This document shows positions 1-64,000 of a stretch of 64,000 nucleotides of DNA, piece by piece (within the stretch, counting starts at the first letter, position 1; the number at the start of each line of letters is the position of its first letter). The notes under the pieces were generated by a model. That model ran no database searches. It was not told the origin of the DNA and worked only from the letters and a program-made list of their open reading frames with translations. This DNA is from Paenibacillus borealis. GTDB lineage: Bacteria > Bacillota > Bacilli > Paenibacillales > Paenibacillaceae. The translations under genes were made by a program, and so were the position numbers. The DNA is taken from NCBI RefSeq assembly GCF_000758665.1, contig NZ_CP009285.1, positions 3,472,001-3,536,000 on the forward strand. Reading direction: 5' to 3'.

Positions 1-2
1 TT

Positions 3-386
3 GCGGATGAGGAATGGGTATACCTTGGCGATCTGGGTGATTATTTCTATGATGGCCGGGAAGAGAACATGAAGGGCGGAACCGCGCATCGGCGCGGAGT
101 AACCTGGCTGAAGAGTCTGCCCCGCAGTGGTGTGAATTCTGCAGTACAAGCACTGCTTGCTTCAGATAAGGAAGTTACCCGGTATTCAGGAGTGCTGCCT
201 GCAGCAAGAATGGATTTGTGGCTTGCAGATTCCTCTGCTGGCGATGGAGAAGCTGTTCATTCTCCGGCCCGTGTGGATGAAGCAACAATTGCTGAGGCGC
301 TGGCTGTTCTGAAGGCTGCCCTGCACAGTCCCGATGCGGAGCGCCGGGAACGCGCGGCAGCGGCTATTTTACATTATGCCAGATGA
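3..386 (+). CDS. C-terminal part of an unrecognised protein (cut by window edge)
   Basis: The reading frame is open to the first base of the window with no stop, so this is the 3' end of a longer gene; the ATG at 69 is internal. About 127 residues are visible. The first part is acidic and aromatic (around YLGDLGDYFYDG), the rest is alanine-rich and helical with a basic C-terminus. I recognise no family. It ends 30 bases before a bidirectional hairpin terminator shared with the convergent nitroreductase gene. Function unknown. Confidence 0.6.
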   Translation, partial: ADEEWVYLGDLGDYFYDGREENMKGGTAHRRGVTWLKSLPRSGVNSAVQALLASDKEVTRYSGVLPAARMDLWLADSSAGDGEAVHSPARVDEATIAEALAVLKAALHSPDAERRERAAAAILHYAR

Positions 387-416
387 ACATCTGATTGAAG
401 ATCTGTCCTATACAAT

Positions 417-470
417 CACAACAAAAAAGGTCCTCCGGTTGCTTAACCGGAAGACCTTTTTGTTGTTGTG
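417..470. terminator. Bidirectional rho-independent terminator
   Basis: A long inverted repeat: an arm starting CACAACAAAAAAGGTC pairs with an arm ending GACCTTTTTGTTGTTGTG around a short loop, with A-tract on one side and T-tract on the other. It separates two convergent genes and can serve both strands. Confidence 0.85.
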
Positions 471-492
471 AACCAGTGGCCCAGGTTTAAGC

Positions 493-1110
493 TCAGATGA
501 ACTCTACAAACTCATTAACCGGCTTGCGGTAGCCGCGTGGTCTAATTTTGTGCTTATTGTCTTTGCCGATCGTAATCAGCATTACCGGAACGAAATTGTC
601 GCCGAGCCCGAGGGTGGCCTTCACCGCTTCCGGATCGAAACCGATCATCGGGCAGGTATCCCAGCCCTTGTCCTTGGCAATCAGCATGAACTGCATAGCC
701 GACAAGGAAGCATTGCGGATCGCCTCATCACGCTGGAAAGCATCCTTTCCGGTATAAGAGTCATTGATGGATTGAATGGTGCGGTCGTAATCCTCTTCGC
801 TCATGGCACCCAGCATTTTAAGCCCGCTATAGATTTCCGGAGCCTGCTGGTAGGCGTTTTTGTCACCCAGCACGACGATGACAGCCGACGCGGTGTGGAT
901 TTTGTACTGGCCGTATGCGCCTTTGCGGATTTCTTCCTTCACAGTGTCGTCGCTGATGACTTTGTAGTGGGCATGCTGCAGGTTGAAGGCTGAGGGAGCC
1001 AGCCGTGCCAGTGAGAACATCTCTTCAAGCTCATTCTGCGGGATTTTTACCCCTTCTACGAAATTCATAGCCGATCTGCGGGACTGAACCAATTCTGAAA
1101 AAGTACTCAT
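493..1110 (-). CDS. mhqN: NAD(P)H nitroreductase, MhqN-like
   Basis: Nitroreductase-family flavoprotein, 205 residues, closely resembling Bacillus MhqN along its whole length: SRRSA near the N-terminus (FMN phosphate contact), the APSAFNLQ segment, the RDEAIRNASLSAMQFM helix, WDTCPMIGFD and the C-terminal RPRGYRKPVNEFV. MhqN is known from Bacillus as part of the response to quinones and catechols, where such enzymes reduce nitro or quinone compounds with NAD(P)H. The start is set by a GGAGGT site 7-12 bases upstream. A catE homologue 11 kb away fits the same stress theme. The operator for a MarR-type repressor was not identified. Confidence 0.85.
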   Translation of the reverse strand: MSTFSELVQSRRSAMNFVEGVKIPQNELEEMFSLARLAPSAFNLQHAHYKVISDDTVKEEIRKGAYGQYKIHTASAVIVVLGDKNAYQQAPEIYSGLKMLGAMSEEDYDRTIQSINDSYTGKDAFQRDEAIRNASLSAMQFMLIAKDKGWDTCPMIGFDPEAVKATLGLGDNFVPVMLITIGKDNKHKIRPRGYRKPVNEFVEFI

Positions 1111-1296
1111 AAATAATTACCTCCATTGTGATATGTATGTTGGTTAGTAATAATCAATAGCTGATATTAATAAATAAACTTACATTAAGTTACTTGCTTA
1201 AAATATCACAACCGCAAGCGTTCGTCAATGATTATACAACAATAAATTGTGAATTTAAGTTCAAATAGTCGATAAAATATGAAAACGGAAGAAAAG

Positions 1297-1371
1297 AAGT
1301 GATTTTAATCACAAAATAAGGCTATAAAGCCAATAAGATTGTGACATTTATAACAAACAGAGTGTTATAAT
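1297..1371 (+). promoter_or_regulatory. Promoter with two Rex-like operators upstream of the DUF1641-ndh operon
   Basis: An extended -10, TGTTATAAT, lies at 1363-1371. Two sites resemble the Rex consensus TTGTGA-N6-TCACAA: AAGTGATTTTAATCACAA at 1297-1314 (perfect GTGATT/AATCAC arms) and TTGTGACATTTATAACAA at 1339-1356 over the -35 region. In Bacillus the orthologous yjlC-ndh operon is repressed by the NADH sensor Rex, so NADH build-up would relieve repression. Sites are seen; the regulator is inferred. Confidence 0.65.
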
Positions 1372-1435
1372 AGTCACATAGTTTTTAAGGATGACTATTT
1401 TTAAGCAGCAACGCCATTGTAAAGGAGACTTCGTT

Positions 1436-1873
1436 ATGTCAGAAACAATTACTCAAATCCCTTCTGAACAAGAAATACCCGCAGCATCCCTTCCCAAAGA
1501 GGATATTCTGAATCAGCTTCTGAAGCCTGAAGTTCAGGAATCCCTAATTCTTCTGGTGGAGCAGCTCCCGCAGATTACACAGCTGGTCAGTGCATTGACC
1601 AAATCAGTTGATTTCGTACAGTCGGTTGCATCGGATGAAGTACTCAAAAGTGATACGGTAGGCGCAATCAAAGAGATGGCGGGTCCTGTGGTAGGCTCTG
1701 TCAAGAATCTGGCGGCTACGGTTATTGAAGCGAAAGACCGCGCGGATGCAAGCAGTGAAACGGTCAGCCTGTTTGGCATGATGAAAATGATCAAGGACCC
1801 TCAGGTACAGAACGTACTCCGTTTCATGAATGCATACCTGCAGGTCAGCGGTGAACGGCAATCCGGTAAATAA
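1436..1873 (+). CDS. DUF1641 family protein, YjlC-like
   Basis: 145-residue acidic helical protein of the DUF1641 family, whose members sit next to NADH dehydrogenases or formate dehydrogenase genes. An upstream in-frame ATG at 1391 exists, but AAAGGAGA at 1421-1428 sits 7 bases before the ATG at 1436, so translation should begin there. The stop is 40 bases from the start of the NADH dehydrogenase gene, matching the yjlC-ndh order of Bacillus. Biochemical role is not established; a helper or membrane partner of the dehydrogenase is inferred from conserved pairing. Confidence 0.8.
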   Translation: MSETITQIPSEQEIPAASLPKEDILNQLLKPEVQESLILLVEQLPQITQLVSALTKSVDFVQSVASDEVLKSDTVGAIKEMAGPVVGSVKNLAATVIEAKDRADASSETVSLFGMMKMIKDPQVQNVLRFMNAYLQVSGERQSGK

Positions 1874-1912
1874 TTATTGTCAACTCTTAATCGTAAGGAC
1901 GGAGGAATTATT

Positions 1913-3091
1913 ATGTCAAAACATATAGTCATTCTAGGTGCAGGTTACGGCGGTCTGCTGAGTGCTCTGACCGTGCGCAAATATATGAGCAAAGCTGAAG
2001 CCAGAGTTACAGTGGTTAATCAGTATCCCACACATCAGATCATTACAGAACTCCACCGTCTTGCAGCCGGCAGCGCTTCTGAACAGGCAGTTGCCATGCC
2101 GCTGGCGAAGCTGTTTGCCGGTAAGGATATCGATCTGAAAATTGCCAAGGTTAATTCGTTCTCGGTGGAGAACAAGCAGGTCATTCTCTCGGACGGGGTA
2201 ATGCTGACCTATGATGCCCTTGTAGTCGGTCTGGGCAGCACAACGGCTTATTTCGGCATTCCGGGACTTGAAGAATATAGCATGGTGCTGAAATCGGCGG
2301 CAGATGCCCTGCGGATTCACGGACATATTGAAGACCGGATCCGTGAATATGCCAAAAGCCGCAACGCGGCTGATGCAACCATCCTGATCGGCGGGGGCGG
2401 CTTGACAGGTGTTGAGCTGGTTGGTGAAATTGCCGATGTGCTGCCTAAGCTGACTAAGAAATATGGAGTGAATCCTGCAGAAATTCAGCTGCTGCTCGTA
2501 GAAGCCGGACCGAAGATTCTTCCGGTCCTGCCGGATCATCTGATTGAGCGCGCTACAACCAGCCTCGAGAAACGGGGGGTTCAGTTCCTGACGGGTCTTC
2601 CCGTTACGAACGTGGCCGGTAATACCATTGACCTGAAGGACGGCCGCCAGATTGTGGCGAATACCTTCGTCTGGACCGGCGGCGTGCAGGGTAACCCGCT
2701 GATCGGTGAGTCCGGGCTTGAAGTGAACCGCGGCCGCGCAACCGTGAATGAATTCCTGCAATCCACTTCACACCAGAATGTGTTTGTAGCCGGTGACAGT
2801 GCGGTTGTCTTCGCGCCGGACGGCCGTCCGTATCCGCCAACGGCACAGATCGCCTGGCAGATGGGTGAACTGATTGGATACAATCTGTATGCTTATCTGA
2901 ACGATAAAGCTTCCGAGACATTCAGCCCGGTGAATTCCGGAACACTTGCCAGTCTGGGACGCAGAGACGGGGTGGCGATTGTCGGCGGCAATTCCACACC
3001 GCTGAAAGGTCTGCCGGCAACGCTGATGAAGGAAGCCAGCAATATCCGGTATTTGACTCATATTCACGGGTTATTCAGCCTGGCTTATTAA
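1913..3091 (+). CDS. ndh: Type II NADH dehydrogenase (Ndh/YjlD-like)
   Basis: 392-residue two-dinucleotide-binding flavoprotein. The FAD Rossmann motif GAGYGG lies at residues 9-14, a second nucleotide motif IGGGGLTGVELVGE near 160 should bind NADH, and VAGDSA near 295 is the C-terminal FAD contact. The C-terminal part has the short amphipathic stretch typical of peripheral membrane NDH-2 enzymes. It oxidises NADH and reduces menaquinone without pumping protons. GGAGGA at 1901-1906 fixes the start at 1913. It is the second gene behind Rex-like operators, consistent with redox control. Confidence 0.9.
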   Translation: MSKHIVILGAGYGGLLSALTVRKYMSKAEARVTVVNQYPTHQIITELHRLAAGSASEQAVAMPLAKLFAGKDIDLKIAKVNSFSVENKQVILSDGVMLTYDALVVGLGSTTAYFGIPGLEEYSMVLKSAADALRIHGHIEDRIREYAKSRNAADATILIGGGGLTGVELVGEIADVLPKLTKKYGVNPAEIQLLLVEAGPKILPVLPDHLIERATTSLEKRGVQFLTGLPVTNVAGNTIDLKDGRQIVANTFVWTGGVQGNPLIGESGLEVNRGRATVNEFLQSTSHQNVFVAGDSAVVFAPDGRPYPPTAQIAWQMGELIGYNLYAYLNDKASETFSPVNSGTLASLGRRDGVAIVGGNSTPLKGLPATLMKEASNIRYLTHIHGLFSLAY

Positions 3092-3139
3092 TCCTTTATA
3101 TCCAGCTAATCCATTCCAAGCTGCTTCCATGCAGCTGAT

Positions 3140-3182
3140 AATCCCCTTCAACCGCCTCCAGGCAGTTGAGGGGGATTTTTTT
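3140..3182 (+). terminator. Rho-independent terminator after ndh
   Basis: Stem AATCCCCTTCAAC pairing with GTTGAGGGGGATT around a short loop, then a T-tract. Confidence 0.85.
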
Positions 3183-3293
3183 CAATGAGGGAGAGCTGTG
3201 TGAAATTACATAGTAAATTACTGGAAGGCGATTTAATCTAAATGAGGTGCATAGCCTGTATATGAACTTTTTACACGGCCTCAGGAGGAGAAG

Positions 3294-4112
3294 ATGATTC
3301 GAAACGGGTTTATCTGCAATTGGATGGAGGTTCAGACGGACGGCCAGGGCCGCGGATTGTTTTATAAATATTCTGCCTACAGTGCGCCGGCCGTTATATT
3401 TATATCCGGATTGGGTGACGGGTGCGATTCCTGGACCGGTGTGCAGGAGAGTATTGCGCAGCATGCCTCAACCCTGGCTTATGACAGAGCAGGCACCGGG
3501 AACAGCCCGGGAGTACCCGGACCGCGTTCCTGTCAGGATCTGGTGGATGAACTGTACCGGCTGCTTTCGCTGCTGGGTATTAAGGCGCCATATATTCTCG
3601 TCGGTCATTCCTTTGGCGGGCTGGTAGCCAGGCTCTTCGCTTGCTGCTATCCTGACCGGACAGCAGGACTTGTGCTGATAGATGCCGCAGGCGAATATAA
3701 GGAGCTTACTTATGAGCGGGCGCTGCCCCCACAGCATGTTGCGGCGAACCGGGCTTACCTGCTGAACCCTTCGCTTAATCGTGAGCGGATCGACAAGATG
3801 CAGAGCTATAAACAGATTTCTGCTGCCAGAGCTTCCATGCCCGGCAACCTTCCGCTGTCTGTGATCACGAGGGGACTTGCGGATGAAGCGGCATCAGACT
3901 GGCCGGCACAAGCGATACTTGAGATTGAGCAGAAGAACCAGGCAGAGTTTCTGGAATTGTCTGCGGCCAGCAGGCAGGTGATCGCCGGAAGCAGCGGTCA
4001 TTATGTCCATCACGACGAGCCTGGACTCGTCATTGATGAAATTATTGGGATGGTACAAGCTCATTCCAACCAACTTCTGAATACAGCCCTGCGGAAGCGC
4101 TTAGAGCAGTGA
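3294..4112 (+). CDS. Alpha/beta hydrolase
   Basis: 272-residue serine hydrolase of the alpha/beta fold. The nucleophile elbow GHSFGG is at residues 104-109 (Ser106); an oxyanion-loop segment ISGLGDG sits near residue 38-43, and GHYVHHDEP near the C-terminus supplies the catalytic histidine. The acid is probably the Asp after strand 6 or 7, not assigned. AGGAGG at 3283-3288 supports the start. There is no signal peptide, so it is cytoplasmic. Substrate cannot be told from sequence. It stands as a single gene between two unrelated units. Confidence 0.85.
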   Translation: MIRNGFICNWMEVQTDGQGRGLFYKYSAYSAPAVIFISGLGDGCDSWTGVQESIAQHASTLAYDRAGTGNSPGVPGPRSCQDLVDELYRLLSLLGIKAPYILVGHSFGGLVARLFACCYPDRTAGLVLIDAAGEYKELTYERALPPQHVAANRAYLLNPSLNRERIDKMQSYKQISAARASMPGNLPLSVITRGLADEAASDWPAQAILEIEQKNQAEFLELSAASRQVIAGSSGHYVHHDEPGLVIDEIIGMVQAHSNQLLNTALRKRLEQ

Positions 4113-4221
4113 ACAGGTTTAATCCGTAAATATGTAATGAAAACGTATTCGCAGGAAAACCTATTTGTTATAATGAATATGTTTATACTATTACAGATGT
4201 TTTCATAGGAGGATTTCAGGC

Positions 4222-4851
4222 ATGCCATTTCAAAAGAACGATATCATCCTGTTCCAGGGTGACAGTATTACGGATTGCGGCCGCAATTACGCAGACGCTT
4301 CATCGCTTGGTGTAGGTTATGCGCTGATGGCAGGCGCCCGTCTTGGGCTGCAGTATCCGGAGAAGAACCTTACCTTCATCAACCGCGGCATCAGCGGCAA
4401 CCGCGCTGTGGATTTGCAGGAACGCTGGGACAGGGATTGTCTGGAGCTTAAGCCGACCTGGGTGTCGATCTATATCGGTGTTAATGATACTTGGCGCTGG
4501 TTCGATTCCGGGCAGGAGACTACAGCAGCTGAGTTCGAGGCATCCTACCGTGATCTGATTGAACGCGCTAAGCAGAGTTTGGATGCCAAGCTGGTGCTGG
4601 TTGAGCCGTTCGTGCTGCCGGTGCCGGAAGACCGTAAGGGCTGGCGTAAGGACCTGGACCCGAAAATTCATGTGGTGCGTGAGCTGGCCCGTGAATATGG
4701 CGCTGTGCTGGTCCCTCTGGATGGATTGTTCGCCGCTGCATCGGTTAAGGCCGAACCTGCCTTCTGGGCCGGAGATGGCGTCCATCCTTCACCTGCCGGC
4801 CATGCGCTGATCGCAGAAGCCTGGATGAAGGCTGTGGGGGCTATAAGCTAA
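4222..4851 (+). CDS. SGNH/GDSL-family hydrolase (esterase/deacetylase)
   Basis: 209-residue SGNH hydrolase. Block I GDSIT carries Ser15, block II has the Gly of GISGNR, block III is GVND, and block V DGVHP carries the catalytic Asp and His. Family members deacylate lipids, xylan or other acetylated sugars; this cytoplasmic, signal-less form resembles bacterial rhamnogalacturonan-acetylesterase-like proteins, which would fit the carbohydrate genes further on, but the substrate is inference. AGGAGG at 4207-4212 sets the start; a TATAAT at about 4169 is a likely -10. Confidence 0.85.
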   Translation: MPFQKNDIILFQGDSITDCGRNYADASSLGVGYALMAGARLGLQYPEKNLTFINRGISGNRAVDLQERWDRDCLELKPTWVSIYIGVNDTWRWFDSGQETTAAEFEASYRDLIERAKQSLDAKLVLVEPFVLPVPEDRKGWRKDLDPKIHVVRELAREYGAVLVPLDGLFAAASVKAEPAFWAGDGVHPSPAGHALIAEAWMKAVGAIS

Positions 4852-4898
4852 AGCGGATTATAGCTGGCTGCTCCCTACATATTGAAGTTACTGCACAG

Positions 4899-4931
4899 AC
4901 CGGTTCCTGACTCTTCAGCGGGCCGGTTTTT
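4899..4931 (+). terminator. Probable terminator after the SGNH hydrolase gene
   Basis: ACCGG and CCGGT arms around a GC-containing loop followed by TTTTT. Confidence 0.6.
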
Positions 4932-5034
4932 GGCATACACCAGAGCGGACGGTTTGGCTTCCGGACGGCTGCGGGAGAGAGATGAATTTCACTCTGCTTA
5001 AGAAGGCTGTTATACTTGATCTATACATAATGAT

Positions 5035-6057
5035 GTGGAGGTGGAACCCATAAGGCGGCTACTGCTGATTCTGCCTGTTCTTCTGGTTGTTCTATTAAGC
5101 GGCTGCCAGAATGCTTTCGGCTACATTAATTCAAGATGGATTTCTGAAATTGATCTGACCTATAACTCTATAGAGAGCCAAGCGGAGACGGCTCCCTTTG
5201 AGTCCAGGATCTTCAAAGATGGCGATTTCATTAAGACGATGGCTACGGCCATGAATACAAGCAAACGTATTGCGGGCGAGCTGGATTACGATGCGGACTT
5301 CCGCATGAAGCTGGTGTACGGAGACGGCTATACAGAGGAATTTATTCTGGGTTTAGGCGAGCAGGAGGGAAACGCCGGTCTGCTGCTATCCGCTGAGCGC
5401 AGCGGGACAGGCTATACTGTCTCCGCCAAGAATGCCGATAAGCTGCGCAAGCTGATCTTCAGCGGGGGAAGTGCTGCTGCCGCGAAGTCCGAGGCGGATG
5501 AGGCATCGGTAGTGACACAAGGTCCGGTGACGATCTCACGCAATTCCTTGTTTCCGGTCACAGGAAACAAGGAATTCCTGAACCTGCAGCTGCTGCAAGG
5601 CAGCTACAGCGAGGATTGGTCCAGCCCATCCCCGCTGGCAGGACGGAGCTGGAGCGGTCAATTCCGGCTGGTCATTACAGATGAACAGGGTGAAGCACTG
5701 GGCACGTTCGCGCTGAGCCGACATTTCACTGAAGAATTAAGCTTCGGCGATTTGTTCCAGATTCAGTTCGCTGATTATAACGGGGACGGTAATCCCGATT
5801 TTACGATTGGCCAATATGGTTCTTCGAACGGATCATTGTTCAAGCTGTTTACATTGAAACCGGATCATTCGATCCAGGAATTGCAGATTAAGGGTGCGGC
5901 ATCCGGGCTGTTTATCAGCAGTCCTGACCGGTATTCCGTCAAGCTGGAGACTGTCGAAGGCGGTTTCCGGGCGGACCATTATGACAACGCTCCTGGCAAG
6001 CAGATTGAGACTGTATACCGCTGGGATGGAACTGCCTTTCAGGAAGCGGCCCCATGA
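5035..6057 (+). CDS. Lipoprotein with calcium-loop/FG-GAP-like segment, unknown function
   Basis: About 340 residues. A hydrophobic signal segment ends in the lipobox LLSGC, so the mature protein should be lipid-anchored at the outer face of the membrane. Residues 235-255 contain DYNGDGNPDF, the Dx[DN]xDG calcium-loop pattern seen in FG-GAP/VCBS proteins. The start is uncertain: GTG at 5035 or 5041 is in frame but GGAGG overlaps them rather than preceding them. The rest matches nothing I recognise. It lies 39 bases upstream of a phosphoesterase gene and may be co-transcribed. Confidence 0.7.
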   Translation: MEVEPIRRLLLILPVLLVVLLSGCQNAFGYINSRWISEIDLTYNSIESQAETAPFESRIFKDGDFIKTMATAMNTSKRIAGELDYDADFRMKLVYGDGYTEEFILGLGEQEGNAGLLLSAERSGTGYTVSAKNADKLRKLIFSGGSAAAAKSEADEASVVTQGPVTISRNSLFPVTGNKEFLNLQLLQGSYSEDWSSPSPLAGRSWSGQFRLVITDEQGEALGTFALSRHFTEELSFGDLFQIQFADYNGDGNPDFTIGQYGSSNGSLFKLFTLKPDHSIQELQIKGAASGLFISSPDRYSVKLETVEGGFRADHYDNAPGKQIETVYRWDGTAFQEAAP

Positions 6058-6095
6058 ACCGCAGCTGAGAAGATTAGGAATTGGAGGACCTGCAA

Positions 6096-6872
6096 TTGTA
6101 CAATATAATCGCTGTAATCTCCGATATACATAGCAACTTGTTTGCACTTGAAGCTGTGCTTAAGGACCTGGACAATCTGAAGGCGGATCTTATCGTCAAT
6201 CTGGGCGACAGCCTGTTCGGGCCGCTAGATCCTCTGGCTACTGCCGGACTGCTGATGCAGCGCAAGGAAATGATCAACATCATGGGGAATTGTGACGAGC
6301 ATCTGCTGGAGGAGACGGGCACATCGCCCACCTACCGTTATGTTAAACCGCTGCTCCGGGAACAGGAAGAGACCTGGATCCGAAGCCACTGCGGAACGTG
6401 GAGCTACGATGGATTATTGTTCTGTCACGGAACACCGTGGAGCAATGCCGATTACCTGCTGGAGGAACTTACGCCAGCTGTCGGTCCGGCCTATAAGCCG
6501 GCGGAACAATTGGCGGCGGAGCTGCACAGGATAGAGGAGCGGATTGTTTTTTGCGGGCACAGCCATGTGTTCCACTTGCTGGAGCTGCCGGAAGGTAAGC
6601 AAGCGGTGAATCCCGGAAGTGTAGGCCTGCCCGCCTACGAGGAGAAACTGCCATATCCCTATGTTATGGAGTCGGGCACGCCCTTAGCCAGTTATTGCTT
6701 GTGTATCAGAGACAATGGTTCACCGGGCGGCTGGCGTATTGTCCACAGGCTGGTTGAATACGACTGGGACAAGGCGGCGGATCTTGCGGAAGAGGCCGGG
6801 CGGCCTGATTATGCGGTGGCCATCCGCTATGGACGGATGACCGGGGAATCATCAGAGACGAGAGGAATGTGA
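6096..6872 (+). CDS. Metallophosphoesterase (calcineurin-like, YfcE type)
   Basis: 258-residue metallophosphoesterase with all signature blocks in order: SDIHSN (DxH), LGDSLFG (GD), GNCDE (GNxD/E), CHGTP and GHSH. Family members hydrolyse phosphodiesters with a bound di-metal centre. GGAGG at 6083-6087 is 8 bases from the TTG at 6096, which I take as the start; the TTG at 6081 lies before the ribosome site. Its stop overlaps the region of the next gene's start, so the two are translationally linked. Natural substrate unknown. Confidence 0.8.
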   Translation: MYNIIAVISDIHSNLFALEAVLKDLDNLKADLIVNLGDSLFGPLDPLATAGLLMQRKEMINIMGNCDEHLLEETGTSPTYRYVKPLLREQEETWIRSHCGTWSYDGLLFCHGTPWSNADYLLEELTPAVGPAYKPAEQLAAELHRIEERIVFCGHSHVFHLLELPEGKQAVNPGSVGLPAYEEKLPYPYVMESGTPLASYCLCIRDNGSPGGWRIVHRLVEYDWDKAADLAEEAGRPDYAVAIRYGRMTGESSETRGM

Positions 6873-6877
6873 ACAGG

Positions 6878-7624
6878 ATGACGAGCGAGACACTACAGGA
6901 TTTGCAAGGACTGAAAGCAGCCGGTAAAGTGGTAGGCCACACCATCGCGGAGATGAAGAAAAGTATAGTTCCCGGAATGACGACTGCAGAGCTCGACGAT
7001 GTGGGAGCGAAGATTCTGAAAGCTTTCGGCGCGAAATCTGCTCCTAAGATAACCTATAACTTTCCCGGCACCACCTGCATCAGCGTTAATGAAGAGGTGG
7101 CACATGGAATTCCGGGACAACGGGTGATCCAGGCCGGAGATTTAATCAATATTGATGTCTCGGCTGAATTGAACGGGTACTACGGAGATGCAGGGGTATC
7201 TTTTCAACTGCCTCCTTATAATGAGAAGCTGGTTCATCTTTGCCGGAGTACAGAAGAAACAATGATGAGCGTAATTAATCACCTTAGAGCAGGGATGAAG
7301 GTGAACGAGATCGGCCGGGTGATGGAATCGGAGGCGCGCAAGCGCGGCTACAAGGTTGTGCGCAATCTCTGCAGCCACGGCATCGGCAAATCTTTGCATG
7401 AGAAGCCTTATGAGATCCTGCCGTTCTATAATCCGCGGGTAACCACAGTGCTGAAAGAAGGCCAGGTCATTACCATAGAGCCTTTCCTGTCTACGGGTGC
7501 TGATTTTGTAGAACAGCAGTCGGACGGATGGACGCTCAGTGTGGCGGACAACAGCCGCGTTGCCCAGTATGAGCATACGATTGTAGTGACTAAGGGCAAA
7601 CCGATTATTCTGACCAGCGCCTAA
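6878..7624 (+). CDS. mapB: Type I methionine aminopeptidase, MapB-like
   Basis: About 249 residues, the size of Bacillus MapB (YflG). The metal ligands are all visible: Asp in NIDVSAE, Asp in YYGDAG, His in CSHGIG, Glu in TIEPFLS and Glu in YEHTIVV. It removes N-terminal methionine from nascent proteins. It lacks an N-terminal zinc-finger extension. A GTG at 6869 overlaps the stop of the upstream phosphoesterase gene; the ATG at 6878 is better spaced from AGAGGAA. It is probably a second copy beside the ribosomal-operon map gene, which is inference. Confidence 0.85.
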   Translation: MTSETLQDLQGLKAAGKVVGHTIAEMKKSIVPGMTTAELDDVGAKILKAFGAKSAPKITYNFPGTTCISVNEEVAHGIPGQRVIQAGDLINIDVSAELNGYYGDAGVSFQLPPYNEKLVHLCRSTEETMMSVINHLRAGMKVNEIGRVMESEARKRGYKVVRNLCSHGIGKSLHEKPYEILPFYNPRVTTVLKEGQVITIEPFLSTGADFVEQQSDGWTLSVADNSRVAQYEHTIVVTKGKPIILTSA

Positions 7625-7724
7625 GAGATTAGCATCCATGAACATACAGATACGGTCTGCCCTCATAAGGGTGGACTTTCTTTGTTATTCCGAACCTACA
7701 CCTACAAATAGAGGGACAATGAGA

Positions 7725-8045
7725 ATGGATAATGTACCGCAAGTCAGCAACGCTTTTAAGACGTTTATGAAGGAAGCACCAGAGCAGCATCGAGCCTGGG
7801 TGGAAGCTGTGCATAAGCTGGATGCAGCAAGTGCGCTTGATGCCCTAACAGAAGAGATTGCCTATATCTCCGTACTCGCGGCGGTTAGGCTGGAAAGCGG
7901 GCTGGCCTTTCATGTTAAGCATGCCAAATCGCTCGGCGCTACCCGGGAGGAGATTATCAGCGCAGTCCTGCTGCCTCTTCCGGCTGTAGGCAATGTAGTC
8001 ATTCAGGCCTTGCCCGTTGCTTTGCAGGCTTACGACAGCGAGTAG
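7725..8045 (+). CDS. Carboxymuconolactone decarboxylase-family protein lacking the CxxC pair
   Basis: 106-residue helical protein of the CMD/AhpD fold (EIAYISVLAAVRLES... FHVKHAKSLGATREEI...). AhpD-type members have a redox-active CxxC before the conserved His; here the segment reads ESGLAFHVKHA with no cysteine, so peroxidase-type activity is unlikely. GAGGG at 7711-7715 favours the ATG at 7725. Neighbouring genes give no clear pathway. Function open. Confidence 0.75.
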   Translation: MDNVPQVSNAFKTFMKEAPEQHRAWVEAVHKLDAASALDALTEEIAYISVLAAVRLESGLAFHVKHAKSLGATREEIISAVLLPLPAVGNVVIQALPVALQAYDSE

Positions 8046-8081
8046 AATCACGGGACGACGGATATTGAAGGAGCGGGTAGT

Positions 8082-8681
8082 GTGAAAATTGCTTTTATTC
8101 TGTTTGACGGCATTACGTTTCTGGATTTCGCGGGTTTTTATGATGTGATCTGCAGGCTGGGCCAGTTCCCCGCAGGGGAAGGGCTGGAGTGGGATATCTG
8201 CGGTCCGGCCGGGGAAATCAGAGATGAAATGGGGCTTACGGTAAGAATCGGTAAAGTGCTGCCGGATTTATCGGTATATGATCTGGTATTTGTACCAGGC
8301 GGGTTCGGGACGAGGGGATTGCGTCATGACGAGAGCTTTATCTCCTGGCTTCGGGGAGCAAGCGGAGTTCCTTATCTGGTATCCGTATGCACAGGAGCCC
8401 TGCTGCTGGGTGCTGCAGGATTGCTGGAGGGGCGCAGGGCCACAACAAATGCACCGGCGTATACGCTGCTGGAGCCTTATTGCCGGGAAGTGGTCCAAGC
8501 CCGGATTGTGCAGGACGGGAATGTTATTACCGGAGGCGGTGTCTCCACCTCAATTGATCTGGGGTTATATCTGATATCACTGTTTGCCGGCCGCGAAGCA
8601 ATGGCTGCCGTGAAGCAGCAGATCGACTATCCCTATGACGCGCAAGGCATTGTAATGTACTCTAATGAGGGAAACCATTGA
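8082..8681 (+). CDS. DJ-1/PfpI family protein (isonitrile hydratase-like)
   Basis: 199-residue class I glutamine-amidotransferase-like protein. The nucleophile elbow VCTGALLL places Cys103; the following GLLEGRRATTN segment carries Asn where many relatives have His. Residue Asp or Glu near position 15-17 (LDFAGFYDV) forms the second conserved element. Members act on isocyanides, glyoxals or serve as chaperones; I infer isonitrile hydratase-like from the VPGGFG and CTGALLL blocks. GTG start with GAAGGAG 9-10 bases upstream. The stop overlaps the start of the next small gene (TTGA). Confidence 0.8.
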   Translation: MKIAFILFDGITFLDFAGFYDVICRLGQFPAGEGLEWDICGPAGEIRDEMGLTVRIGKVLPDLSVYDLVFVPGGFGTRGLRHDESFISWLRGASGVPYLVSVCTGALLLGAAGLLEGRRATTNAPAYTLLEPYCREVVQARIVQDGNVITGGGVSTSIDLGLYLISLFAGREAMAAVKQQIDYPYDAQGIVMYSNEGNH

Positions 8682-8803
8682 AACTTCTGAATGAGCTGCT
8701 GTCAGACAATCACAGACAAGCTGATCCGGAACATCTGCGCGTATTATCCAAAGAGCTGGAGTATGCGCTAAGCCTGTTTGTTGCAGGATTGACAATTGTC
8801 TAG
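8678..8803 (+). CDS. Spo0E-like aspartyl-phosphatase peptide (41 aa)
   Basis: A 41-residue frame starts with TTG overlapping the preceding stop (TTGA) behind GAGGGA. Its centre reads DPEHLRVLSKELEYAL, which matches the Spo0E-family pattern (DPxVLxLSQELDxLI) of small two-helix proteins that dephosphorylate Spo0A~P and delay sporulation. The signature SQELD appears here as SKELE, with Glu for the key Asp, so activity may be altered. Short length makes the call tentative, but coupling to the upstream gene argues it is translated. Confidence 0.55.
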   Translation: MKLLNELLSDNHRQADPEHLRVLSKELEYALSLFVAGLTIV

Positions 8804-8824
8804 AATGTAACTATTATTGTTGCA
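8789..8824 (+). promoter_or_regulatory. Sigma-A promoter with overlapping inverted repeat, upstream of the Rrf2 gene
   Basis: TTGACA at 8789-8794 and TATTAT at 8812-8817 are 17 bases apart. The imperfect palindrome TGTAAC-N7-GTTGCA (8806-8824) overlays the -10, a good place for autorepression by the downstream Rrf2 protein (inference). Confidence 0.7.
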
Positions 8825-8865
8825 TCTGCCGGGAAGCATTCTGGTCAGCCGAAGGAGAGATTTCC

Positions 8866-9288
8866 ATGAACATCAGCACCCGGTTTGCGGTAGCTATTCA
8901 TATTCTAACTTTAATAGACAGCAACAAAGACGGTAAGAGCACCTCCGAGTGGATTGCCGGCAGCGTCAATACGAATCCGGTTGTCATCCGCCGGCTTACA
9001 GGCATGCTGAGCAAAGCAGGTCTGGTGGAGGTCCGCCCCGGTGTAGCCGGAGCGAAGCTTACCCGCAGTGCTGCTGAGATCACGCTTCTGCAGATTTACA
9101 AAGCGGTTAATGCAGTGGAGGAGGATTCGTTGTTCTCTGTGCATGAGCACCCGAACCCCGAGTGTCCGGTAGGCAAGAACATCGCCGGGGCGATTGTTCC
9201 CGTGTTCTCGCTTGCGCAGAAAGCAATGGAGAGTGTACTGCAGGAGGTTACGCTGGATCAGATCGTACATCAAATTCCTGTTTCGTGA
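8866..9288 (+). CDS. Rrf2-family transcriptional regulator, YwnA-like
   Basis: 140-residue winged-helix protein: N-terminal NISTRFAVAIHILTLI, recognition helix around NPVVIRRLTGMLSKAGLVEV, and wing RPGVAGAKLTR. A single cysteine (ECPVG) replaces the three-Cys cluster of Fe-S Rrf2 proteins, as in the Bacillus YwnA/CymR group, so it is not an iron-sulfur IscR-type sensor. AAGGAGAG precedes the ATG. It probably represses its own promoter and perhaps the following membrane-protein gene. Confidence 0.85.
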   Translation: MNISTRFAVAIHILTLIDSNKDGKSTSEWIAGSVNTNPVVIRRLTGMLSKAGLVEVRPGVAGAKLTRSAAEITLLQIYKAVNAVEEDSLFSVHEHPNPECPVGKNIAGAIVPVFSLAQKAMESVLQEVTLDQIVHQIPVS

Positions 9289-9307
9289 GGCAGAGGAGGA
9301 ATGCGTT

Positions 9308-9604
9308 ATGCGAAACTCTAAGCGAAAGCGAAAAGGTGCAGTTTTGTATATAACACTGTTGCTGGGCCTTGTGCTGCTGGTTCTGCTCATCTTCCCTTCT
9401 CCTACACCTGAACTCGCTGTACGCAAGAGCCTGTTGATCCGTGATCCTGCAGCTGCATTTACAGGCAACGTTACAGAAGGGCGGATTAAGAATGATCCAA
9501 GGTACGGAGATCTGTACTATGCAGAAGATACAGAACGAAGCTATATCTATGTGAAGAAAAGCTGGCTGGGCTGGTATGCAGCCTCAAGCGGCACCGGCCC
9601 TTGA
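9308..9604 (+). CDS. Small single-pass membrane protein, unknown
   Basis: 98 residues starting after GAGGAGG at 9293-9299. A basic N-terminus (RNSKRKRKG) precedes one hydrophobic helix (about residues 11-29, LYITLLLGLVLLVLLIF), then about 65 extracytoplasmic residues ending WLGWYAASSGTGP. The positive-inside rule places the C-terminus outside. No family recognised. It follows the Rrf2 gene by 19 bases and is likely co-transcribed. Confidence 0.65.
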   Translation: MRNSKRKRKGAVLYITLLLGLVLLVLLIFPSPTPELAVRKSLLIRDPAAAFTGNVTEGRIKNDPRYGDLYYAEDTERSYIYVKKSWLGWYAASSGTGP

Positions 9605-9643
9605 TGTAAGATTCTGCAGACTGCCACAGAAACTTAAGGAAAC

Positions 9644-9668
9644 TTTCAGCAGACATTTATGTACTTTT
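9644..9668 (+). promoter_or_regulatory. Conserved upstream box A of tandem sRNA-like unit
   Basis: A 25-base box starting TTTCAGCAGACATTTATG. It differs from box B (9787-9811) at only three positions. It lies 13 bases before TATATT at 9682-9687; no recognisable -35 is present, suggesting an activator site. Confidence 0.5.
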
Positions 9669-9687
9669 AAGGTTCGGGGAGTATATT

Positions 9688-9755
9688 AAAGATCTCCACC
9701 CCCCAGTGGATACATTTATGAAAGACCCCGCCGTGCCTCGGCAGGGTCTTTCTCT
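9688..9755 (+). ncRNA. Candidate C-rich small RNA A with intrinsic terminator
   Basis: Downstream of a TATATT -10 (9682-9687), a short unit contains the single-stranded-looking tract CCACCCCCCAG and ends in a hairpin (AAAGACCC arm at 9721, GGGTCTTT arm at 9744-9751) with a T-rich tail. No coding frame of note. The C-rich tract would be complementary to ribosome-binding sites, as in RoxS/RsaE or FsrA-type regulators. Expression is inferred. Confidence 0.45.
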
Positions 9756-9786
9756 TTGTCTATGACTCCTATTGCGTTTTTTGTAA

Positions 9787-9811
9787 TTTCAGCAAACCTT
9801 TATGTTCTTTT
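9787..9811 (+). promoter_or_regulatory. Conserved upstream box B of tandem sRNA-like unit
   Basis: Near-identical to box A (22 of 25 positions). It is 24 bases from TATATT at 9836-9841, one DNA helical turn further than in unit A, so a bound regulator would face the same side of the promoter. Confidence 0.5.
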
Positions 9812-9841
9812 CATCAGGCATTAAGCTTAAGCCTGTATATT

Positions 9842-9904
9842 AATCACATGACCCCCTTATAATAGACTTTGGCCCTGCCGGATACCGGCAGGGTCCTTTT
9901 TTTT
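9842..9904 (+). ncRNA. Candidate C-rich small RNA B (RoxS/RsaE-like) with intrinsic terminator
   Basis: After TATATT the sequence runs ATTAATCACAT, then CCCCCTT, then a strong hairpin (GGCCCTGCCGG / CCGGCAGGGTCC, 9871-9896) and eight T. The ATTAATCACAT start and CCCCTT tract recall the RsaE/RoxS sRNA of Bacillales from memory; the unit is shorter. Paired with unit A upstream. Needs RNA evidence. Confidence 0.5.
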
Positions 9905-10006
9905 CGGCTGCCGGAAATCGCCGCTGTTGTCTTTACACATTATTCCAGATGGTTTAGACTGACACCATGTGTGGTTTGCTGCAATAAATGGAGAAGAGGC
10001 GCTGAT

Positions 10007-10186
10007 ATGATGATATTCTTAGTACTGATTATATGGTTCCTGTCGCTGCTGGTCTTTATGCTGATTATCCGAAAGGCCATTGATGGATCCAGGGCGACCT
10101 ACAAGCTGGACGAATTAATTCAGGAAATCCGGCTGCTCCGCAAGGAGATCAAGGACAACAAGCATATTATAGACAAGCGGCTGTAG
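10007..10186 (+). CDS. Small membrane protein with C-terminal coiled coil (59 aa)
   Basis: Start ATG at 10007 after GGAGAAGAGG. One N-terminal membrane helix (about residues 2-22) is followed by a charged, heptad-like stretch YKLDELIQEIRLLRKEIKD that should form a cytoplasmic coiled coil. Similar short membrane-anchored coiled-coil proteins are common and mostly unstudied in Firmicutes. It precedes the acetyltransferase gene by 45 bases. Confidence 0.65.
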   Translation: MMIFLVLIIWFLSLLVFMLIIRKAIDGSRATYKLDELIQEIRLLRKEIKDNKHIIDKRL

Positions 10187-10231
10187 CGGACGGGGGCTGT
10201 CTGCAGCTGATCGCTAAGGAGTGATTACTTA

Positions 10232-10780
10232 ATGATTCTGTTTCACAGCGGGGATCTGAACGTCCGGAGGCTGGAAAGGGAAGATGCACCCCTGCTGGTA
10301 CGGTGGCTCTCCGATCCCGCAGTGCTGGAGTATTACGAAGGCCGGGACCGTCCGCATGATCAGACGCTGGTGCAGGCACATTTCTATGAGGATGAGGCGG
10401 ATGAGATAAACCGCGGGATTGTACAGTTCAAAGACCGTCCCATAGGTTATATCCAGTTCTATCCTGTGGGCAGGGAAGAGAAAGAAGAGTATGGTTATGC
10501 GGATTATGCAGGCAAGATCTACGGCATGGATCAGTTCATCGGTGAGCCGCAGATGTGGAATCGAGGCATCGGATCACTATTGGTAGGCGGGATGGTGAAG
10601 TATTTGCTCGAAGTGGAGCAGGCCGGCCTCATTGTCATGGACCCGCAATGCCGGAACCACAGGGCGCTTAGAGTGTACGAGAAGAATGGTTTTGTACGCG
10701 AAAAGCTTTTGCCGGAGCACGAGTGGCATGAAGGTGAATGGAGGGACTGCTGGCTCATATCCTATAATTCTAAATCTTAA
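10232..10780 (+). CDS. GNAT N-acetyltransferase, AAC(6')-like family
   Basis: 182-residue GNAT protein. Acetyl-CoA-binding motif A is QMWNRGIGSLLVGGM (R/Q-x-x-G-x-G/A type, near residues 109-123), motif B is RNHRALRVYEKNGF. The layout and the IYGMDQFIG segment resemble the aminoglycoside 6'-N-acetyltransferase/Acetyltransf_8 group, whose chromosomal members often have other substrates. I therefore do not call it a resistance gene. AAGGAG at 10216-10221 sets the start. Confidence 0.75.
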   Translation: MILFHSGDLNVRRLEREDAPLLVRWLSDPAVLEYYEGRDRPHDQTLVQAHFYEDEADEINRGIVQFKDRPIGYIQFYPVGREEKEEYGYADYAGKIYGMDQFIGEPQMWNRGIGSLLVGGMVKYLLEVEQAGLIVMDPQCRNHRALRVYEKNGFVREKLLPEHEWHEGEWRDCWLISYNSKS

Positions 10781-10809
10781 TTTTACATATGAGTAAGGGG
10801 ATATTGTAC

Positions 10810-11181
10810 ATGAAGAATCAATTTGCAATCCTGGGGGCCGCACTGATTCTGGGCCTTTCGTTTGTGGCGGGCTGCCTGCTTATCAGCAACGGCCGGACAA
10901 CCGGCAGTGAGCAGGCTGTTCTGAGCCAGAGCGCAGTCCACCCACTCCTGACTCTTGCCGAGACGGCGGAGCTTCTGCGGATCAGTGAAGATCAGGTAAT
11001 CAATATTATCAAAGCGGAGAATTCGATTTTGAGCAATAACGGGCCTTACGAGGGCGTGATGCTGCCTTATATCAAAGTAGATGATAAGTTCCTGTTCAGC
11101 TATCTGGAAATACAGAGCTGGGTTCAGCAGGCGACACTTGAAAAACGGGTATATATGGGCACGAAGATTACCAATAGATGA
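10810..11181 (+). CDS. Membrane-anchored protein with excisionase-like HTH domain
   Basis: 123 residues from the ATG at 10810 (AAGGGGA upstream). One N-terminal membrane helix (about residues 5-24) precedes a domain LTLAETAELLRISEDQVINII ... LPYIKVDDKFLFSYLEIQSWV, the layout of MerR/excisionase-type HTH_17 domains. The predicted topology would put this domain outside the cell if the helix is a signal anchor, so DNA binding is doubtful; it may be a domain recruited for another role. Confidence 0.6.
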   Translation: MKNQFAILGAALILGLSFVAGCLLISNGRTTGSEQAVLSQSAVHPLLTLAETAELLRISEDQVINIIKAENSILSNNGPYEGVMLPYIKVDDKFLFSYLEIQSWVQQATLEKRVYMGTKITNR

Positions 11182-11206
11182 GACTTGGGGAGTAAAGGAG
11201 CGCCAA

Positions 11207-11881
11207 ATGAAATTTTACACAAAATCCTGGTATGAAGAAATGCAGGTGCGCGGCTTCATGGTGTTCCCTGAGACGGAGCAGGATTGGCTGGAGGATGTTG
11301 CGTGGCATGTTGCAGAAGGAATCAGCTACGAGGACAGGGCGAGGGATTTCCTGGAATACCTGAAAGCGGATTTGCTGAAGTACCTTCCGGATTACTTCCA
11401 TCCCTCCATTCATGACGGAACGATCAATTCTTCTTATCCTGAACCTGAGTTCAAAGAGCAGGCGCAGCAATGGTGTAGTGAATACGAAGCCAGGATGAAG
11501 AGGCTGAATGATGAATACTACAGCGGGTATCTTTCTACTAAGCACAACCTCCCTGTAAATGCTGTTCAGTTAGTCGAGAAGTCTCTCCATGATGCCAGGG
11601 TGATTTCGTATGCTGTGCCGTCGGAGGATGTTGTGGAGATCATTCTGGACTGCAGCGGAGCCATGCATTACCAGTGTGATATCAGTCTAACCTTCACCAG
11701 GGTGAACAGGTTGGAGCTGCCTGAATCCCTAACGGGAATGTACTGGCTATATACCGAAATTTATGCGGTGGAACAAGGGTTTGAATTACGGGTTCTGCTG
11801 GACCCGCCGCTAAGTGAGCTTAGGATTACTGCACAGGATGTATCTTTTGAAAAGCTTAGTGAACCCAAATACTACGGATGA
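11207..11881 (+). CDS. DUF4085 family protein
   Basis: 224 residues starting MKFYTKSWYEEMQ, the typical opening of DUF4085 proteins of Firmicutes. AAAGGAG at 11194-11200 precedes the ATG at 11207; upstream in-frame codons overlap the previous gene and have no ribosome site. Acidic, soluble, no signal peptide. A helical N-terminal half is followed by a beta-rich C-terminal half. No known biochemical function. A terminator follows directly. Confidence 0.75.
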   Translation: MKFYTKSWYEEMQVRGFMVFPETEQDWLEDVAWHVAEGISYEDRARDFLEYLKADLLKYLPDYFHPSIHDGTINSSYPEPEFKEQAQQWCSEYEARMKRLNDEYYSGYLSTKHNLPVNAVQLVEKSLHDARVISYAVPSEDVVEIILDCSGAMHYQCDISLTFTRVNRLELPESLTGMYWLYTEIYAVEQGFELRVLLDPPLSELRITAQDVSFEKLSEPKYYG

Positions 11882-11888
11882 TTCCTTC

Positions 11889-11917
11889 GGAGCCTGGCCA
11901 ATGGGCCGGGCTTTTTT
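11889..11917 (+). terminator. Terminator after the DUF4085 gene
   Basis: AGCCTGGCC / GGGCCGGGCT hairpin with AAT loop followed by six T. Confidence 0.85.
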
Positions 11918-11990
11918 ATAGGAAATTATGATCTTCGTCTGTCGTAGATAAGTTTCATTGAAACTTTGAGCTTATCCGTAGAAATGAGCT

Positions 11991-12078
11991 GAATGTATGT
12001 GAAAAACCGAATACAATGTGCCAATGGTAGGGTAGATGAACCGAATGTATGTGAAAAACCGAATACAATGTGCCAATG
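11991..12078 (+). repeat. Two identical 36-bp direct repeats, 52-bp pitch
   Basis: The 36 bases at 11991-12026, beginning GAATGTATGTGAAAAACC and ending TGTGCCAATG, recur exactly at 12043-12078. The 16-base gap is GTAGGGTAGATGAACC. The surrounding 500-base gap otherwise holds only the catE promoter. Confidence 0.85.
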
Positions 12079-12240
12079 ATTGATTAGGTAGACAACCAAA
12101 TGAGGTATGAAGTCCTCTGATTCCGCCGGAAGTCGGCTGAACGGGGAATTTAAGGGATAAATCACTTTGATCTAACCAGTTAGATAATTTAACTATTGGA
12201 TTACCGCGTGATTCGCTCACCGGACGATTTTCAAAAGTAA

Positions 12241-12275
12241 TTGACAAACATATAGAGTGCAACTATACTAAAGTT
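12241..12275 (+). promoter_or_regulatory. catE promoter with overlapping inverted repeat
   Basis: TTGACA (12241-12246), 17-base spacer, TATACT (12264-12269). AACT-N7-AGTT (12261-12275) overlays the -10, as expected for a YodB/CatR-type (DUF24/MarR) repressor site. Repressor identity is inferred from catE control in Bacillus. Confidence 0.65.
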
Positions 12276-12415
12276 AGTTAATGTGTAACGGAAACAGTTA
12301 CAGGCTTGAATGGAGATTTTATAAACAGTCAACACTAAGCAGCACTGGGCACGAACGGCACCGGAGGATTTGTCTTTCTGCATTATCCATCAGCTTTTAA
12401 TCAGGAGGAATTTAT

Positions 12416-13282
12416 ATGACAACAACAGCAGCACTGCCGCAAGAACTGGAAATTGGACTTGTACAGATTAGAGTAAGCAATTTGGAGCGTTCGCTCACCT
12501 TTTATCAGAATGTAATAGGACTGAAGATTCTGCGCCAGCAGGGGCGTGAGGTTGAAATGACGGCGGACGGCGTGCATGTGCTGCTGGTGCTGCGGGAGAT
12601 TGAACAGGCTCAGATTCTGCGCCGTAACTCGGCTGCCGGGCTGTACCACTTCGCAATTCTGCTGCCTGACCGTCCGAGTCTCGGACTGGTGCTGCGTAAT
12701 CTGATTGATTCGGGCATCGAGATCGGCCAGGGCGATCATCTGGTCAGCGAAGCGCTGTATCTCCAGGACCCTGACAATAACGGCATTGAGTTGTACCGTG
12801 ACCGGCCGCGCGACACCTGGAAATACGATGCGGCAGGCGGTGTGGTGATGACAACAGATCCGGTTGATGTGGACGGCTTGCTGGCGGCTTCCGAAGGCTT
12901 GACCTGGACCGGACTGCCTGCCGGCACGGTGATCGGGCATGTGCATTTTCATGTTGGTGATCTGGCAGAGGCGAAGAAATTCTATGTGGACGCGCTTGGT
13001 TTTGCAATAACCACCCGTTACGGGGATGCGGCTCTATTCATTTCAGCTGGTGGGTATCATCACCATATGGGGTTGAATATCTGGGCGGGGCAAGGCGCTA
13101 AGGCGGCTCCGGCCAATGCGGCAGGCATCGATTACTTCACTTTGCTGCTGCCGGCAAGCGCAGATGTCTCCGAAGTAGCGGAACGTGTGAAGCAAGCGGG
13201 ATACCGTGTAGAAGTAGAAGGCGGAATCACTACCGTGAAAGACCCGTGGAATATTGGAATCCGGCTGCTCGTCAAAGGCTGA
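12416..13282 (+). CDS. catE: Catechol 2,3-dioxygenase, CatE-like
   Basis: 288-residue type I extradiol dioxygenase with two VOC repeats. Blocks match Bacillus CatE: LERSLTFYQNVIGL, ADGVHVLL, GLYHFAILLPDRPSLG, DHLVSEALYLQDPDNNGIE, VIGHVHFHVGDLAEAKKFYVDALGF, ISAGGYHHHMGLNIWAG and the central Fe(II) ligands His (GHVHFH), His (YHHH region) and a late Glu. It cleaves the ring of catechol next to the hydroxyls. AGGAGG precedes the start. Together with mhqN it points to quinone/catechol defence. Confidence 0.9.
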   Translation: MTTTAALPQELEIGLVQIRVSNLERSLTFYQNVIGLKILRQQGREVEMTADGVHVLLVLREIEQAQILRRNSAAGLYHFAILLPDRPSLGLVLRNLIDSGIEIGQGDHLVSEALYLQDPDNNGIELYRDRPRDTWKYDAAGGVVMTTDPVDVDGLLAASEGLTWTGLPAGTVIGHVHFHVGDLAEAKKFYVDALGFAITTRYGDAALFISAGGYHHHMGLNIWAGQGAKAAPANAAGIDYFTLLLPASADVSEVAERVKQAGYRVEVEGGITTVKDPWNIGIRLLVKG

Positions 13283-13295
13283 AAACAATGAAAAC

Positions 13296-13324
13296 TTGTC
13301 CATCTTCGCTCATTCCCCTATAAT
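13296..13324 (+). promoter_or_regulatory. Promoter for the GT14 gene
   Basis: TTGTCC, 17-base spacer, TATAAT. The predicted transcript start (about 13331) lies so close to the ATG at 13337 that the downstream TTG at 13358 is a better start. Confidence 0.65.
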
Positions 13325-13357
13325 ATGTGGAAATAAATGAGCGAAAGGATGAATCTT

Positions 13358-14233
13358 TTGCACAATTTCAAAATGGCTTATGTTGTCCTCTGTCACAAGA
13401 GCCCTCAGCAGATTAATTTGTTGATCGATCGTTTAACGGATGAGCATGTGGAGTTTTTCCTGCATGTGGATAAGAAAAGCGGGATCGAAGAGCAAATTAT
13501 CCATCGCGAAGATATTCATTTCGTAGAGCACCCGGTAGACGTACAGTGGGGCCATTACGGCCAGATTGAATGCATCCTGAAGTGTTTTGAACTGATCCGG
13601 GCGAGCGGGAATTATAATTATGTTCATATTATCAGCGGCCAGGATTTGCCGCTTGCCTCCAATAAGGTGATTGCTGATTTCTTCAAGGAGCATGAAGGGC
13701 AGGAGTTCGTCAAACATCTGCAGCTTCCGAATGAGGCGGAAATGTGGGGGTGCATGTACCGGGTGTCTGTGTATTATCCGAGGTTCCTGGTCTCCCGGGC
13801 CAAAGCTGTCTCAGAGATCCGCAACCGTTACATCAACCTGGTGATGTCTGTACCCTGGCTTAAGCGTAGCCTGAAGGAGCTGCCTGAGGAGCTGTACAAG
13901 GGCTCGAACTGGATGTCGCTTACCGGGAAATGCATGGAGTATATACTCGAATTTATCGCGGAGCATCCCGGGTACGTCCGGTTGTTCAGGAATTCGTTCT
14001 GCGGCGATGAAATCTTCTTTCATTCCATTATTTTGAACAGTAAATATAAGGACAACGTAATCAATGAAATCAAGCGCTACACGGATTGGAACACTGGTCC
14101 GGAATTCCCCAGAACACTGCGGGCCGAGGACTATGAACGGATTCGCGCGCAAGGTGCAGGCTGCTTCTGGGGCCGGAAGTTCGATCTGGATGTCGACAAG
14201 GAGATCATCAGCGATATTCTGCGGCTGGCTTGA
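13358..14233 (+). CDS. Glycosyltransferase family 14 (beta-1,6-GlcNAc transferase-like, Branch domain)
   Basis: About 291 residues of the Core-2/I-branching (GT14) fold: MAYVVLCHKSPQQINLLIDRL, FFLHVDKKSG, EHPVDVQWGHYGQIECILKCF, YVHIISGQDLPLAS and GDEIFFHSIILNS. Bacterial members add beta-linked sugars to surface glycans, using a GT-A-like fold without a DxD motif. In-frame ATGs at 13337 and 13349 exist, but GAAAGGA sits 8-9 bases before TTG 13358 and the promoter ends just before 13337. It stands alone rather than in a polysaccharide cluster. Confidence 0.85.
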   Translation: MHNFKMAYVVLCHKSPQQINLLIDRLTDEHVEFFLHVDKKSGIEEQIIHREDIHFVEHPVDVQWGHYGQIECILKCFELIRASGNYNYVHIISGQDLPLASNKVIADFFKEHEGQEFVKHLQLPNEAEMWGCMYRVSVYYPRFLVSRAKAVSEIRNRYINLVMSVPWLKRSLKELPEELYKGSNWMSLTGKCMEYILEFIAEHPGYVRLFRNSFCGDEIFFHSIILNSKYKDNVINEIKRYTDWNTGPEFPRTLRAEDYERIRAQGAGCFWGRKFDLDVDKEIISDILRLA

Positions 14234-14262
14234 GGCACTAACTATCATAGGAGGCTTATACA

Positions 14263-14898
14263 GTGAAAATTGCAGTAATCGGAGCAGGCGGCAAAGCAGG
14301 CAGTGAGATTGTGAAGGAAGCGCTGGACAGAGGACATGAGGTTACGGCTATAGTACGAAACGCTGCGAAGGTTGTAGGCAGCAAGGCGGCTGTGCTGGAA
14401 AACGATATCCTATCCTTGACCGCTGAAGATTTGCAGGGCTATGATGCCGTCGTAAATGCATTCGGAGCCCCGTTTGGACAGGAGCATCTGCATGTGGAAG
14501 CAGGTAATGTACTGATTGACGCCCTTAAGAATGTACCGGATACCCGGTTGGTTGTCGTCGGCGGTGCGGGAAGCCTGTACGTGGATGAAGCCCGGGCGGT
14601 GAAGGTTGTGGATACACCGGGGTTCCCGGATTTTGTGAAGCCAACAGCCCTGAACCAGGCTAAGAATCTGGAAATTCTGCAAGGAACAGAAGGACTACGC
14701 TGGACCTTCGTCAGTCCGTCAGCCAATTTTGCCGTCGGGGAGAGAACAGGCGCGTATGTGAAGGGCAAGGATCATCTGCTCGTTAATTCCAAAGGCGAGA
14801 GCTACGTAAGTTATGCCGACTATGCGATTGCCATTGTGGATGAGCTTGAACAGCCACAGCATATCGGCGAACGGTTCACGGTGGTGTCCGAATCCTGA
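14263..14898 (+). CDS. NAD(P)-binding oxidoreductase, YwnB/NmrA-like
   Basis: 211-residue Rossmann protein with the extended-SDR motif GAGGKAGSEIVKEAL at residues 7-21 and NAFGAPF, VVVGGAGSLY and FVSPSANF blocks. It matches the YwnB/BLVRB-like group of NAD(P)H-binding proteins that lack the YxxxK pair and act on flavins, quinones or as redox sensors. GTG start with AGGAGG upstream. In Bacillus ywnB neighbours an Rrf2 gene (ywnA); here the Rrf2 gene lies 5 kb upstream. Confidence 0.8.
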   Translation: MKIAVIGAGGKAGSEIVKEALDRGHEVTAIVRNAAKVVGSKAAVLENDILSLTAEDLQGYDAVVNAFGAPFGQEHLHVEAGNVLIDALKNVPDTRLVVVGGAGSLYVDEARAVKVVDTPGFPDFVKPTALNQAKNLEILQGTEGLRWTFVSPSANFAVGERTGAYVKGKDHLLVNSKGESYVSYADYAIAIVDELEQPQHIGERFTVVSES

Positions 14899-14958
14899 TC
14901 CTGAAGCTGCTGCTTCTGCAGTGAGGCAGCCGGATGGATGCTGGAAAGAGAATATAGC

Positions 14959-14997
14959 GGGAGGCACAAGCGGAGATTCCGGTGTGCCTTCCGTTTA
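14959..14997 (+). terminator. Probable terminator
   Basis: GGAGGCAC / GTGTGCCTTCC stem with a 14-base loop followed by GTTTATT. Confidence 0.55.
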
Positions 14998-15068
14998 TTG
15001 GCGTTTATGCAGGCACTGCAAATTTAGGATATAATTATTTTAAATACATAATCGGGAGATGATGGGGC

Positions 15069-17093
15069 TTGGAGACTTTTCTTGCAGTGCTGCTGATGCT
15101 CGGGCTAATCGCGGTATCGAATATCGTGAACCGTTTCATTCCGTTTGTGCCGGTTCCTCTGATTCAGATCGGACTCGGGATCATTGCCGCACTTGTGCCG
15201 ACCGGAATACATATGTCTTTTGAGCCTGAACTATTTTTTGTATTGTTCATTGCCCCTCTGCTGTTCAATGACGGGAGACGGACACCGCGTGATGAGCTGT
15301 GGAACCTGAGAGCCCCGATACTGCTGCTGGCGCTGGGGCTTGTATTTGTAACCGTATTTGTCGCGGGTTATGCCATTAACTGGATGATCCCTTCAATCCC
15401 GCTGGCGGCTTCCTTCGCGCTGGCGGCGATTCTGTCACCTACGGATGCTGTAGCGGTCGGTGCGCTGGCCGGAAGAGTGCATCTGCCGAAGAGCATTCAC
15501 CGTATCCTTGAAGGCGAATCGCTGATGAATGATGCCTCAGGCCTGGTCGCCTTCAAATTTGCAATTGCGGCCATGGTTACCGGAGTCTTCTCGCTTCCTA
15601 AGGCATCGCTCAGCTTTGTGATGATAGCCGCAGGCGGACTGTTGCTGGGTGCGGTGCTCTCATTTCTGCTGATCCGCCTCAGCGTGTTCATCCGCAGATT
15701 CGGCATGGAGGATGTTACGATCCATGTGCTGCTGCAGATTCTTACGCCGTTTATTATTTATCTGATCAGTGAAGAGATCGGTGTATCCGGCATCCTCGCT
15801 GTCGTAGCTGGTGGTGTAATGTACGCCATCGAGAAGGATCGGGCCGTATCGCCGCAGTATAAGCTGCAGCTTGTATCAGCCAGCACCTGGTCGGTGCTGC
15901 TGCTGGTATTGAACGGGCTCGTATTCCTGATCCTCGGAGTGTCCGTACCGGATGTTGTGGAGGTCATCTACCGTGATCAGACGCTGAACAACTTTATGGT
16001 CACAGGGTATGTGATGGCGATTACCGCGCTGCTCATTGTACTGCGGTTCCTCTGGGTCTATGCCTATTCACTATGGGAGAGCCGGTTCCGCCGGGTAGAG
16101 AAGGCACCGCTTAAGTCACAGGTGATTACATCAATCTCCGGTGTGCGCGGAGCGGTAACTCTTGCCGGTGCCTTCTCCATTCCGCTCGTGCTTGGGGACG
16201 GTATTACGCCATTCCCTGAACGGGATCTGATTATTGCGCTGGCTGCAGGTGTCATTCTGATGTCACTGGTCATTGCCAGCATCTTCCTGCCGCTGCTGGC
16301 AGACAAAGAGGAGACCGTGGTCCAGACGATTGGATACGGAAATACAGAGCTGGCAGCCAGAAATGTAGTGATTGACGCCGGGATGTCGATGCTGCGCAGC
16401 CTGGTTACGGAGAGCCCGGAGCAGACGAAACAGCCGGTGTTACTGGAGTTCACAGACAAGATCGACCGGCTGTGTACCGCCAAGCCGGACAGTGATCCGG
16501 CAACGGAGCAGTTCAGGCGGCTGGGCGTAGAGGCCCGGCTGAGCGGCCTGGAGGCAGAGCGCACAGAACTGCGGCGGATGCTGGAGAACGGGGCGGTCCC
16601 CGCCCCTGTCGCCGTGAAGATGGAGGAGCTGCTGGATCATACGGAATCGCTGCTCTGCAGACGGCTGGACACGCAAATTAAATTTACAGTAACTGAAATC
16701 CAGCGCCTCTTCTCCAGCCTCTTCTCCGGCCGCTTCAATGGGGAAGAAGGACGCCGGGCAGTGCAGAATGCCGAAAGTGCCCGGACGGCGAAGATTGCAA
16801 TGTGTCAGGCAGCCGTGTCAGCCGTCAGCGCCGGAATCAGTGACGAGAACCGCCTGGCTTCGCAGAAGGTCATAGACAAGTATGAACGGCTGGAATCCCG
16901 GCTGGTGCAGGGCGAAGGCTGGAGCAAAGACGGCGTCGTTGATGATGAGAAGCTGGAGCTGAAGCTGCAGGCGATTCAGGAGCAGCGGAATACCGTGCAA
17001 GAGATGTATCAGAACGGGGCTATTAATCTCAAGGTCGCGGGTAAGCTGCGGCGGTTCGTGGATCAGCTGGAAACATCTATTTGGGAGGATTAA
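15069..17093 (+). CDS. nhaK: Monovalent cation:proton antiporter, CPA1/NhaK type
   Basis: 674-residue protein with about 12 membrane helices in the first 410 residues and a long, partly helical cytoplasmic tail, the size and layout of Bacillus NhaK (YvgP). Ion-site blocks are ILSPTDAVAVGAL and GESLMNDASGLVAF (ND pair). It exchanges Na+ and possibly K+, Li+ or Rb+ for protons. TTG start with GGGAGATGATGGGG upstream. Seven bases separate its stop from the downstream acetyltransferase gene. Confidence 0.88.
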   Translation: METFLAVLLMLGLIAVSNIVNRFIPFVPVPLIQIGLGIIAALVPTGIHMSFEPELFFVLFIAPLLFNDGRRTPRDELWNLRAPILLLALGLVFVTVFVAGYAINWMIPSIPLAASFALAAILSPTDAVAVGALAGRVHLPKSIHRILEGESLMNDASGLVAFKFAIAAMVTGVFSLPKASLSFVMIAAGGLLLGAVLSFLLIRLSVFIRRFGMEDVTIHVLLQILTPFIIYLISEEIGVSGILAVVAGGVMYAIEKDRAVSPQYKLQLVSASTWSVLLLVLNGLVFLILGVSVPDVVEVIYRDQTLNNFMVTGYVMAITALLIVLRFLWVYAYSLWESRFRRVEKAPLKSQVITSISGVRGAVTLAGAFSIPLVLGDGITPFPERDLIIALAAGVILMSLVIASIFLPLLADKEETVVQTIGYGNTELAARNVVIDAGMSMLRSLVTESPEQTKQPVLLEFTDKIDRLCTAKPDSDPATEQFRRLGVEARLSGLEAERTELRRMLENGAVPAPVAVKMEELLDHTESLLCRRLDTQIKFTVTEIQRLFSSLFSGRFNGEEGRRAVQNAESARTAKIAMCQAAVSAVSAGISDENRLASQKVIDKYERLESRLVQGEGWSKDGVVDDEKLELKLQAIQEQRNTVQEMYQNGAINLKVAGKLRRFVDQLETSIWED

Positions 17094-17099
17094 TGAATT

Positions 17100-17612
17100 A
17101 TGGGGGAACTGCTTGCTAGCGGGCTGCACTTTGCAGAAATTACTGAGGAACATCTGGCCGGTGTGCTAGATATTTATAACTATTATGTACTTAACACCAC
17201 CGTCTCCTTTCATACCGAGCCGCAGACCTTGACGCAAATGCGTCAGTCTGTGCTGAATGGGGACCCGCGATTTAAATCGTATGTCCTTCTGCAGGACGGA
17301 GAACTGCAGGGCTATGTGCTGATTACCAGACATAAGAACAAGGAGGCCTACGATACTTCCGGTGAAGTCAGCATTTACCTGAAGCCCGGCAGCGGAGGAC
17401 AAGGGCTGGGCGGGCAATCGCTGCGGTTCATTGAAGAGCGGGCTAACGAGCTTGGGTTCCATGTGCTGGTAGCTACCGTATGTGCAGACAATGAGCCCAG
17501 CCGCCGCCTGTTCGCGAAGCACGGCTATGAGCAGAGCGCCTTGTTCAAGGAGATCGGCCGCAAGTTCGGCCGGTGGCTGGACATTGTCAGCTATCAGAAA
17601 ATTATCGGCTAA
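17100..17612 (+). CDS. GNAT N-acetyltransferase, phosphinothricin/methionine-sulfoximine type
   Basis: 170 residues. The opening EEHLAGVLDIYNYYVLNTTVSF, acetyl-CoA site GSGGQGLGGQSLRFIEE, and DNEPSRRLFAKHGYEQ ... GRWLDIVSYQK match the Pat/YwnH family that acetylates phosphinothricin or methionine sulfoximine, compounds resembling glutamate. GGGAGGAT at 17083 supports the start. Likely co-transcribed with nhaK. The second Asn/Ser block is intact so it should be active. Confidence 0.8.
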   Translation: MGELLASGLHFAEITEEHLAGVLDIYNYYVLNTTVSFHTEPQTLTQMRQSVLNGDPRFKSYVLLQDGELQGYVLITRHKNKEAYDTSGEVSIYLKPGSGGQGLGGQSLRFIEERANELGFHVLVATVCADNEPSRRLFAKHGYEQSALFKEIGRKFGRWLDIVSYQKIIG

Positions 17613-17648
17613 TCGTTGGCCGTTGCCAGAAGCCGCTAACTAAATTCC

Positions 17649-17820
17649 TGCACGAAATACAACATTCTCCTTATGATATCGGGAGTAGTCAAGAATTGTT
17701 GTAGGAAATGCAGCATTTCCCCCTTATCCGAGCAGTTACGCAGGGCAATTATTGTATTTCATACAACAATTCTTAAGAATCACCCGGTATCTATAGACCT
17801 AAGTTGTAATACGTACAACA
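17649..17820. repeat. Four quasi-palindromic TGYA-N8-CAACA motifs at about 52-bp pitch
   Basis: Copies: TGCACGAAATACAACA (17649), TGTAGGAAATGCAGCA (17700), TGTATTTCATACAACA (17753), TGTAATACGTACAACA (17805); spacings 51, 53, 52. They fill the gap between convergent genes with no coding frame. A related set lies at 37876-38055. Confidence 0.7.
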
Positions 17821-18024
17821 ATTAGGCCTGTGTATGTATACGATTCAAACAGTAATTCGCTCACTTGGCTGGGCCGGGCGGCGACTTGGAGAGTTTCACG
17901 CTACGTACTCCATGTATGGATTGCCAACTGCATAAATACAGTATAGTTACTGTTAATATTGCATTTAATACGGACGGTTTGGTGAACCTAACAGGGAAGC
18001 TGGCACCGATGATGCATCCGTACA

Positions 18025-18088
18025 ACGCAATAAGCCCGCTTGCCATGCAGGGACCAGGTCCATGCAGGCTAGCGGGCTTATTGTGCGT
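18025..18088 (-). terminator. Long hairpin downstream of the ThrE genes
   Basis: ACGCAATAAGCCCGCT pairs with AGCGGGCTTATTGTGCGT, with an inner ATGCA/TGCAT-containing stem. Read on the minus strand it follows the exporter genes; the T-run is weak (TTATT inside the stem). Confidence 0.5.
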
Positions 18089-18131
18089 TAGACGCGCGGG
18101 ACAGCGTCAGAGTACGGGGAAAGGGAACAAG

Positions 18132-18560
18132 CTATTCGGAGGTGTTCTTCCTGCGGAACATCTGTCCAAGCACCTCGCTCAGCACCAGTCCGGCGGCGAT
18201 GGCCCCGGAGAGAAGAAGTGCCTGTACCCCAAACTGAATCCCCTGGTTATTGTCATTCTCCACGAACTTGCGCATGGCATCATAAGCGAGGCCGCCCGGA
18301 ACCAGCGGGATAATTCCGCCGACGCTGAATATGATCACCGGCATTTTGAAGGAACGGGCAAAAAATTGGCTGATCACCCCGACAACCACGGTGGCGCCGA
18401 AGGTGGCAACAACGGTATCCCATCTGTCATCCAGCTGCAGGTACAGCATCCAGCCGATCATTCCTGCGAAACCGCATTGAAGCAGTGCGCGCACCGGCGC
18501 ATTAAACAGAACGCAGAAGGCGGAGGCAGCAATGAAACTGGTTATAAGTTGCAAAATCAT
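18132..18560 (-). CDS. Threonine/serine exporter subunit, YjjB/DUF3815 type
   Basis: 142 residues with four membrane helices and the FSVGGIIPLVPGGLAYDAM signature of the ThrE C-terminal half. In many Firmicutes the ThrE exporter is split into this small subunit and a larger DUF1212 subunit, as here: the two genes are adjacent, 26 bases apart. It should act in the cytoplasmic membrane as part of a threonine/serine (or dicarboxylate) exporter. AGAGGT precedes the ATG. Confidence 0.85.
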   Translation of the reverse strand: MILQLITSFIAASAFCVLFNAPVRALLQCGFAGMIGWMLYLQLDDRWDTVVATFGATVVVGVISQFFARSFKMPVIIFSVGGIIPLVPGGLAYDAMRKFVENDNNQGIQFGVQALLLSGAIAAGLVLSEVLGQMFRRKNTSE

Positions 18561-18586
18561 GAAGGACTACCTCTTTCAAGTGGTGA

Positions 18587-19354
18587 TTAGAAAAGTGACA
18601 GCACCAGTCCAATGCCGGTTCCAATGGCAAAGGCGGTCAGAAATGCATCTGCTCCCTTAGACAGGCCGGAGACCAGATGGCCGGCCATGAGGTCACGGAC
18701 TGCATTAGTGATGAGCAGTCCCGGCACGAGCGGCATGACGCAGCCGATAATAATCTTGTCCATCTCCTGTCCGATGCCGAGCTTGACGGAGAAGAAGGCC
18801 AGCAGGCCAATCAGAAATGAGGCGATGAACTCCGCGAAGAAACGGATCTGTACCAGGCGGTGCAGATAGGTAACGGCGGCGAAGCCGACTCCGGAGATCA
18901 GCAGCGACGGCAGGGCATCCCACAGGCTGCCCTTGAACATCACGGTGAAGCAAGCACCGGTCAAGGCGGCAGCTAGAGTCTGCAGCCAGACTGGATAGGC
19001 ATGTGCCGCGTCGTCGACCGTACCCAGACGCTCACGGGCTTCGGCCGCGGTGAGCTGGCGTTCGCTAAGCCGTCTTGAGATGTCATTGACCTCGGACACT
19101 TTTTGCAGATCGGTCGTCCGTTCGGCTATCCGGAACAGCTTCACCGGTTCGGTTCGGCTGGTGGTGAACATAATGACTGTCGGCGTAACGTAGCTATGCG
19201 CTCCAGGGAAGCCGAGCGATGCGGCCATCCGGCTCATGGTATCCTCCACGCGGTAGGTTTCGGCGCCGCTTTGCAGCATGATTTTACCGGCCAGCAGGCA
19301 CAGGTCTATAATATCATGCGCGGTAGTATTGCTATTGTTGCTTGTGCTATCCAA
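18587..19354 (-). CDS. Threonine/serine exporter subunit, YjjP/ThrE N-terminal (DUF1212)
   Basis: 255 residues. The soluble N-terminal part holds LAGKIMLQSGAETYRVEDTM and the TPT/MFTTS segment typical of DUF1212; five membrane helices follow, with MPLVPGLLITNAVRDLMAG near residue 215. Partner of the downstream small subunit. TTG start with GGGAGG 12 bases upstream. The 240 bases upstream of it show no further gene. Confidence 0.85.
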   Translation of the reverse strand: MDSTSNNSNTTAHDIIDLCLLAGKIMLQSGAETYRVEDTMSRMAASLGFPGAHSYVTPTVIMFTTSRTEPVKLFRIAERTTDLQKVSEVNDISRRLSERQLTAAEARERLGTVDDAAHAYPVWLQTLAAALTGACFTVMFKGSLWDALPSLLISGVGFAAVTYLHRLVQIRFFAEFIASFLIGLLAFFSVKLGIGQEMDKIIIGCVMPLVPGLLITNAVRDLMAGHLVSGLSKGADAFLTAFAIGTGIGLVLSLF

Positions 19355-19594
19355 CTTCGTCGATCCTCCCCGGGAATGTTATCTATTCGATTGTCGCCGC
19401 AATGTGTGAAAATTTCAACCTTTATTCGATATAATCTGGCGAATAATAAAATTTTATCAAAAAGATAAAATGAATATACACTATTTATTTCTTTTCTTCG
19501 ATATAAATATGGAGAAATATAGTAGTTGAGCACTGGGTCTCACTATATGTATTCAATGATTAACACCCTCATTTAGCCGCGGGCATTGAGTGCT

Positions 19595-20176
19595 CTAGTC
19601 TTCCAGCGTACATAGACCAGTGGCAACGCCGCCGGACACAATGGTAAGAATGGAATGAAAAAAAGTCTCCTTGGAGATCAGCACACCGCCGGCCCCGATA
19701 ATCAGGAAATCCGTCAGGAAAATAATCACTCCGACATTGAGCGGAATGTAACGTTTCATGAACTTGGCCAGCAGATCCGTCCCGCCTGTACTGGCTTTGA
19801 ACCGCAGCATCAGCCCGAGGCCGCTGCCCATCAGGAAGCCACCGATAATAGCGCTGGAGATGGAGCCTAGCTCAATATAGTACAGAAAGTGATATTGCAG
19901 CGGCCCGATAAGTTCGATCAGGAATGAGGAGGTCAGCAGCCCCAGAATGCTGTTATAGAAGATCTCCCGCTCCCGGAACCAGGCCAGCAGGAAGATCGGT
20001 AGACTGCAGACAACGATGGCTAGTCCGATTTTGATGCCGGAAATGTAATTAATGATGAGGGCAATGCCGATAATTCCACCATCAAGTATTTTATAAGGCA
20101 CCAGAAAAAAATTGGTTCCCGCTGCAATCAGCAGGCTGGCGAGCAGAATAATAACATACTTAGAATATGAACGCAT
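19595..20176 (-). CDS. YitT family membrane protein (short form)
   Basis: 193 residues with about five helices: NFFLVPYKILDGGIIGIALI and FKASTGGTDLLAKF are the YitT (DUF161) signatures. Most YitT proteins carry a C-terminal DUF2179 domain and are about 280 residues; this one stops at the last helix, so the cytoplasmic DUF2179 part is absent. The ATG at 20176 is 9 bases from GGAG; the ATG at 20185 is too close. Transport role is suspected for the family but unproven. Confidence 0.8.
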   Translation of the reverse strand: MRSYSKYVIILLASLLIAAGTNFFLVPYKILDGGIIGIALIINYISGIKIGLAIVVCSLPIFLLAWFREREIFYNSILGLLTSSFLIELIGPLQYHFLYYIELGSISSAIIGGFLMGSGLGLMLRFKASTGGTDLLAKFMKRYIPLNVGVIIFLTDFLIIGAGGVLISKETFFHSILTIVSGGVATGLCTLED

Positions 20177-20242
20177 CTTCAGCATCTCCAGACTTAAGGC
20201 ATGTCTTAATAAATATGCACCTGTCTGGAAAAAAATAGCTAT

Positions 20243-20272
20243 AAAACAAAAAATCCTGCCAAAGCAGGATTA
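20243..20272 (-). terminator. Terminator of the DUF3231 gene
   Basis: AATCCTGC / GCAGGATT stem; on the minus strand it is followed by TTTTTGTTTT. Confidence 0.85.
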
Positions 20273-20339
20273 ATAATCCGTGATGCTGTTCAATGAAGAG
20301 CTGCACCACGGAGAGCGTGTATAAACCGGAAGCGGATCC

Positions 20340-20858
20340 TCAGGCATGAACGGGCTCCGGCTTCTTAAGCTGCAACGGAGGCGGGATCAGCCAGCCCTTT
20401 TGCTTGTTCATTTTGAGCAGTTCCATGCCGAAGGCGGCCATTTGCGCGTGGATCTTCATGAACATCGTGCCGATATCCTCGCGGATCGACATGCCCATGA
20501 CCTGGCTGCAGACTACAAGACTGAGCGAGACAGCTCCGGTGAGTGCCGCAGCAATCTCCTGATCGGAGAACCTTGCTCCTGCCGGAATGTCCTCCAACTT
20601 GACGGAAGGGCGGTCCGGGAGTGATGGCGGAGGAACGAAGCCGTTTAGCTTGAGGATTTTGTCGCAGTCCTTGATTTCCTTCTGTGCTTGATCCATTAGA
20701 TCATCGATAATCTTCTTCAGATCCTGGTCCCCGGCATGAAAGTGAAAAGCCTGGTAGGTAGACAAGGACATTTTGGCAGTGGCCGAGACCTGCCACAGAT
20801 TGAAGATTTCACCATAATGAAGCGGTTCATCTTTGGGGTTGCCGTTTAGAACTCCCAT
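20340..20858 (-). CDS. DUF3231 family protein
   Basis: 172 residues, mostly helical: HYGEIFNLWQVSATAKMSLSTYQAF at the start and RFSDQEIAAALTGAVSLSLVVCSQVMGMSIREDIGTMF later, the ferritin-like DUF3231 pattern (related to spore-coat CotF-like and YpbE-like proteins in Firmicutes). No metal site is obvious. GAGGAG precedes the ATG. A spore or stress role is inference from family distribution. Confidence 0.8.
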   Translation of the reverse strand: MGVLNGNPKDEPLHYGEIFNLWQVSATAKMSLSTYQAFHFHAGDQDLKKIIDDLMDQAQKEIKDCDKILKLNGFVPPPSLPDRPSVKLEDIPAGARFSDQEIAAALTGAVSLSLVVCSQVMGMSIREDIGTMFMKIHAQMAAFGMELLKMNKQKGWLIPPPLQLKKPEPVHA

Positions 20859-20975
20859 AATTACAGAACTCCTCTACAAATAGGTTATGAACGTAATTTA
20901 GGTTGTCCAGTGCAATCGCTGTTATTCAAGATTTAAGTGCACTAAATAAAGTTACAGTAAAGCAGGTGTAGCACG

Positions 20976-21194
20976 GTGGATTATATCTATAAGGTGCTGG
21001 AAACCGACATGGAGCTGCTGGCTGCGGCACTTTCGGAGGTTCAGGTGTTGGTTGTGCTGAAGGACGGCACAGAGGAACTGCTGGAACCGGGGGGACAGAT
21101 CAGAGCATACACAGCGAAATCTGTCCGGATCCGGGGATTGTCCTATTGCCGGGATTTGCATGAATTCCGGATTCTTACGTCGGAGCCTATCTGA
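20976..21194 (+). CDS. Small conserved-looking hypothetical protein (72 aa)
   Basis: GTG start; the predicted product is compact, alternating beta strands (VQVLVVLKDGTEELLEPGGQI) and a C-terminal EFRILTSEPI. Codon use matches neighbouring genes and the opposite strand has no comparable frame. The ribosome site is weak (AGCAGGTG). Family unknown. Confidence 0.5.
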   Translation: MDYIYKVLETDMELLAAALSEVQVLVVLKDGTEELLEPGGQIRAYTAKSVRIRGLSYCRDLHEFRILTSEPI

Positions 21195-21222
21195 TTTCCC
21201 TGATTCCTGCGATAGAAGCGCG

Positions 21223-22095
21223 TCAGCGGGAGTACCGTTTGCGGAAGCGCAGCGGAGAGATGCCGACCTTGCGGCTGAAGCGCCTGGAGAAGTATGCGGT
21301 GCTCTCGAAGCCGGTGCGTTCTGCGATTCCTGAGATAGGAATCTCCGTCTTAAGCAGCAGCAGCTTGGCCTGCTCCAGGCGGTAATCCGTCAGATATTCC
21401 ATGGGGGTTAGCCCATAGACACGCTTCATACAGCGGGCCAGATAATTGTAATGAAAATGCAGTGCATCCGCCAATGAGGCATTCGTGAGGTCCTCCGTGA
21501 AGTGATTACGCAGGTAGGCTTCCGTCTGCTCGGCGATCTCCGCAGCCTGGCTGCCCGCAGTATCCTGCTGGGCCAGATCCATCATCCGCAGCATCTCCTC
21601 AAAGATGCGCTGCTGCTGCCATACGGAGCTGGAGCGCCGTCCCTGGCTGAGCTGCAATAACTGTTCAGCCTGTCCGCTCCGGGCGAAGGGATCAGGAAGC
21701 GGTCCGAACTGGGGGACGCGGATCGTATATGGGTGGGTGAGGAACTGCCGGAAATGCTTCTCACGTTCTGTGTATACAGGTTCCCCCTCCGCTTCTATCC
21801 ACTCGCCCACCGTGTGAAAATGCACCCAGGTGAAGGATGTCAGCTCCTCGCAGGGCTTAACTGAATAATGGTAGCGGTCAGGCAGCAGCAGGAGTGTATG
21901 TCCGGAAGTCACTGCCCACTCCTTATTCTCTTCACCAATGAACAGGCAGCCTTGTTCTACAATAATTAGATCGAATTTCCCCATACGGCTGCGGTTTGGA
22001 TGCTGGTCGCCGGGCGAATATATGGTGTGGCCGCATTCCAGGAAATAAGGGAAAGGCGGCGCCGCCAGATGGATATAGGAAGGAACAGGTGGCAT
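21223..22095 (-). CDS. AraC-family regulator with N-terminal cupin
   Basis: 290 residues: a cupin sugar-sensing domain (about 1-150) and two HTH motifs at the C-terminus (TNASLADALHFHYNYLARCMKRVYG and ISGIAERTGFESTAYFSRRFSRKVGISPLRFRK). AAAGGAGA precedes the ATG. It is divergent from the GH127 gene, the usual arrangement for a local activator of an arabinoside-utilisation gene; this regulatory link is inferred. Confidence 0.88.
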   Translation of the reverse strand: MPPVPSYIHLAAPPFPYFLECGHTIYSPGDQHPNRSRMGKFDLIIVEQGCLFIGEENKEWAVTSGHTLLLLPDRYHYSVKPCEELTSFTWVHFHTVGEWIEAEGEPVYTEREKHFRQFLTHPYTIRVPQFGPLPDPFARSGQAEQLLQLSQGRRSSSVWQQQRIFEEMLRMMDLAQQDTAGSQAAEIAEQTEAYLRNHFTEDLTNASLADALHFHYNYLARCMKRVYGLTPMEYLTDYRLEQAKLLLLKTEIPISGIAERTGFESTAYFSRRFSRKVGISPLRFRKRYSR

Positions 22096-22263
22096 GTCGT
22101 CTCCTTTCGCAAGCTCTTTTCAATTAGATGAACTTCTCTGTACAGCTGGGAATTCCAGTGTGAAATAGTACAAAAACAGGGTTGCTTATGATTCTGTTTT
22201 TTATTCATTTTACCGTCTATAATTGCAAATAGCGAGGATGAAATGAAAAGGGGAGAAGTTACA

Positions 22264-24225
22264 TTGAGTAAATTTGCAGATATTCAGCAAGCCGCTAACA
22301 CAGTCCGGCAGGTGGCCATTCAGGATGAATTCTGGGGGCGTTATATCCGGCTGGTGCAGGATACCGTTATTCCGTACCAGTATGAGGCGCTGCATGACCG
22401 GGTGGCAGGGGCAGAACCCAGCCATGCCATAGCCAATTTTGAAATCGCTGCCGGCAGGAGAGAAGGCGAGTTCAACGGCTGGGTCTTTCAGGACAGTGAT
22501 GTAGCTAAATGGCTGGAAGCAGTGGGGTATTCGCTCAGCATCAAGCGCGATCCTGAACTGGAGCGTCAGGCAGATGAGATGATTGATCTGGTCGGCGAAG
22601 CACAGCACGAAGACGGATACCTGAATACTTATTTCACACTCAAGGAGCCGGGCAAACGCTGGACGAACCTGCTGGACTGCCATGAGCTGTATTGTGCGGG
22701 ACATTTCATTGAAGCGGCAGTGGCCTATTATGAAGCGACCGGCAAAGACAAGCTGCTGGGCATTGTGCGGCGGTTCGTTGACCACATTGAAACCGTCTTC
22801 GGACCGGAGGAAGGGAAGCTGAAGGGCTACGATGGTCACCAGGAAATTGAGCTGGCCCTTGTGAAGCTGTACCGGCTGACCGGTGAAGAGAAATATCTGA
22901 AGCTCAGCAGCTTTTTCATCGACCAGCGCGGACAGGAACCGAACTTCCTGCATCAGGAGTGGGAACAAAGAGGACGGGTTACGCACTGGACAGGTACGGC
23001 TACAAGCAGTGTGGATGTCAGTTATAATCAGGCCCATATCCCGGTCCGTGAGCAGAGCGTGGCCTTGGGCCATTCCGTCCGGGCAGTCTATATGTATACA
23101 GCCATGGCCGATCTGGCCCGGCTGACCGGAGATGAAGCGCTGCGCGTGGCCTGCGAGCGCCTGTGGGACAATATGACGGAGAAACAGATGTATATCACCG
23201 GCGGAATCGGGTCAACACATCATGGTGAGGCGTTCACCTTTGATTATGATCTGCCTAATGATACTGTCTATGCGGAGACCTGCGCTTCGATCGGGCTGAT
23301 CTTTTTTGCCAAACGGATGCTGGAATTGACCCCGGACGCCCGGTATGCTGACGTGATGGAGCGGGCGCTCTATAATAATGTGCTCGGTTCAATGGCACAG
23401 GACGGCAAACACTATTTCTATGTGAATCCGCTTGAAGTATGGCCGCAGGCCTGCAGCTGCAACCCCGGCAAACATCATGTGAAAGCGGAGCGCCAGGGAT
23501 GGTTCGGCTGCGCCTGCTGTCCGCCGAATGTAGCGCGTCTGCTGACCTCGCTGAATCAGTATATCTACACTGAGCACGGCGATACGCTTTACACTAATCT
23601 GTATATCGGCAGTGAGCTGAAGACTACGCTGGGAGGTACAGCGGTTGCAATCAGCCAGCAGAGCCGTTTCCCTTGGGATGGAGCTGTCTCGCTTAAGGTT
23701 GATCCTGCCCAAGCCGGGGAGTTCGGTATTGCGTTACGTATTCCGTCGTGGAGCGGGAACGTGGAGATCAGAGTGAATGGAGAGGCAGTAGCCGATGCTG
23801 CTGCAAGCCTGCAGCAGGGGTATGCGGTGATCCGCAGGGAATGGAAGGCCGGAGACGTGATTGAGCTCACTCTGCCGATGGAAGCACACCGTGTTTACGC
23901 CCACCCGAATCTGCGTGCCGATGCCGGGAAGACTGCCATCCAGCGCGGGCCGCTGGTCTACTGCCTGGAAGCGGCTGATAACAGTGAGCCGCTAAGCTCG
24001 GTTTCTTTGAGTGAAGCAGCGGCATTCACCGAGACGTATGATGAATTGCTGCTTGGCGGTGCTGTAGTGGTAGAAGGCGACGGCTTCCGCGTAGCACAGG
24101 CGGCCTGGACCGGAGGGCTGTACAGCAGAGAGAAGGCACCGCTGGAAGCGGTGAAGGTAACCGCAGTCCCTTATTATCTGTGGGGCAACCGCGGCAGCGG
24201 CGAGATGAAGGTCTGGATTCCGTAG
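22264..24225 (+). CDS. GH127 beta-L-arabinofuranosidase (HypBA1-like)
   Basis: 653 residues from TTG 22264 (AGGGGAGA 8 bases upstream; an ATG at 22243 would add seven). It matches Bifidobacterium HypBA1 in length and in the unusual zinc-cysteine active site: acid/base Glu in HHGEAF (322), Glu338 and Cys340 in AETCAS, and the CACC motif with Cys418 (nucleophile) and Cys419, numbered from the TTG. It removes terminal beta-L-arabinofuranose, as found on plant hydroxyproline-rich glycoproteins. No signal peptide, so it acts on imported oligosaccharides. Divergent AraC regulator. Confidence 0.9.
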   Translation: MSKFADIQQAANTVRQVAIQDEFWGRYIRLVQDTVIPYQYEALHDRVAGAEPSHAIANFEIAAGRREGEFNGWVFQDSDVAKWLEAVGYSLSIKRDPELERQADEMIDLVGEAQHEDGYLNTYFTLKEPGKRWTNLLDCHELYCAGHFIEAAVAYYEATGKDKLLGIVRRFVDHIETVFGPEEGKLKGYDGHQEIELALVKLYRLTGEEKYLKLSSFFIDQRGQEPNFLHQEWEQRGRVTHWTGTATSSVDVSYNQAHIPVREQSVALGHSVRAVYMYTAMADLARLTGDEALRVACERLWDNMTEKQMYITGGIGSTHHGEAFTFDYDLPNDTVYAETCASIGLIFFAKRMLELTPDARYADVMERALYNNVLGSMAQDGKHYFYVNPLEVWPQACSCNPGKHHVKAERQGWFGCACCPPNVARLLTSLNQYIYTEHGDTLYTNLYIGSELKTTLGGTAVAISQQSRFPWDGAVSLKVDPAQAGEFGIALRIPSWSGNVEIRVNGEAVADAAASLQQGYAVIRREWKAGDVIELTLPMEAHRVYAHPNLRADAGKTAIQRGPLVYCLEAADNSEPLSSVSLSEAAAFTETYDELLLGGAVVVEGDGFRVAQAAWTGGLYSREKAPLEAVKVTAVPYYLWGNRGSGEMKVWIP

Positions 24226-24287
24226 TTAACTCGTATGACCGGTAGCTGCCGTATATAATGCTGAAGCCAACCTCCCCCAAGGGCAGT

Positions 24288-24420
24288 AAGTGGACAAATG
24301 TATATTAATTTCGCTATTTTAGTTTCTCTGCGGCATTTAGTTGGATAAACGTCATTTAATTCCAGGCATTTCCCGCATTTTGAGCTGTGTTCCTGATATT
24401 AAGTGCTCTTTTTCCAATTG
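24288..24420. repeat. Short repeated motif at about 51-bp pitch
   Basis: GTGGACAAATGTATATTAAT (from 24290) and TTGGATAAACGTCATTTAAT (from 24341) are 51 bases apart, with a weaker third copy near 24387. Resembles in layout the blocks at 17.65 and 37.88 kb. Confidence 0.45.
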
Positions 24421-24450
24421 CTGTTTGACATGGCCTCTAAACAATAAGAA

Positions 24451-24490
24451 AGCCCCCGGCTGCACCGCTTAGGCGGAACAACCGGGGGCT
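24451..24490. terminator. Terminator between convergent GH127 and GH94 genes
   Basis: AGCCCCCGG / CCGGGGGCT stem. The minus strand continues TTCTTATTGTTT; the plus strand ATTTT. Confidence 0.8.
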
Positions 24491-24507
24491 ATTTTCAGTG
24501 ATGCTAA

Positions 24508-26943
24508 CTAACCCAATACAACTACAACCTGGTGAACTGCACCGTCGCCTACAGGAGCGATGATGTTGCCTTCAACAGCAGCGCCGTCGAAAGTCAGGCT
24601 GGCCACGCCTTTGGAGACATGGTTCGGGTTCTGGATTGAGATGACATAAGTGTCTCCACGGAAGACGCGGGTGATTTCGAAGCTGTCCCACTCCGTAGGG
24701 ATACAAGGATCAACCTTAAGACCGGCAAAGTCAGCCTGGATACCGAGGATGGACTGTGTAATTGCTACATAGTTCCATGCCGCTGTACCTGTCAGCCAGG
24801 AGTTTTTCGCTTCGCCGTGACGTACAGCATCTTTACCGGCAATCATCTGCGAGTACACGTAAGGTTCCATACGGTGCACTTCGCTGATGTCTTCCAGGTA
24901 AGCCGGAGCGATTTTTTTGTAGATATCGAAGGCTCTGTCGCCGTGTCCAAGAACCGTTTCTGCGATCATGATCCATGGGTTGTTGTGGCAGAAAATACCG
25001 GCATTTTCTTTGTAGCCCGGAGGGTACGTAGAAATTTCACCCAGGTTCACGTAGTACTTGGAGTACGGAGGCTGCTGCAATACGATACCATAGTCCGTAT
25101 CCAGACGTTCCTGAACGGAAGTCAGGGCACGGGCTGCTTCGCCGTTCTCCACACCGATACCCGCCATTACGCACATCCCCTGCGGCTCGATGAAGATCTG
25201 GCCTTCTTCGTTCTCCTTGCTGCCGATCTTGTCGCCGTAGTGGTCATAAGCGCGCAGGAACCAGTCGCCGTCGAAGCCGTGGGACAAGGTAATGGCACTC
25301 ATGTTCTCGATCTTCGCAACTGCATCAGCAGCGACATCATCCAGTCCGCGCATGCGGCAGATTTCAGCATAGTCCGGTCCGACGAAGACGAACAGACCTG
25401 CGATGAACACGGATTCCGCTACGCCGCCTGCGATATTCTCAGTAGTCTGGAATGATTCGCCCGGCTCGGTGGAGAAGCAGTTCAGGTTCAGACAGTCATT
25501 CCAGTCCGCGCGTCCGATCAGCGGCAGGCCATGAGGTCCGAGGTTGTTCGTTACATGCTCGAAGCTCAGCTTCAAGTGCTCGAACAGGGTAGCGGTGTGA
25601 TCCGGATTGCTGTCAAAAGGAACCTGCTCATCAAGGATCGAGTAGTCGCCTGTTTCCTTAATATAGGCAGCAGTACCGGAGATCAGCCAAAGCGGATCAT
25701 CGTTGAAGCCGGAGCCGACTTCGTTGTTGCCCTTCTTGGTAAGCGGCTGGTACTGGTGATATGCGCTGCCGTCAGGGAACTGGGTAGCCGCGATATCGAG
25801 AATACGCTCTCTGGCGCGTTCTGGAATTTGGTGTACGAAGCCGAGCAAGTCCTGATTGGAGTCGCGGAAGCCCATGCCGCGGCCGATTCCGGATTCGAAG
25901 TAGGAAGCCGAACGGGACATATTGAAGGTAACCATACACTGGTACGGGTTCCAGATGTTAACCATCCGGTTCAGCTTGTCGTCACCGCTCTGGATCTGAT
26001 ATTTGGACAGCAGGTTATCCCAGTGTGCAGCCAGAGTAGCCAGGGCAGCATCTACCTGGGCATCTGTAGCGAACTGATCGATTACAGCCTGTGCAGGCTT
26101 TTTGTTGATAACGTTCAGGGATTCCCATTTCTCATCTTCAGGGTTCTCGATATAGCCGAGTACGAAGATGAAGCTTTGCTCTTCACCTGGCTCCAGTGTG
26201 ATTTCCAGTGCGTGGGAGCCGATTGGCGACCAGCCGCTGGCAACGGAGTTGGTAGCTTCACCGGCAGCAACTGCCTGCGGAGCGTCCAGACCATTGTACA
26301 TACCCACGAAGGATTCGCGGTCAGTATCGAAGCCGGCGATTTCTTTGTTTACTGAATAGAAAGCGTAGTGGTTTCTGCGTTCACGGTATTCGGTTTTGTG
26401 ATAGATGACGGAATCCTTCACTTCAACTTCACCGGTGCTGAGGTTACGCTGGAAGTTCGTCATATCATCGTTGGCATTCCACAGACAGAATTCGGCAAAA
26501 GAGAAGAGCTTAACGGTCTTCTTCGCGTCGCCGGTATTCTTAACGACAAGGCGGTGTACTTCAGCATTGTGGCCCATTGGTACAAAAGCAAGCTGGTTCA
26601 CGGAAATACCGTTACGCTCGCCAGTGATGGAAGTGTAGCCAAGACCGTGGCGGCATTCGTAGAAGTCCAGATCGCGTTTAACCGGCATCCAGCCCGGAGT
26701 CCAGAAATCACCGTCATCATACAGATAGTAGTAGCGGCCGCCTGTATCCAGCGGAATATTGTTATACCGGTAACGGGTAAGTCTTCTCATGCGCGCATCG
26801 CGGTAGAAGGTGTAACCACCGGCAGTATTAGAGATGAGGCCGAAAAATTGCTCGTTGCCGAGGTAGTTGATCCATGGGTAAGGTGTTTTTGGGGTGTTGA
26901 TTACATACTCTTTACGGGTGTCGTCAAAAGTTCCGAATTTCAT
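24508..26943 (-). CDS. Cellobiose phosphorylase (GH94)
   Basis: 811 residues, exactly the usual size of GH94 cellobiose phosphorylases. N-terminal beta-sandwich begins MKFGTFDD...[19 protein letters not shown]; the (alpha/alpha)6 barrel carries [37 protein letters not shown], the general acid in RADWNDCLN and HNNPW near the phosphate site. It phosphorolyses cellobiose to glucose 1-phosphate and glucose, saving ATP. An AAAGGAGA site selects ATG 26943. A LacI operator lies just upstream and the LacI gene is the next gene on the same strand. Confidence 0.9.
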
Positions 26944-26964
26944 TAGAGACAAGTCTCCTTTCAA

Positions 26965-26984
26965 TTGTGAACGCGCGTTTACAA
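26965..26984. promoter_or_regulatory. LacI operator upstream of the GH94 gene
   Basis: TTGTGAACGCGCGTTTACAA, a near-perfect palindrome around AACGCGCGTT, directly before the GH94 ribosome site. The same core recurs before the lacI gene. Confidence 0.85.
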
Positions 26985-26991
26985 AGCTGAG

Positions 26992-27021
26992 AAAAAATCC
27001 CCTCGGGGTAAGGGATTTTTC
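26992..27021 (-). terminator. Terminator of the lacI gene
   Basis: AAAAATCCC / GGGATTTTT stem with A/T flanks. Confidence 0.8.
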
Positions 27022-27034
27022 TGTATCCTAAACA

Positions 27035-28090
27035 TTACTGCTTCGGCGGCTGGCAGGAATCTCTTGCCACCAGACGTGCCGGAAAACTGATAGTACTGAA
27101 GGTAGGCTGCTGTGAATCGCACAGCTCGATGACCTTCTCTACAGCGGCCTTGGACATTTCGTAAATCGGCAGACGGACGGAGGTCAGCTTGGGATGAATC
27201 CGTGCGGCAAGCTGCACATCATCAAACCCGGCAATAGACATATCTTCCGGCACGGAGATGCCATGCTCGGAGAACGCTTCCATAGCCGAAATAGCCATGT
27301 CATCATTGGATGAGAAGAATGCAGTCGGCAGCGGGCCGCCGGAATTCAGCAGCTTCTTGACCTCTTCATAGGCGGTTTCCTTGAGGAAATCACCCTGAAG
27401 GATGAAATTCTCATTCAGCGCGAGGTTATGGCGCTTCAGCGTATCCTCGTATGCCATATAGCGTTCCCGCCCGGAGTACGTGTTCATCCGTCCGCAGATC
27501 ATGCCAATTTCTTCATGGCCGAGACCGATGAGGTACTCGATCGCTTCAACCGTACCCTCATAGTCCTTGGAATTCACTATAGCCAGATGATTGCGGTCCA
27601 GATGCTCCGACATAATCTCCGAAATGTCATAATCAATCAGCACAAGCGGCGAGTCAAGACCGACCATTTCCCGTACAATCTCGATATCCTTCTGGGTGCC
27701 GACTATAATGCCGCCGTCAATCCGTTTCTGCAGGAAAGCCTGCTTCACCTTCAGGAAGTCGTCGGGAGAATAGACGGTATGAATCAGAACATAACAGCCG
27801 CGGGCATTCGCGGTGTCGACAACGGCATCAACGAACGGGGCGAAGTAGTTATTCTGATAGATCCGTGTCGTATTCTCTTTCTCGTTCATGCTGATTGCAA
27901 AAAGCCCGATCGTATCGGTCTTCTTGCCGGCCAGAGCCCGGGCGAAGCTGTTAGGCTCGTACTGATGCTGTTCAATGATCTTCAGCACCTTGGCCCGGGT
28001 CTCTTCAGGGACATTGGAATAGTTGTTGATCACACGGGATACTGTGCTTCGCGAAACCCCGGCTAGCTTGGCAATATCTTCGCTTCGCAT
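27035..28090 (-). CDS. LacI/GalR-family repressor of the cellobiose phosphorylase gene
   Basis: 351 residues: N-terminal HTH EDIAKLAGVSRSTVSRVINN, hinge with ARALAGKKTDTIGL, and a periplasmic-binding-like sugar domain ending in SIAGFDDVQLAARIHPKLTSVRLP. The AACGCGCGTT palindrome appears before its own start and before the GH94 gene, so it probably represses both until a cellobiose-related sugar binds. GGGGG ribosome site. Effector is inferred from the target. Confidence 0.9.
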   Translation of the reverse strand: MRSEDIAKLAGVSRSTVSRVINNYSNVPEETRAKVLKIIEQHQYEPNSFARALAGKKTDTIGLFAISMNEKENTTRIYQNNYFAPFVDAVVDTANARGCYVLIHTVYSPDDFLKVKQAFLQKRIDGGIIVGTQKDIEIVREMVGLDSPLVLIDYDISEIMSEHLDRNHLAIVNSKDYEGTVEAIEYLIGLGHEEIGMICGRMNTYSGRERYMAYEDTLKRHNLALNENFILQGDFLKETAYEEVKKLLNSGGPLPTAFFSSNDDMAISAMEAFSEHGISVPEDMSIAGFDDVQLAARIHPKLTSVRLPIYEMSKAAVEKVIELCDSQQPTFSTISFPARLVARDSCQPPKQ

Positions 28091-28104
28091 GGTGTACCCC
28101 CTCT

Positions 28105-28124
28105 ATTGTAAACGCGCGTTTATG
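28105..28124. promoter_or_regulatory. LacI operator upstream of the lacI gene (autoregulation)
   Basis: ATTGTAAACGCGCGTTTATG, same core as the GH94 operator at 26965-26984. Confidence 0.85.
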
Positions 28125-28310
28125 AACTCATTGTAAAATAAATCCGCGTGAAAATCAATCGTCCGCCCAAATAATTTTGCCTTGAAATATAAGAAAGATT
28201 AGTTTTACGCCAAACTTTATCCTTCAATTGCTCGCTGAAAGTAATCCCGTCCTTTGAGGACGAAATAACCGTTTCCACTTGCCGGATTCTCCGATCTGCG
28301 TTACAAATAA

Positions 28311-30224
28311 ATGCATCAGGAAAAAAGAGGTACTGGAGAGGACGAAACAGATGATTATACAGGAAATAGATTCGCAGTTACGCAGGGAGAAGGAGGGATT
28401 ACTATCTTTTACTCGTTAAAAAACCGCCTGATCGCGTTCTTCGTTGTGCTGCTCGTACTATCCTTCGGTACGATGTCGCTGCTGCTGTTCAACCAGTCAC
28501 GCTCCATCATCCGCTCCTATATCGAATCCTCTGCACTGGAGAAAATGGACGAGTACGGCTCATTTATTAACATGGCCCTGCAGCAGAGCTATGACTTGTC
28601 CTCTCTGGTCTACAACAGCGATATCACCCAGAGGTGGGATGCCCAGCTGTCCAATCCGGCTTCAAGCGAAGGGCAGAAGATGCTCGCCAATATTACTATG
28701 AGCAAGTTCCTGACCCAGACCACGAATAATTATTCGATTGTCTCCTCGGTTACTATCTACCGTGAGGAAGGGATGCGGATTGGTGCCGATAACCAGGTGG
28801 TTACAGATGCTTCGTTCAAGCAGGAAGCGTGGTACCGCAATTTCATTGAACACAGCAATCACTGGGTTCCGGCCCATACCGATCAGGTGGAAATTAAGGG
28901 GGCCAAGCCGTATGAGGTGGTGAGCCTGCTGCTGCCGATCGGGATTTTTGAGCCGTCGCTGGCCAAAAATGTGATGAAGGTCAACATCAAGGCGGACTTC
29001 CTGCTGGAGCCGCTGAATCGTATACATCTCGGTGAAAGCGGTACCATTTTTCTGCTTAACCAGCAGGGCAATCCCATTCTGTCCCAGCAGGAGTACAGTG
29101 CTTATCCGGAAGCGGCGGCGGAGGTCCGGCGGGTCCGTGCAGGCAAAGCCGCGCAAGGTGTTGTCTATCTGAAGGATCAGAAGGGGGCCTCACATATTCT
29201 GGTCTACAAAAAACTGAATATCACCAACTGGCTGCTGGTCGGTTTTGTCTCCGAGCAGGATCTGTACGCCAAGCTGTACAAGCTCCGTAACAGCATTATT
29301 GTGTTCGCTTCCCTGATGTTAATTGCCGCCTTTGTACTCGCTTACTGGATCTCTTACGGCATTACCAAGCCGCTGTCCCGTCTGGTATCGGCCATGCGTC
29401 AAGTGCAGAAGGGGGATTTCGCCCAGGCCGAACGCCTTACCCCGCCGGAACGCAGGATACGAAACGAGGTTGACTACGCTACCGACACCTTCCGGAGTAT
29501 GGTCAAGCAGCTGAGGTATCTGATACGAACCGAGTTTGAACAGAAGCTGCTGCGCCAGCAGGCAGAATATAAAGCGCTGCTGATGCAGATCAATCCCCAC
29601 TTCCTGTTCAATACCCTGGAGCTGATGAGTAGTCTGGCTATCCAGCAGCGGACTAAGGAGACGGTTACGGTCATTGAGTCACTCGGCAAAATGCTCAGGT
29701 TCTCGCTGCGCATTAGCGAGGATCTGATCCCACTGCGCGAGGAGTTGAAGTATGTCCGCTATTATATGTCCATTCTGGACATCCGCTTCGGCCCGGGTCT
29801 CGATCTGCGGATCGAAGAGGCGGGGGAGCTTGACGATCTGGAAATCGTCAAGTTCCTGCTCCAGCCGCTGATCGAGAATGCGGTGAAATACAGCTTCATT
29901 CACCAGGCGAATGCCAGGGTACGGATCACGGTAAGACAAGATAAGGAGCGGCTGTATCTTGCTGTTGCCGATAACGGCATCGGAATGGATCCGGAGCTGC
30001 TCCGCGAGCTGAATGATCAGGCCATGCGCCAGCAGCTGGAGCAGCTTCTGCAGAGCAAGACCCATCAGATTGGACTGCGCAATGTGCTGGCCAGATGCCG
30101 GCTGTATTATGGCGATTTATTCAGCTTCAGGATAGATTCAAGTGAAGAGCAGGGCACCAGCATCGAGCTGAGTCTGCCCATTCAGAGGAGGAATGAAGAT
30201 GTATCGCGTATTGATCGTGGATGA
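28311..30224 (+). CDS. Sensor histidine kinase, YesM type
   Basis: Two membrane helices (about residues 36-56 and 322-345) flank an extracytoplasmic sensor domain; then HAMP, a His_kinase domain with QINPHFLFNTLELMSS (phospho-His430 in this numbering) and an ATPase domain with ENAVKYSF and DNGIGM. It should sense a carbohydrate outside the cell and phosphorylate the overlapping response regulator. The start is doubtful: ATG 28311 has no ribosome site and adds 31 polar residues, while AAGGAGGG at 28390 lies just before ATC 28404, after which the protein opens FYSLKNRLIAFF like its relatives. Confidence 0.88.
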   Translation: MHQEKRGTGEDETDDYTGNRFAVTQGEGGITIFYSLKNRLIAFFVVLLVLSFGTMSLLLFNQSRSIIRSYIESSALEKMDEYGSFINMALQQSYDLSSLVYNSDITQRWDAQLSNPASSEGQKMLANITMSKFLTQTTNNYSIVSSVTIYREEGMRIGADNQVVTDASFKQEAWYRNFIEHSNHWVPAHTDQVEIKGAKPYEVVSLLLPIGIFEPSLAKNVMKVNIKADFLLEPLNRIHLGESGTIFLLNQQGNPILSQQEYSAYPEAAAEVRRVRAGKAAQGVVYLKDQKGASHILVYKKLNITNWLLVGFVSEQDLYAKLYKLRNSIIVFASLMLIAAFVLAYWISYGITKPLSRLVSAMRQVQKGDFAQAERLTPPERRIRNEVDYATDTFRSMVKQLRYLIRTEFEQKLLRQQAEYKALLMQINPHFLFNTLELMSSLAIQQRTKETVTVIESLGKMLRFSLRISEDLIPLREELKYVRYYMSILDIRFGPGLDLRIEEAGELDDLEIVKFLLQPLIENAVKYSFIHQANARVRITVRQDKERLYLAVADNGIGMDPELLRELNDQAMRQQLEQLLQSKTHQIGLRNVLARCRLYYGDLFSFRIDSSEEQGTSIELSLPIQRRNEDVSRIDRG

Positions 30225-31806
30225 TGAGCCGGAAATCCGCCAAGGCTTACGGCTGAAGGCAGACTGGGCAGACCTGAATCTGTCAGTGCTCGGTGAGGCG
30301 GGTAATGGAATGGAAGCGATGGAGCGTCTGGCCTGTGAAGCGGTAGACATTGTAATTACAGATATGAATATGCCTGTGATGAACGGTGTGTCTTTTCTTG
30401 AGGATTGCCGCAGGCTCTATCCGGAGCTGAAGCTGATCGTAATTACCGGCTACGAGGATTTTCATTACGCCAGAGCGGCTGTCCGTAATCAGGCGCGTGA
30501 TTATCTGCTGAAGCCGGTAGCTGCCGATGAACTGATGGCCGTATTGCAGAAGGTTAAGGAAGAGCTTGACCGGGAGCGCAATAACCGTGATCAGCAGGCC
30601 GTAATCCAGTGGCGGCTATCCCAGTATTACAAGGAGATGAAGGAGCATTTCCTTGTGCAGCTTGTCAAAGAGGAAGTAGAGCAGGTGGATGCGCTGAAAG
30701 AGCGGGCCGCACTCTTTGAGCTGGGCGAATGGGATCTGACGGGAATTCATGTTGCAACGGCCGGACTCAGGGAACGGACGGGGGATGTTCCGCAGCTGCC
30801 GGAGCGGACTCCCGGCAAGCTGCGCCTGCCGTTTGAACTGCTGGGCAGGGAATTCGCGGGCAGGTACGGCAGCGGCTGCCTGGTGTTCCGCGATCCGAAC
30901 TACCCCGGACTGGTTCACTATATTCTGCAGGACGGGCTAACGGATATGCCGCAGTTCTGTGCAGATTTGGCTGCTTGTATCTCTGCACATCTGGGCTTTG
31001 CTCCGGTCATCGGGTATTGCGGTGTCAAGCTCGGATTCCGCCAGTGGAAGGAAGGCTATATGGAGTCGCTTCTGGCCTGGAATCTCTCGGAGAATGCCGC
31101 TTATCCGCCGGCTGAAGGAAAGTCTGAGCCGGGAGCAGTGCTTACAGATGAGCTGACACGGACTCTGCGCCGCCTGCTCATTCAGGGGGAGTGGGGCTGC
31201 TTCGGGCAGACGGTCCGGCAGGAGCTTCAGCAGGCATTCTCCCAGTCACGTTCCCGTTTCGTGAAGCTGATCTTTCAGCTCTATCTGCTTGTGGACGGAG
31301 CGGATGGGGCGCCTGCTCATGGGAACGGTCATGCCCAGCAGCTATGGCTCCATCCGGAGATGGTCCATAAGCTTGACTCAGTAGACAAGGCGGAGCAGTT
31401 CCTGCTGAAGCTGGCCGGACGCGCACACCGTCAACTGCAGGAAGCAGGGGACCCCGATGATTCGGTGATCCGCACTGCGACGCAGTATATCGATGGCAAT
31501 TACATGTATGATCTGAATTTGACCCAGCTGGCCAAACGGTTCAATTACAATTCCTCCTATTTCTCGGAGCTGTTCAAAGCCAAGGTAGGCCGCAGCTTCA
31601 TGGCCTATCTTACCGACATCCGGATGGCCCAGGCCACGCATCTGCTGGTAAGCACAACCCTTGGTCTATGGGACATTGCCGAGCTTACCGGATTCTCGAA
31701 TGCCAGCTATTTCAGCTCCAAATTCAAAAAGATGTACGGGATCGCCCCTTCGGACTTCCGCCTGAACCCACCTGAAAAATTCAATAGTGAGCAGCCGAAG
31801 AAATAG
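30199..31806 (+). CDS. Response regulator, REC plus AraC-type output
   Basis: 536 residues. REC domain (1-120) with VDDEP and phospho-acceptor Asp55 in VITDMNMP, Lys in LLKPV; a middle region of about 280 residues; C-terminal double HTH NLTQLAKRFNYNSSYFSELFKAKVGRSFMAYL and IAELTGFSNASYFSSKFKKMYGIAPSDFR. The start at 30199 is 7 bases from GAGGAGG and overlaps the kinase gene. It probably activates the downstream ABC transporter genes. Partner of the YesM-type kinase. Confidence 0.9.
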   Translation: MYRVLIVDDEPEIRQGLRLKADWADLNLSVLGEAGNGMEAMERLACEAVDIVITDMNMPVMNGVSFLEDCRRLYPELKLIVITGYEDFHYARAAVRNQARDYLLKPVAADELMAVLQKVKEELDRERNNRDQQAVIQWRLSQYYKEMKEHFLVQLVKEEVEQVDALKERAALFELGEWDLTGIHVATAGLRERTGDVPQLPERTPGKLRLPFELLGREFAGRYGSGCLVFRDPNYPGLVHYILQDGLTDMPQFCADLAACISAHLGFAPVIGYCGVKLGFRQWKEGYMESLLAWNLSENAAYPPAEGKSEPGAVLTDELTRTLRRLLIQGEWGCFGQTVRQELQQAFSQSRSRFVKLIFQLYLLVDGADGAPAHGNGHAQQLWLHPEMVHKLDSVDKAEQFLLKLAGRAHRQLQEAGDPDDSVIRTATQYIDGNYMYDLNLTQLAKRFNYNSSYFSELFKAKVGRSFMAYLTDIRMAQATHLLVSTTLGLWDIAELTGFSNASYFSSKFKKMYGIAPSDFRLNPPEKFNSEQPKK

Positions 31807-31871
31807 CATTCAAGCGGGCTGCGCTTATTTCTATAATGAGCCTATATCCATTTAAGAAGGAGAAGGCGCAT

Positions 31872-32786
31872 ATGAAGACAGCACATAAATCGGCTTTATG
31901 GAGAAGGAGCGGCACCGCTTATCTGTTCCTGCTTCCCTGGCTGATCGGCTTTTTCGGATTGACACTTGGCCCCATGCTGGGATCCTTTTATCTGTCCCTG
32001 ACCAAGTACAACCTGCTCAATGCCCCGGTATGGTTGGGCTTTGACAATTACAGGCACATCTTCACGGCAGACGAATACTTCTACAAATCTCTTACGGTGA
32101 CTTTCCAATACGTGCTTTTTTCGGTTCCGCTCAAAATGGCGTTTGCCCTTCTGGTCGCCGTCGTGTTGAACAAAGGCATCCGGGCGCTGGGCATCTACAG
32201 AACGGTATATTACATTCCTTCCCTGCTGGGAGGAAGTGTGGCGATCGCCATCGTATGGCGGCAGATTTTTGACGGGGAAGGCCTGATCAACCACTTCTTA
32301 AGCTGGTTCGGCATTGAAGGTCCGGCCTGGATCGCCCATCCGAGCTACATCCTCTCCACCATCGTTACCTTGTCTGTCTGGCAATTTGGTTCCGCGATGG
32401 TCATATTCCTGGCCGGAATCAAGCAGATTCCTGCTGACCTGTACGAAGCGGCACAGGTGGACGGGGCCGGTAAGCTGCGGCAGTTCGGCAAGATAACGCT
32501 GCCCATGCTGTCACCGGTCATCTTTTTCAACCTGGTCATGGGGATTATCAATTCCTTCCAGGTGTTCACTCCGGGGTATGTAATCGGGGACGGACGCGGC
32601 GGTCCGGTAAATTCAACGCTGTTCTATACGCTCTATCTGTATCTAAAAGGCTTCTCATTCTTCGATATGGGCTATGCCGCTGCTATGGCGTGGATCATGC
32701 TGATCATCATCGGCCTGTTTACCTCAATTGTGTTCGTGACCTCCAGGTTCTGGGTGTTCTACGGCGACGGAAAGGACGGGCGATAA
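31872..32786 (+). CDS. ABC sugar transporter permease, LacF/UgpA type
   Basis: 304 residues with six membrane helices; the EAA loop reads YEAAQVDGAGKLRQFGKITLPMLSP. AAGGAGA sets ATG 31872 (an ATG at 31836 lacks a site). First of two permeases for a carbohydrate-uptake CUT1 system whose binding protein is encoded two genes on. No ATPase gene is in the cluster, so a shared MsmX-like ATPase elsewhere is likely (inference). Confidence 0.9.
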   Translation: MKTAHKSALWRRSGTAYLFLLPWLIGFFGLTLGPMLGSFYLSLTKYNLLNAPVWLGFDNYRHIFTADEYFYKSLTVTFQYVLFSVPLKMAFALLVAVVLNKGIRALGIYRTVYYIPSLLGGSVAIAIVWRQIFDGEGLINHFLSWFGIEGPAWIAHPSYILSTIVTLSVWQFGSAMVIFLAGIKQIPADLYEAAQVDGAGKLRQFGKITLPMLSPVIFFNLVMGIINSFQVFTPGYVIGDGRGGPVNSTLFYTLYLYLKGFSFFDMGYAAAMAWIMLIIIGLFTSIVFVTSRFWVFYGDGKDGR

Positions 32787-32789
32787 ATC

Positions 32790-33629
32790 ATGGCTGAACA
32801 AAAGACGGTTTTTAAGCTCGGCAAGCATGGTCTCATTATTCTGTTTGGGCTGCTGATGCTCTATCCGGTGCTGTGGCTGCTGTCCAGTTCCTTTAAGCCG
32901 AATGAGCTGATCTTCTCTGATCCCGGTCTGTGGCCGGCAAGATTTACGCTGGAGAATTATGTGAATGGCTGGAAGGGGCTTCAGGGTATCTCGTTCAGCC
33001 GCTTTTTCCTCAATTCGGCAACGATCTCCGTGCTGTCGGTGATCGGCAATATTCTCACCTGCTCTTTGGCGGCATACGCGTTCGCCCGGCTGGAGTTCCG
33101 TCTCAAGAGTGTGCTGTTTGCCTGTATGCTGGTGACAATTATGCTTCCTTACCATGTGCTGCTGATTCCGCAATATATTATTTTCAGCAAGCTGGACTGG
33201 GTGAACACCTACTTACCGCTGATCGTACCGAAATGGCTGGCGCATGACTCGTTCTTCGTACTGCTGATGATCCAGTTTATCCGCGGCATTCCGAAGGAGC
33301 TGGATGAAAGTGCAACGATTGACGGCTGCGGACAGGGTCAGCTGTACTTCCGGATCATCATCCCGCTGCTGGTTCCTGCGCTGATAACAACGGCAATCTT
33401 TACTTTTATCTGGACCTGGGATGACTTCTTCAGCCAGATGATCTATTTGAGCCGCATCAATCTGTTCACCGTTCAACTGGGCATACGCTCACTCTATGAT
33501 CCCTCCGGATCATCCGACTGGGGCGCGCTCCTGGCGATGTCCGTGCTCTCGCTTGTGCCGATCATGACGATCTTTCTTCTCTTTCAAAAGCATTTCCTGG
33601 AGGGCATCGCTACGACCGGGTTGAAATGA
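32790..33629 (+). CDS. ABC sugar transporter permease, LacG/UgpE type
   Basis: 279 residues, six helices, EAA loop DESATIDGCGQGQLYFRIIIPLLVPAL. Starts 3 bases after the stop of the partner permease, so translationally coupled. Ends EGIATTGLK, the usual C-terminus of this group. Forms the heterodimeric CUT1 channel with the preceding gene product. Confidence 0.9.
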   Translation: MAEQKTVFKLGKHGLIILFGLLMLYPVLWLLSSSFKPNELIFSDPGLWPARFTLENYVNGWKGLQGISFSRFFLNSATISVLSVIGNILTCSLAAYAFARLEFRLKSVLFACMLVTIMLPYHVLLIPQYIIFSKLDWVNTYLPLIVPKWLAHDSFFVLLMIQFIRGIPKELDESATIDGCGQGQLYFRIIIPLLVPALITTAIFTFIWTWDDFFSQMIYLSRINLFTVQLGIRSLYDPSGSSDWGALLAMSVLSLVPIMTIFLLFQKHFLEGIATTGLK

Positions 33630-33722
33630 TGGGGCTCTACTGAATACAGACCCGAAAAAACCACTAGCGGATACCCGAAGAAATGAAATTCAACTCCGGT
33701 CAAGAAATGATTAGGATGGGAA

Positions 33723-33736
33723 TGCAAGCGATTACA
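33723..33736 (+). promoter_or_regulatory. CcpA cre-like site before the solute-binding protein gene
   Basis: TGCAAGCGATTACA matches cre consensus TGWAANCGNTNWCA at 13 of 14 positions (C at the first W). It lies 24 bases upstream of the start, suited to glucose repression of the binding protein. Confidence 0.5.
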
Positions 33737-33759
33737 ACTATTCTTGGGGGGACATTTCG

Positions 33760-35076
33760 ATGAAAAAAACGTTGAGTCTTACACTGGCCGCACTGCTGCT
33801 GGCCGCAACGACCGCCTGTTCGGGCGGCAATAACGGCAAACCTGCAACCGGCAGCACAGATACTGCAGAGCCGTCTGTGGATCAGGTCGAGCTGCGGATT
33901 ATGTGGTGGGGTGATCAGAAGCGGGCAGACAAGACGAACGAGGCACTGCGCAAATTCGAGGAGAAATATCCCAATATCAAAGTGGTCGGGGAGTTCGCTC
34001 CAAACTCCGGGTATTTTGACAAGCTGAACACCCAATTGGCTTCGGGGACAGCACCGGATGTATTTTTCCTTGGAGGCAACGTAACGGATTACGCGGATAA
34101 AGGGGTACTGCTGGATCTTCAGCCTTATGTCGGCAAAGAGCTTGATCTGACGGATATGGATCAGACGATGGTGGAATACGGAACGCTGGGAGGCAAGCTG
34201 GTTCATATCTCTGCCGGAGCAAATGCCAGAGGGATGGTCATCAACACCGAGCTGTTCAAAAAAGCGGGAATGGACATTCCGGCGGACGGCTGGAGCTGGG
34301 AAGATTACGCCCGGATCAGTAAGGAGATCTCTGAGAAGCTGGGCAAAGGCTATTACGGAACCTACAACTTTACAGTTGAGGGAATGGACATCTATATGAA
34401 GCAGCGCGGCAAGCAGGTCTATGATATGGAGAAAGACGCTCTTGGCTTCGAACAGCAGGACGCCGAGGATTGGTTCAACTACTGGAACGACATGTCTAAG
34501 AACGGCGGAATGGTCACACCTTCCCTGCAGGTGTCCAATCCTCCGGGAGACACGAGTAAATCACTGGTGGTCACCGGTAAAGTGGCGATGAGCCTCATTC
34601 CGTCCAACCAGTTCGCCGCCCATCAGAATCTGATCCAGGATACACTGACGATGGTTCAGGTCCCGCGGGGTCCTAAAGGAACAGGTGTCGTATTCGAATC
34701 CAGCCAGGGCTTGTCCGGATATGCGAAGACGGAGCATCCGAAGGAAGTGGCCACACTGATGAACTACTGGATCAATGACCCCGATGCCGCGCAGATTCTG
34801 GGCAGCGACCGCGGAGTGCCTGTAACCTCCAAGATGCGTGACCTCCTGATGAAGGATGCCACTCCGCTGGAGCAGACTGTATACGACTTCACGAGCCGGG
34901 TATCTGAGGCGACGAAGAAAGAGCCTTTTGCCATCAGCTACAATCCGCCAAGCTTCACCGAATTCACCAAGCTGGCTGAAACTGCGGTGCAGGAGATCGG
35001 TTTCGAGCAGAAGAACGTGAAGCAGGGAGTAGAGGATTTCTATAAAGGCGCTACGCAGATTTTTGGCAGCAAATAA
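33760..35076 (+). CDS. Extracellular sugar-binding lipoprotein of the ABC transporter
   Basis: 438 residues. Signal peptide ends in TTACSGG, giving lipid-modified Cys20. Family 1 solute-binding fold: LRIMWWGDQKRADKTNEALRKFEEKYPNIKV and QLASGTAPDVFFLGG. It captures an oligosaccharide and delivers it to the two permeases just upstream. GGGGGGAC precedes the ATG. The context (GH94, GH127, GH43) suggests plant cell-wall oligosaccharides; exact ligand unknown. Confidence 0.9.
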   Translation: MKKTLSLTLAALLLAATTACSGGNNGKPATGSTDTAEPSVDQVELRIMWWGDQKRADKTNEALRKFEEKYPNIKVVGEFAPNSGYFDKLNTQLASGTAPDVFFLGGNVTDYADKGVLLDLQPYVGKELDLTDMDQTMVEYGTLGGKLVHISAGANARGMVINTELFKKAGMDIPADGWSWEDYARISKEISEKLGKGYYGTYNFTVEGMDIYMKQRGKQVYDMEKDALGFEQQDAEDWFNYWNDMSKNGGMVTPSLQVSNPPGDTSKSLVVTGKVAMSLIPSNQFAAHQNLIQDTLTMVQVPRGPKGTGVVFESSQGLSGYAKTEHPKEVATLMNYWINDPDAAQILGSDRGVPVTSKMRDLLMKDATPLEQTVYDFTSRVSEATKKEPFAISYNPPSFTEFTKLAETAVQEIGFEQKNVKQGVEDFYKGATQIFGSK

Positions 35077-35156
35077 GTCGTTTACCGGAAGCAGACTGCC
35101 CGGGCAGTCTGCTTCTCTGTTTGGGGAGGAAAGTGAAGATACAGGAGGAGAATTAC

Positions 35157-36806
35157 ATGACAAGGGACTTATTACAGCAGCTCCGGGAAGTAACGGCTGA
35201 TGACCGGATCGGAGTGCTCAAGAAGGCGGCGGACCGTGGCTCTATGGGGCAATGGAGGCAGTCGGGAGTAGCCTTTGCCGCCTCATCGGAAGCGATGGAG
35301 AATGTCTATTATTCCGGATTGCATAAGCTTATGGATTGTATCGTGCCGATGGACGGTAACGGCCATGTTCTGCATGAAGGAGGTGTTTATCTCGGCAGCT
35401 GGCTGGAAAGTACGGGAACCATCAGCGCTGAGCTGCTGTCACGCTTTATGCCGGAGGTGGCGGAAGCGACCTTTCGCCTGTTCGCCGATTATCAGCGTGA
35501 GGATGGACTGATCCCTTACAAAGTAACCCCTGCGGGGCCGGCTTACCGTCAGATCCAGATGGTGACCCCGCTGGCCCGGAGTATCTGGAATCATTATGTG
35601 CAGAACGGACGTAACAGGATGTTCCTTAGCTCGATGTACCAGGCGATGAGCCGGTTCGACGAGTGGCTGGCCAGCCGGCGCGATACACGAGGAACAGGCT
35701 GCGTGGAGGCCTTCTGCACCTTTGATACCGGGCATGATCTGTCCCCGCGATTCTGGCATATTCCCGATACGCCACATCTGGACGATGCGGCGCAATGTAA
35801 CCCGGATTCACCGCTGCTGCCGTTTCTGGCCCCTGATTTAACGGCCAATGTCTATTGCCAGCGGCTGTATCTATCCAGAATTGCAGAGGAACTTGGAGAG
35901 GATGGAGCTGAGTGGGAGGCCAAAGCTGCGTCGAGCAGACAGAGTCTCTTCAGCTATTGCTATGATGAAGATGATGAGTTCTTCTATGACCGTGACCGCG
36001 GAGGCCGGTTTGTGCGTGTGCAGTCCGATGTGCTGCTGCGTGTGCTGGCCTGCGAAGTGGGAGACCGCGATTTCTTTGATGCTGCTCTCCGGCGTTATCT
36101 GCTGAATACCAGCAAGTTCTTCGCCAAATATCCCTTCACCTCCATAGCGATGGATGACCCCCGGTTTGATCCGTTCTCCAGCTACAACACCTGGGGCGGC
36201 TCATCCAATTTCCTTAGTATCATCCGCGCGCCGCATGCCTTTGAACATCACGGGCGTTATGTTGAACTGACCTGGGTGATGCAGCCTATTCTGGCTGCGC
36301 TGTCGCGGATGACACGCTTTGCTCAGACGTTAAGCCCTTGGACAGGAGAAGAGGGCTATACGGAAACGTATTCTCCGGCCATTCTGTGCCTGCTGGATTA
36401 TGTGGAGCGGCTGTGCGGAATAATGCCGGTTGCCGGAGAAGAGCTGTGGTTCACCGGACTGCTTCCTTATGATATGGATCATGGCCAGGAGGTGGCCCAT
36501 GAGACGGGATACCGCCGGGTGGTAGACGGAACAGTCTATGAGCTGATCACTACCCGCCAGGGGGCAGTGATCTACCGGGACATGGAGGAGTACATGGCCT
36601 TTCCGTTTGGAGTCCGCGTAATCACGGACCGGAACGGGGAGCTGCTGAAGCTGACCGGGATGAGTATCCGTGAAATCGGGGGCAGCATCTGTTATCAGGG
36701 CAAGAATCTCCCGTTCACGATTAAGGGCAATGAACAGCTGGAATATGGAGATGGCGGGTTCAGCAGCATCAGCGATATTGGGGTAGTGCTGCCGGAATAC
36801 CGGTAG
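35157..36806 (+). CDS. (alpha/alpha)6-barrel glycoside hydrolase, MGH1/GH63-like
   Basis: 549 residues, no signal peptide. DTGHDLSPRF (around residue 188-197) matches the catalytic [ED]xGxDxSPR block of GH63, GH37 and mannosylglycerate-hydrolase-like enzymes, and SSYNTWGGSSNF and YVELTWVMQPIL follow. A C-terminal all-beta extension of about 80 residues is present. Probably a cytoplasmic exo-glycosidase acting on sugars imported by the upstream transporter. AGGAGGAG before ATG 35157. Substrate not predictable. Confidence 0.75.
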   Translation: MTRDLLQQLREVTADDRIGVLKKAADRGSMGQWRQSGVAFAASSEAMENVYYSGLHKLMDCIVPMDGNGHVLHEGGVYLGSWLESTGTISAELLSRFMPEVAEATFRLFADYQREDGLIPYKVTPAGPAYRQIQMVTPLARSIWNHYVQNGRNRMFLSSMYQAMSRFDEWLASRRDTRGTGCVEAFCTFDTGHDLSPRFWHIPDTPHLDDAAQCNPDSPLLPFLAPDLTANVYCQRLYLSRIAEELGEDGAEWEAKAASSRQSLFSYCYDEDDEFFYDRDRGGRFVRVQSDVLLRVLACEVGDRDFFDAALRRYLLNTSKFFAKYPFTSIAMDDPRFDPFSSYNTWGGSSNFLSIIRAPHAFEHHGRYVELTWVMQPILAALSRMTRFAQTLSPWTGEEGYTETYSPAILCLLDYVERLCGIMPVAGEELWFTGLLPYDMDHGQEVAHETGYRRVVDGTVYELITTRQGAVIYRDMEEYMAFPFGVRVITDRNGELLKLTGMSIREIGGSICYQGKNLPFTIKGNEQLEYGDGGFSSISDIGVVLPEYR

Positions 36807-36864
36807 CTCTAGTAATAGCCAGGGCGGGCAGTCTTCAAATGTTCATGAAGAAGGAGGAGTATTA

Positions 36865-37773
36865 GTGATAGAGAATCATAACCTGCAGATCAGAGATCCG
36901 TTTGTGCTTCCGCTTGCAGAACAAGGACTGGAACAGGGAGAGGGGCTCTACTATTTGTACGGCAGTACCGACAGTAATATCTGGGGCACGGGCACGGGGT
37001 TCGACGCCTACACTAGCAAAGATCTGGAGCATTGGGAGGGACCGTTTCCGGTGTTCCGGCCGGAGGCGGATTTCTATGCTAAGCGGAATTTTTGGGCTCC
37101 GGAAGTCTATGCATACGGCGGGAAATACATCATGTTCGCCACCTTCCGGCGCACTGACAATGATCTGCTGGGGACGGCTGTGCTTGCTTCACCGCACCCG
37201 CTTGGCCCGTTCACCCCGTATAGCGAAGGGCCGGTGACTCCGCAGGACTGGAGCTCCCTGGACGGAACACTTTATATAGATAAGCAGAGTCAGCCATGGA
37301 TGGTATTCTGCCATGAGTGGCAGCAGATTCGAGACGGGGAGGTCTGCGCCATACGGTTAACGGAGGACCTGCGGAGTGCGGAAGGCGAACCGGTTACTTT
37401 GTTCCGGGCATCGGAAGCCCCGTGGACAACACCGTTTGAATCCAAGCGGTATGCGGATCAACTCAATTATGTAACGGATGGGCCGTTTCTGTTCAGGTCA
37501 AGTAACGACGATACGTTGTATTTGCTGTGGGCAAGCTTCATTAATAACACCTATGCGCTGGGCATTGCCCGTTCCGGGAGCGGTGAGGTAACCGGGCCGT
37601 GGATTCATCAGGAAGAGGCACTCTATCAGAATGACGGCGGACACGCGATGGTATTCCGGACCTTCGGCGATAAGCTGATGCTAGCGATCCATACCCCGAA
37701 TCAGACACCCGACGAACGGCCGGTATTTCTGGAGCTGGAAGAGAGCGGCGGGGTGATGAGAATGAAGGAATAG
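36865..37773 (+). CDS. Glycoside hydrolase family 43
   Basis: 302-residue five-bladed propeller enzyme: catalytic-base Asp in IRDPFVLP, pKa-modulating Asp in SSLDGTLY, and VTDGPFLFR where the general acid Glu of many GH43 enzymes (EGP) is expected. I recall a subfamily that keeps Asp here, so this may be normal. Family activities are alpha-L-arabinofuranosidase or beta-xylosidase. Intracellular. GTG start with AAGGAGGA. Last gene of the transporter cluster. Confidence 0.85.
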   Translation: MIENHNLQIRDPFVLPLAEQGLEQGEGLYYLYGSTDSNIWGTGTGFDAYTSKDLEHWEGPFPVFRPEADFYAKRNFWAPEVYAYGGKYIMFATFRRTDNDLLGTAVLASPHPLGPFTPYSEGPVTPQDWSSLDGTLYIDKQSQPWMVFCHEWQQIRDGEVCAIRLTEDLRSAEGEPVTLFRASEAPWTTPFESKRYADQLNYVTDGPFLFRSSNDDTLYLLWASFINNTYALGIARSGSGEVTGPWIHQEEALYQNDGGHAMVFRTFGDKLMLAIHTPNQTPDERPVFLELEESGGVMRMKE

Positions 37774-37875
37774 GTGTTGGAACGCTTTTAAGCAATCTGG
37801 TTCCACCGGCTCTACGCCGGACACCGTGCTCGAATGGCAGGTTGTCTGCTACGAGACACTCGCTTCAAGTTTAAC

Positions 37876-38055
37876 TGTATTTTGTACAACTAAAACGGGC
37901 GATTTTTGCCCCGTGGGAGTTTTAGCTGCACTTCATACAACTAAAAATAACAGCTACGCCGCAAACGAACACTTTTCTCAATTTTAGTTGTACAGAGTAC
38001 ACTTATCCTAGCTTATCCGGTTTTCCGCCGTCTTTTAACTGCACGAAATGCAACT
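37876..38055. repeat. Four TGYA-N8-CAACT motifs, 51/62/51-bp spacing
   Basis: Copies: TGTATTTTGTACAACT (37876), TGCACTTCATACAACT (37927), TGTACAGAGTACACTT (37989), TGCACGAAATGCAACT (38040). They occupy most of the non-coding gap from 37774 to 38329; the rest shows no gene apart from the promoter region of the next gene. Same family as 17649-17820. Confidence 0.7.
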
Positions 38056-38329
38056 ATTCCTTATGCAGTCTGCATTGAAATCACAGAGGATTATCAGGCA
38101 GAATCTATTAAATTCTAAATATTTACAAGGGAAAATGTACCTGATATATTAAAAATGCTCATATAGTCCATTTAAGAGGAAGGAGACTTGCTTATAAACT
38201 CCAATCTACCGGGTAGTGTGAAGTGCAAATAGTCTGCTGCTCTGTTGAGCCGGACTACACCAAGCGAGTGCTCTGCGTTTCGTTCAGACCGATTTCCCTA
38301 CTCCCAAAGAATAAGGAGGATATTAATAA

Positions 38330-38737
38330 ATGCGAAAATTAAAAACGTTGATAGTGTTTCTCTTCGCAGCAAGTTTCTTATGGGTCTCCGCTCCTTCAGC
38401 GCATGCCCTTTCTCTGGCGCCGGGGTTTAATACGCCAGTAACACTGACTCTGCAGCCGGGACAAACCACATACCTGCTCTGTACAACCTCCGCCAAAACC
38501 ATTAAAGCTGTTGTGGAGAAGCTATCGGACACCGGCAAAGTGACGGGTCCCTATTACTTTAATATTACCAACCGCGGCCAAATCCAAATGGGCACAATGA
38601 GTGGTGCCAGTGCTGTACAGGAGCTGTATTTCAGCTATTGGGACGGCAGTGCCGGAAATGCGCTGCTCTACCTGAATGCAACGGATACTACGGTTCCGAT
38701 TCAGGTGAAAGTGACCTTTTATAATTTAAGCAACTAA
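38330..38737 (+). CDS. Small secreted protein, unknown
   Basis: 135 residues with a clear Sec signal peptide (LIVFLFAASFLWVSAPSAHA, cleavage after AHA near residue 26). The mature part is beta-rich (TPVTLTLQPGQTTYLLCTT ... TVPIQVKVTFYNLSN), resembling a single-domain jelly-roll or carbohydrate-binding fold; two aromatic-rich strands (PYYFNI, LYFSYWDG) are present. AAGGAGGA precedes the ATG. No family recognised. Confidence 0.75.
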   Translation: MRKLKTLIVFLFAASFLWVSAPSAHALSLAPGFNTPVTLTLQPGQTTYLLCTTSAKTIKAVVEKLSDTGKVTGPYYFNITNRGQIQMGTMSGASAVQELYFSYWDGSAGNALLYLNATDTTVPIQVKVTFYNLSN

Positions 38738-38767
38738 TATAATTGTCTAGCGATACGCTGCCAAAAG

Positions 38768-38806
38768 AAAAAGATTGCTACTCCACTCTGGATTAGCAAT
38801 CTTTTT
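38768..38806. terminator. Bidirectional terminator
   Basis: AAAAAGATTGCTA / TAGCAATCTTTTT stem between convergent genes. Confidence 0.85.
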
Positions 38807-38820
38807 AGGGTTATAGGAGA

Positions 38821-40074
38821 TTATTCAATGTTAATGCTCCATTGTCCGTCTGCTTCAACGGCAAAGACATAAATCCCGTCTGATTCAATGCTTTCTGCCG
38901 TTGAGCCCGAATAGTTACCAACTTCATTGACCAGCAGGAGACTGTCATTAACCTTGACAACAAAATTGGATTCTCCCACATGCTTGGATGTGAACCGGGT
39001 CAGCTTGCTTTGCAGCCTCGCAAAAACAACATCATTCCCCTTGCCCGTTAATTTGACTGGAGCGCTCTTAATGTTATCAGGAATGCTCTGAGTGATATCA
39101 GCCTTCCATGAGCCATCTGATTCTACATTCAGCATGTATTTCCCGTCTTCCGGAATCACCACTAAGGATTTTCCCTTGTAAGGTCCAATTTCATTCACCA
39201 GCATCTCCTTAGAGTTTCCTGTTTCATCGTATAGATAAATAACGAAATTCGAATCGCCAGCATCTGTTGCTTCCACGATTGCAATACCGCTCTTTAAATT
39301 GAAGAAATCAGTAGCCTGATCGCTTTTTCCTTTGAGATGAATGATATCGTCAGGTGCTGCCACAGGTTCAGGTGCTGCTGTTGCGGCCGCAGCTGATTCA
39401 GGTATACCCGGGTACAATGGCAGCAGTTCAGCGTATAGTTTCTCGACAGTTGCCATATCATCCTTTTGTATGGCAATGGCCATTTCCTTGAATTTGCTTT
39501 GATTCTCCTCAGTTATCCACTCCAGGCTTTTGAGAATAACTGCTAGAGCTTCGTCTCTAATTTCTTGGGACAGGTCTTTTTCCAGATAATTTTTGGCTAA
39601 ATTAAGTGCTCTGGCGCCTAATGTCTGATCTGCTTCGGCATATGTTATAGTGTCCCCGCCTTCTGACGGTTCTACTGTCGGGACCGGTGTTGGCGTGGGA
39701 TCAGGGTATCTTTCGGCTACTGACGCCGGGATAACCCCCCCTATTTTCGTGAAAAGCTTCTTCACATTTTGTATATCATCTTTCTCGATAGAGTCAGCGA
39801 TTTCCAGGTAAGTATATTTATCCTCTTCACTTTCTCTGGCTTTTACCCGGATCTTCTCAGCGATATCCTTAGATGATTCAGTATTCCAGGAATTGGTGCC
39901 AAAGCCCTCGAGGTATTCCAGCGTCTTATCCTTCACTGAATAATTTGCAGGCGGCGGTGAAGGAGTAGCAGTTGCGGATTGGGTAACCTCAGCAGAGCCG
40001 CCACATCCGGTTATTGCAACCGGTAAGCACAGCAGGGCAAAAGCCACAGCGATTTTAGCTAATTTTGTGTTCAT
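38821..40074 (-). CDS. Lipoprotein with two internally duplicated modules
   Basis: 417 residues; lipobox ITGC at about residue 24, then a Pro/Thr-rich linker. Two helical repeats (about 45-115 and 145-225; EIADSIEKDDIQNVKKLFTK versus AIAIQKDDMATVEKLYAEL) are followed by two beta domains (about 243-327 and 337-417) sharing DSNFV/ESNFV, LVNEVGNY and ADGQWSINI-type endings. The Pro-rich PTPTPVPTVEP stretch joins repeats one and two. Surface-exposed and membrane-anchored; function unknown. GGGGGAA ribosome site. Confidence 0.75.
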   Translation of the reverse strand: MNTKLAKIAVAFALLCLPVAITGCGGSAEVTQSATATPSPPPANYSVKDKTLEYLEGFGTNSWNTESSKDIAEKIRVKARESEEDKYTYLEIADSIEKDDIQNVKKLFTKIGGVIPASVAERYPDPTPTPVPTVEPSEGGDTITYAEADQTLGARALNLAKNYLEKDLSQEIRDEALAVILKSLEWITEENQSKFKEMAIAIQKDDMATVEKLYAELLPLYPGIPESAAAATAAPEPVAAPDDIIHLKGKSDQATDFFNLKSGIAIVEATDAGDSNFVIYLYDETGNSKEMLVNEIGPYKGKSLVVIPEDGKYMLNVESDGSWKADITQSIPDNIKSAPVKLTGKGNDVVFARLQSKLTRFTSKHVGESNFVVKVNDSLLLVNEVGNYSGSTAESIESDGIYVFAVEADGQWSINIE

Positions 40075-40265
40075 AAGTAATTTCCCCCAGATTCGTAATA
40101 AAGCAAAATCATTATAGCGGAAATGGATTATTATTACTATTAATTTTAATAGAACTTTTAATCATCCCATCTCTCCCAGCAGCTATCTCACATGGCTCAT
40201 TAACAGTTAATTCCACAAGAAATATGCTATCCTTAATAAATAATGAGCAATAAGGAGGACAACTG

Positions 40266-40532
40266 ATGAAAGGGGCTTACCTTAAGTATTTTGGCGTGGC
40301 GATCATCGTGCTCGGGGTCCTTGCTTGTATTCCAGTGGGATTCCATTTGGGCGGTGTGCTTGGTGTTGTAATATTCCTCGCCGTTTCCTGCATAGCCGGT
40401 ATGTTTTTTATTGGCTTCGGTGAACTTGTCTATTCCCTGCAGCGCATTGAGCTGGAGATTGCCGGAGAACGTCCGCAGTATGATCCGTTGACAGGGCAAT
40501 ATCAGGTGCCGCATAAAGACAGCAACCGCTGA
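40266..40532 (+). CDS. Small two-helix membrane protein (88 aa)
   Basis: Two hydrophobic helices (about 9-27 and 31-52) and a polar C-terminal tail with YDPLTGQYQVPHKDSNR. AAGGAGGAC precedes the ATG. No family recognised. Confidence 0.65.
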   Translation: MKGAYLKYFGVAIIVLGVLACIPVGFHLGGVLGVVIFLAVSCIAGMFFIGFGELVYSLQRIELEIAGERPQYDPLTGQYQVPHKDSNR

Positions 40533-40629
40533 TCATCCTTACGCATCCTGAAATATAGTCTCATTTGTCCAACCTCATAAACTCCTCTAGCATATTCTAT
40601 AAGTAGAAGATTAGAGAGGAGGAATCACC

Positions 40630-41037
40630 ATGGCAACGATTATCGACACAGGGGCCAGCACTGCGACAACGGGCAGTCAGACCTTATCTATTCCAATTCT
40701 TTCACCTGCGGGAAATCTGATCTTGGCCGAGTTTGGCCTAGCTACTGTAACTTCAGGGGTTGTATTACTGAGTGCCTCCATCGGATTTCAAACTACGCTC
40801 GGCGTACCCAGTGTAGTCTTCACATTGTACCGGGACGGGCAGCCCATCTTCAATATGGGCTCCAGCGGACTGGCAATATTGGCAATCCAACCGATCACTA
40901 TAGCTTATATGGATAGAACTGTACCTGCTGGTTATCATGCATACAGTTTGGGTGTCGCCAATAACAGTCTGAATATCCTGCTCAATGCAGCCAGTGTTAC
41001 AGGACCCGTGACATTCTCAGGCACATCCATCGGATAA
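40630..41037 (+). CDS. Beta-rich protein, possible spore-surface/exosporium C-terminal domain
   Basis: 135 residues, no signal peptide, almost entirely predicted beta strands with many Ala, Thr, Gly and Ser. It ends TGPVTFSGTSIG. A distant paralogue on the other strand at 47458-47883 shares the MATII opening, strand order and the GPIAFTATAIGG end. This compact pattern resembles the TNF-like C-terminal domain of BclA-type exosporium proteins, without the collagen part; that link is inference. GAGGAGG ribosome site. Confidence 0.6.
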   Translation: MATIIDTGASTATTGSQTLSIPILSPAGNLILAEFGLATVTSGVVLLSASIGFQTTLGVPSVVFTLYRDGQPIFNMGSSGLAILAIQPITIAYMDRTVPAGYHAYSLGVANNSLNILLNAASVTGPVTFSGTSIG

Positions 41038-41054
41038 AAGAAATGAATAGAACA

Positions 41055-41088
41055 AACCCGCTGAACTCCGGTCCGGCGGTTTTTTTTG
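41055..41088 (+). terminator. Terminator
   Basis: AACCCGC / GGCGGTT arms with an inner CCGG pair, followed by eight T. Confidence 0.7.
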
Positions 41089-41170
41089 ATTGTATATACA
41101 AAATGTTCCAAACCCATTATGATTTAATTAATGATTCTGAACTCTAGCAAGAGGAGAGGAGCTGTGAGAA

Positions 41171-41386
41171 ATGATGGCAACAGGGGTTGGGTCATGGCTT
41201 GCCGGCGGATTCAGTATATTTTTCTTTTTAATCTGGCTGGCATGTCTGGGGCTCGGTATTTATCTGTTCGTTCTGGTAGTGAAGCTCGCGCGCAGAGGAA
41301 TTGTTGCATTGGATTTGTATAATCATGCCAAGAATCTGGAAATACGCAACCACTATGAATCCGTTCACAACAAAGATGAGCTCTAA
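41171..41386 (+). CDS. Small membrane protein (71 aa)
   Basis: One long hydrophobic segment (about residues 10-37, possibly one bent or two short helices), then a basic juxtamembrane KLARRG and a polar tail. GAGGAGAGGAG lies upstream of ATG 41171. Unknown function. Confidence 0.6.
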   Translation: MMATGVGSWLAGGFSIFFFLIWLACLGLGIYLFVLVVKLARRGIVALDLYNHAKNLEIRNHYESVHNKDEL

Positions 41387-41551
41387 ACGATACATAGCCA
41401 ACTGGAATGGAAGTACGGATGCCCTGCCGGGAAGGCGGGGTATTTTTGTTGGGCAAATAAGGTTCTGAACATTTGCATATTATGGAATGATTTATTATAA
41501 TCCCAATAGGTAAGTTTTAAATTTGAAGTACATGGAGAGGAGTTTGATCGG

Positions 41552-42223
41552 GTGAAAAAGAAATTAACCGCTGCGCTGACTGTTTTTGCTGTACTTGGAG
41601 GAATGGGCACGGGGGTATACGCCGGAGCCAATCTGCAGGAGATCAAAGCTTTTCTGAATCCGGGAATTAAATTCAAGGTAGATGGCCAGCCTGTGCAGCT
41701 GAAGAATAGCAGCGGTGCAGTGATCGCTCCGATTTCTTATAAGGATACTACGTATCTGCCAGTCCGGTCTGTGTCGGATCTTCTCGGTGTTACCGTTAAA
41801 TTCGATGCTGCCTCCAATACCATTTCATTAGGCGAGCAGACGGAAGGAGTCTCCATAGCTGCCGGTTTTGACTCGTCGTATCACACCAAAGATCCTGACA
41901 AAACCGTCTATAAAGATAAGGACTACAAAGATGTTCATTTCGACAATGGCAGCGGCAATCGCGGCAGCTCGTTCATGCTCTACCCGAACAAGAAATATCA
42001 GAAGCTGTACATTCAGGTAGCGGCGATCGGCACTGATATTAAAGACTTCACCGTGCAAGACAGCGATACGGATACGGTGCTTAAGAAGCTGAACATTACC
42101 CCTGAAGAAGGGCTCGTAACCGTAGAGGTGGACATTGCCGGAGTAAGCTCTATCTATGTAACCGGAGACGTACAAGACGGCTCATCCATGTTCGTTCCAT
42201 TGACTACTTCCTATTATAAGTAA
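41552..42223 (+). CDS. Secreted stalk-domain protein (copper amine oxidase N-terminal-like)
   Basis: 223 residues: signal peptide to about residue 25 (GVYAGA), then a stalk domain FLNPGIKFKVDGQPVQLKNSSGAV...YKDTTYLPVRSVSDLLGVTVKFDAASNTISLG (about 36-93) common in Paenibacillus surface proteins. The C-terminal beta domain (about 110-223) is of NPCBM/DUF-like type with PNKKYQKLYIQVAAIG. GTG start. Cell-wall or polysaccharide interaction is inferred. Confidence 0.75.
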   Translation: MKKKLTAALTVFAVLGGMGTGVYAGANLQEIKAFLNPGIKFKVDGQPVQLKNSSGAVIAPISYKDTTYLPVRSVSDLLGVTVKFDAASNTISLGEQTEGVSIAAGFDSSYHTKDPDKTVYKDKDYKDVHFDNGSGNRGSSFMLYPNKKYQKLYIQVAAIGTDIKDFTVQDSDTDTVLKKLNITPEEGLVTVEVDIAGVSSIYVTGDVQDGSSMFVPLTTSYYK

Positions 42224-42233
42224 CTATAGAAGA

Positions 42234-42266
42234 ACCCGGGAGACTTTTGACTCTCGGGTCTATTTT
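42234..42266. terminator. Bidirectional terminator
   Basis: ACCCGGGAG / CTCTCGGGT stem followed by a T-tract; overlaps the stop of the convergent nuclease gene. Confidence 0.75.
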
Positions 42267-42865
42267 TTGTTGGCGGGGGTAGCTGTGACAGAAGTGTCGT
42301 ATCCCCTGTCGGTCACATAGTTCTCCAGGCTCCAAATCCCCAGCTTCGCAGACTTCGCTTTTTTCTCAATAACCCTGAACTGGTCCACATATTTCACATC
42401 GGGCGGATACACGGCAACCCTGGCCAGACCCTCTGCGATCAGCATTTCATTCACCATCTCATCACCGAGATAGACATAAGCCAGAATCCGGCCGTATTGA
42501 TCACGTTCAGACACATCCATTTCGACCCTAACCGTTTGCCCGTTCAGAAGCTCCGTTAAGTATTCGCTGGCCTCAGGGCCAAACGGCTGAACCGGTGTAT
42601 TGGCGCGTTTGGTTTCTGGGGTATCGATGAGCAGGAGCCTGATTTTATCCACTGAACCATCTTCGAACTTAACTTTGATAGTATCGCCATCGGTTACAGA
42701 TAGAACTTTTGCCTCGGAAGGATATGTAAGAACAATCGTGTCCAGTGTTTCAAAGTTACCGTCCGGTTCATCTTTCGACAGGACAGCTGTCAATAACGAA
42801 ATCGTAAGAGCCAATACAATCAAGCCATATCTGGTAATCCTCTTACGGTTTTTAGCGTTGAACAT
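42260..42865 (-). CDS. Thermonuclease (SNase) family protein, membrane-anchored or secreted
   Basis: 201 residues. An N-terminal hydrophobic helix (about 13-30) should anchor or export it. The nuclease core has DGDTIKVKF, RLLLIDTPET (catalytic Arg, Asp and Glu) and ERDQYGRILAYVYL (second Arg), all present. Calcium-dependent cleavage of DNA/RNA is expected, as for Bacillus YncB. AAAGGAG precedes the ATG. Confidence 0.85.
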   Translation of the reverse strand: MFNAKNRKRITRYGLIVLALTISLLTAVLSKDEPDGNFETLDTIVLTYPSEAKVLSVTDGDTIKVKFEDGSVDKIRLLLIDTPETKRANTPVQPFGPEASEYLTELLNGQTVRVEMDVSERDQYGRILAYVYLGDEMVNEMLIAEGLARVAVYPPDVKYVDQFRVIEKKAKSAKLGIWSLENYVTDRGYDTSVTATPANKK

Positions 42866-42904
42866 TTGCTAACGACTCCTTTGCCCTGACTATATCATTA
42901 CGTC

Positions 42905-43081
42905 TCACTCAGCCGGTGGATCTTTGGGATCGTTCTTAGAGGTGCCGCTCTTAGACAAAGCAACTCCGAAGGCGATACCCAAGGCAATGCCCAAAGCCAG
43001 GTTATCAAAAGCCATCCAAAACACTATACCAAAGCATAAGCCCAGGGCGATGCCTTGGGAGGAGTCTTTTTTCTTACCCAT
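42905..43081 (-). CDS. Small glycine-zipper membrane protein (58 aa)
   Basis: From ATG 43081 (AGGAG, spacing 9; an ATG at 43087 is too close). Two hydrophobic segments with GxxxG spacing (GIALGLCFGIVFWMAF and LALGIALGIAFGVAL) around an Asn. A degraded relative lies at 49880-50053 on the same strand. Function unknown; such repeats favour tight helix packing. Confidence 0.6.
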   Translation of the reverse strand: MGKKKDSSQGIALGLCFGIVFWMAFDNLALGIALGIAFGVALSKSGTSKNDPKDPPAE

Positions 43082-43212
43082 ATCCATGTCTCCTTTTATA
43101 GATGTAATTCAAATCAAGCAGCTGATTGGGGGAATAGCATAAAGGGTATTATCCGGTAAGCCTGCATATCTTACTGGCAATGTTAGGCCTAGAACGCTTA
43201 AGGAGTGAAGAT

Positions 43213-43704
43213 GTGTATACCAAAAAACTAATCTTGACCTTATCGATGATGTTATCCATGTTGACAGTGAATGCCTGCAGTAATCAGCCGGATGCGCCTG
43301 CAACTGAATCTATGCAGACCTCTGCACCGTCCGCCGGGAACAATGGGACTGCAGTCCAGCCGGATGCTGCTTCCGCTTCCCAAGAGCTGCCGGAGAATCT
43401 GCCTGAGGATTTCCCGCTGCCGGAGGATGTCCAAATCAAGCTATCCCATTCTGAAGAAAATGAAGGCAAAAAGACAGCTCTTCTGATCTTCACAACAACG
43501 CAGAGTATGGATACGGTATCGAAGCTCTATGAGGATTACTTCTCTTCCAGACTGGGAAGCGAGTCTGCACAGACCATTGATGACAAGAACCTGATTATCC
43601 AGGGTACCACCAAGGACGGTAAGCAGAGCTGGTCGATCATCGGCGGTTCTTTGGCTTCTCAGGAAGGTACTCTAGAGCTAAATGTAACATGGGCGGAATT
43701 ATAA
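43213..43704 (+). CDS. Lipoprotein, unknown
   Basis: 163 residues from GTG 43213, 8 bases after AAGGAG; an ATG at 43180 adds a non-signal stretch. Lipobox VNAC about residue 22, then an Ala/Pro/Ser-rich linker and a globular domain of about 105 residues beginning LPEDFPLPEDV, with a predicted alpha/beta fold (MDTVSKLYEDYFSSRL). Similar LPxDFPLPxDA lipoproteins are common in Paenibacillus. Role unknown. Confidence 0.7.
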   Translation: MYTKKLILTLSMMLSMLTVNACSNQPDAPATESMQTSAPSAGNNGTAVQPDAASASQELPENLPEDFPLPEDVQIKLSHSEENEGKKTALLIFTTTQSMDTVSKLYEDYFSSRLGSESAQTIDDKNLIIQGTTKDGKQSWSIIGGSLASQEGTLELNVTWAEL

Positions 43705-43887
43705 ATTAAAAATCCTGTTAGTGATGAACATCCGTTGGTGTATGGTTAGGAGGTACCGGCAGATGTTCTGTTTATATTAGTGTATTTTACCATACAATCC
43801 CCCGATATTAATCCCGCGTGGACCAGAGAAAGGTGGCAATACGCCTGAATTCCCTTCACTTGTTACATTCGTCCTCTCAGAGAAGTT

Positions 43888-43917
43888 GCAAAATAAAAGA
43901 GCCTGGCGGCTAGCCAG
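43888..43917 (-). terminator. Terminator for the minus-strand gene at 43933
   Basis: CTGGC / GCCAG stem, read on the minus strand it is followed by CTCTTTTATTTT. The preceding gap 43705-43887 shows no gene. Confidence 0.65.
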
Positions 43918-43932
43918 ACCCCAAATATCCTA

Positions 43933-44181
43933 TCAATTACGCTGGAGTAACACATATCCGCTGATGCTTGATGTTTTTTTGCGGAACACGATTCTGAAGC
44001 CGATGTCGTTGTCCTGCAGACAGGCTAACGCTGTACTAAGCAATCCATTTGTTCTTAGGCTGGGCAAGCAAGGTTCGGCATTTCCGATTACCCGGCTGGC
44101 GGTAATTCTGCGTGCTGATCCGGGAACTAACGGGTTCCGGCTCCAATTGATCAACACCAAATCCGGCTGACGAGTCGCCAT
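43933..44181 (-). CDS. Hypothetical protein (82 aa)
   Basis: Opens MATRQPDLVLINWSRNPLVPG and ends ISGYVLLQRN. AAAGGGGT lies 9 bases upstream and a terminator follows directly, which supports this strand over an overlapping plus-strand frame. Beta-rich, basic, soluble. No family recognised. Confidence 0.55.
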   Translation of the reverse strand: MATRQPDLVLINWSRNPLVPGSARRITASRVIGNAEPCLPSLRTNGLLSTALACLQDNDIGFRIVFRKKTSSISGYVLLQRN

Positions 44182-44346
44182 GCTGATCTACCCCTTTCTA
44201 TTAAGGTTCTCTATATAGAATGCAGGGGAGAGAGTTATGTGCTGGACAAAAGTACCGCCTCTCAGGAAATAAATAGTATACGCTATACCGGGTACAGTTA
44301 TATAATTAATCTTGTGAATTAAAATTATGTCAGGCGGTGTTGTGTT

Positions 44347-44973
44347 TTGTCGTGGGAACCTGTGGGGTTCATGTTTTTCTCAGGTATAGAGGCATTTTCT
44401 TTATATTTTTTAATCATGTGTTTGTTCAGATTTAGATTTCAGGAGCATGTATGGCAGGCTTTATCGTTAACCCTATTGATCAATCTTCAAAGCTATGTAC
44501 TTCGCAATGATTTTACCTTAGGAAATATTATGCCTTTGGTTACAATAGGTTTCTTCGTTCTTTTCTTTGCTGTTTTTGTGAGAATGTCGTTGATCCTTTC
44601 ATTATTGTCAACCATATCGGGTTATGTCATATTTGGTGTGGTGCAGACTGGGATTGCAATTCTTCTCTTTGGATCTATCGATGCTGCCAAGTCAGGTATA
44701 AGTAATGGGTACATACTGCAATCCGTAAGCGGGGTACTCATTATATCAGGGGCATGGTTAGTTTATCGCTTAGGTTATGGATTTAGTTTCGATTTGAATA
44801 AGCTGAAGTTTAAGTTTGAAGATATTTCGGTTATCCTGTTGATCATGCTTTTTCTGATCTCCATTTCATCAGTTCTATATTATAACGAGACTTACATTAA
44901 TATTATTTACTTCGCGGTTACATCAGCTTACCTACTGTACTACGCCATCCGAAAGGATCAAAAAAGTGATTGA
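44347..44973 (+). CDS. Polytopic membrane protein of an agr-like cassette
   Basis: 208 residues with six or seven hydrophobic helices and few loops, ending in a short charged tail. The topology recalls the N-terminal sensor half of AgrC, but there is no histidine-kinase part at all. TTG start with AGGCGG upstream. Its stop overlaps the agrB start by 8 bases, so the genes are translationally coupled. Base composition is clearly more AT-rich than the region around. A receptor, immunity or export role for the peptide is inferred from position only. Confidence 0.7.
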   Translation: MSWEPVGFMFFSGIEAFSLYFLIMCLFRFRFQEHVWQALSLTLLINLQSYVLRNDFTLGNIMPLVTIGFFVLFFAVFVRMSLILSLLSTISGYVIFGVVQTGIAILLFGSIDAAKSGISNGYILQSVSGVLIISGAWLVYRLGYGFSFDLNKLKFKFEDISVILLIMLFLISISSVLYYNETYINIIYFAVTSAYLLYYAIRKDQKSD

Positions 44974-45502
44974 AAAACTATCTGCCCGAACAGCAAAAGC
45001 TATAAAAGAAGCGGTTCCGCATCATCCAACAAGTGAAGCAGTACTTAAATATGCGCTGGAAGGTATTTATAACGCTGTATTTATAATCGCCTTGACATTA
45101 CTTCTCTCAATGATTACCGGTAATACCAAAGAAACGTTTATTATACTAGTAACCTTTGCGTTATTAAGGCAAACAAGCGGAGGAAAGCATCTTCAATCTG
45201 GCGTTCTATGTGTAGTAGTTACTACCTCATTATTTACAGGAATGTCTTTTGTTAAGCCAGATGTACAAATGACGCAAATGCTAAACCTTATCAGTATTAT
45301 TCTTGTAGCCATGTACGCACCATCCAATATTGAGCATCAAAGTAGGATTCCTAAAAAGTATTACCCACTGTTAAAGCTAATAGCAGCTGTAATGATTGCG
45401 GCCAACTTCATTATTATATCTCCAACAGTATCGGTAAGTTTCTTTGTACAAGCGCTTACTCTGATTAAAACTTCACGAAGGGAGGTGAAATCCATTGACT
45501 AA
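44966..45502 (+). CDS. agrB: AgrB-like peptide-processing membrane protease
   Basis: 178 residues with about five membrane helices. The catalytic pair sits in RQTSGGKHLQSGVLCVV: His75 and Cys82, with the same seven-residue gap as His77/Cys84 of Staphylococcus AgrB. AgrB proteins cut the C-terminal tail of AgrD and close the (thio)lactone ring. The start overlaps the preceding gene; the stop overlaps the start of the small peptide gene, a classic agrBD arrangement. Confidence 0.88.
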   Translation: MIEKLSARTAKAIKEAVPHHPTSEAVLKYALEGIYNAVFIIALTLLLSMITGNTKETFIILVTFALLRQTSGGKHLQSGVLCVVVTTSLFTGMSFVKPDVQMTQMLNLISIILVAMYAPSNIEHQSRIPKKYYPLLKLIAAVMIAANFIIISPTVSVSFFVQALTLIKTSRREVKSID

Positions 45503-45638
45503 AATTCTACAGAAGATGAATAAGAGCATCGTTTACGGATTGGCATCTTGTCTGTCGGTAGTAGCCTTGACGTTTGTCAGTACTGCAAGTATTCTGTATA
45601 TTCATCAACCGAAAACTCCTTCAGAGTTATTGAAATAA
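45495..45638 (+). CDS. agrD: AgrD-like autoinducing-peptide precursor, cysteine-free signal region (47 aa)
   Basis: TTG start 8 bases after GGAGGTG, overlapping agrB. The product has an amphipathic/hydrophobic N-terminal helix (about 10-30) and a C-terminal recognition tail QPKTPSELLK like the xPxxPxEL tails of AgrD peptides. Between them lies STASILYI. There is no Cys here, so the ring would need Ser32 (Ser-Ile-Leu-Tyr-Ile, a five-residue lactone) instead of a thiolactone. The only Cys (19) is inside the helix. Ring residues are inferred. Confidence 0.75.
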   Translation: MTKILQKMNKSIVYGLASCLSVVALTFVSTASILYIHQPKTPSELLK

Positions 45639-45651
45639 GGAGCGGACAATT

Positions 45652-46023
45652 ATGATTACATTATCAGTGACAAAAGATGTGAATGGCCAATCCGGTGTGG
45701 TTTCTCTGCCGATTGATGAAATCTTGTATATGCAGCACAGCAGCGGTTTGCGAAAGGTTGTTGTATACACAGAAGATGGAACCTATTATACGACAGGTCC
45801 CCTTAGCTATTGGTGCACAGCACTGAATAATAGCGGTTTCGAATTTTCGGTGGGAGACCGTACAGCGGCCATTAATGTGAGGAAGATCGTACGGATGAAT
45901 GACTTTTTCAAAACAGCGTACTTTAATCTGAACAGCAAAAACGGCTGCATGCTGTCAAAAATAGGCTATGAGGATTTAAAGAAACAATTGGGAAGTGCAA
46001 TTGAAAACATAGTATTTAACTAG
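45652..46023 (+). CDS. Stand-alone LytTR DNA-binding regulator
   Basis: 123 residues forming a single LytTR domain (VSLPIDEILYMQHSSGLRKVVVYTEDGTYYTTGPL ... FEFSVGDRTAAINVRKIVRMNDFFKTAYF). There is no REC domain. AAGGAG precedes the ATG 14 bases after the peptide gene. LytTR proteins bind paired ACAGTTA-type repeats; one ACAGTTATA lies at 44294-44302 in the cassette's promoter region. Probably controls the cassette without phosphorylation. Confidence 0.85.
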   Translation: MITLSVTKDVNGQSGVVSLPIDEILYMQHSSGLRKVVVYTEDGTYYTTGPLSYWCTALNNSGFEFSVGDRTAAINVRKIVRMNDFFKTAYFNLNSKNGCMLSKIGYEDLKKQLGSAIENIVFN

Positions 46024-46047
46024 CCACCCGTTGGGTGGTTTTTTTAA
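46021..46047 (+). terminator. Terminator of the agr-like operon
   Basis: CCACCC GTT GGGTGG hairpin and seven T, directly at the LytTR stop. Confidence 0.9.
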
Positions 46048-46055
46048 GTATCAAC

Positions 46056-46649
46056 CTAATCACTCAATCCCTTACCGTTCAGAATATGCGGCGTATATTT
46101 CTCAACCCGTGCTGTACGAGTTTTGGATTGTTTGGGGTCTGTGAAATGAGTAATGTATTGTCTTTTCCGTCCAGGGGTCAAGGCTTCAAAAGCTGCTTGC
46201 AGATCCGGATTCTCATCAATCTTAGCTTGGAACTCTTCAGGAATCTCGTACTCCGTATCCTTCTTATAATCCACTTCCAGACCAGCGGTTTCAACCTCTA
46301 TGGCATTATAGATATAATTTTTAATAGTAGCTTCCCTATCGGCTATTTCTTGAACAGTAGTGAACCGGATCTGGCGTCCGGCCTGCACATTCTTGGTCTG
46401 CTGAATCAGAATGCCTTCAGGATCAGGCAGCAGGGAGCCTTTAACGAACATAACCGCACAATATTCTTTGAATCCGTGGATTAAAGCAATGTTTCCATTC
46501 TGAAAAGTATAACAAGGAACCCCCCACTTCAATTCCTCTGTCAACTGGCATCCAAGCAGGATCGTCCGGAGTTTCCCGTATTCTTCCTTCCACTGGCTTG
46601 CTTTATTAAAGAAAAAATCCACTTTAGGATTCATTTCACTACTAGTCAT
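46056..46649 (-). CDS. YdeI/DUF1801-OmdA family protein
   Basis: 197 residues: an N-terminal DUF1801 (YdhG-like) domain with LTEELKWGVPCYTFQNGNIALIHGFKEYCAVMF, and a C-terminal bacteriocin-protection (OmdA) segment PEEFQAKIDENPDLQAAFEALTPGRKRQYITHFTDPKQSKTRTARVEK. This two-domain layout matches Bacillus YdeI. Members of the family have been linked to antimicrobial-peptide tolerance in other bacteria; here the role is unproven. Located convergent to the agr-like cassette. Confidence 0.82.
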   Translation of the reverse strand: MTSSEMNPKVDFFFNKASQWKEEYGKLRTILLGCQLTEELKWGVPCYTFQNGNIALIHGFKEYCAVMFVKGSLLPDPEGILIQQTKNVQAGRQIRFTTVQEIADREATIKNYIYNAIEVETAGLEVDYKKDTEYEIPEEFQAKIDENPDLQAAFEALTPGRKRQYITHFTDPKQSKTRTARVEKYTPHILNGKGLSD

Positions 46650-46856
46650 TCAGGAACACCTCTATATCTTTGGTATAATATAACAAATAAGAAAAAGCTA
46701 TTCAAACTGCTCGCGGCGATTGTATAACACCATCACTTACTGTAATCAATTTTATTAAAAATGCAACATCAGCGCTGCAAAAAATTTGATGAATTATAAA
46801 GAAGACGGGCAGGAAGCAGATAATATGAAAATATCCGATGATGAGGAGAGATTCTG

Positions 46857-47339
46857 ATGGCTACTATTTTCAATGAAAAGAACGTTTCGTTTGAACAAAG
46901 ACAATCCCCGGTTCCTGAGTTTGCCTGGCATACAAGCAGGAAGCTGGCTGAAATGGCCGGGGCGAAGCAGCTGCTTTTTGAAATCAGGTCGCTTGATCCC
47001 GGGAAGTATTCCTACCCGTATCATTTTCATAGAAGTGTTGAAGAGATCTTTGTAATTATTTCAGGCCGGGCTACCCTCAGAACGCCAGCAGGGTTCCAGG
47101 AAGTGCAGGAAGGGGACACTGTATTTTTTGAAACAGGGCCGGAAGGGGCACATCAATTATATAATCATACCGCCGAACCTTGCAGATACTTGGATTTGCG
47201 AACGAACCCGGGGATCGATATTTGTGAATATCCGGATTCCGGGAAGATTAACATTCTGCCTTACGAGGAAATCTATATGGCGGATGAGCGGGTGGACTAT
47301 TACAAAGGTGAGGAGAATGTCGCGGAGAAGTGGAAGTGA
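46857..47339 (+). CDS. Cupin-domain protein
   Basis: 160 residues with a single cupin: YHFHRSVEEIFVIISGRATLRTPAG (metal ligands His, His, Glu) and GPEGAHQLYNHT (second His). Probably a metal-binding isomerase, dioxygenase or sensor; substrate unknown. GAGGAGA precedes the ATG. The 200-base gap upstream shows only AT-rich promoter-like sequence. Confidence 0.8.
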   Translation: MATIFNEKNVSFEQRQSPVPEFAWHTSRKLAEMAGAKQLLFEIRSLDPGKYSYPYHFHRSVEEIFVIISGRATLRTPAGFQEVQEGDTVFFETGPEGAHQLYNHTAEPCRYLDLRTNPGIDICEYPDSGKINILPYEEIYMADERVDYYKGEENVAEKWK

Positions 47340-47389
47340 GCTGCCCGTATTCTTCTGGAACGCCCCGAATTCAGCGCATACATAAAATA

Positions 47390-47411
47390 ACCCGCCGGAA
47401 GCCCGGCGGGT
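47390..47411. terminator. Terminator between convergent genes
   Basis: ACCCGCCGG AAG CCCGGCGGGT hairpin; the minus strand continues TATTTTATG. Confidence 0.75.
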
Positions 47412-47457
47412 ACATTCGATTTGAAAGAAATTAAAAAACCAAATCTGGTTCAATCAC

Positions 47458-47883
47458 TTAAATGACGCCCTCTCCTCCAATAGCAGTTGCTGTGAATGCT
47501 ATGGGTCCAAATAGATTTATAGGCGAGATGCTATCATTTTGAATGATCAATTCATAGTTATGGACTCCAAGATATGGACCATCCACCCACAGAACATTTA
47601 ATTGTATATCAGTAATTGTAGTGAAACGATAAAAGGATCTATAAATATCTACTCCGGCACGCCGGATGATAACAAAAAATGGGCTATCAGCAAGTGCAGT
47701 AAGACTAAAGCTGCCATTTAACTCGACTCTACTGGAGAAAGAGGCAGGATTAGCAGGACTTATATTTACTTGCGCTGTGGCTAGAGCCGCGCCTGCTCCA
47801 GGAATCCCCGCAACCGTTACAGCAGTATTGAACGGGTCTAACGGGATTTTTGCCTCTGAACCATAACTAATAATTGTCGCCAT
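47458..47883 (-). CDS. Beta-rich protein, paralogue of 40630-41037
   Basis: 141 residues, no signal peptide. Opens MATIISYGSEAKIPLD and ends GPIAFTATAIGGEGVI. Same length, beta-strand pattern and ends as the protein at 40630, with low identity between. GGAGTGA precedes the ATG. A spore-surface role is a guess from the TNF-like pattern. Confidence 0.6.
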   Translation of the reverse strand: MATIISYGSEAKIPLDPFNTAVTVAGIPGAGAALATAQVNISPANPASFSSRVELNGSFSLTALADSPFFVIIRRAGVDIYRSFYRFTTITDIQLNVLWVDGPYLGVHNYELIIQNDSISPINLFGPIAFTATAIGGEGVI

Positions 47884-48063
47884 TTATCATCACTCCATTT
47901 CATAGGTATACGTTAATATATTGTAAATCCGCAAGTATATATTGGACTTACTTCCTGATGATTATATACATTTTACTTAAAGAGGAAAAAGAAATAACAG
48001 CAAGTGAAATCAAGTAGTACTCCCTCTAGATCTTTATAATGAATGCAGGGTGATTGAAACGGG

Positions 48064-49047
48064 GTGAATAGAAGAATGTACGAGTGGCAGAATCAAATTC
48101 AATTAATCGTTGATGAAATTGATAAATGCATTAAAAATTATAATGACGAAGCCCTGACACTACATTTTCTTTCTCGCAGGCTGGGTTATTCCGAGTTTTA
48201 TACAACAAGAAAATTCAAAGAAATATCGGGTATGCAACTTAGGGACTATCTGCGGCATAGAAAATTAGCCTTTGCACTAAAAGAAGTTCGTGATAGTGAA
48301 AAAAGCCTTTTAGCTATTGCTTTTGATTATGGTTTTTCATCACATGAAGCCTTTACCAGATCCTTTAAGGGAACATATGGTGTAACTCCAAGTGAATACC
48401 GGAAAAAGCCTAAGCCTGTCGTTCTTCGTACAAAAATAAACCCGTTCGACCGCTACTTCTTAGGATTGGGAGAGATTGGGATGATGAAATCTACAGAAGA
48501 TATTAAAATTTATTTTGTAACCATTCCCGCTCACAAATTTTTGCACATCAAAAACTATGAGAGTAATGGGTATTGGGATTTTTGGCAAAAGCAAAGTCTG
48601 ATTCCGGGACAGGACTACGAAACCATCTGCGGCTTACTCGATAGTATCAAAGGCAAATTGGATGATGATGGCGGGAGCGAACCTAACAGCGGCAGCGGTC
48701 AGGTTATGGCGTATATGAATGACCCGGATGGCAGACTCTGCGATTGGGGGATTCCACGTACAGAGTGTCATGGTGCACGACTTCCTTATGATTATAAAGG
48801 CGAAGTACCGCCACAAATGCTAATGATTGATGTTCCCGAAGCGGAGTATATTGTTTTTGAACATGGGCCATTCGATTACGAGCAGGAAAACCGCAGTGTT
48901 GAGGAAAAGATTGAAAAGGCAATGGCAACTTTTGATTTTGCAGGCACGGGTTACTGCTTTGATACTTCCCCCGGTAGACTAATTTACTTGTATTTCAATC
49001 CGGAACGGCATTTTAAGTATATCAGACCGGTGGGAAAGCACTTTTAA
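48064..49047 (+). CDS. AraC-family regulator with GyrI-like effector domain
   Basis: 327 residues. N-terminal double HTH (about 15-115; YSEFYTTRKFKEISGMQLRDYLRHRKLAFAL and IAFDYGFSSHEAFTRSFKGTYGVTPSEYRK) and a C-terminal GyrI-like/Rob-type ligand domain (about 160-327; AEYIVFEHGPFDYEQ). Such proteins bind lipophilic compounds and control efflux or stress genes. Base composition is AT-rich compared with flanks, suggesting transfer. Start GTG 48064 or ATG 48076. Confidence 0.85.
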   Translation: MNRRMYEWQNQIQLIVDEIDKCIKNYNDEALTLHFLSRRLGYSEFYTTRKFKEISGMQLRDYLRHRKLAFALKEVRDSEKSLLAIAFDYGFSSHEAFTRSFKGTYGVTPSEYRKKPKPVVLRTKINPFDRYFLGLGEIGMMKSTEDIKIYFVTIPAHKFLHIKNYESNGYWDFWQKQSLIPGQDYETICGLLDSIKGKLDDDGGSEPNSGSGQVMAYMNDPDGRLCDWGIPRTECHGARLPYDYKGEVPPQMLMIDVPEAEYIVFEHGPFDYEQENRSVEEKIEKAMATFDFAGTGYCFDTSPGRLIYLYFNPERHFKYIRPVGKHF

Positions 49048-49116
49048 AGAACACGTTCCCGCGTCGGCAATATGCGCTTTTTGATTTATATGAATTTAAA
49101 ATAATTTCAGAAATTT

Positions 49117-49150
49117 AAAGGTCACTACTTTTAATAGGGTGGCCTTTTTT
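49117..49150 (+). terminator. Terminator
   Basis: AAAGGTCAC / GGTGGCCTTT stem with an AT-rich loop and T-tract. Confidence 0.75.
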
Positions 49151-49206
49151 CTATGTCCAGGGAGGTGGTTACGATAAGCAATCAGAGCGATTTACCCTAA
49201 GTGTGG

Positions 49207-49344
49207 ATGGAACTTAAAGGGCATGAAGAATGTTTCTGCACTCATTGCGGCTACACAGAGACGTTTAATAGAGGAGATGATCACAGATCATCGTTAATAA
49301 TTTCGCGGGGGCGGCGAGGCGAGTACGGGAATGGAGTTGGCTGA
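49207..49344 (+). pseudogene. Zinc-ribbon protein fragment
   Basis: A 45-residue frame MELKGHEECFCTHCGYTETF continues to a Gly/Arg-rich end. CFCTHCG looks like half of a zinc ribbon; the second CxxC is missing and no ribosome site precedes it. Probably a remnant within the decayed mobile region. Confidence 0.35.
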
Positions 49345-49511
49345 ATCATTGCTTTAATCGTTGCAATAAGCGGTAGCCTCAAAGCTTTCAGGTCCACGCC
49401 TTTGAACGGTGTTATCAACGTCAGCTGTTACGTAACAACCTCCAATAGTTTTAAGATATGTTATGCAATTGCTCAAATCAATTCATCCGCATGGTGGCAA
49501 TCATTTTATAG

Positions 49512-49542
49512 ATCAATAGGGGCTATTATAGCCCCTATTGAT
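49512..49542 (-). terminator. Perfect 31-base hairpin
   Basis: ATCAATAGGGGCTA, TTA loop, TAGCCCCTATTGAT: a perfect inverted repeat touching the stop of the 30-residue minus-strand gene. Confidence 0.65.
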
Positions 49543-49634
49543 TACTCCCGTTTCTTACGGCCAATTAAGCCGCCTACTATCCCAAAGATCAAAATACCAA
49601 CAAAGGCAAATACAATCCAAAAAGCTATACGCAC
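49542..49634 (-). CDS. 30-residue single-helix membrane peptide
   Basis: GTG start 8-9 bases after AAAGGAG. One hydrophobic helix (IAFWIVFAFVGILIFGIVGG) with a basic tail LIGRKKRE, followed at once by a strong hairpin. The size and layout match small hydrophobic peptides, including type I toxins, but no antisense RNA is evident. Everything around is decayed, yet this unit has an intact ribosome site and terminator. Confidence 0.5.
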   Translation of the reverse strand: MRIAFWIVFAFVGILIFGIVGGLIGRKKRE

Positions 49635-49744
49635 AACTATCACTCCTTTAAATAAACAATACGATAATAGGGGGATTTTCGCAATAAAGGAAGAAGGGGC
49701 TACTGATCCTACAAGGATTTGACATACGGAGAGGAGGATGAATT

Positions 49745-49925
49745 GTGAAGGTCCCACGCATCTTGCACTACCCCGGCAGCAAATGGACCATGGCATGAAG
49801 GAACATCAGCCATATGCCGGCACACACGACCTATTTGGAACCGTACGCCATACGTGCTTTAGACCCGGAACGGATTGATCTACAACAACGAAATGACAGA
49901 GGCAGTTATTTTAGAGCCTAGGGGC
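49745..49925 (+). pseudogene. Broken phage-type DNA adenine methylase
   Basis: Behind GAGAGGAGGAT, the frame reads VKVPRILHYPGSKWTMA, stops, then NISHMPAHTTYLEPY. This is the N-terminal SAM-binding region of phage D12-class adenine methylases (PGSKW ... HxxYLEPF). A stop at 49796 and loss of everything after YLEPY leave it inactive. Confidence 0.65.
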
Positions 49926-50053
49926 TTTGGTTTCTCTGCCTCATACATGGAGACTCCAAATACAATTCCTAATCCGCCACCATTGGCGATATTGTTAAAA
50001 ACAATGGAGAATGCAATACCAAAACTGATGCCTATAAAAAGTGCAGAGAGCAA
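49880..50053 (-). pseudogene. Remnant of a glycine-zipper membrane protein
   Basis: A 57-codon frame with GISFGIAFSIVFNNIANGGGLGIVFGVSM resembles the protein at 42905-43081. No ribosome site precedes it and it overlaps the methylase remnant on the other strand. Bases 50054-50263 hold only an uninterpretable plus-strand frame ending at 50264. Confidence 0.45.
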
Positions 50054-50262
50054 TCTTCATTTATATTTCAAAACGCAGCATCCTTCTCAATTATTTTACA
50101 TTTATACGCACCCGGGATATCGGCATCGAACCGTTCTACAGGAGCTGGAGCCGGAATTTACAGCCATGCAGCAGATTGGTATCCAGGCGGACGAGAAGAC
50201 ACCGGCAGCAAGCTTTTGGGCTGCAGCAAGAAAGCTTCTCGGGGCTCAGGTGGAAATGGCAT

Positions 50263-50290
50263 AAAAAAAGAGCTGCTTTCGCAACTCTCT
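50263..50290 (-). terminator. Terminator of the YuzF-like gene
   Basis: GAGTTGC GAAA GCAGCTC stem; minus strand continues with TTTTTTT. Confidence 0.8.
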
Positions 50291-50303
50291 CATGAACGGC
50301 CAT

Positions 50304-50549
50304 TTACTCTGGCATGATCCAAACGATCTCACAGATGCGTACAAAGAATTTTCTGCCTCTGGTATCCAATACAACGTGGTCTGGCTTTACATCCATCACA
50401 CAGCCGCTAATCCCGCCGCGAGTGGTTTCAAGTACCACCTGCTTACCTTTTACAGACATTAAGGTTTCAACGACATAGGGATCAATTGGATAAACCATGA
50501 TTGCTTGCGGCATCTGTTGATGCATTGGATACATTTGATTATTCAGCAC
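50304..50549 (-). CDS. YuzF-like DUF2642 protein (spore-coat GerQ/YuzF type)
   Basis: 81 residues from GTG 50549 (GGAGGT, spacing 6). N-terminal Met/Gln/Pro-rich NQMYPMHQQMPQA is followed by a small beta-barrel VVETLMSVKGKQVVLETTRGGISGCVMDVKPDHVVLDTRGRKFFVRICEIVWIMP, the DUF2642 pattern of Bacillus YuzF. Likely an intact host gene inside the decayed region. Confidence 0.75.
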   Translation of the reverse strand: MLNNQMYPMHQQMPQAIMVYPIDPYVVETLMSVKGKQVVLETTRGGISGCVMDVKPDHVVLDTRGRKFFVRICEIVWIMPE

Positions 50550-50681
50550 TTTGTTACCTCCCAGATGGTTATACCTCATGTTATGCAAACGCCTAATTAA
50601 AGAGCTAGGCGAGAGCCCATTTAAGATAGGTACTAAGCGTTATGACACAAATACGTAAAAATAATAATTCAACGGAGGGGA

Positions 50682-51345
50682 GAGTATAGCGCCGTAAGCG
50701 TTGAAGTGACCGCAGCAATGCTCACCGCCACCCCCCGAGAGAGGGCAGAGGCGGCGATTGCGCTTTGGTTCCTGTCTTGTTTTCCGTTTCCAAAGGTAGT
50801 CTGCACGGCTCCAACACGGCAGCAGCTGCATGACGTCCTATGGGCTGAGATCAGTAAATGACAGGATAAGAGTCCGATACTGAAAAAAATATTGAAATGG
50901 ACGAAGACTAAGGTATATATGCACCACTATGAAGAACATTGTCAGGTCCATATAATAAGCTCTTAATATGCGGAAACCCAACACGTACAAGTGGAGTGTT
51001 CTACGATTTCCATAATAGAGACCGTGCAGATTATAAGACCCGTAAGTTCTCTTGCTTAAACAGTCCCAGGACGAGCAAAGAGAATATCGCTATGCTTAAG
51101 CGTAAATACGGCGAAGGATCAGACGTATGGCGCGTGCGCGTTGAAGGCACCACTACAGGATGGGTGCTAAGGCTTGTTGATGACACGAAATCTGAGCACT
51201 CAGGAGTTAATGAAGTAGAAGTCAGAGTCGATGACACTGGACTTGGGGGCGGCGTGACAGACCGATTAAATGAAATCAACATCGAAAAGGGTTTTGGATA
51301 CACGATCACCGGTGTGAATAATGGATATATTCAGTGGCAGGTAAC
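50682..51345 (+). pseudogene. terL: Decayed phage terminase large subunit
   Basis: Three pieces of a TerL-type protein remain in order. Piece 1 has AIALWFLSCFPFPKVVCTAPTRQQLHDVLWAEISK, then TGA at 50859 where a Trp codon is expected, then QDKSPILKKILKWTKTKVYMH in the same frame. After a frame change near 50939 comes NKLLICGNPTRTSGVFYDFHNRD...SPRTSKENIAMLKRKYGEGSDVWRVRV, the Walker-B/motif III end of the ATPase. A deletion joins this to the nuclease part VRVDDTGLGGGVTDRLNEI. N-terminal P-loop and C-terminus are lost. Confidence 0.8.
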
Positions 51346-51411
51346 AGAAGCAAACCGGTTCAGGCAAATATGGAATATTGAAAATATCATTCATGAAGGC
51401 CCGTCATTAAC

Positions 51412-51438
51412 AATACCAGTATGGTGGGGTATTTTTTT
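51412..51438 (+). terminator. Terminator
   Basis: AATACC / GGGTATT arms followed by seven T. Confidence 0.65.
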
Positions 51439-51680
51439 GCATAAGGAAAATTTTCCTTACTACATACATAATGTTCTATATGAATTATACGGAAGAACCA
51501 TACTCTCCCAGGAAGGGGGGATTTGCGTTAAAAAAGTTTTAATTATTGTCACGTGAATATTTTTTAAGATCTATTATATTTATATTACATGGTTCAGAAG
51601 AACCAACAGTATAATCCAGAAGCAAAATTAAAGGCCGCGTGGATATAATCGTAGGCTCGATTTTTGTAGGGGGGATAATA

Positions 51681-51839
51681 TTGCTGGAGTTTGTAGTCAT
51701 CTTAGATGTACTAATAGTTGTATCAGCAGTAGTAGCATCTGTTTTGTTAAGCAAGAGACAGAAGGGGTATCCAAAGGAAAAGGTTATCAGTTCACTCAAA
51801 ATTACAATTCAGGATGTAGACCGAATGGAAGACGGATAA
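51681..51839 (+). CDS. Small membrane protein (52 aa)
   Basis: TTG 51681 follows GGGGGGA by 6 bases. One strongly hydrophobic helix (LEFVVILDVLIVVSAVVASVLL) and a basic tail SKRQKGYPKEK. An in-frame GTG at 51639 would add a second helix. AT-rich orphan in the decayed mobile region. Confidence 0.5.
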   Translation: MLEFVVILDVLIVVSAVVASVLLSKRQKGYPKEKVISSLKITIQDVDRMEDG

Positions 51840-51847
51840 TGAAGTCT

Positions 51848-52030
51848 TTATGGGGTTCTCTGTATACGTTTAATCGCCCAGATAGGAAATGATATGCTAG
51901 TTCCAATTAATTGTATGTATCCAGTTTGCTCGTCTTTAATAAATGTACCGGAGTAATTTTCACCACTAATTAGATGAAAACGTAAAGGGTTAGCCGTTTC
52001 TAAAATAGAGTGAATCTCGATTGGTTTCAT
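51848..52030 (-). CDS. Small hypothetical protein (60 aa)
   Basis: Starts MKPIEIHSILETANPLRFHLISGENYSGTFI; beta-rich, possibly a small SH3/Sm-like barrel. GGAGT lies 9 bases before the ATG. AT-rich; no family recognised. Confidence 0.55.
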   Translation of the reverse strand: MKPIEIHSILETANPLRFHLISGENYSGTFIKDEQTGYIQLIGTSISFPIWAIKRIQRTP

Positions 52031-52238
52031 ACATAGGCAACTCCTTCATAAGTCTTACTTATACAATACCAACCTGTGCTATTATTCAAACCGATAGTCA
52101 GTGATAATGATGTAAATTTAGTAAATTTTTCTTAATTGAATTTGTGTTTCAAAATGCGATATACTGGATTCACCAAAGTAAAAGACTATAATAGCTAACT
52201 GAGAAAATTAAACAGGCTATTTGTTAGGAGGTTTCTTT

Positions 52239-52685
52239 ATGAAAAAAATAATAACGCTCGTTCAAGCTTTCAAAGATTTAGAGGAACGGATTAATGATTT
52301 TATTAATGATGATTCATGCATTGAATATGTTGAAGGGTCCGAAGAAGTGGTAGCTGGTGGAGCCTACGCATGGTCAAAATTAAAACCAGTAGCTATTAGT
52401 AGACAAGAGCATATTGATGCTGATTACATGGAATTAGCAGAAAGGGTACGCACAGTACTGAAAAAGGATAATAGCCCAAATATTCAAAAGTTTGAGCATA
52501 GTTACGAACTGATTTTGAATTACATACGTCAAGATACCTTATTGTGGGTTCCTGGTTTAAAGAGTGTCCTTAATGAAATCAAATATGAACTAGACATTCA
52601 ACAGTTTTATTTTGTAGACCAAGAGGATTCGTTAATTTCAGGAAGACCTCATGGGTTAAATGAGTCATTGCTATTTGGAATATAG
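52239..52685 (+). CDS. Hypothetical protein (148 aa), AT-rich orphan
   Basis: Starts MKKIITLVQAFKDLEERINDF after AGGAGG at 52226-52231. Acidic, helical, soluble (SRQEHIDADYMELAERVRTVLKK; EFEHSYELILNYIRQ-like helix). The ending SLISGRPHGLNESLLFGI is compact. Composition differs from the core genome; probably acquired. No family recognised. Confidence 0.65.
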   Translation: MKKIITLVQAFKDLEERINDFINDDSCIEYVEGSEEVVAGGAYAWSKLKPVAISRQEHIDADYMELAERVRTVLKKDNSPNIQKFEHSYELILNYIRQDTLLWVPGLKSVLNEIKYELDIQQFYFVDQEDSLISGRPHGLNESLLFGI

Positions 52686-52883
52686 TATAGAGGACTCTGT
52701 ACTATCCTCAAAATTCCGTCAACCTTAACTGGTCGGCGGGCTTGTTTGGGTTATACTATTAACTCTGTAAAGACTTGAATCAAGCAAACCACATTTGGCC
52801 GGTTATCATCTGGACCTTCGCTCGCAATTAAGGTGTACGATGTCTGAAAAGAGAAACCCGTTAGTGAAGGGAGCTTAGGCTAC

Positions 52884-53084
52884 TTGAAGCAAGTGTCGAT
52901 TTTATTAAAGAGCGCTTATAGCGCTCTTTTTAAACCGTATACCATAACATACGATAAACCAATAACAAAAAAATACTTAGAACATAAAGTAAAGGGTACG
53001 CTCTTTTTCATGAATATTACGCTTCCAGCGAAAGTCAAAGTAATTACCCCGGCTAAGATATACGAACTTGAAATATCTAAATAA
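52884..53084 (+). CDS. Doubtful small protein (66 aa)
   Basis: A TTG-started frame ending 3 bases before a strong terminator, which argues for a gene here, but the hairpin at 52907-52931 lies inside it. Translation could instead begin later. Low confidence. Confidence 0.25.
   Translation: MKQVSILLKSAYSALFKPYTITYDKPITKKYLEHKVKGTLFFMNITLPAKVKVITPAKIYELEISK
52907..52931 (+). terminator. Internal terminator/attenuator-like hairpin
   Basis: AAAGAGCGC TTATA GCGCTCTTT and T-tract. Upstream (52800-52870) CCTTCGCT could pair with AGTGAAGG, so a structured leader or small RNA is possible. Confidence 0.6.
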
Positions 53085-53087
53085 ACG

Positions 53088-53126
53088 AAACGGCTGCCCA
53101 AGTTAAATAGGGTAGCCGTTTTTTTG
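53088..53126 (+). terminator. Terminator
   Basis: AAACGGCTGCCC / GGGTAGCCGTTT stem with seven T. Confidence 0.85.
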
Positions 53127-53191
53127 GTGGCAAAAAAATCCCGACCCCAATCCGTCCCCAATCTCATAAAGTTGAAGGGATGATACAACCT

Positions 53192-53230
53192 AAAAAAAGA
53201 CAAAACCCTTATAAAATAAGGGTTTTGTCA
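53192..53230 (-). terminator. Terminator of the tRNA-Val gene
   Basis: GACAAAACCCTT / AAGGGTTTTGTC stem; on the minus strand followed by TTTTTTT. Confidence 0.9.
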
Positions 53231-53242
53231 GGTGGTGCAGTA

Positions 53243-53314
53243 TAGGACGGATGGGGTTCGAACCCATGACCCCTACCCTGTCAAGATAGTGCTCTCCCGC
53301 TGAGCTACCGTCCT
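53243..53314 (-). tRNA. tRNA-Val (anticodon GAC)
   Basis: 72 bases on the minus strand fold as a cloverleaf: acceptor AGGACGG/CCGTCCT, U8-A9, D-arm GCTC AGCGGGA GAGC, anticodon arm CTATC TTGACAG GGTAG (anticodon GAC), T-arm ATGGG TTCGAAC CCCAT, discriminator A. CCA is not encoded (next bases TAC). Its 3' end faces the decayed phage region, as expected for an integration target. Confidence 0.92.
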
Positions 53315-53532
53315 GCAACGAAATTTATAATACCATAGGATGTGAGGGATTGGCAAGAATTTTTTATACCGAAGAAATAGGCTGGCTGATATATGGGGTT
53401 TATTAGGATTAAATAGGAGGCAGTGCTATGCTGCTCTGGGGAAGCGGATCTCGGCGGGAGAGAAGAAGCCCTGCCGTGATTTGACAGGTGAGATTAATCC
53501 CTTTACGAGGGCTGATGATAAGTTAATGTGCA

Positions 53533-53562
53533 GGTCCCGTTGAGTGTGAGCGGGGCTTTTTT
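53533..53562 (+). terminator. Terminator; flanking gap otherwise empty
   Basis: GTCCCG... / CGGGGC arms and six T. Between 53315 and 53676 I see only an 18-codon frame at 53428 behind AGGAGG, probably a gene remnant, and this hairpin. Confidence 0.5.
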
Positions 53563-53676
53563 GCAGCGAAAAAGTTGAGCGACACGGAAAAGATTTTATA
53601 ATATAATGATGGCGGTTGTCTGGAAATATATTTCAATCATTCCATTATACATAATGAAGCCAAAGGAGTTCTTCTA

Positions 53677-54138
53677 ATGATAGTAACTTTGCATGAATCT
53701 GAAATGCTTGAGGTTTGCCTTAAGTATGTTGTGATTGTCATGAAGCAGGGTGAGGACTGGGTTCTGGTGCGGCACCGAGAGCGGTCCACATGGGAATTTG
53801 CCGGCGGGCATATTGAAGCAGGAGAGAGCCCGGATGAAGCCGCCGCCAGGGAAATGTATGAAGAGACAGGCGCTGAGTCGTACAAGTTATACCCTATATG
53901 CATATATTCGGTCAGCAGAGAGGAAGTACCTGCGAGCTTCGGGATGCTGTACTTTGCAGCCGTAGATAAGTTCGGCCCCCTACAGCAATTCGAAATGGAG
54001 GAAATTCGCAGATTCAGAGAAATACCTGAAGGGGTAACGTATCCCGGGATATATCCCACGCTAATCGCGAGAGTTAATGAGTACATCAAGCAGCTGAGAG
54101 ACAATGTAAATCAAATCAGGTTTATTGAGCAAGCGTAA
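53677..54138 (+). CDS. Nudix hydrolase
   Basis: 153 residues with a complete Nudix box [24 protein letters not shown] (Gx5Ex7REUxEExGU). Hydrolyses nucleoside diphosphates linked to another moiety. AAGGAG precedes the ATG. Followed by a second, different Nudix gene in the same direction 41 bases on. Confidence 0.85.
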
Positions 54139-54179
54139 TTTTGTGCGGCATAATTATACCATTGATCGGAGTGATTGCC

Positions 54180-54662
54180 ATGTCTATGCCTACTCATATT
54201 GTCGCGGTCGGCGGGATTGTAGAGAATGAACTGGGAGAAATTTTACTGGTAAAAACGTTTAAGGGCGGCTGGGTGTTCCCCGGCGGGCAAGTGGAGGCAG
54301 GTGAGAATCTGATGGAAGCCCTGATCCGTGAAATACAGGAGGAAAGTGGCATCCTCACTGTGGTTGACCAGCTTATCGGCGTGTATTCAAATACGGGGAT
54401 GTACAAAGGGCATGACGGAGTAACCGATGTTCCGACTAAAGTGATGCTGGACTATGTGTGCCGGCCAATCGGCGGGGCATTAGCAACCTCGGATGAAACT
54501 TCTGAGAGCTACTGGGTTAACCGGGATAAAGTACTTGAGATGATTACCAGTCCCGCAATCCGCACACGTTATGAAGCGTATCTGGCTTTTGACGGCAAGG
54601 TTGCTTATATGGCTTACGAGACCAAACCCGAATTTACAGTAAGTCTGAGCAGGAAGATTTAA
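54180..54662 (+). CDS. Nudix hydrolase
   Basis: 160 residues from ATG 54180. Nudix box GGQVEAGENLMEALIREIQEESGI intact. Opens with a beta strand HIVAVGGIVENELGEILLVK typical of MutT-like housecleaning enzymes. A GTG at 54141 would add 13 residues without a better ribosome site. Not a duplicate of the upstream Nudix protein (low similarity outside the box). Confidence 0.83.
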   Translation: MSMPTHIVAVGGIVENELGEILLVKTFKGGWVFPGGQVEAGENLMEALIREIQEESGILTVVDQLIGVYSNTGMYKGHDGVTDVPTKVMLDYVCRPIGGALATSDETSESYWVNRDKVLEMITSPAIRTRYEAYLAFDGKVAYMAYETKPEFTVSLSRKI

Positions 54663-54669
54663 TACAGTA

Positions 54670-55189
54670 CCAACTCCCGAGCACCGCAATTATGGCTATG
54701 GATACATCGACATTCCGCAGAAGGTGTACGAGGATGTGATCTATGCGGTTCTGGTTTCACTGGCCGACCAGGGCTTCAGGCAGCTCGTGATTATGCGCGG
54801 CTGCGGCGGACATATGCTGAGCCAGGTGGCTGAGAAGTTTAATCGTTCCTCATCATCCGTTCCATGGTGTCTGGTGCACACATACCGATCCGCATATTCC
54901 GGGTGGTCATGCCGACAGCTTCACCACATCGCTGGGACTCTACAAACATCCCGAGTGCATCCGTGAGGAGCTGATCGCCAATCCCGGCAGCAGTGAACCG
55001 GACTGGGAGGATCCCGCACTCGACTTCACCAAGTACTCGGCAACGGGTGTCATAGGTGATCCGACTCATGCCAGTGAAGAATTAGGCCGCAAGCTGTGGA
55101 AGGGCTCTGTGGAAGCCATCGCAGCCGAGCTGCAGAAGATTGCTGCACAGGCCTTTGAAATTACTCCGGCTGAAGCTTCCAGGCTGTAA
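54670..55189 (+). pseudogene. Broken creatininase-family amidohydrolase
   Basis: Frame 1 reads PTPEHRNYGYGYIDIPQKVYEDVIYAVL... VIMRGCGGHMLSQVAEKF; near 54840-54880 the frame changes and continues HTDPHIPGGHADSFTTSLGLYKHPECIREEL ... PTHASEELGRKLW to a stop at 55189. Creatininase family members bind metal through GGNxHG-like and HAGxxET-like blocks. The N-terminal third is missing as well, so the gene is dead. The 260 bases after it hold only fragments. Confidence 0.8.
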
Positions 55190-55454
55190 TGGAATAGTAG
55201 GCAAGCGGCAGGAAAGAAAGACACAAGCGAGACAGGCAGCCCCATTGGCTTCGTCCATGTTAACCGCGACAGCGGCTTGGAGAAGCCAGCGGGGTTATTG
55301 CTATAGCTGGCGGTGCGAAGGCGAAGGTGGTTCTGCAGCCTTTTATGCGAGAGATCATGTTATAGCTTCTCAAGTCCGAGTTCCGTATGAGTTTGTGAAC
55401 GGTATAAATTGAGGTAGAATAGGGACATTAATTGCTGCGAGAAGAGGTTAGCTT

Positions 55455-56264
55455 ATGAGTGATGAGAATTCGAAGTTCAAGCGGCTTGGTGAGTATCTGA
55501 AATCACGCCGGAACCGGCTGCAGCCTGAAGCCGCAGGGTTAAGGGAAACGAGCAGCCAGCGCAGAACACCGGGACTAAGGCGGGAGGAAGTGGCGATTCT
55601 GGCGGGTGTCAGCAGCACCTATTACACCTGGCTGGAGCAAGGCAGGGAAGTTACCGCTTCGAGAGAGATTATGGAGAGTCTCAGCCAGGCACTCCGGTTG
55701 ACGCCTGATGAGCGGACACATCTGTTCGAGCTGTGGAATCCGGGTTTGCCGGATGCCATTCCTTCTATTAATACGGTGAGACCCGAGCTGAATCCGCAGT
55801 GGCGGGATATTATCAGCCAGCTGTCTTATCCGTCTTTTATTACGAATGAGCGCTCCGAGGTTCTGGCCTGGAATGATAAGGCGGTTGAAGTTCTTAGCAA
55901 TTTCGGGATACTGCCCGCTTCAGAGCGCATTATGCTCCGTCTTTTGTTCCTCGATCAGGGACTGCGCCGCCGGATGCTGAATTGGGAGGAATTCGCGCTC
56001 TATTCAGTAGCCGTGTTCAGAACCTATTATGACATGCATCTGCATGACCCCTGGTATAAGGAAATGGTACTGAAGCTCTGTGAGGACAGTGTGGACTTTG
56101 CTGAGATGTGGAAGCTGCACAACATTCAAGGCAAGAAAGTAAATCGTGTAGTCATACAAAGTCTTGGCACGAATCAGTCTGTAACCTATGATATCAATTC
56201 CGTAGCGAATTTGGCCGATCATCCGGGCCTGCATATTTGTATCTATACACCTGTGCCTGAGTAG
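55455..56264 (+). CDS. XRE-type regulator with MmyB-like ligand domain
   Basis: 269 residues: N-terminal HTH_31-type helix-turn-helix (RRTPGLRREEVAILAGVSSTYYTWLEQGREVTASREIMESLSQALRL) and a C-terminal MmyB-like PAS-related domain (about 105-269) with NERSEVLAWNDKA. Members bind fatty-acid-like ligands and usually regulate an adjacent oxidoreductase; the aldo/keto reductase gene 177 bases on is the natural candidate. AGAGGT precedes the ATG. Confidence 0.88.
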   Translation: MSDENSKFKRLGEYLKSRRNRLQPEAAGLRETSSQRRTPGLRREEVAILAGVSSTYYTWLEQGREVTASREIMESLSQALRLTPDERTHLFELWNPGLPDAIPSINTVRPELNPQWRDIISQLSYPSFITNERSEVLAWNDKAVEVLSNFGILPASERIMLRLLFLDQGLRRRMLNWEEFALYSVAVFRTYYDMHLHDPWYKEMVLKLCEDSVDFAEMWKLHNIQGKKVNRVVIQSLGTNQSVTYDINSVANLADHPGLHICIYTPVPE

Positions 56265-56441
56265 CTGAGAAGAGTATGGATTCACTTGAACGGGCAGGTC
56301 TGCTTCTACTTCTGTTCCCAGACGTTCTCTTCCCTGGTAATGATCTTACTAGTATAAACGTACTGTGGCTGCTCCGTAGCAGGTCAGTTAGAATAGGGAC
56401 ATATTCGAAGACTTACACTAGGAAAAGAGGGCGACAACCAC

Positions 56442-57395
<954 letters not shown>

Positions 57396-57418
57396 TAGTG
57401 TTCATCTCAAAGGTGAAG

Positions 57419-57596
57419 CGGACTGAGAGGACCTTATTTCCCGAAAAAACGGCTTTTTGAGGCTGGAACGGACTGAGATTCCGTTATTTTGTTCATCCGG
57501 CCCCAAAGTGAGGGGCGGCGGGGCATATAAGAGATTCTCAGTCCGATTGACCGGCGAAATCTGCCTGATTTGCAGGAATAGAGGAATCTCAGTCCA
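57419..57596. repeat. CGGACTGAGA motif, two direct and two inverted copies
   Basis: CGGACTGAGA at 57419 and 57469 (50 apart); its inverse TCTCAGTCC at about 57536 and 57587 (about 51 apart). Could fold into a large hairpin. It fills the gap between the convergent reductase and MetRS genes. Confidence 0.7.
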
Positions 57597-57638
57597 CCTC
57601 ATCAGCCAGCTGACGAGGAGATGATGAAGTTTGCCACC

Positions 57639-59300
57639 TTAGCGTTGCAGGCTCTTAAGCCGCCCGGTCTCCTCCTCAATCTTCGCTACATCAATCCGTT
57701 CGAACAATAATTCCAGCCCCTGTACCTGCTGATGTGCCCGAATGGTTACCGGCTGCCAGACAGGCTGTTCAAGGGCCAGGAAGCCCCTAATCTTGCCGCA
57801 GGAGAACGGAATGAACGGGTTCAGCAGGTTGGACAGATTAGCGATGATCTGTACACAGGTATACAGCGTGCTGGCACAAGCGGCGGGATCATTCTTAATC
57901 TGCAGCCACGGCAACTGCTGGTCGAAATATTTATTGGCCTGGCGGATATGGGTGAAGACATGCTCGAGCGCTTCTTTGAAGCTGCCTCCTTCAATCAGTC
58001 TCCCGGTCTCGCTGTACAGAGTATTAATGCGGCCGGCCCATGCGGCATCCAGTGTACCCTCAGGAACCTCGCCATTCCAGGACTTATTCACGAATACCAG
58101 ACTGCGGTTGACGAAATTGCCGAACGCTCCCAGCAGCTCACTGTTATGGCTGTAGATGAATTCTCTCCAGGAGAAGTCGGCATCCCGTTTCTCGGGACCA
58201 TTCGCCGTCAGGAAATACCGGACGGAATCCGGATCGTAGCGGCTGAGAATATCCGGCACCCAAACGGCCCAGTTACGGCTTGTGGAGAATTTCTCCCCTT
58301 CAAGAGTCATGTATTCACAGGAGAAGATGCGGTCCGGCAGATGAAGGTCTTCAGCACCCAGCAGCAGAGCCGGCCAGATCAGGCTGTGAAAAGGTACATT
58401 ATCCTTCCCATGCACATAATAGGCCGTAATGGGAGGGGCTCCGGCGTCATGTTCCTCAGTGGATACCAGCCAGAAATCCTCCCAGCGGCTGCCGGTCTCG
58501 GCAGCCCACTGCTTGCTGGCAGACAGGTATCCGCTGACAGCTTCAATCCACACATAGATTTTCTTGTCCGTGAAGCCGTCTACGGGAACATCCACACCCC
58601 AATCCAGATCCCGTGTTGCGGCGCGGTCCTGCAGTCCTTCCTGCAGATATCTGCGGGTTAAGCGCACCGCATTGTCTCTCCAGCCCCGCGCGGAATCCGC
58701 GTATTCCGAGAGTGCGCTCTGGAAGCTGGACAGTGACAAATAATAATGCTGGGTGAAGCGCAGCACCGGCGTGGTTCCGCAGATTTTGCAGGTACGCTTC
58801 AGCAGGTCAACGGGGTCGAGAATTGTAGAGCAATAATCACATTGGTCGCCCCTGGCCTGCTGTCCGCAGACCGGGCAGATTCCCTCTACATAGCGGTCCG
58901 GCAAGTAGCGCTGATCCTGCTCACAGTAGCATTGGAGCGTTGACTTCTGGTACAGATAGCCGTTATCCAGAAGCTTAAGGAATAGCTCCTGCACCACGCT
59001 GTGATGATGCTCCTGATCGGTCCGGGTGTACAAGTCATAGGTGAATCCCAGCGTGCGGAAGCAATCTGCGAACTCCTGATGATATCTGCTGGCTAATTCC
59101 CTAGGGGATACACCTTCCTGCGCCGCCTGTACAGCAACGGGAGTTCCGTGGCAGTCACTGCCGGAGACATAGAGCACGGCGTCACCTTTGGCGCGGTGAT
59201 AGCGGGCCAGGATATCTCCCGGCAGAAGACTTGCAAGCCTGCCCAGATGCAGGGAGCCATTGGCATACGGCCAAGCCCCTCCGATAAAAATGTTTGTCAT
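57639..59300 (-). CDS. metG: Methionyl-tRNA synthetase, variant form
   Basis: 553 residues. Rossmann catalytic core with WPYANGSLHLGR (class I HIGH signature as HLGR, residues 18-21) and KFSTS (KMSKS). Zinc knuckles CPVCGQQARGDQCDYC and a CKIC pair lie around residues 137-175. The anticodon-binding helical domain ends the protein; no C-terminal dimerisation domain. Charges tRNA-Met. The last His of HIGH is Arg, unusual. A T-box leader precedes it. Probably a second MetRS. AGGAGGG fixes the start. Confidence 0.85.
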   Translation of the reverse strand: MTNIFIGGAWPYANGSLHLGRLASLLPGDILARYHRAKGDAVLYVSGSDCHGTPVAVQAAQEGVSPRELASRYHQEFADCFRTLGFTYDLYTRTDQEHHHSVVQELFLKLLDNGYLYQKSTLQCYCEQDQRYLPDRYVEGICPVCGQQARGDQCDYCSTILDPVDLLKRTCKICGTTPVLRFTQHYYLSLSSFQSALSEYADSARGWRDNAVRLTRRYLQEGLQDRAATRDLDWGVDVPVDGFTDKKIYVWIEAVSGYLSASKQWAAETGSRWEDFWLVSTEEHDAGAPPITAYYVHGKDNVPFHSLIWPALLLGAEDLHLPDRIFSCEYMTLEGEKFSTSRNWAVWVPDILSRYDPDSVRYFLTANGPEKRDADFSWREFIYSHNSELLGAFGNFVNRSLVFVNKSWNGEVPEGTLDAAWAGRINTLYSETGRLIEGGSFKEALEHVFTHIRQANKYFDQQLPWLQIKNDPAACASTLYTCVQIIANLSNLLNPFIPFSCGKIRGFLALEQPVWQPVTIRAHQQVQGLELLFERIDVAKIEEETGRLKSLQR

Positions 59301-59399
59301 GTCATTGCCCTCCTATAAGTTTTGTTGACAGATGTTTCCTTGAAACGGCTTCGGACAAAATCCGTTTCGGATAACATGTTTAGGTTTCTAAGCGCACAA

Positions 59400-59640
59400 A
59401 AAAGACTCTCATCCCCAAAGGGACGAGAGCCTGTGCTCACGTGTTACCACCCAAATTCATCAATGCCTTGCGGCATCCACCTCTTCAGGTACGTCCGCGA
59501 AGACGCGGGTATACCCTAGCATGGTAACGGATGCGGGTTCCGGCGCAGCCTACGTCCCGCTGATGCGGGCTTCGATGCGCAGCTCTGAGACCATATTCCC
59601 GTGGGTTTTCTTTGCTCCTTTTCAGCGGCCGGAGCTCTCT
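59400..59640 (-). promoter_or_regulatory. T-box riboswitch leader of the MetRS gene
   Basis: On the minus strand a long structured leader contains the T-box core TGGGTGGTAACACGTG (about 59437-59453) followed by a terminator hairpin CTCTCGTCCC / GGGGATGAGAG with TTTTTT (59398-59432). Stem I occupies about 59490-59620. Uncharged tRNA-Met should pair with the T-box and block the terminator. I could not assign the specifier AUG with certainty. Confidence 0.85.
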
Positions 59641-59766
59641 GTGAAAGAATTGCCAAGGTACTCTTTCTCTTCATAGCTATTGTGGTTATCCTAATTACTG
59701 GATATCATATATGCAGGTGCAGGCTTATGTCAACACCAGATATAGAGATAAAGGAGAATGAGACTT

Positions 59767-60843
59767 TTGCCGGAAAAAAAGCAGGAAAAGAAAAGCTCAG
59801 GAATTATGGGATGGCTTGGAAGCGCGGGAGTACTTCTGCTGCTGAAGGGCAAAACCATTCTGTCTCTGCTTAAGCTGGGGAAGATAGCGGGTCCGCTGAT
59901 TTCTATGGCGGTATCCATCTGGGCGTATGCATTAATCTATCCATGGGGATTTGCAGCAGGCTTTGTTGCCTTATTATTCGTTCATGAGATCGGCCATGTT
60001 ATAGCAGCCAAACGCATCGGACTGCCGGTGAGCGCACCGCTGTTTATTCCTTTTATGGGAGCACTCATTACGATGAAAAAACAGCCTCTGGATGCCAGAG
60101 AGGAGGCCTATGTAGCTTTCGGCGGCCCCATCCTGGGGAGCATAGGAGCAGCCGCGGTATTCGGGGCAGCTTATTATTATCACAGCCCGCTGCTGTATTC
60201 ATTGGCTTATGTAGGATTCTTTCTTAACCTGATCAATCTTCTGCCTATTCACCCGCTGGATGGGGGACGGATTGCCACTGCGGTTACACGCTGGTTATGG
60301 CTGGTGGGCCTGATTGGGGGACTGGCGGTGATCATTTATCTTAAATCCATTTTGTTCGGCATTATCTGGCTGTTATTTGCTTATGACATGTATAAGAAAT
60401 ATATCAGCCGGCGCACGAAGAATCAGATGCATGCGGTATTGAAGAGCTTCCTGATACCCATTGAGGATTTGCAGGATCAAGGCTATCTGATTCCCGGACC
60501 TGAGCACAAAAGAGAGCTGCCGTTTACCACCTACAGTGATTTGAACCGCCAGCAATATCTCGGTGTCCGCTGGGATAATCTGGACTACTACGGTACAACG
60601 ACTATGCCTGTACAGTCTATTATCAGCAAAGTCCGGATCGTACAGCTCGACCAGCTGTATGTAGATACTAAGCTGCAGCTGAAGATGCAGTGTGAAATCA
60701 GCTTTACAGTGTTTGATAATGATAAATATTATGATGTGCCAGCCGCGTCACGCTGGAGGTATGGTATTGCTTATTTTGCGCTCGCAGGTTTTCTTGGGGG
60801 TATGATGTATCTTGTGCATATCGTTGGTAATGTAAATCTGTGA
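59767..60843 (+). CDS. Site-2-protease-family (M50) membrane metalloprotease
   Basis: About 358 residues from TTG 59767 (AAGGAG, spacing 10; ATG 59758 is too close). Zinc motif HEIGH near residue 75 and the second ligand in NLINLLPIHPLDGGR near 160; several membrane helices; a soluble C-terminal part of about 130 residues with one final helix. Members cut membrane-embedded substrates. No PDZ domain, so it is not an RseP-type protein. Substrate unknown. Confidence 0.85.
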   Translation: MPEKKQEKKSSGIMGWLGSAGVLLLLKGKTILSLLKLGKIAGPLISMAVSIWAYALIYPWGFAAGFVALLFVHEIGHVIAAKRIGLPVSAPLFIPFMGALITMKKQPLDAREEAYVAFGGPILGSIGAAAVFGAAYYYHSPLLYSLAYVGFFLNLINLLPIHPLDGGRIATAVTRWLWLVGLIGGLAVIIYLKSILFGIIWLLFAYDMYKKYISRRTKNQMHAVLKSFLIPIEDLQDQGYLIPGPEHKRELPFTTYSDLNRQQYLGVRWDNLDYYGTTTMPVQSIISKVRIVQLDQLYVDTKLQLKMQCEISFTVFDNDKYYDVPAASRWRYGIAYFALAGFLGGMMYLVHIVGNVNL

Positions 60844-60909
60844 GGATTCGTTTATGAAGTCCCTGATTCGTCAAAGCTGTATACAGCCAGAAGAACAGGG
60901 AGGACAACT

Positions 60910-61125
60910 ATGCGCAAGTCATTAGTGTGGAGCGGAGTCATTGGAGTGTGTGTGATGCTGGGTACGGCCGGCTGTGCGGCTGGCGGTGAGGCTCCCGGAT
61001 ATACAGGAATTCATAAGATGACCGGACTGGACGGGAGACTTGATACTCCGGATGGTCTTATATCACCGGTTATGCAGGATGTATACGACCGTTCGATACC
61101 GGAAGAGGTATATTCCATTCAGTAG
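60910..61125 (+). CDS. Small lipoprotein (71 aa)
   Basis: Signal peptide with lipobox TAGC (Cys22), mature part of 50 residues with GYTGIHKMTGLDGRLDTPDGLISPVMQDVYDRS. GGGAGGA precedes the ATG. Follows the M50 protease gene and could be co-transcribed. No family recognised. Confidence 0.65.
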   Translation: MRKSLVWSGVIGVCVMLGTAGCAAGGEAPGYTGIHKMTGLDGRLDTPDGLISPVMQDVYDRSIPEEVYSIQ

Positions 61126-61257
61126 TCCGGCGTAGTCCGGCGGATGCGGCTTGTCCGTTTTCCCTATACCTGGAGCCCTCAGGCTCTATACAGGATATTA
61201 AAAATTCTGTATAATGGCTCAATGTTGATTGGACCTACAGAGAGGGGCTAGAGGAGA

Positions 61258-61701
61258 ATGGCAGTGGAAATCGTACATGTCACTACAGAGGAGCAGCTCC
61301 AAATGGGGCTCGAAATCCGTAAGAAAGTATTCGTGGAGGAACAAAAAGTCCCGGCGGAAGAGGAAATTGATGAATATGATGTGATCGGTGATAATGCGCA
61401 TCATTTCCTGCTTAAGGAAGAGGGGGAGCCGGCAGCTACCGGCAGACTGATCTATTACAAGGCGGGGACTGCCAAAATGCAGCGGATTGCTGTTCACGAG
61501 CATTACCGGTCCAAGGGTTTCGGACGGATTTTGCTGCTTGCAATGGAAGAGCATGCCCGTGAACTGGGCCTTGTTGCCTCTATTCTCGATGCCCAGTGTC
61601 ATGCGGAAACGTTCTATAGCAAGCTGGGCTATGAAGTGATTTCCCAGGAGCCTTTCTATGATGCCGGCATTCTTCATGTGAGAATGCAAAAAACGTTGTG
61701 A
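61258..61701 (+). CDS. yjcF: GNAT N-acetyltransferase, YjcF-like
   Basis: 147 residues. RKKVFVEEQKVPAEEEIDEYD opening and the acetyl-CoA motif RIAVHEHYRSKGFGRILLLAMEEHA match Bacillus YjcF and the ElaA-like group. AETFYSKLGYEVISQEPFYDAGILHVRM is the usual C-terminus. Acceptor substrate unknown. Start ATG 61258 or GTG 61264. Confidence 0.82.
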   Translation: MAVEIVHVTTEEQLQMGLEIRKKVFVEEQKVPAEEEIDEYDVIGDNAHHFLLKEEGEPAATGRLIYYKAGTAKMQRIAVHEHYRSKGFGRILLLAMEEHARELGLVASILDAQCHAETFYSKLGYEVISQEPFYDAGILHVRMQKTL

Positions 61702-61793
61702 TTTTCCCGGGTACATACTCTTTCGATTCTATGGATAAGCTATCTGTGAGCCAGATTGACGGCTAATCCGAGGCGCGAAGGAGACGATCCTAA

Positions 61794-62030
61794 GTGATGA
61801 ACAACGAACGTGAACGCTTTATTGCAGCCCAACGAAACGGTGATGGTGATCTGACCAAGTTCCAGACCTCTTCCGGCCGTGTGCTGGATTACCAGCAGGC
61901 ACTTCAGGAGGTTCAGTCCGGAAGCATTGCCGGAGTCAACGTATTCAAAGGGAAAGACGACGAAATGTATATCCGCGGTGATGCAGATGGGGATCCTACC
62001 AACAATCTGGATCAGCTTCCGCAATTTTAA
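61794..62030 (+). CDS. DUF3892 family protein
   Basis: 79 residues. FQTSSGRVLDYQQALQEVQSGSIAGVNVFKGKDDEMYIRGDADGDPTNNLDQLPQF matches the DUF3892 pattern common in Bacilli. AAGGAGA with GTG 61794 or ATG 61797. Function unknown. Confidence 0.8.
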   Translation: MMNNERERFIAAQRNGDGDLTKFQTSSGRVLDYQQALQEVQSGSIAGVNVFKGKDDEMYIRGDADGDPTNNLDQLPQF

Positions 62031-62052
62031 GCAGGTAATAGATAACAGGTTG

Positions 62053-62101
62053 AAAACGGCCGGACAAGCGTCTAATTGACGCTCTTGTCCGGCCGTTTTT
62101 T
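62053..62101 (+). terminator. Terminator of the DUF3892 gene
   Basis: AAACGGCCGGACAAGCGTC paired with GACGCTCTTGTCCGGCCGTTT, then T-tract; one of the strongest in the window. Confidence 0.92.
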
Positions 62102-62288
62102 GATCTGCGGGAAGGGGCAATTGCCCGGGAATCACCTTTCCAACCCTGCTGTGCATGACGAAACCGGTTGCATAAATGTGCGTTTTTCTTTTCTCCTGCA
62201 AAAAGAAATAATTCCCTGAATTCTGCGCAACTTGTAGAAAGGTTCGTAGTATACATTAACAGCATGAATTATTTGGAGGGGCTCTACA

Positions 62289-62843
62289 ATGAGATGGAGA
62301 AAAATTGCTCTATGCGTGGTTGTGTTTTCCATGATGGGAAGCTCATATTTGTTCGCTGACGCTGTAAACCAGAAAATCAAAGTGTGGAGCAATGGAAAGG
62401 AAATAGCCGATGGCGGCTATTTGATTGACGGTAAGGCCTATATCCCTGCGAGAGAAGCGGGAGGAGTCGTCAGCTGGGACGGGTCAGGCAAAGTGACGAT
62501 CCTCAAGCCTAATGTGCATATTGTGCTGTTCAAGGGCGATACGGTTTTCGGCAATGTGAACACCGGCAAGCTGAAGATGAAGATCCTTACCCAGGTTGAC
62601 AGCCTGAAGGACAGCGTTTCAGCTGTGAAGGTGGCAATCACCGATCCGTCGGGCAATGTGAAGGATATTCTGGAGGATGCCGGCGGCTCGAAGAATGAGG
62701 ACTTCTGGTTCTCTACGCCGGAATTCACCTATGATTTCAAAGAATCCGGCAAATACAGTGTAGGATTCTTCATCAAGTCATCCAAGAGCGGAGATTACGT
62801 TCTTGTGTCAGAGAAGGTAGTTACGGCTTCGGCTAAGAATTAA
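62289..62843 (+). CDS. Secreted stalk-domain protein
   Basis: 184 residues with signal peptide (cleavage near SYLFADA, residue 24), a stalk domain NQKIKVWSNGKEIADGGYLIDGKAYIPAREAGGVVSWDG and a C-terminal beta domain from residue 80. Same stalk family as 41552 but without sequence duplication. GGAGGGG precedes the ATG. Cell-surface role inferred. Confidence 0.75.
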   Translation: MRWRKIALCVVVFSMMGSSYLFADAVNQKIKVWSNGKEIADGGYLIDGKAYIPAREAGGVVSWDGSGKVTILKPNVHIVLFKGDTVFGNVNTGKLKMKILTQVDSLKDSVSAVKVAITDPSGNVKDILEDAGGSKNEDFWFSTPEFTYDFKESGKYSVGFFIKSSKSGDYVLVSEKVVTASAKN

Positions 62844-62928
62844 CCGGGCTTCTGCAAATTGACCTGAACTTATCTTACGTGTTACGATACCAAATGTAGG
62901 ATAATTCAATTTAAAGTGAGGTATTTCA

Positions 62929-63252
62929 ATGAGCGATCACAAACATGAGCATGGCCATGAACATGGTGAAGCATGCGGTTGCGGACATGATCACGACCAT
63001 GAGCACGAGGAGTTTGTGCTGACCTTGACGAACGAGCAGGGCGAAGATGTAGAAATGGTGCTGGTGGAAACGTTCGACGTAGGCGAGAAGCTATACGCAC
63101 TGCTGCTGGAACGTGAAAACCCTGAAGCAGACGGCATCATTCTGCGTATGGAAGAAGAAGACGAAGAAATGGTTCTTTACAACATTGAAGATGAAGCTGA
63201 ATGGAAAGCTGTTGAAGAAGCTTACAACGAGCTGCTGGCCCAGCAAGAATAG
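62929..63252 (+). CDS. DUF1292 (YrzB-like) protein with His-rich N-terminus
   Basis: 107 residues. The C-terminal two-thirds (FVLTLTNEQGEDVEMVLVETFDVGEKLYALLLE...) is DUF1292, like Bacillus YrzB of the yrzL-yrrK-yrzB operon. The first 27 residues hold ten His and CGCG, a likely metal-binding extension that Bacillus YrzB lacks. Very acidic overall. No yrrK neighbour here. Confidence 0.85.
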   Translation: MSDHKHEHGHEHGEACGCGHDHDHEHEEFVLTLTNEQGEDVEMVLVETFDVGEKLYALLLERENPEADGIILRMEEEDEEMVLYNIEDEAEWKAVEEAYNELLAQQE

Positions 63253-63310
63253 ATTTCAGTCAATCAGGAACTTAGGCTTGCTGTCTTGGACAAGACAGTA
63301 CCGCCTAATA

Positions 63311-63345
63311 CAAAACCCCGATACTATTATAGTATCGGGGTTTTG
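63311..63345. terminator. Bidirectional terminator
   Basis: CAAAACCCCGATACTA paired with TAGTATCGGGGTTTTG, between convergent genes. Confidence 0.9.
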
Positions 63346-63369
63346 TATTGCTGCAGGGCCAGAAGCCGA

Positions 63370-64000
63370 TTAAGAGATCGGCTCTGCCTCTACAATTACC
63401 TTAATGTTGGTGATGCTGCGGTCCTCGGGGCCTTTGACCGGCAGGCCGATTTCCACATGGTCAATGATATAGTCGATGTTATCTTGGGTAATAACTTCAC
63501 CAGGGAGAAGAATCGGGATGCCCGGCGGATAAACATAGATGAATTCTGCAATAATGTAGCCTGCAGACTCCCGGAAGGGAACCAGCTGTGTATCGGCGTA
63601 GAAGGCATCTCTTGGAATCAGGGCCAGCTGCGGAATATTCGGCACCTGAACCTTAAGCTCGTAGATTTCACCCTTGCTGTAATGGATCGCTGAGAGCACG
63701 CGCAGCGCGGCTAGCAACTTATCTACCGACTCCTGGGTATCTCCAGGGGTAATCAGGCAAAGAATATTATACATGTCGCTGAGTTCTACTTCGATGTTAT
63801 ACTTCTGGCGCAGCCAGTTCTCGGTCTCATATCCGGTAATACCCAAATGGCGGACGTGAATGTTAAGCTTGGTCGGGTCGAGATTAAAGGTTGCCTCTGT
63901 GCCGAGAATTTCTTTGCCGAAGCTGTACAAGCCTTCGATGCTGTTAATAGCTTCCCGCGCATAGTTGGACAGGGCGATGGTTCTCGATGCCATCTCATGG
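63370..64000 (-). CDS. Orn/Lys/Arg decarboxylase, C-terminal part (cut by window edge)
   Basis: At least 210 residues of the C-terminal region; the frame continues past the window end, so the Met at 63993 is internal. TLLAALRVLSAIHYSKGEIYELKVQVPNIPQLALIPRDAF-type and PPGIPILLPGEVITQDNIDYI blocks are the family's C-terminal domain (like YaaO/SpeA). A PLP-dependent decarboxylase is expected, most likely of arginine or lysine; substrate not determinable from this part. Confidence 0.85.
   Translation of the reverse strand, partial: HEMASRTIALSNYAREAINSIEGLYSFGKEILGTEATFNLDPTKLNIHVRHLGITGYETENWLRQKYNIEVELSDMYNILCLITPGDTQESVDKLLAALRVLSAIHYSKGEIYELKVQVPNIPQLALIPRDAFYADTQLVPFRESAGYIIAEFIYVYPPGIPILLPGEVITQDNIDYIIDHVEIGLPVKGPEDRSITNIKVIVEAEPIS

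Follow-up and report, generated by a model that had tools for sequence, protein, structure and literature searches.

A kinase-free agr-like cassette in Paenibacillus borealis pairs a putative AgrC-type receptor with a bare LytTR regulator

A four-gene cassette in the 64,000-nt stretch of Paenibacillus borealis DNA analyzed here (hereafter, the window) probably represents a self-contained peptide quorum-sensing operon that works without phosphotransfer, in which a membrane protein (MP) would sense the cyclic peptide and control a LytTR regulator directly. Agr-type peptide quorum sensing is taught as a two-component relay, and we infer signalling free of phosphorylation as the best reading of this cassette. 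In the mechanism we propose, AgrB would cut AgrD after Ile36 and close a Ser32-Ile36 lactone, as the motifs of both proteins suggest. The exported cyclic peptide would then bind to and be sensed by the 208-aa MP, which would be the counterpart of an AgrC-like protein's sensory part, with the kinase half missing. The MP, in turn, would control the bare LytTR protein by direct contact, as has been proposed for LytTR regulatory systems (LRS), in the simplest form by retaining it on the membrane until the peptide binds.

Results

The sequence-only reading of this DNA had described a cassette of MP, AgrB, AgrD and a lone LytTR regulator, in that order and with its own terminator, and ORF calls, family matches and hairpin computation found all of these at the same place. 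The four ORFs lie on the forward strand: the MP gene (44347..44973, +; TTG start) and agrB (44966..45502, +; 178 aa) overlap by 8 bases, as do agrB and agrD (45495..45638, +; 47 aa), and a 13-base gap separates agrD from the gene for the 123-aa LytTR DNA-binding protein (45652..46023, +). The intrinsic terminator (46022..46046, +) consists of a computed hairpin at 46022-46040 and a T-run read from the sequence. These gene overlaps and the single terminator at the end suggest that the MP would be co-transcribed with LytTR.

Profile searches, which had been proposed for all four proteins, were informative for three: AgrB, the proposed peptidase of the AgrD precursor, matched PF04647 (72.3 bits, cut-off 23; E 4.3e-20), the 47-aa putative signal precursor matched TIGR04223 quorum_AgrD (37.9 bits, cut-off 19), and the last ORF matched PF04397 LytTR (36.5 bits, cut-off 22.6; E 6e-9). 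The MP had no match in Pfam or NCBIfam at E 1. His75 (codon 45188-45190, +) and Cys82 (codon 45209-45211, +) of AgrB are both as previously read. No Pfam match to a receiver domain (PF00072) was found in the 123-aa LytTR protein and no kinase-profile match within window positions 41000-49000, in agreement with the earlier description of the locus as lacking both an AgrC kinase and an AgrA receiver domain. The island had also been called AT-rich, and its G+C content is indeed 37.9% compared with 49.5% for the whole window, a level this low being reached by 1.9% of equal-length stretches. Downstream of the cassette lies a cupin gene (46857-47339), a relative of which also follows the cassette at L071, a locus in which we found no LytTR gene.

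Alignment of related loci revealed a conserved element ahead of the MP gene, TATACG-N14-GWTATATAAT (44277..44306, +), which we take as the putative operon promoter, with TATAAT as the -10 (44301-44306, +) and TATACG at the -35 place. A total of 15 distinct loci, the window among them, share this element, and the DNA surrounding it is little conserved. A Shine-Dalgarno-like AGGCGGTG (44332..44339, +), read from the sequence, precedes the MP gene, and GGCGGTG is mostly kept at this site in the upstream alignment. A different promoter, TTGTTG-N17-TATAAT with GTGT.A upstream, is shared by 25 distinct loci and named here after the cassette L001 of this genome. Neither search pattern fits a further 23 loci; these include the nearest relative, L075, which has the window-type element with TATACT, one base different. 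With up to one mismatch allowed, the window-type promoter has a single match in the 8.16-Mb genome, as does a reversed control pattern, and the L001-type promoter also occurs once, at its own cassette. Because neither promoter is found anywhere else in the genome, self-control is likely; given the conservation and single occurrence of its promoter, the LytTR protein would act first on its own operon, resulting in positive feedback. We also searched for repeats of the LRS type (9-bp direct repeats with a spacer of ~12 bp, upstream of the -35) and found no excess, the mean best match being 5.27 versus 5.38 in shuffles for window-type upstream regions and 5.72 versus 5.36 for those of the L001 type. 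A repeat search of 44150-44346 likewise found no direct repeats.

A neighbourhood search in Paenibacillus genomes, as the sequence-only reading had suggested, showed that homologous cassettes recur. The genome that contains the window (8.16 Mb, one contig) itself has a second four-gene cassette in the same order, L001, the AgrB of which is 38% identical to that of the window over 171 residues, and the MP 28% over 160. Since homologous cassettes recur in the genus and a second one is present in the same genome, chance is excluded as the source of this arrangement. Within the genus, 85 of 100 genomes have AgrB. Among the matches listed, which are the stronger ones, we classified 64 AgrB places from 31 single-contig genomes for the presence of MP, LytTR and kinase genes, using locus stretches of 3.4 to 8 kb each. 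An MP was found at 55 of these 64 listed places, and a lone LytTR followed MP-AgrB at 51 of the 55, that is, at 51 of all 64 (one of these loci, L049, also has a receiver protein on the opposite strand). The four MP-AgrB loci with no lone LytTR are L054, L071, L080 and L207.

Every one of the nine places with no MP had a histidine kinase (L023, L048, L056, L061, L076, L077, L086, L088 and L103, with L048 being an AgrB fragment only), while a kinase was found at a single MP place, L207, where a kinase and a receiver-LytTR protein are encoded as a pair 1.4 kb downstream. The MP and the kinase are thus nearly mutually exclusive (kinase at 9/9 places without MP versus 1/55 with MP), although the loci are related by descent and a simple independence test (63 loci, L207 left out) overstates this exclusion. 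The kinase-free agr form therefore outnumbers the kinase form in our genus sample, 55 to 9. Scoring the best 7 or 10 candidates per genome with the MP profile, which yields lower bounds, we found the MP in at least 183 of 295 genomes of the family (16 of 19 genera) and, at class level, in at least 37 of 398 genomes (10 of 145 genera). Two tandem MP genes followed by AgrB and LytTR were observed at one locus (L184:2381-3788).

The four-gene set also occurs in phages Abouo (Brevibacillus; L146) and Paisley (Paenibacillus; L147); an integrase gene adjoins the Abouo set, and a serine recombinase gene starts ~0.6 kb beyond the Paisley set. Plasmid pHD02 of Paenibacillus sp. IHB B 3084 carries a cassette with a Ser-type AgrD (L148:2998-4701). 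The occurrence of the set on phages and a plasmid speaks against the idea that the window cassette is what is left of a once complete agr locus in decay, as do its four open frames, the conservation of its motifs and promoter among relatives, and the presence in G058 (L075) of an AgrD identical to that of the window. The low G+C content and the loss of AgrB or LytTR in some relatives would fit such decay, which we nonetheless regard as highly improbable.

The AgrD of the window had been described as cysteine-free, which holds for its signal region, where Ser32 is the predicted ring nucleophile, but not for the whole peptide, which has Cys19 in its leader. The codons of Ser32-Ile36 (SILYI; 45588..45602, +) are followed by those of a tail, HQPKTPSELLK, and we set the register of all AgrDs by the Pro at +6 of this tail, with ring class not being used to pick ORFs. 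In S. aureus AIP-I, the ring Cys is at -5. Among 92 distinct AgrDs (a count that left out L048, L076 (wrong small ORF), L103 (none picked) and L014-L026), the residue at -5 is Ser in 42 and Cys in 9; the other 41 have neither there but a Lys at -4, and none fell outside these three classes. The recurrence of Ser at -5 agrees with the earlier proposal that Ser32-Ile36 is predicted to close as a lactone. A recount with more loci and a stricter tail pattern, in which 24 loci gave no peptide, placed 95 of 98 rows in these classes. The three odd rows (L051, L095 and L180) look by eye like unrelated ORFs and were rejected as AgrDs because each of these loci has an AgrD of its own. Kinase-linked AgrDs were of the Cys type in both counts (5/5 and 12/12); however, the kinase-linked AgrD of L014, included in neither count, reads Ser at -5 by eye, and Ser is therefore not confined to the kinase-free form.

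In the Lys class, which includes L001, phages Abouo and Paisley, and L143, the Lys at -4 is invariant, while positions -7 to -5 and -3 to -1 are variable. The ring of S. aureus AIP-I is 16-membered (PMC4979651, in the text available). By our computation, Lys on a four-residue ring gives 16 atoms, the same as Cys or Ser on five, and this common ring size for all three classes leads us to predict Lys-lactam signals, though the conserved Lys could serve another end. If the prediction is true, the Lys class would add a hydrolysis-resistant lactam, made by the same enzyme type, to known signal chemistry. TIGR04223 scores L001 and other Lys peptides at 10.5-12.6, below its cut-off of 19. In AgrB trees, the Lys class fits one origin, with weak support (74/54 in one tree, 0 in a quick tree), and the MP-linked AgrBs group together, also weakly supported (67 in the quick tree). 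An Sda-like sporulation inhibitor (PF08970, 27.4 bits, cut-off 22.6) is encoded just after the Lys-type cassette at L001:2743-2922, and in the genus the Sda motif accompanied 26 of 35 Lys-type places versus 0 of 29 Ser/Cys-type places. A link of the Lys-type cassette to sporulation control is possible.

The function of the MP had been left as a choice between receptor, immunity factor and export factor, and of these, profile comparison favors the receptor. The window-type and L001-type MPs form one family (99.95% by hhalign), to which we could relate 68 proteins. A class-wide MP search, which used no AgrB information, returned three long ORFs, L179-L181 (416, 421 and 412 aa; E 1.2e-10, 1.7e-9 and 1.3e-6), all of which are near AgrB, two directly adjoining it and one 1.9 kb off; a receiver-LytTR protein is also encoded at L179. 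The N-terminal part of L179-L181 together matched the MP profiles at 98.3% and 97.8% (hhalign), and their C-terminal part matched a full AgrC-type kinase profile at 97.2% (L179 alone, 96.5%; L180 and L181 against the full kinase set, 67.4%). Against a narrower six-kinase profile, the values were 86.6% for the three together and 6.4% for L179 alone, and Pfam called no kinase domain in any of them, such that the kinase match depends on the profile and is weaker than the MP match. In control comparisons, the C-terminal part of L179-L181 alone gave at most 0.3% against the MP, and the MP gave at most 1.4% against AgrB. The MP also gave at most 1.4% against Paenibacillus AgrC sensors, a powerless comparison given that two AgrC sensor sets gave only 1.8% against each other. 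The matches of L179-L181 at both ends support the view that the MP is homologous to the membrane domain of agr-linked AgrC-like proteins.

The LRH motif reads LRQ in 8 of 9 homologues of L179, and for this reason the L179-type proteins look like decayed kinases. At locus L163, from another genus, an MP is encoded together with AgrB, AgrD and a receiver-LytTR protein; a 6-kb stretch there (L189) yielded no kinase. From their sequences, L179-L181, L163 and the bare MP can be read as a series from an AgrC-like receptor to the MP by itself; if this is true, the relay would have been lost by way of intermediates such as L179-L181 and the L163 locus with its receiver. The AlphaFold2 model of the MP (mean pLDDT 76.7, falling to only 52-64 beyond residue 150) has seven helices, at 4-26, 31-55, 59-76, 82-108, 118-141, 158-179 and 182-207, and a structural search with it gave no informative match. 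The protein has almost no cytosolic part, which makes it hard to see how it would reach LytTR. This counts against our preferred explanation, as do the uninformative structural search, the profile-dependent kinase match of L179-L181 and the absence of an excess of LRS-type repeats.

Further support for the receptor role came from 14 named loci found through one conserved MP peptide. LytTR follows the MP in 13 of these, whereas AgrB is complete in 7, absent in 4 (L191, L195, L197 and L201) and broken off short in 2 (L194 and L198); at L204 (Neobacillus), only the MP was recognised. The MP thus stays with LytTR at six loci that have lost or broken AgrB, and this retention, together with the agr-linked AgrC-like homologues, makes the MP a likely receptor. 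The loci with MP and LytTR but no AgrB could possibly be listeners that make no signal (at L195, the AgrD frame is still open), and species that keep the receptor pair but lose AgrB would, if this is true, be natural eavesdroppers.

The four AgrB-free loci among these 14 could also be taken to mean that the cassette is an LRS whose membrane inhibitor senses something else, such as membrane stress, with AgrBD as a passenger producing an independent signal or a bacteriocin-like peptide. In LRS, the LytTR regulator has a membrane-protein inhibitor as its partner, as set out in the available text of PMC6193735, and such a layout is present in the same genome at L007:1043-1477, where a membrane protein with a DUF3021 match (35.5 bits, cut-off 24.7) is encoded beside a LytTR gene; a match at L006 is below the cut-off. 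We consider this explanation unlikely, as the set travels as one unit at 51 of 64 AgrB places (among the matches listed), AgrC-like proteins encoded close to AgrB begin with an MP-like domain, direct repeats of the LRS kind show no excess, and S. mutans has the opposite gene order (PMC6193735, in part). Direct sensing of the AgrD-derived peptide by the MP remains our preferred reading.

The sequence-only reading had also named a full AgrC/AgrA pair elsewhere in the genome, acting as the cognate sensor, as grounds against it, and two AgrC/AgrA-like pairs are present, L008 and L009, each consisting of a HATPase_c_5 kinase and a receiver-LytTR protein, with no AgrB beside them in a 3.3-kb stretch. 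Either pair could sense the peptide, in which case the MP would be an export or immunity factor and LytTR a side regulator; this, as well as the four MP-AgrB loci with no lone LytTR (one of which, L207, has the receiver-LytTR and kinase pair), counts against the operon being self-contained. However, no AgrC/AgrA-like pair was found in G017 and G071, both of which have cassettes, and a need for L008 or L009 is therefore unlikely. G017 (100% complete, in 2 contigs) carries a single cassette, and the other of its 2 PF04397 matches is a protein we take to be LytSR-type from its architecture. In G071 (100% complete, in one contig) there are three cassettes, and the others among its 6 PF04397 matches are a presumed LytSR-type protein, an ATPase-LytTR fusion and a lone LytTR. 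Thus, apart from a LytSR-type one, neither genome has a receiver-LytTR protein among these matches, and none of their PF14501 matches (9 in G017, 4 in G071) exceeded 20 bits in the AgrC-type profile, though a very divergent pair could escape such searches, given that PF04397 missed the LytTR of L085 in G071, which our own profile picked up. With the retention of the MP alongside LytTR where AgrB is lost, and the homology of the MP to the N-terminus of AgrC-like proteins, sensing by L008 or L009 seems to us quite unlikely.

Other LytTR proteins were noted in these genomes. In G071, an AgrB-linked 245-aa protein (L143:1057-1794) seemingly contains two LytTR-like repeats, of which Pfam calls only the second, and a further lone LytTR protein follows it. 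At L005:1492-2490, a 332-aa protein has a C-terminal LytTR domain with ATPase-like sequence ahead of it, as judged by eye, and adjoins ABC-transporter-like genes.

Discussion

Should the MP act as proposed, the commoner agr form in the sampled genus would need no phosphate, and a receptor domain would be able to talk directly to a DNA-binding domain. We tentatively extend this to the Paenibacillaceae and their relatives, where, somewhat short of an even chance in our estimation, the cassettes may constitute a large agr-derived family with a kinase-free receptor and a bare LytTR, one branch of which would use a Lys side-chain macrolactam in place of the thiolactone, with the 16-atom ring preserved. 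The genome studied here would then run both chemistries, a Ser-lactone at the window cassette and a Lys-lactam at L001.

Searches of open-access literature, judged by their listings and by passages of selected papers (PMC11945551 among them), turned up no description of a kinase-free system of four genes or of autoinducing peptides based on Lys. A related account concerns phages Davies, Emery and Abouo, for which AgrB, a putative AgrD and membrane proteins without a HATPase domain were reported in 2014; these membrane proteins were read as possible AgrC homologues, with no LytTR partner mentioned in the portion of that paper available (PMC3901668). In Abouo, and also in Paisley, we found both an MP and a LytTR protein.

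Compared with staphylococcal agr (agrBDCA), the cassette is alike in the His/Cys of its AgrB peptidase, the nucleophile at -5 of AgrD, the Pro-containing tail and the LytTR output. It is unlike staphylococcal agr in having neither a histidine kinase nor a receiver, in the extra 208-aa MP that leads the operon and in the replacement of Cys by Ser. The agr locus of S. pseudintermedius is of the BDCA kind, and both it and enterococcal Fsr sit in BDCA-type loci, in contrast to the kinase-free cassette. They share with the cassette a Ser-based lactone signal (GBAP in the case of Fsr, the locus of which is of the fsrBDCA kind; PMC12312760, in the text available). LRS, of which HdrRM and BrsRM are examples and for which DUF3021 and DUF2154 are named, resemble the cassette in their LytTR regulator without a receiver, their co-encoded membrane protein and their absence of a kinase (PMC6193735, in part). 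Unlike these, the cassette encodes its membrane protein first, and this protein has no Pfam match; the repeats are not in excess, and a dedicated peptide signal is encoded. As neither an AgrC kinase nor an AgrA receiver was found and LRS repeats were not in excess, the cassette is a full member of neither group: it is agr-like at its signal end and LRS-like at its output end.
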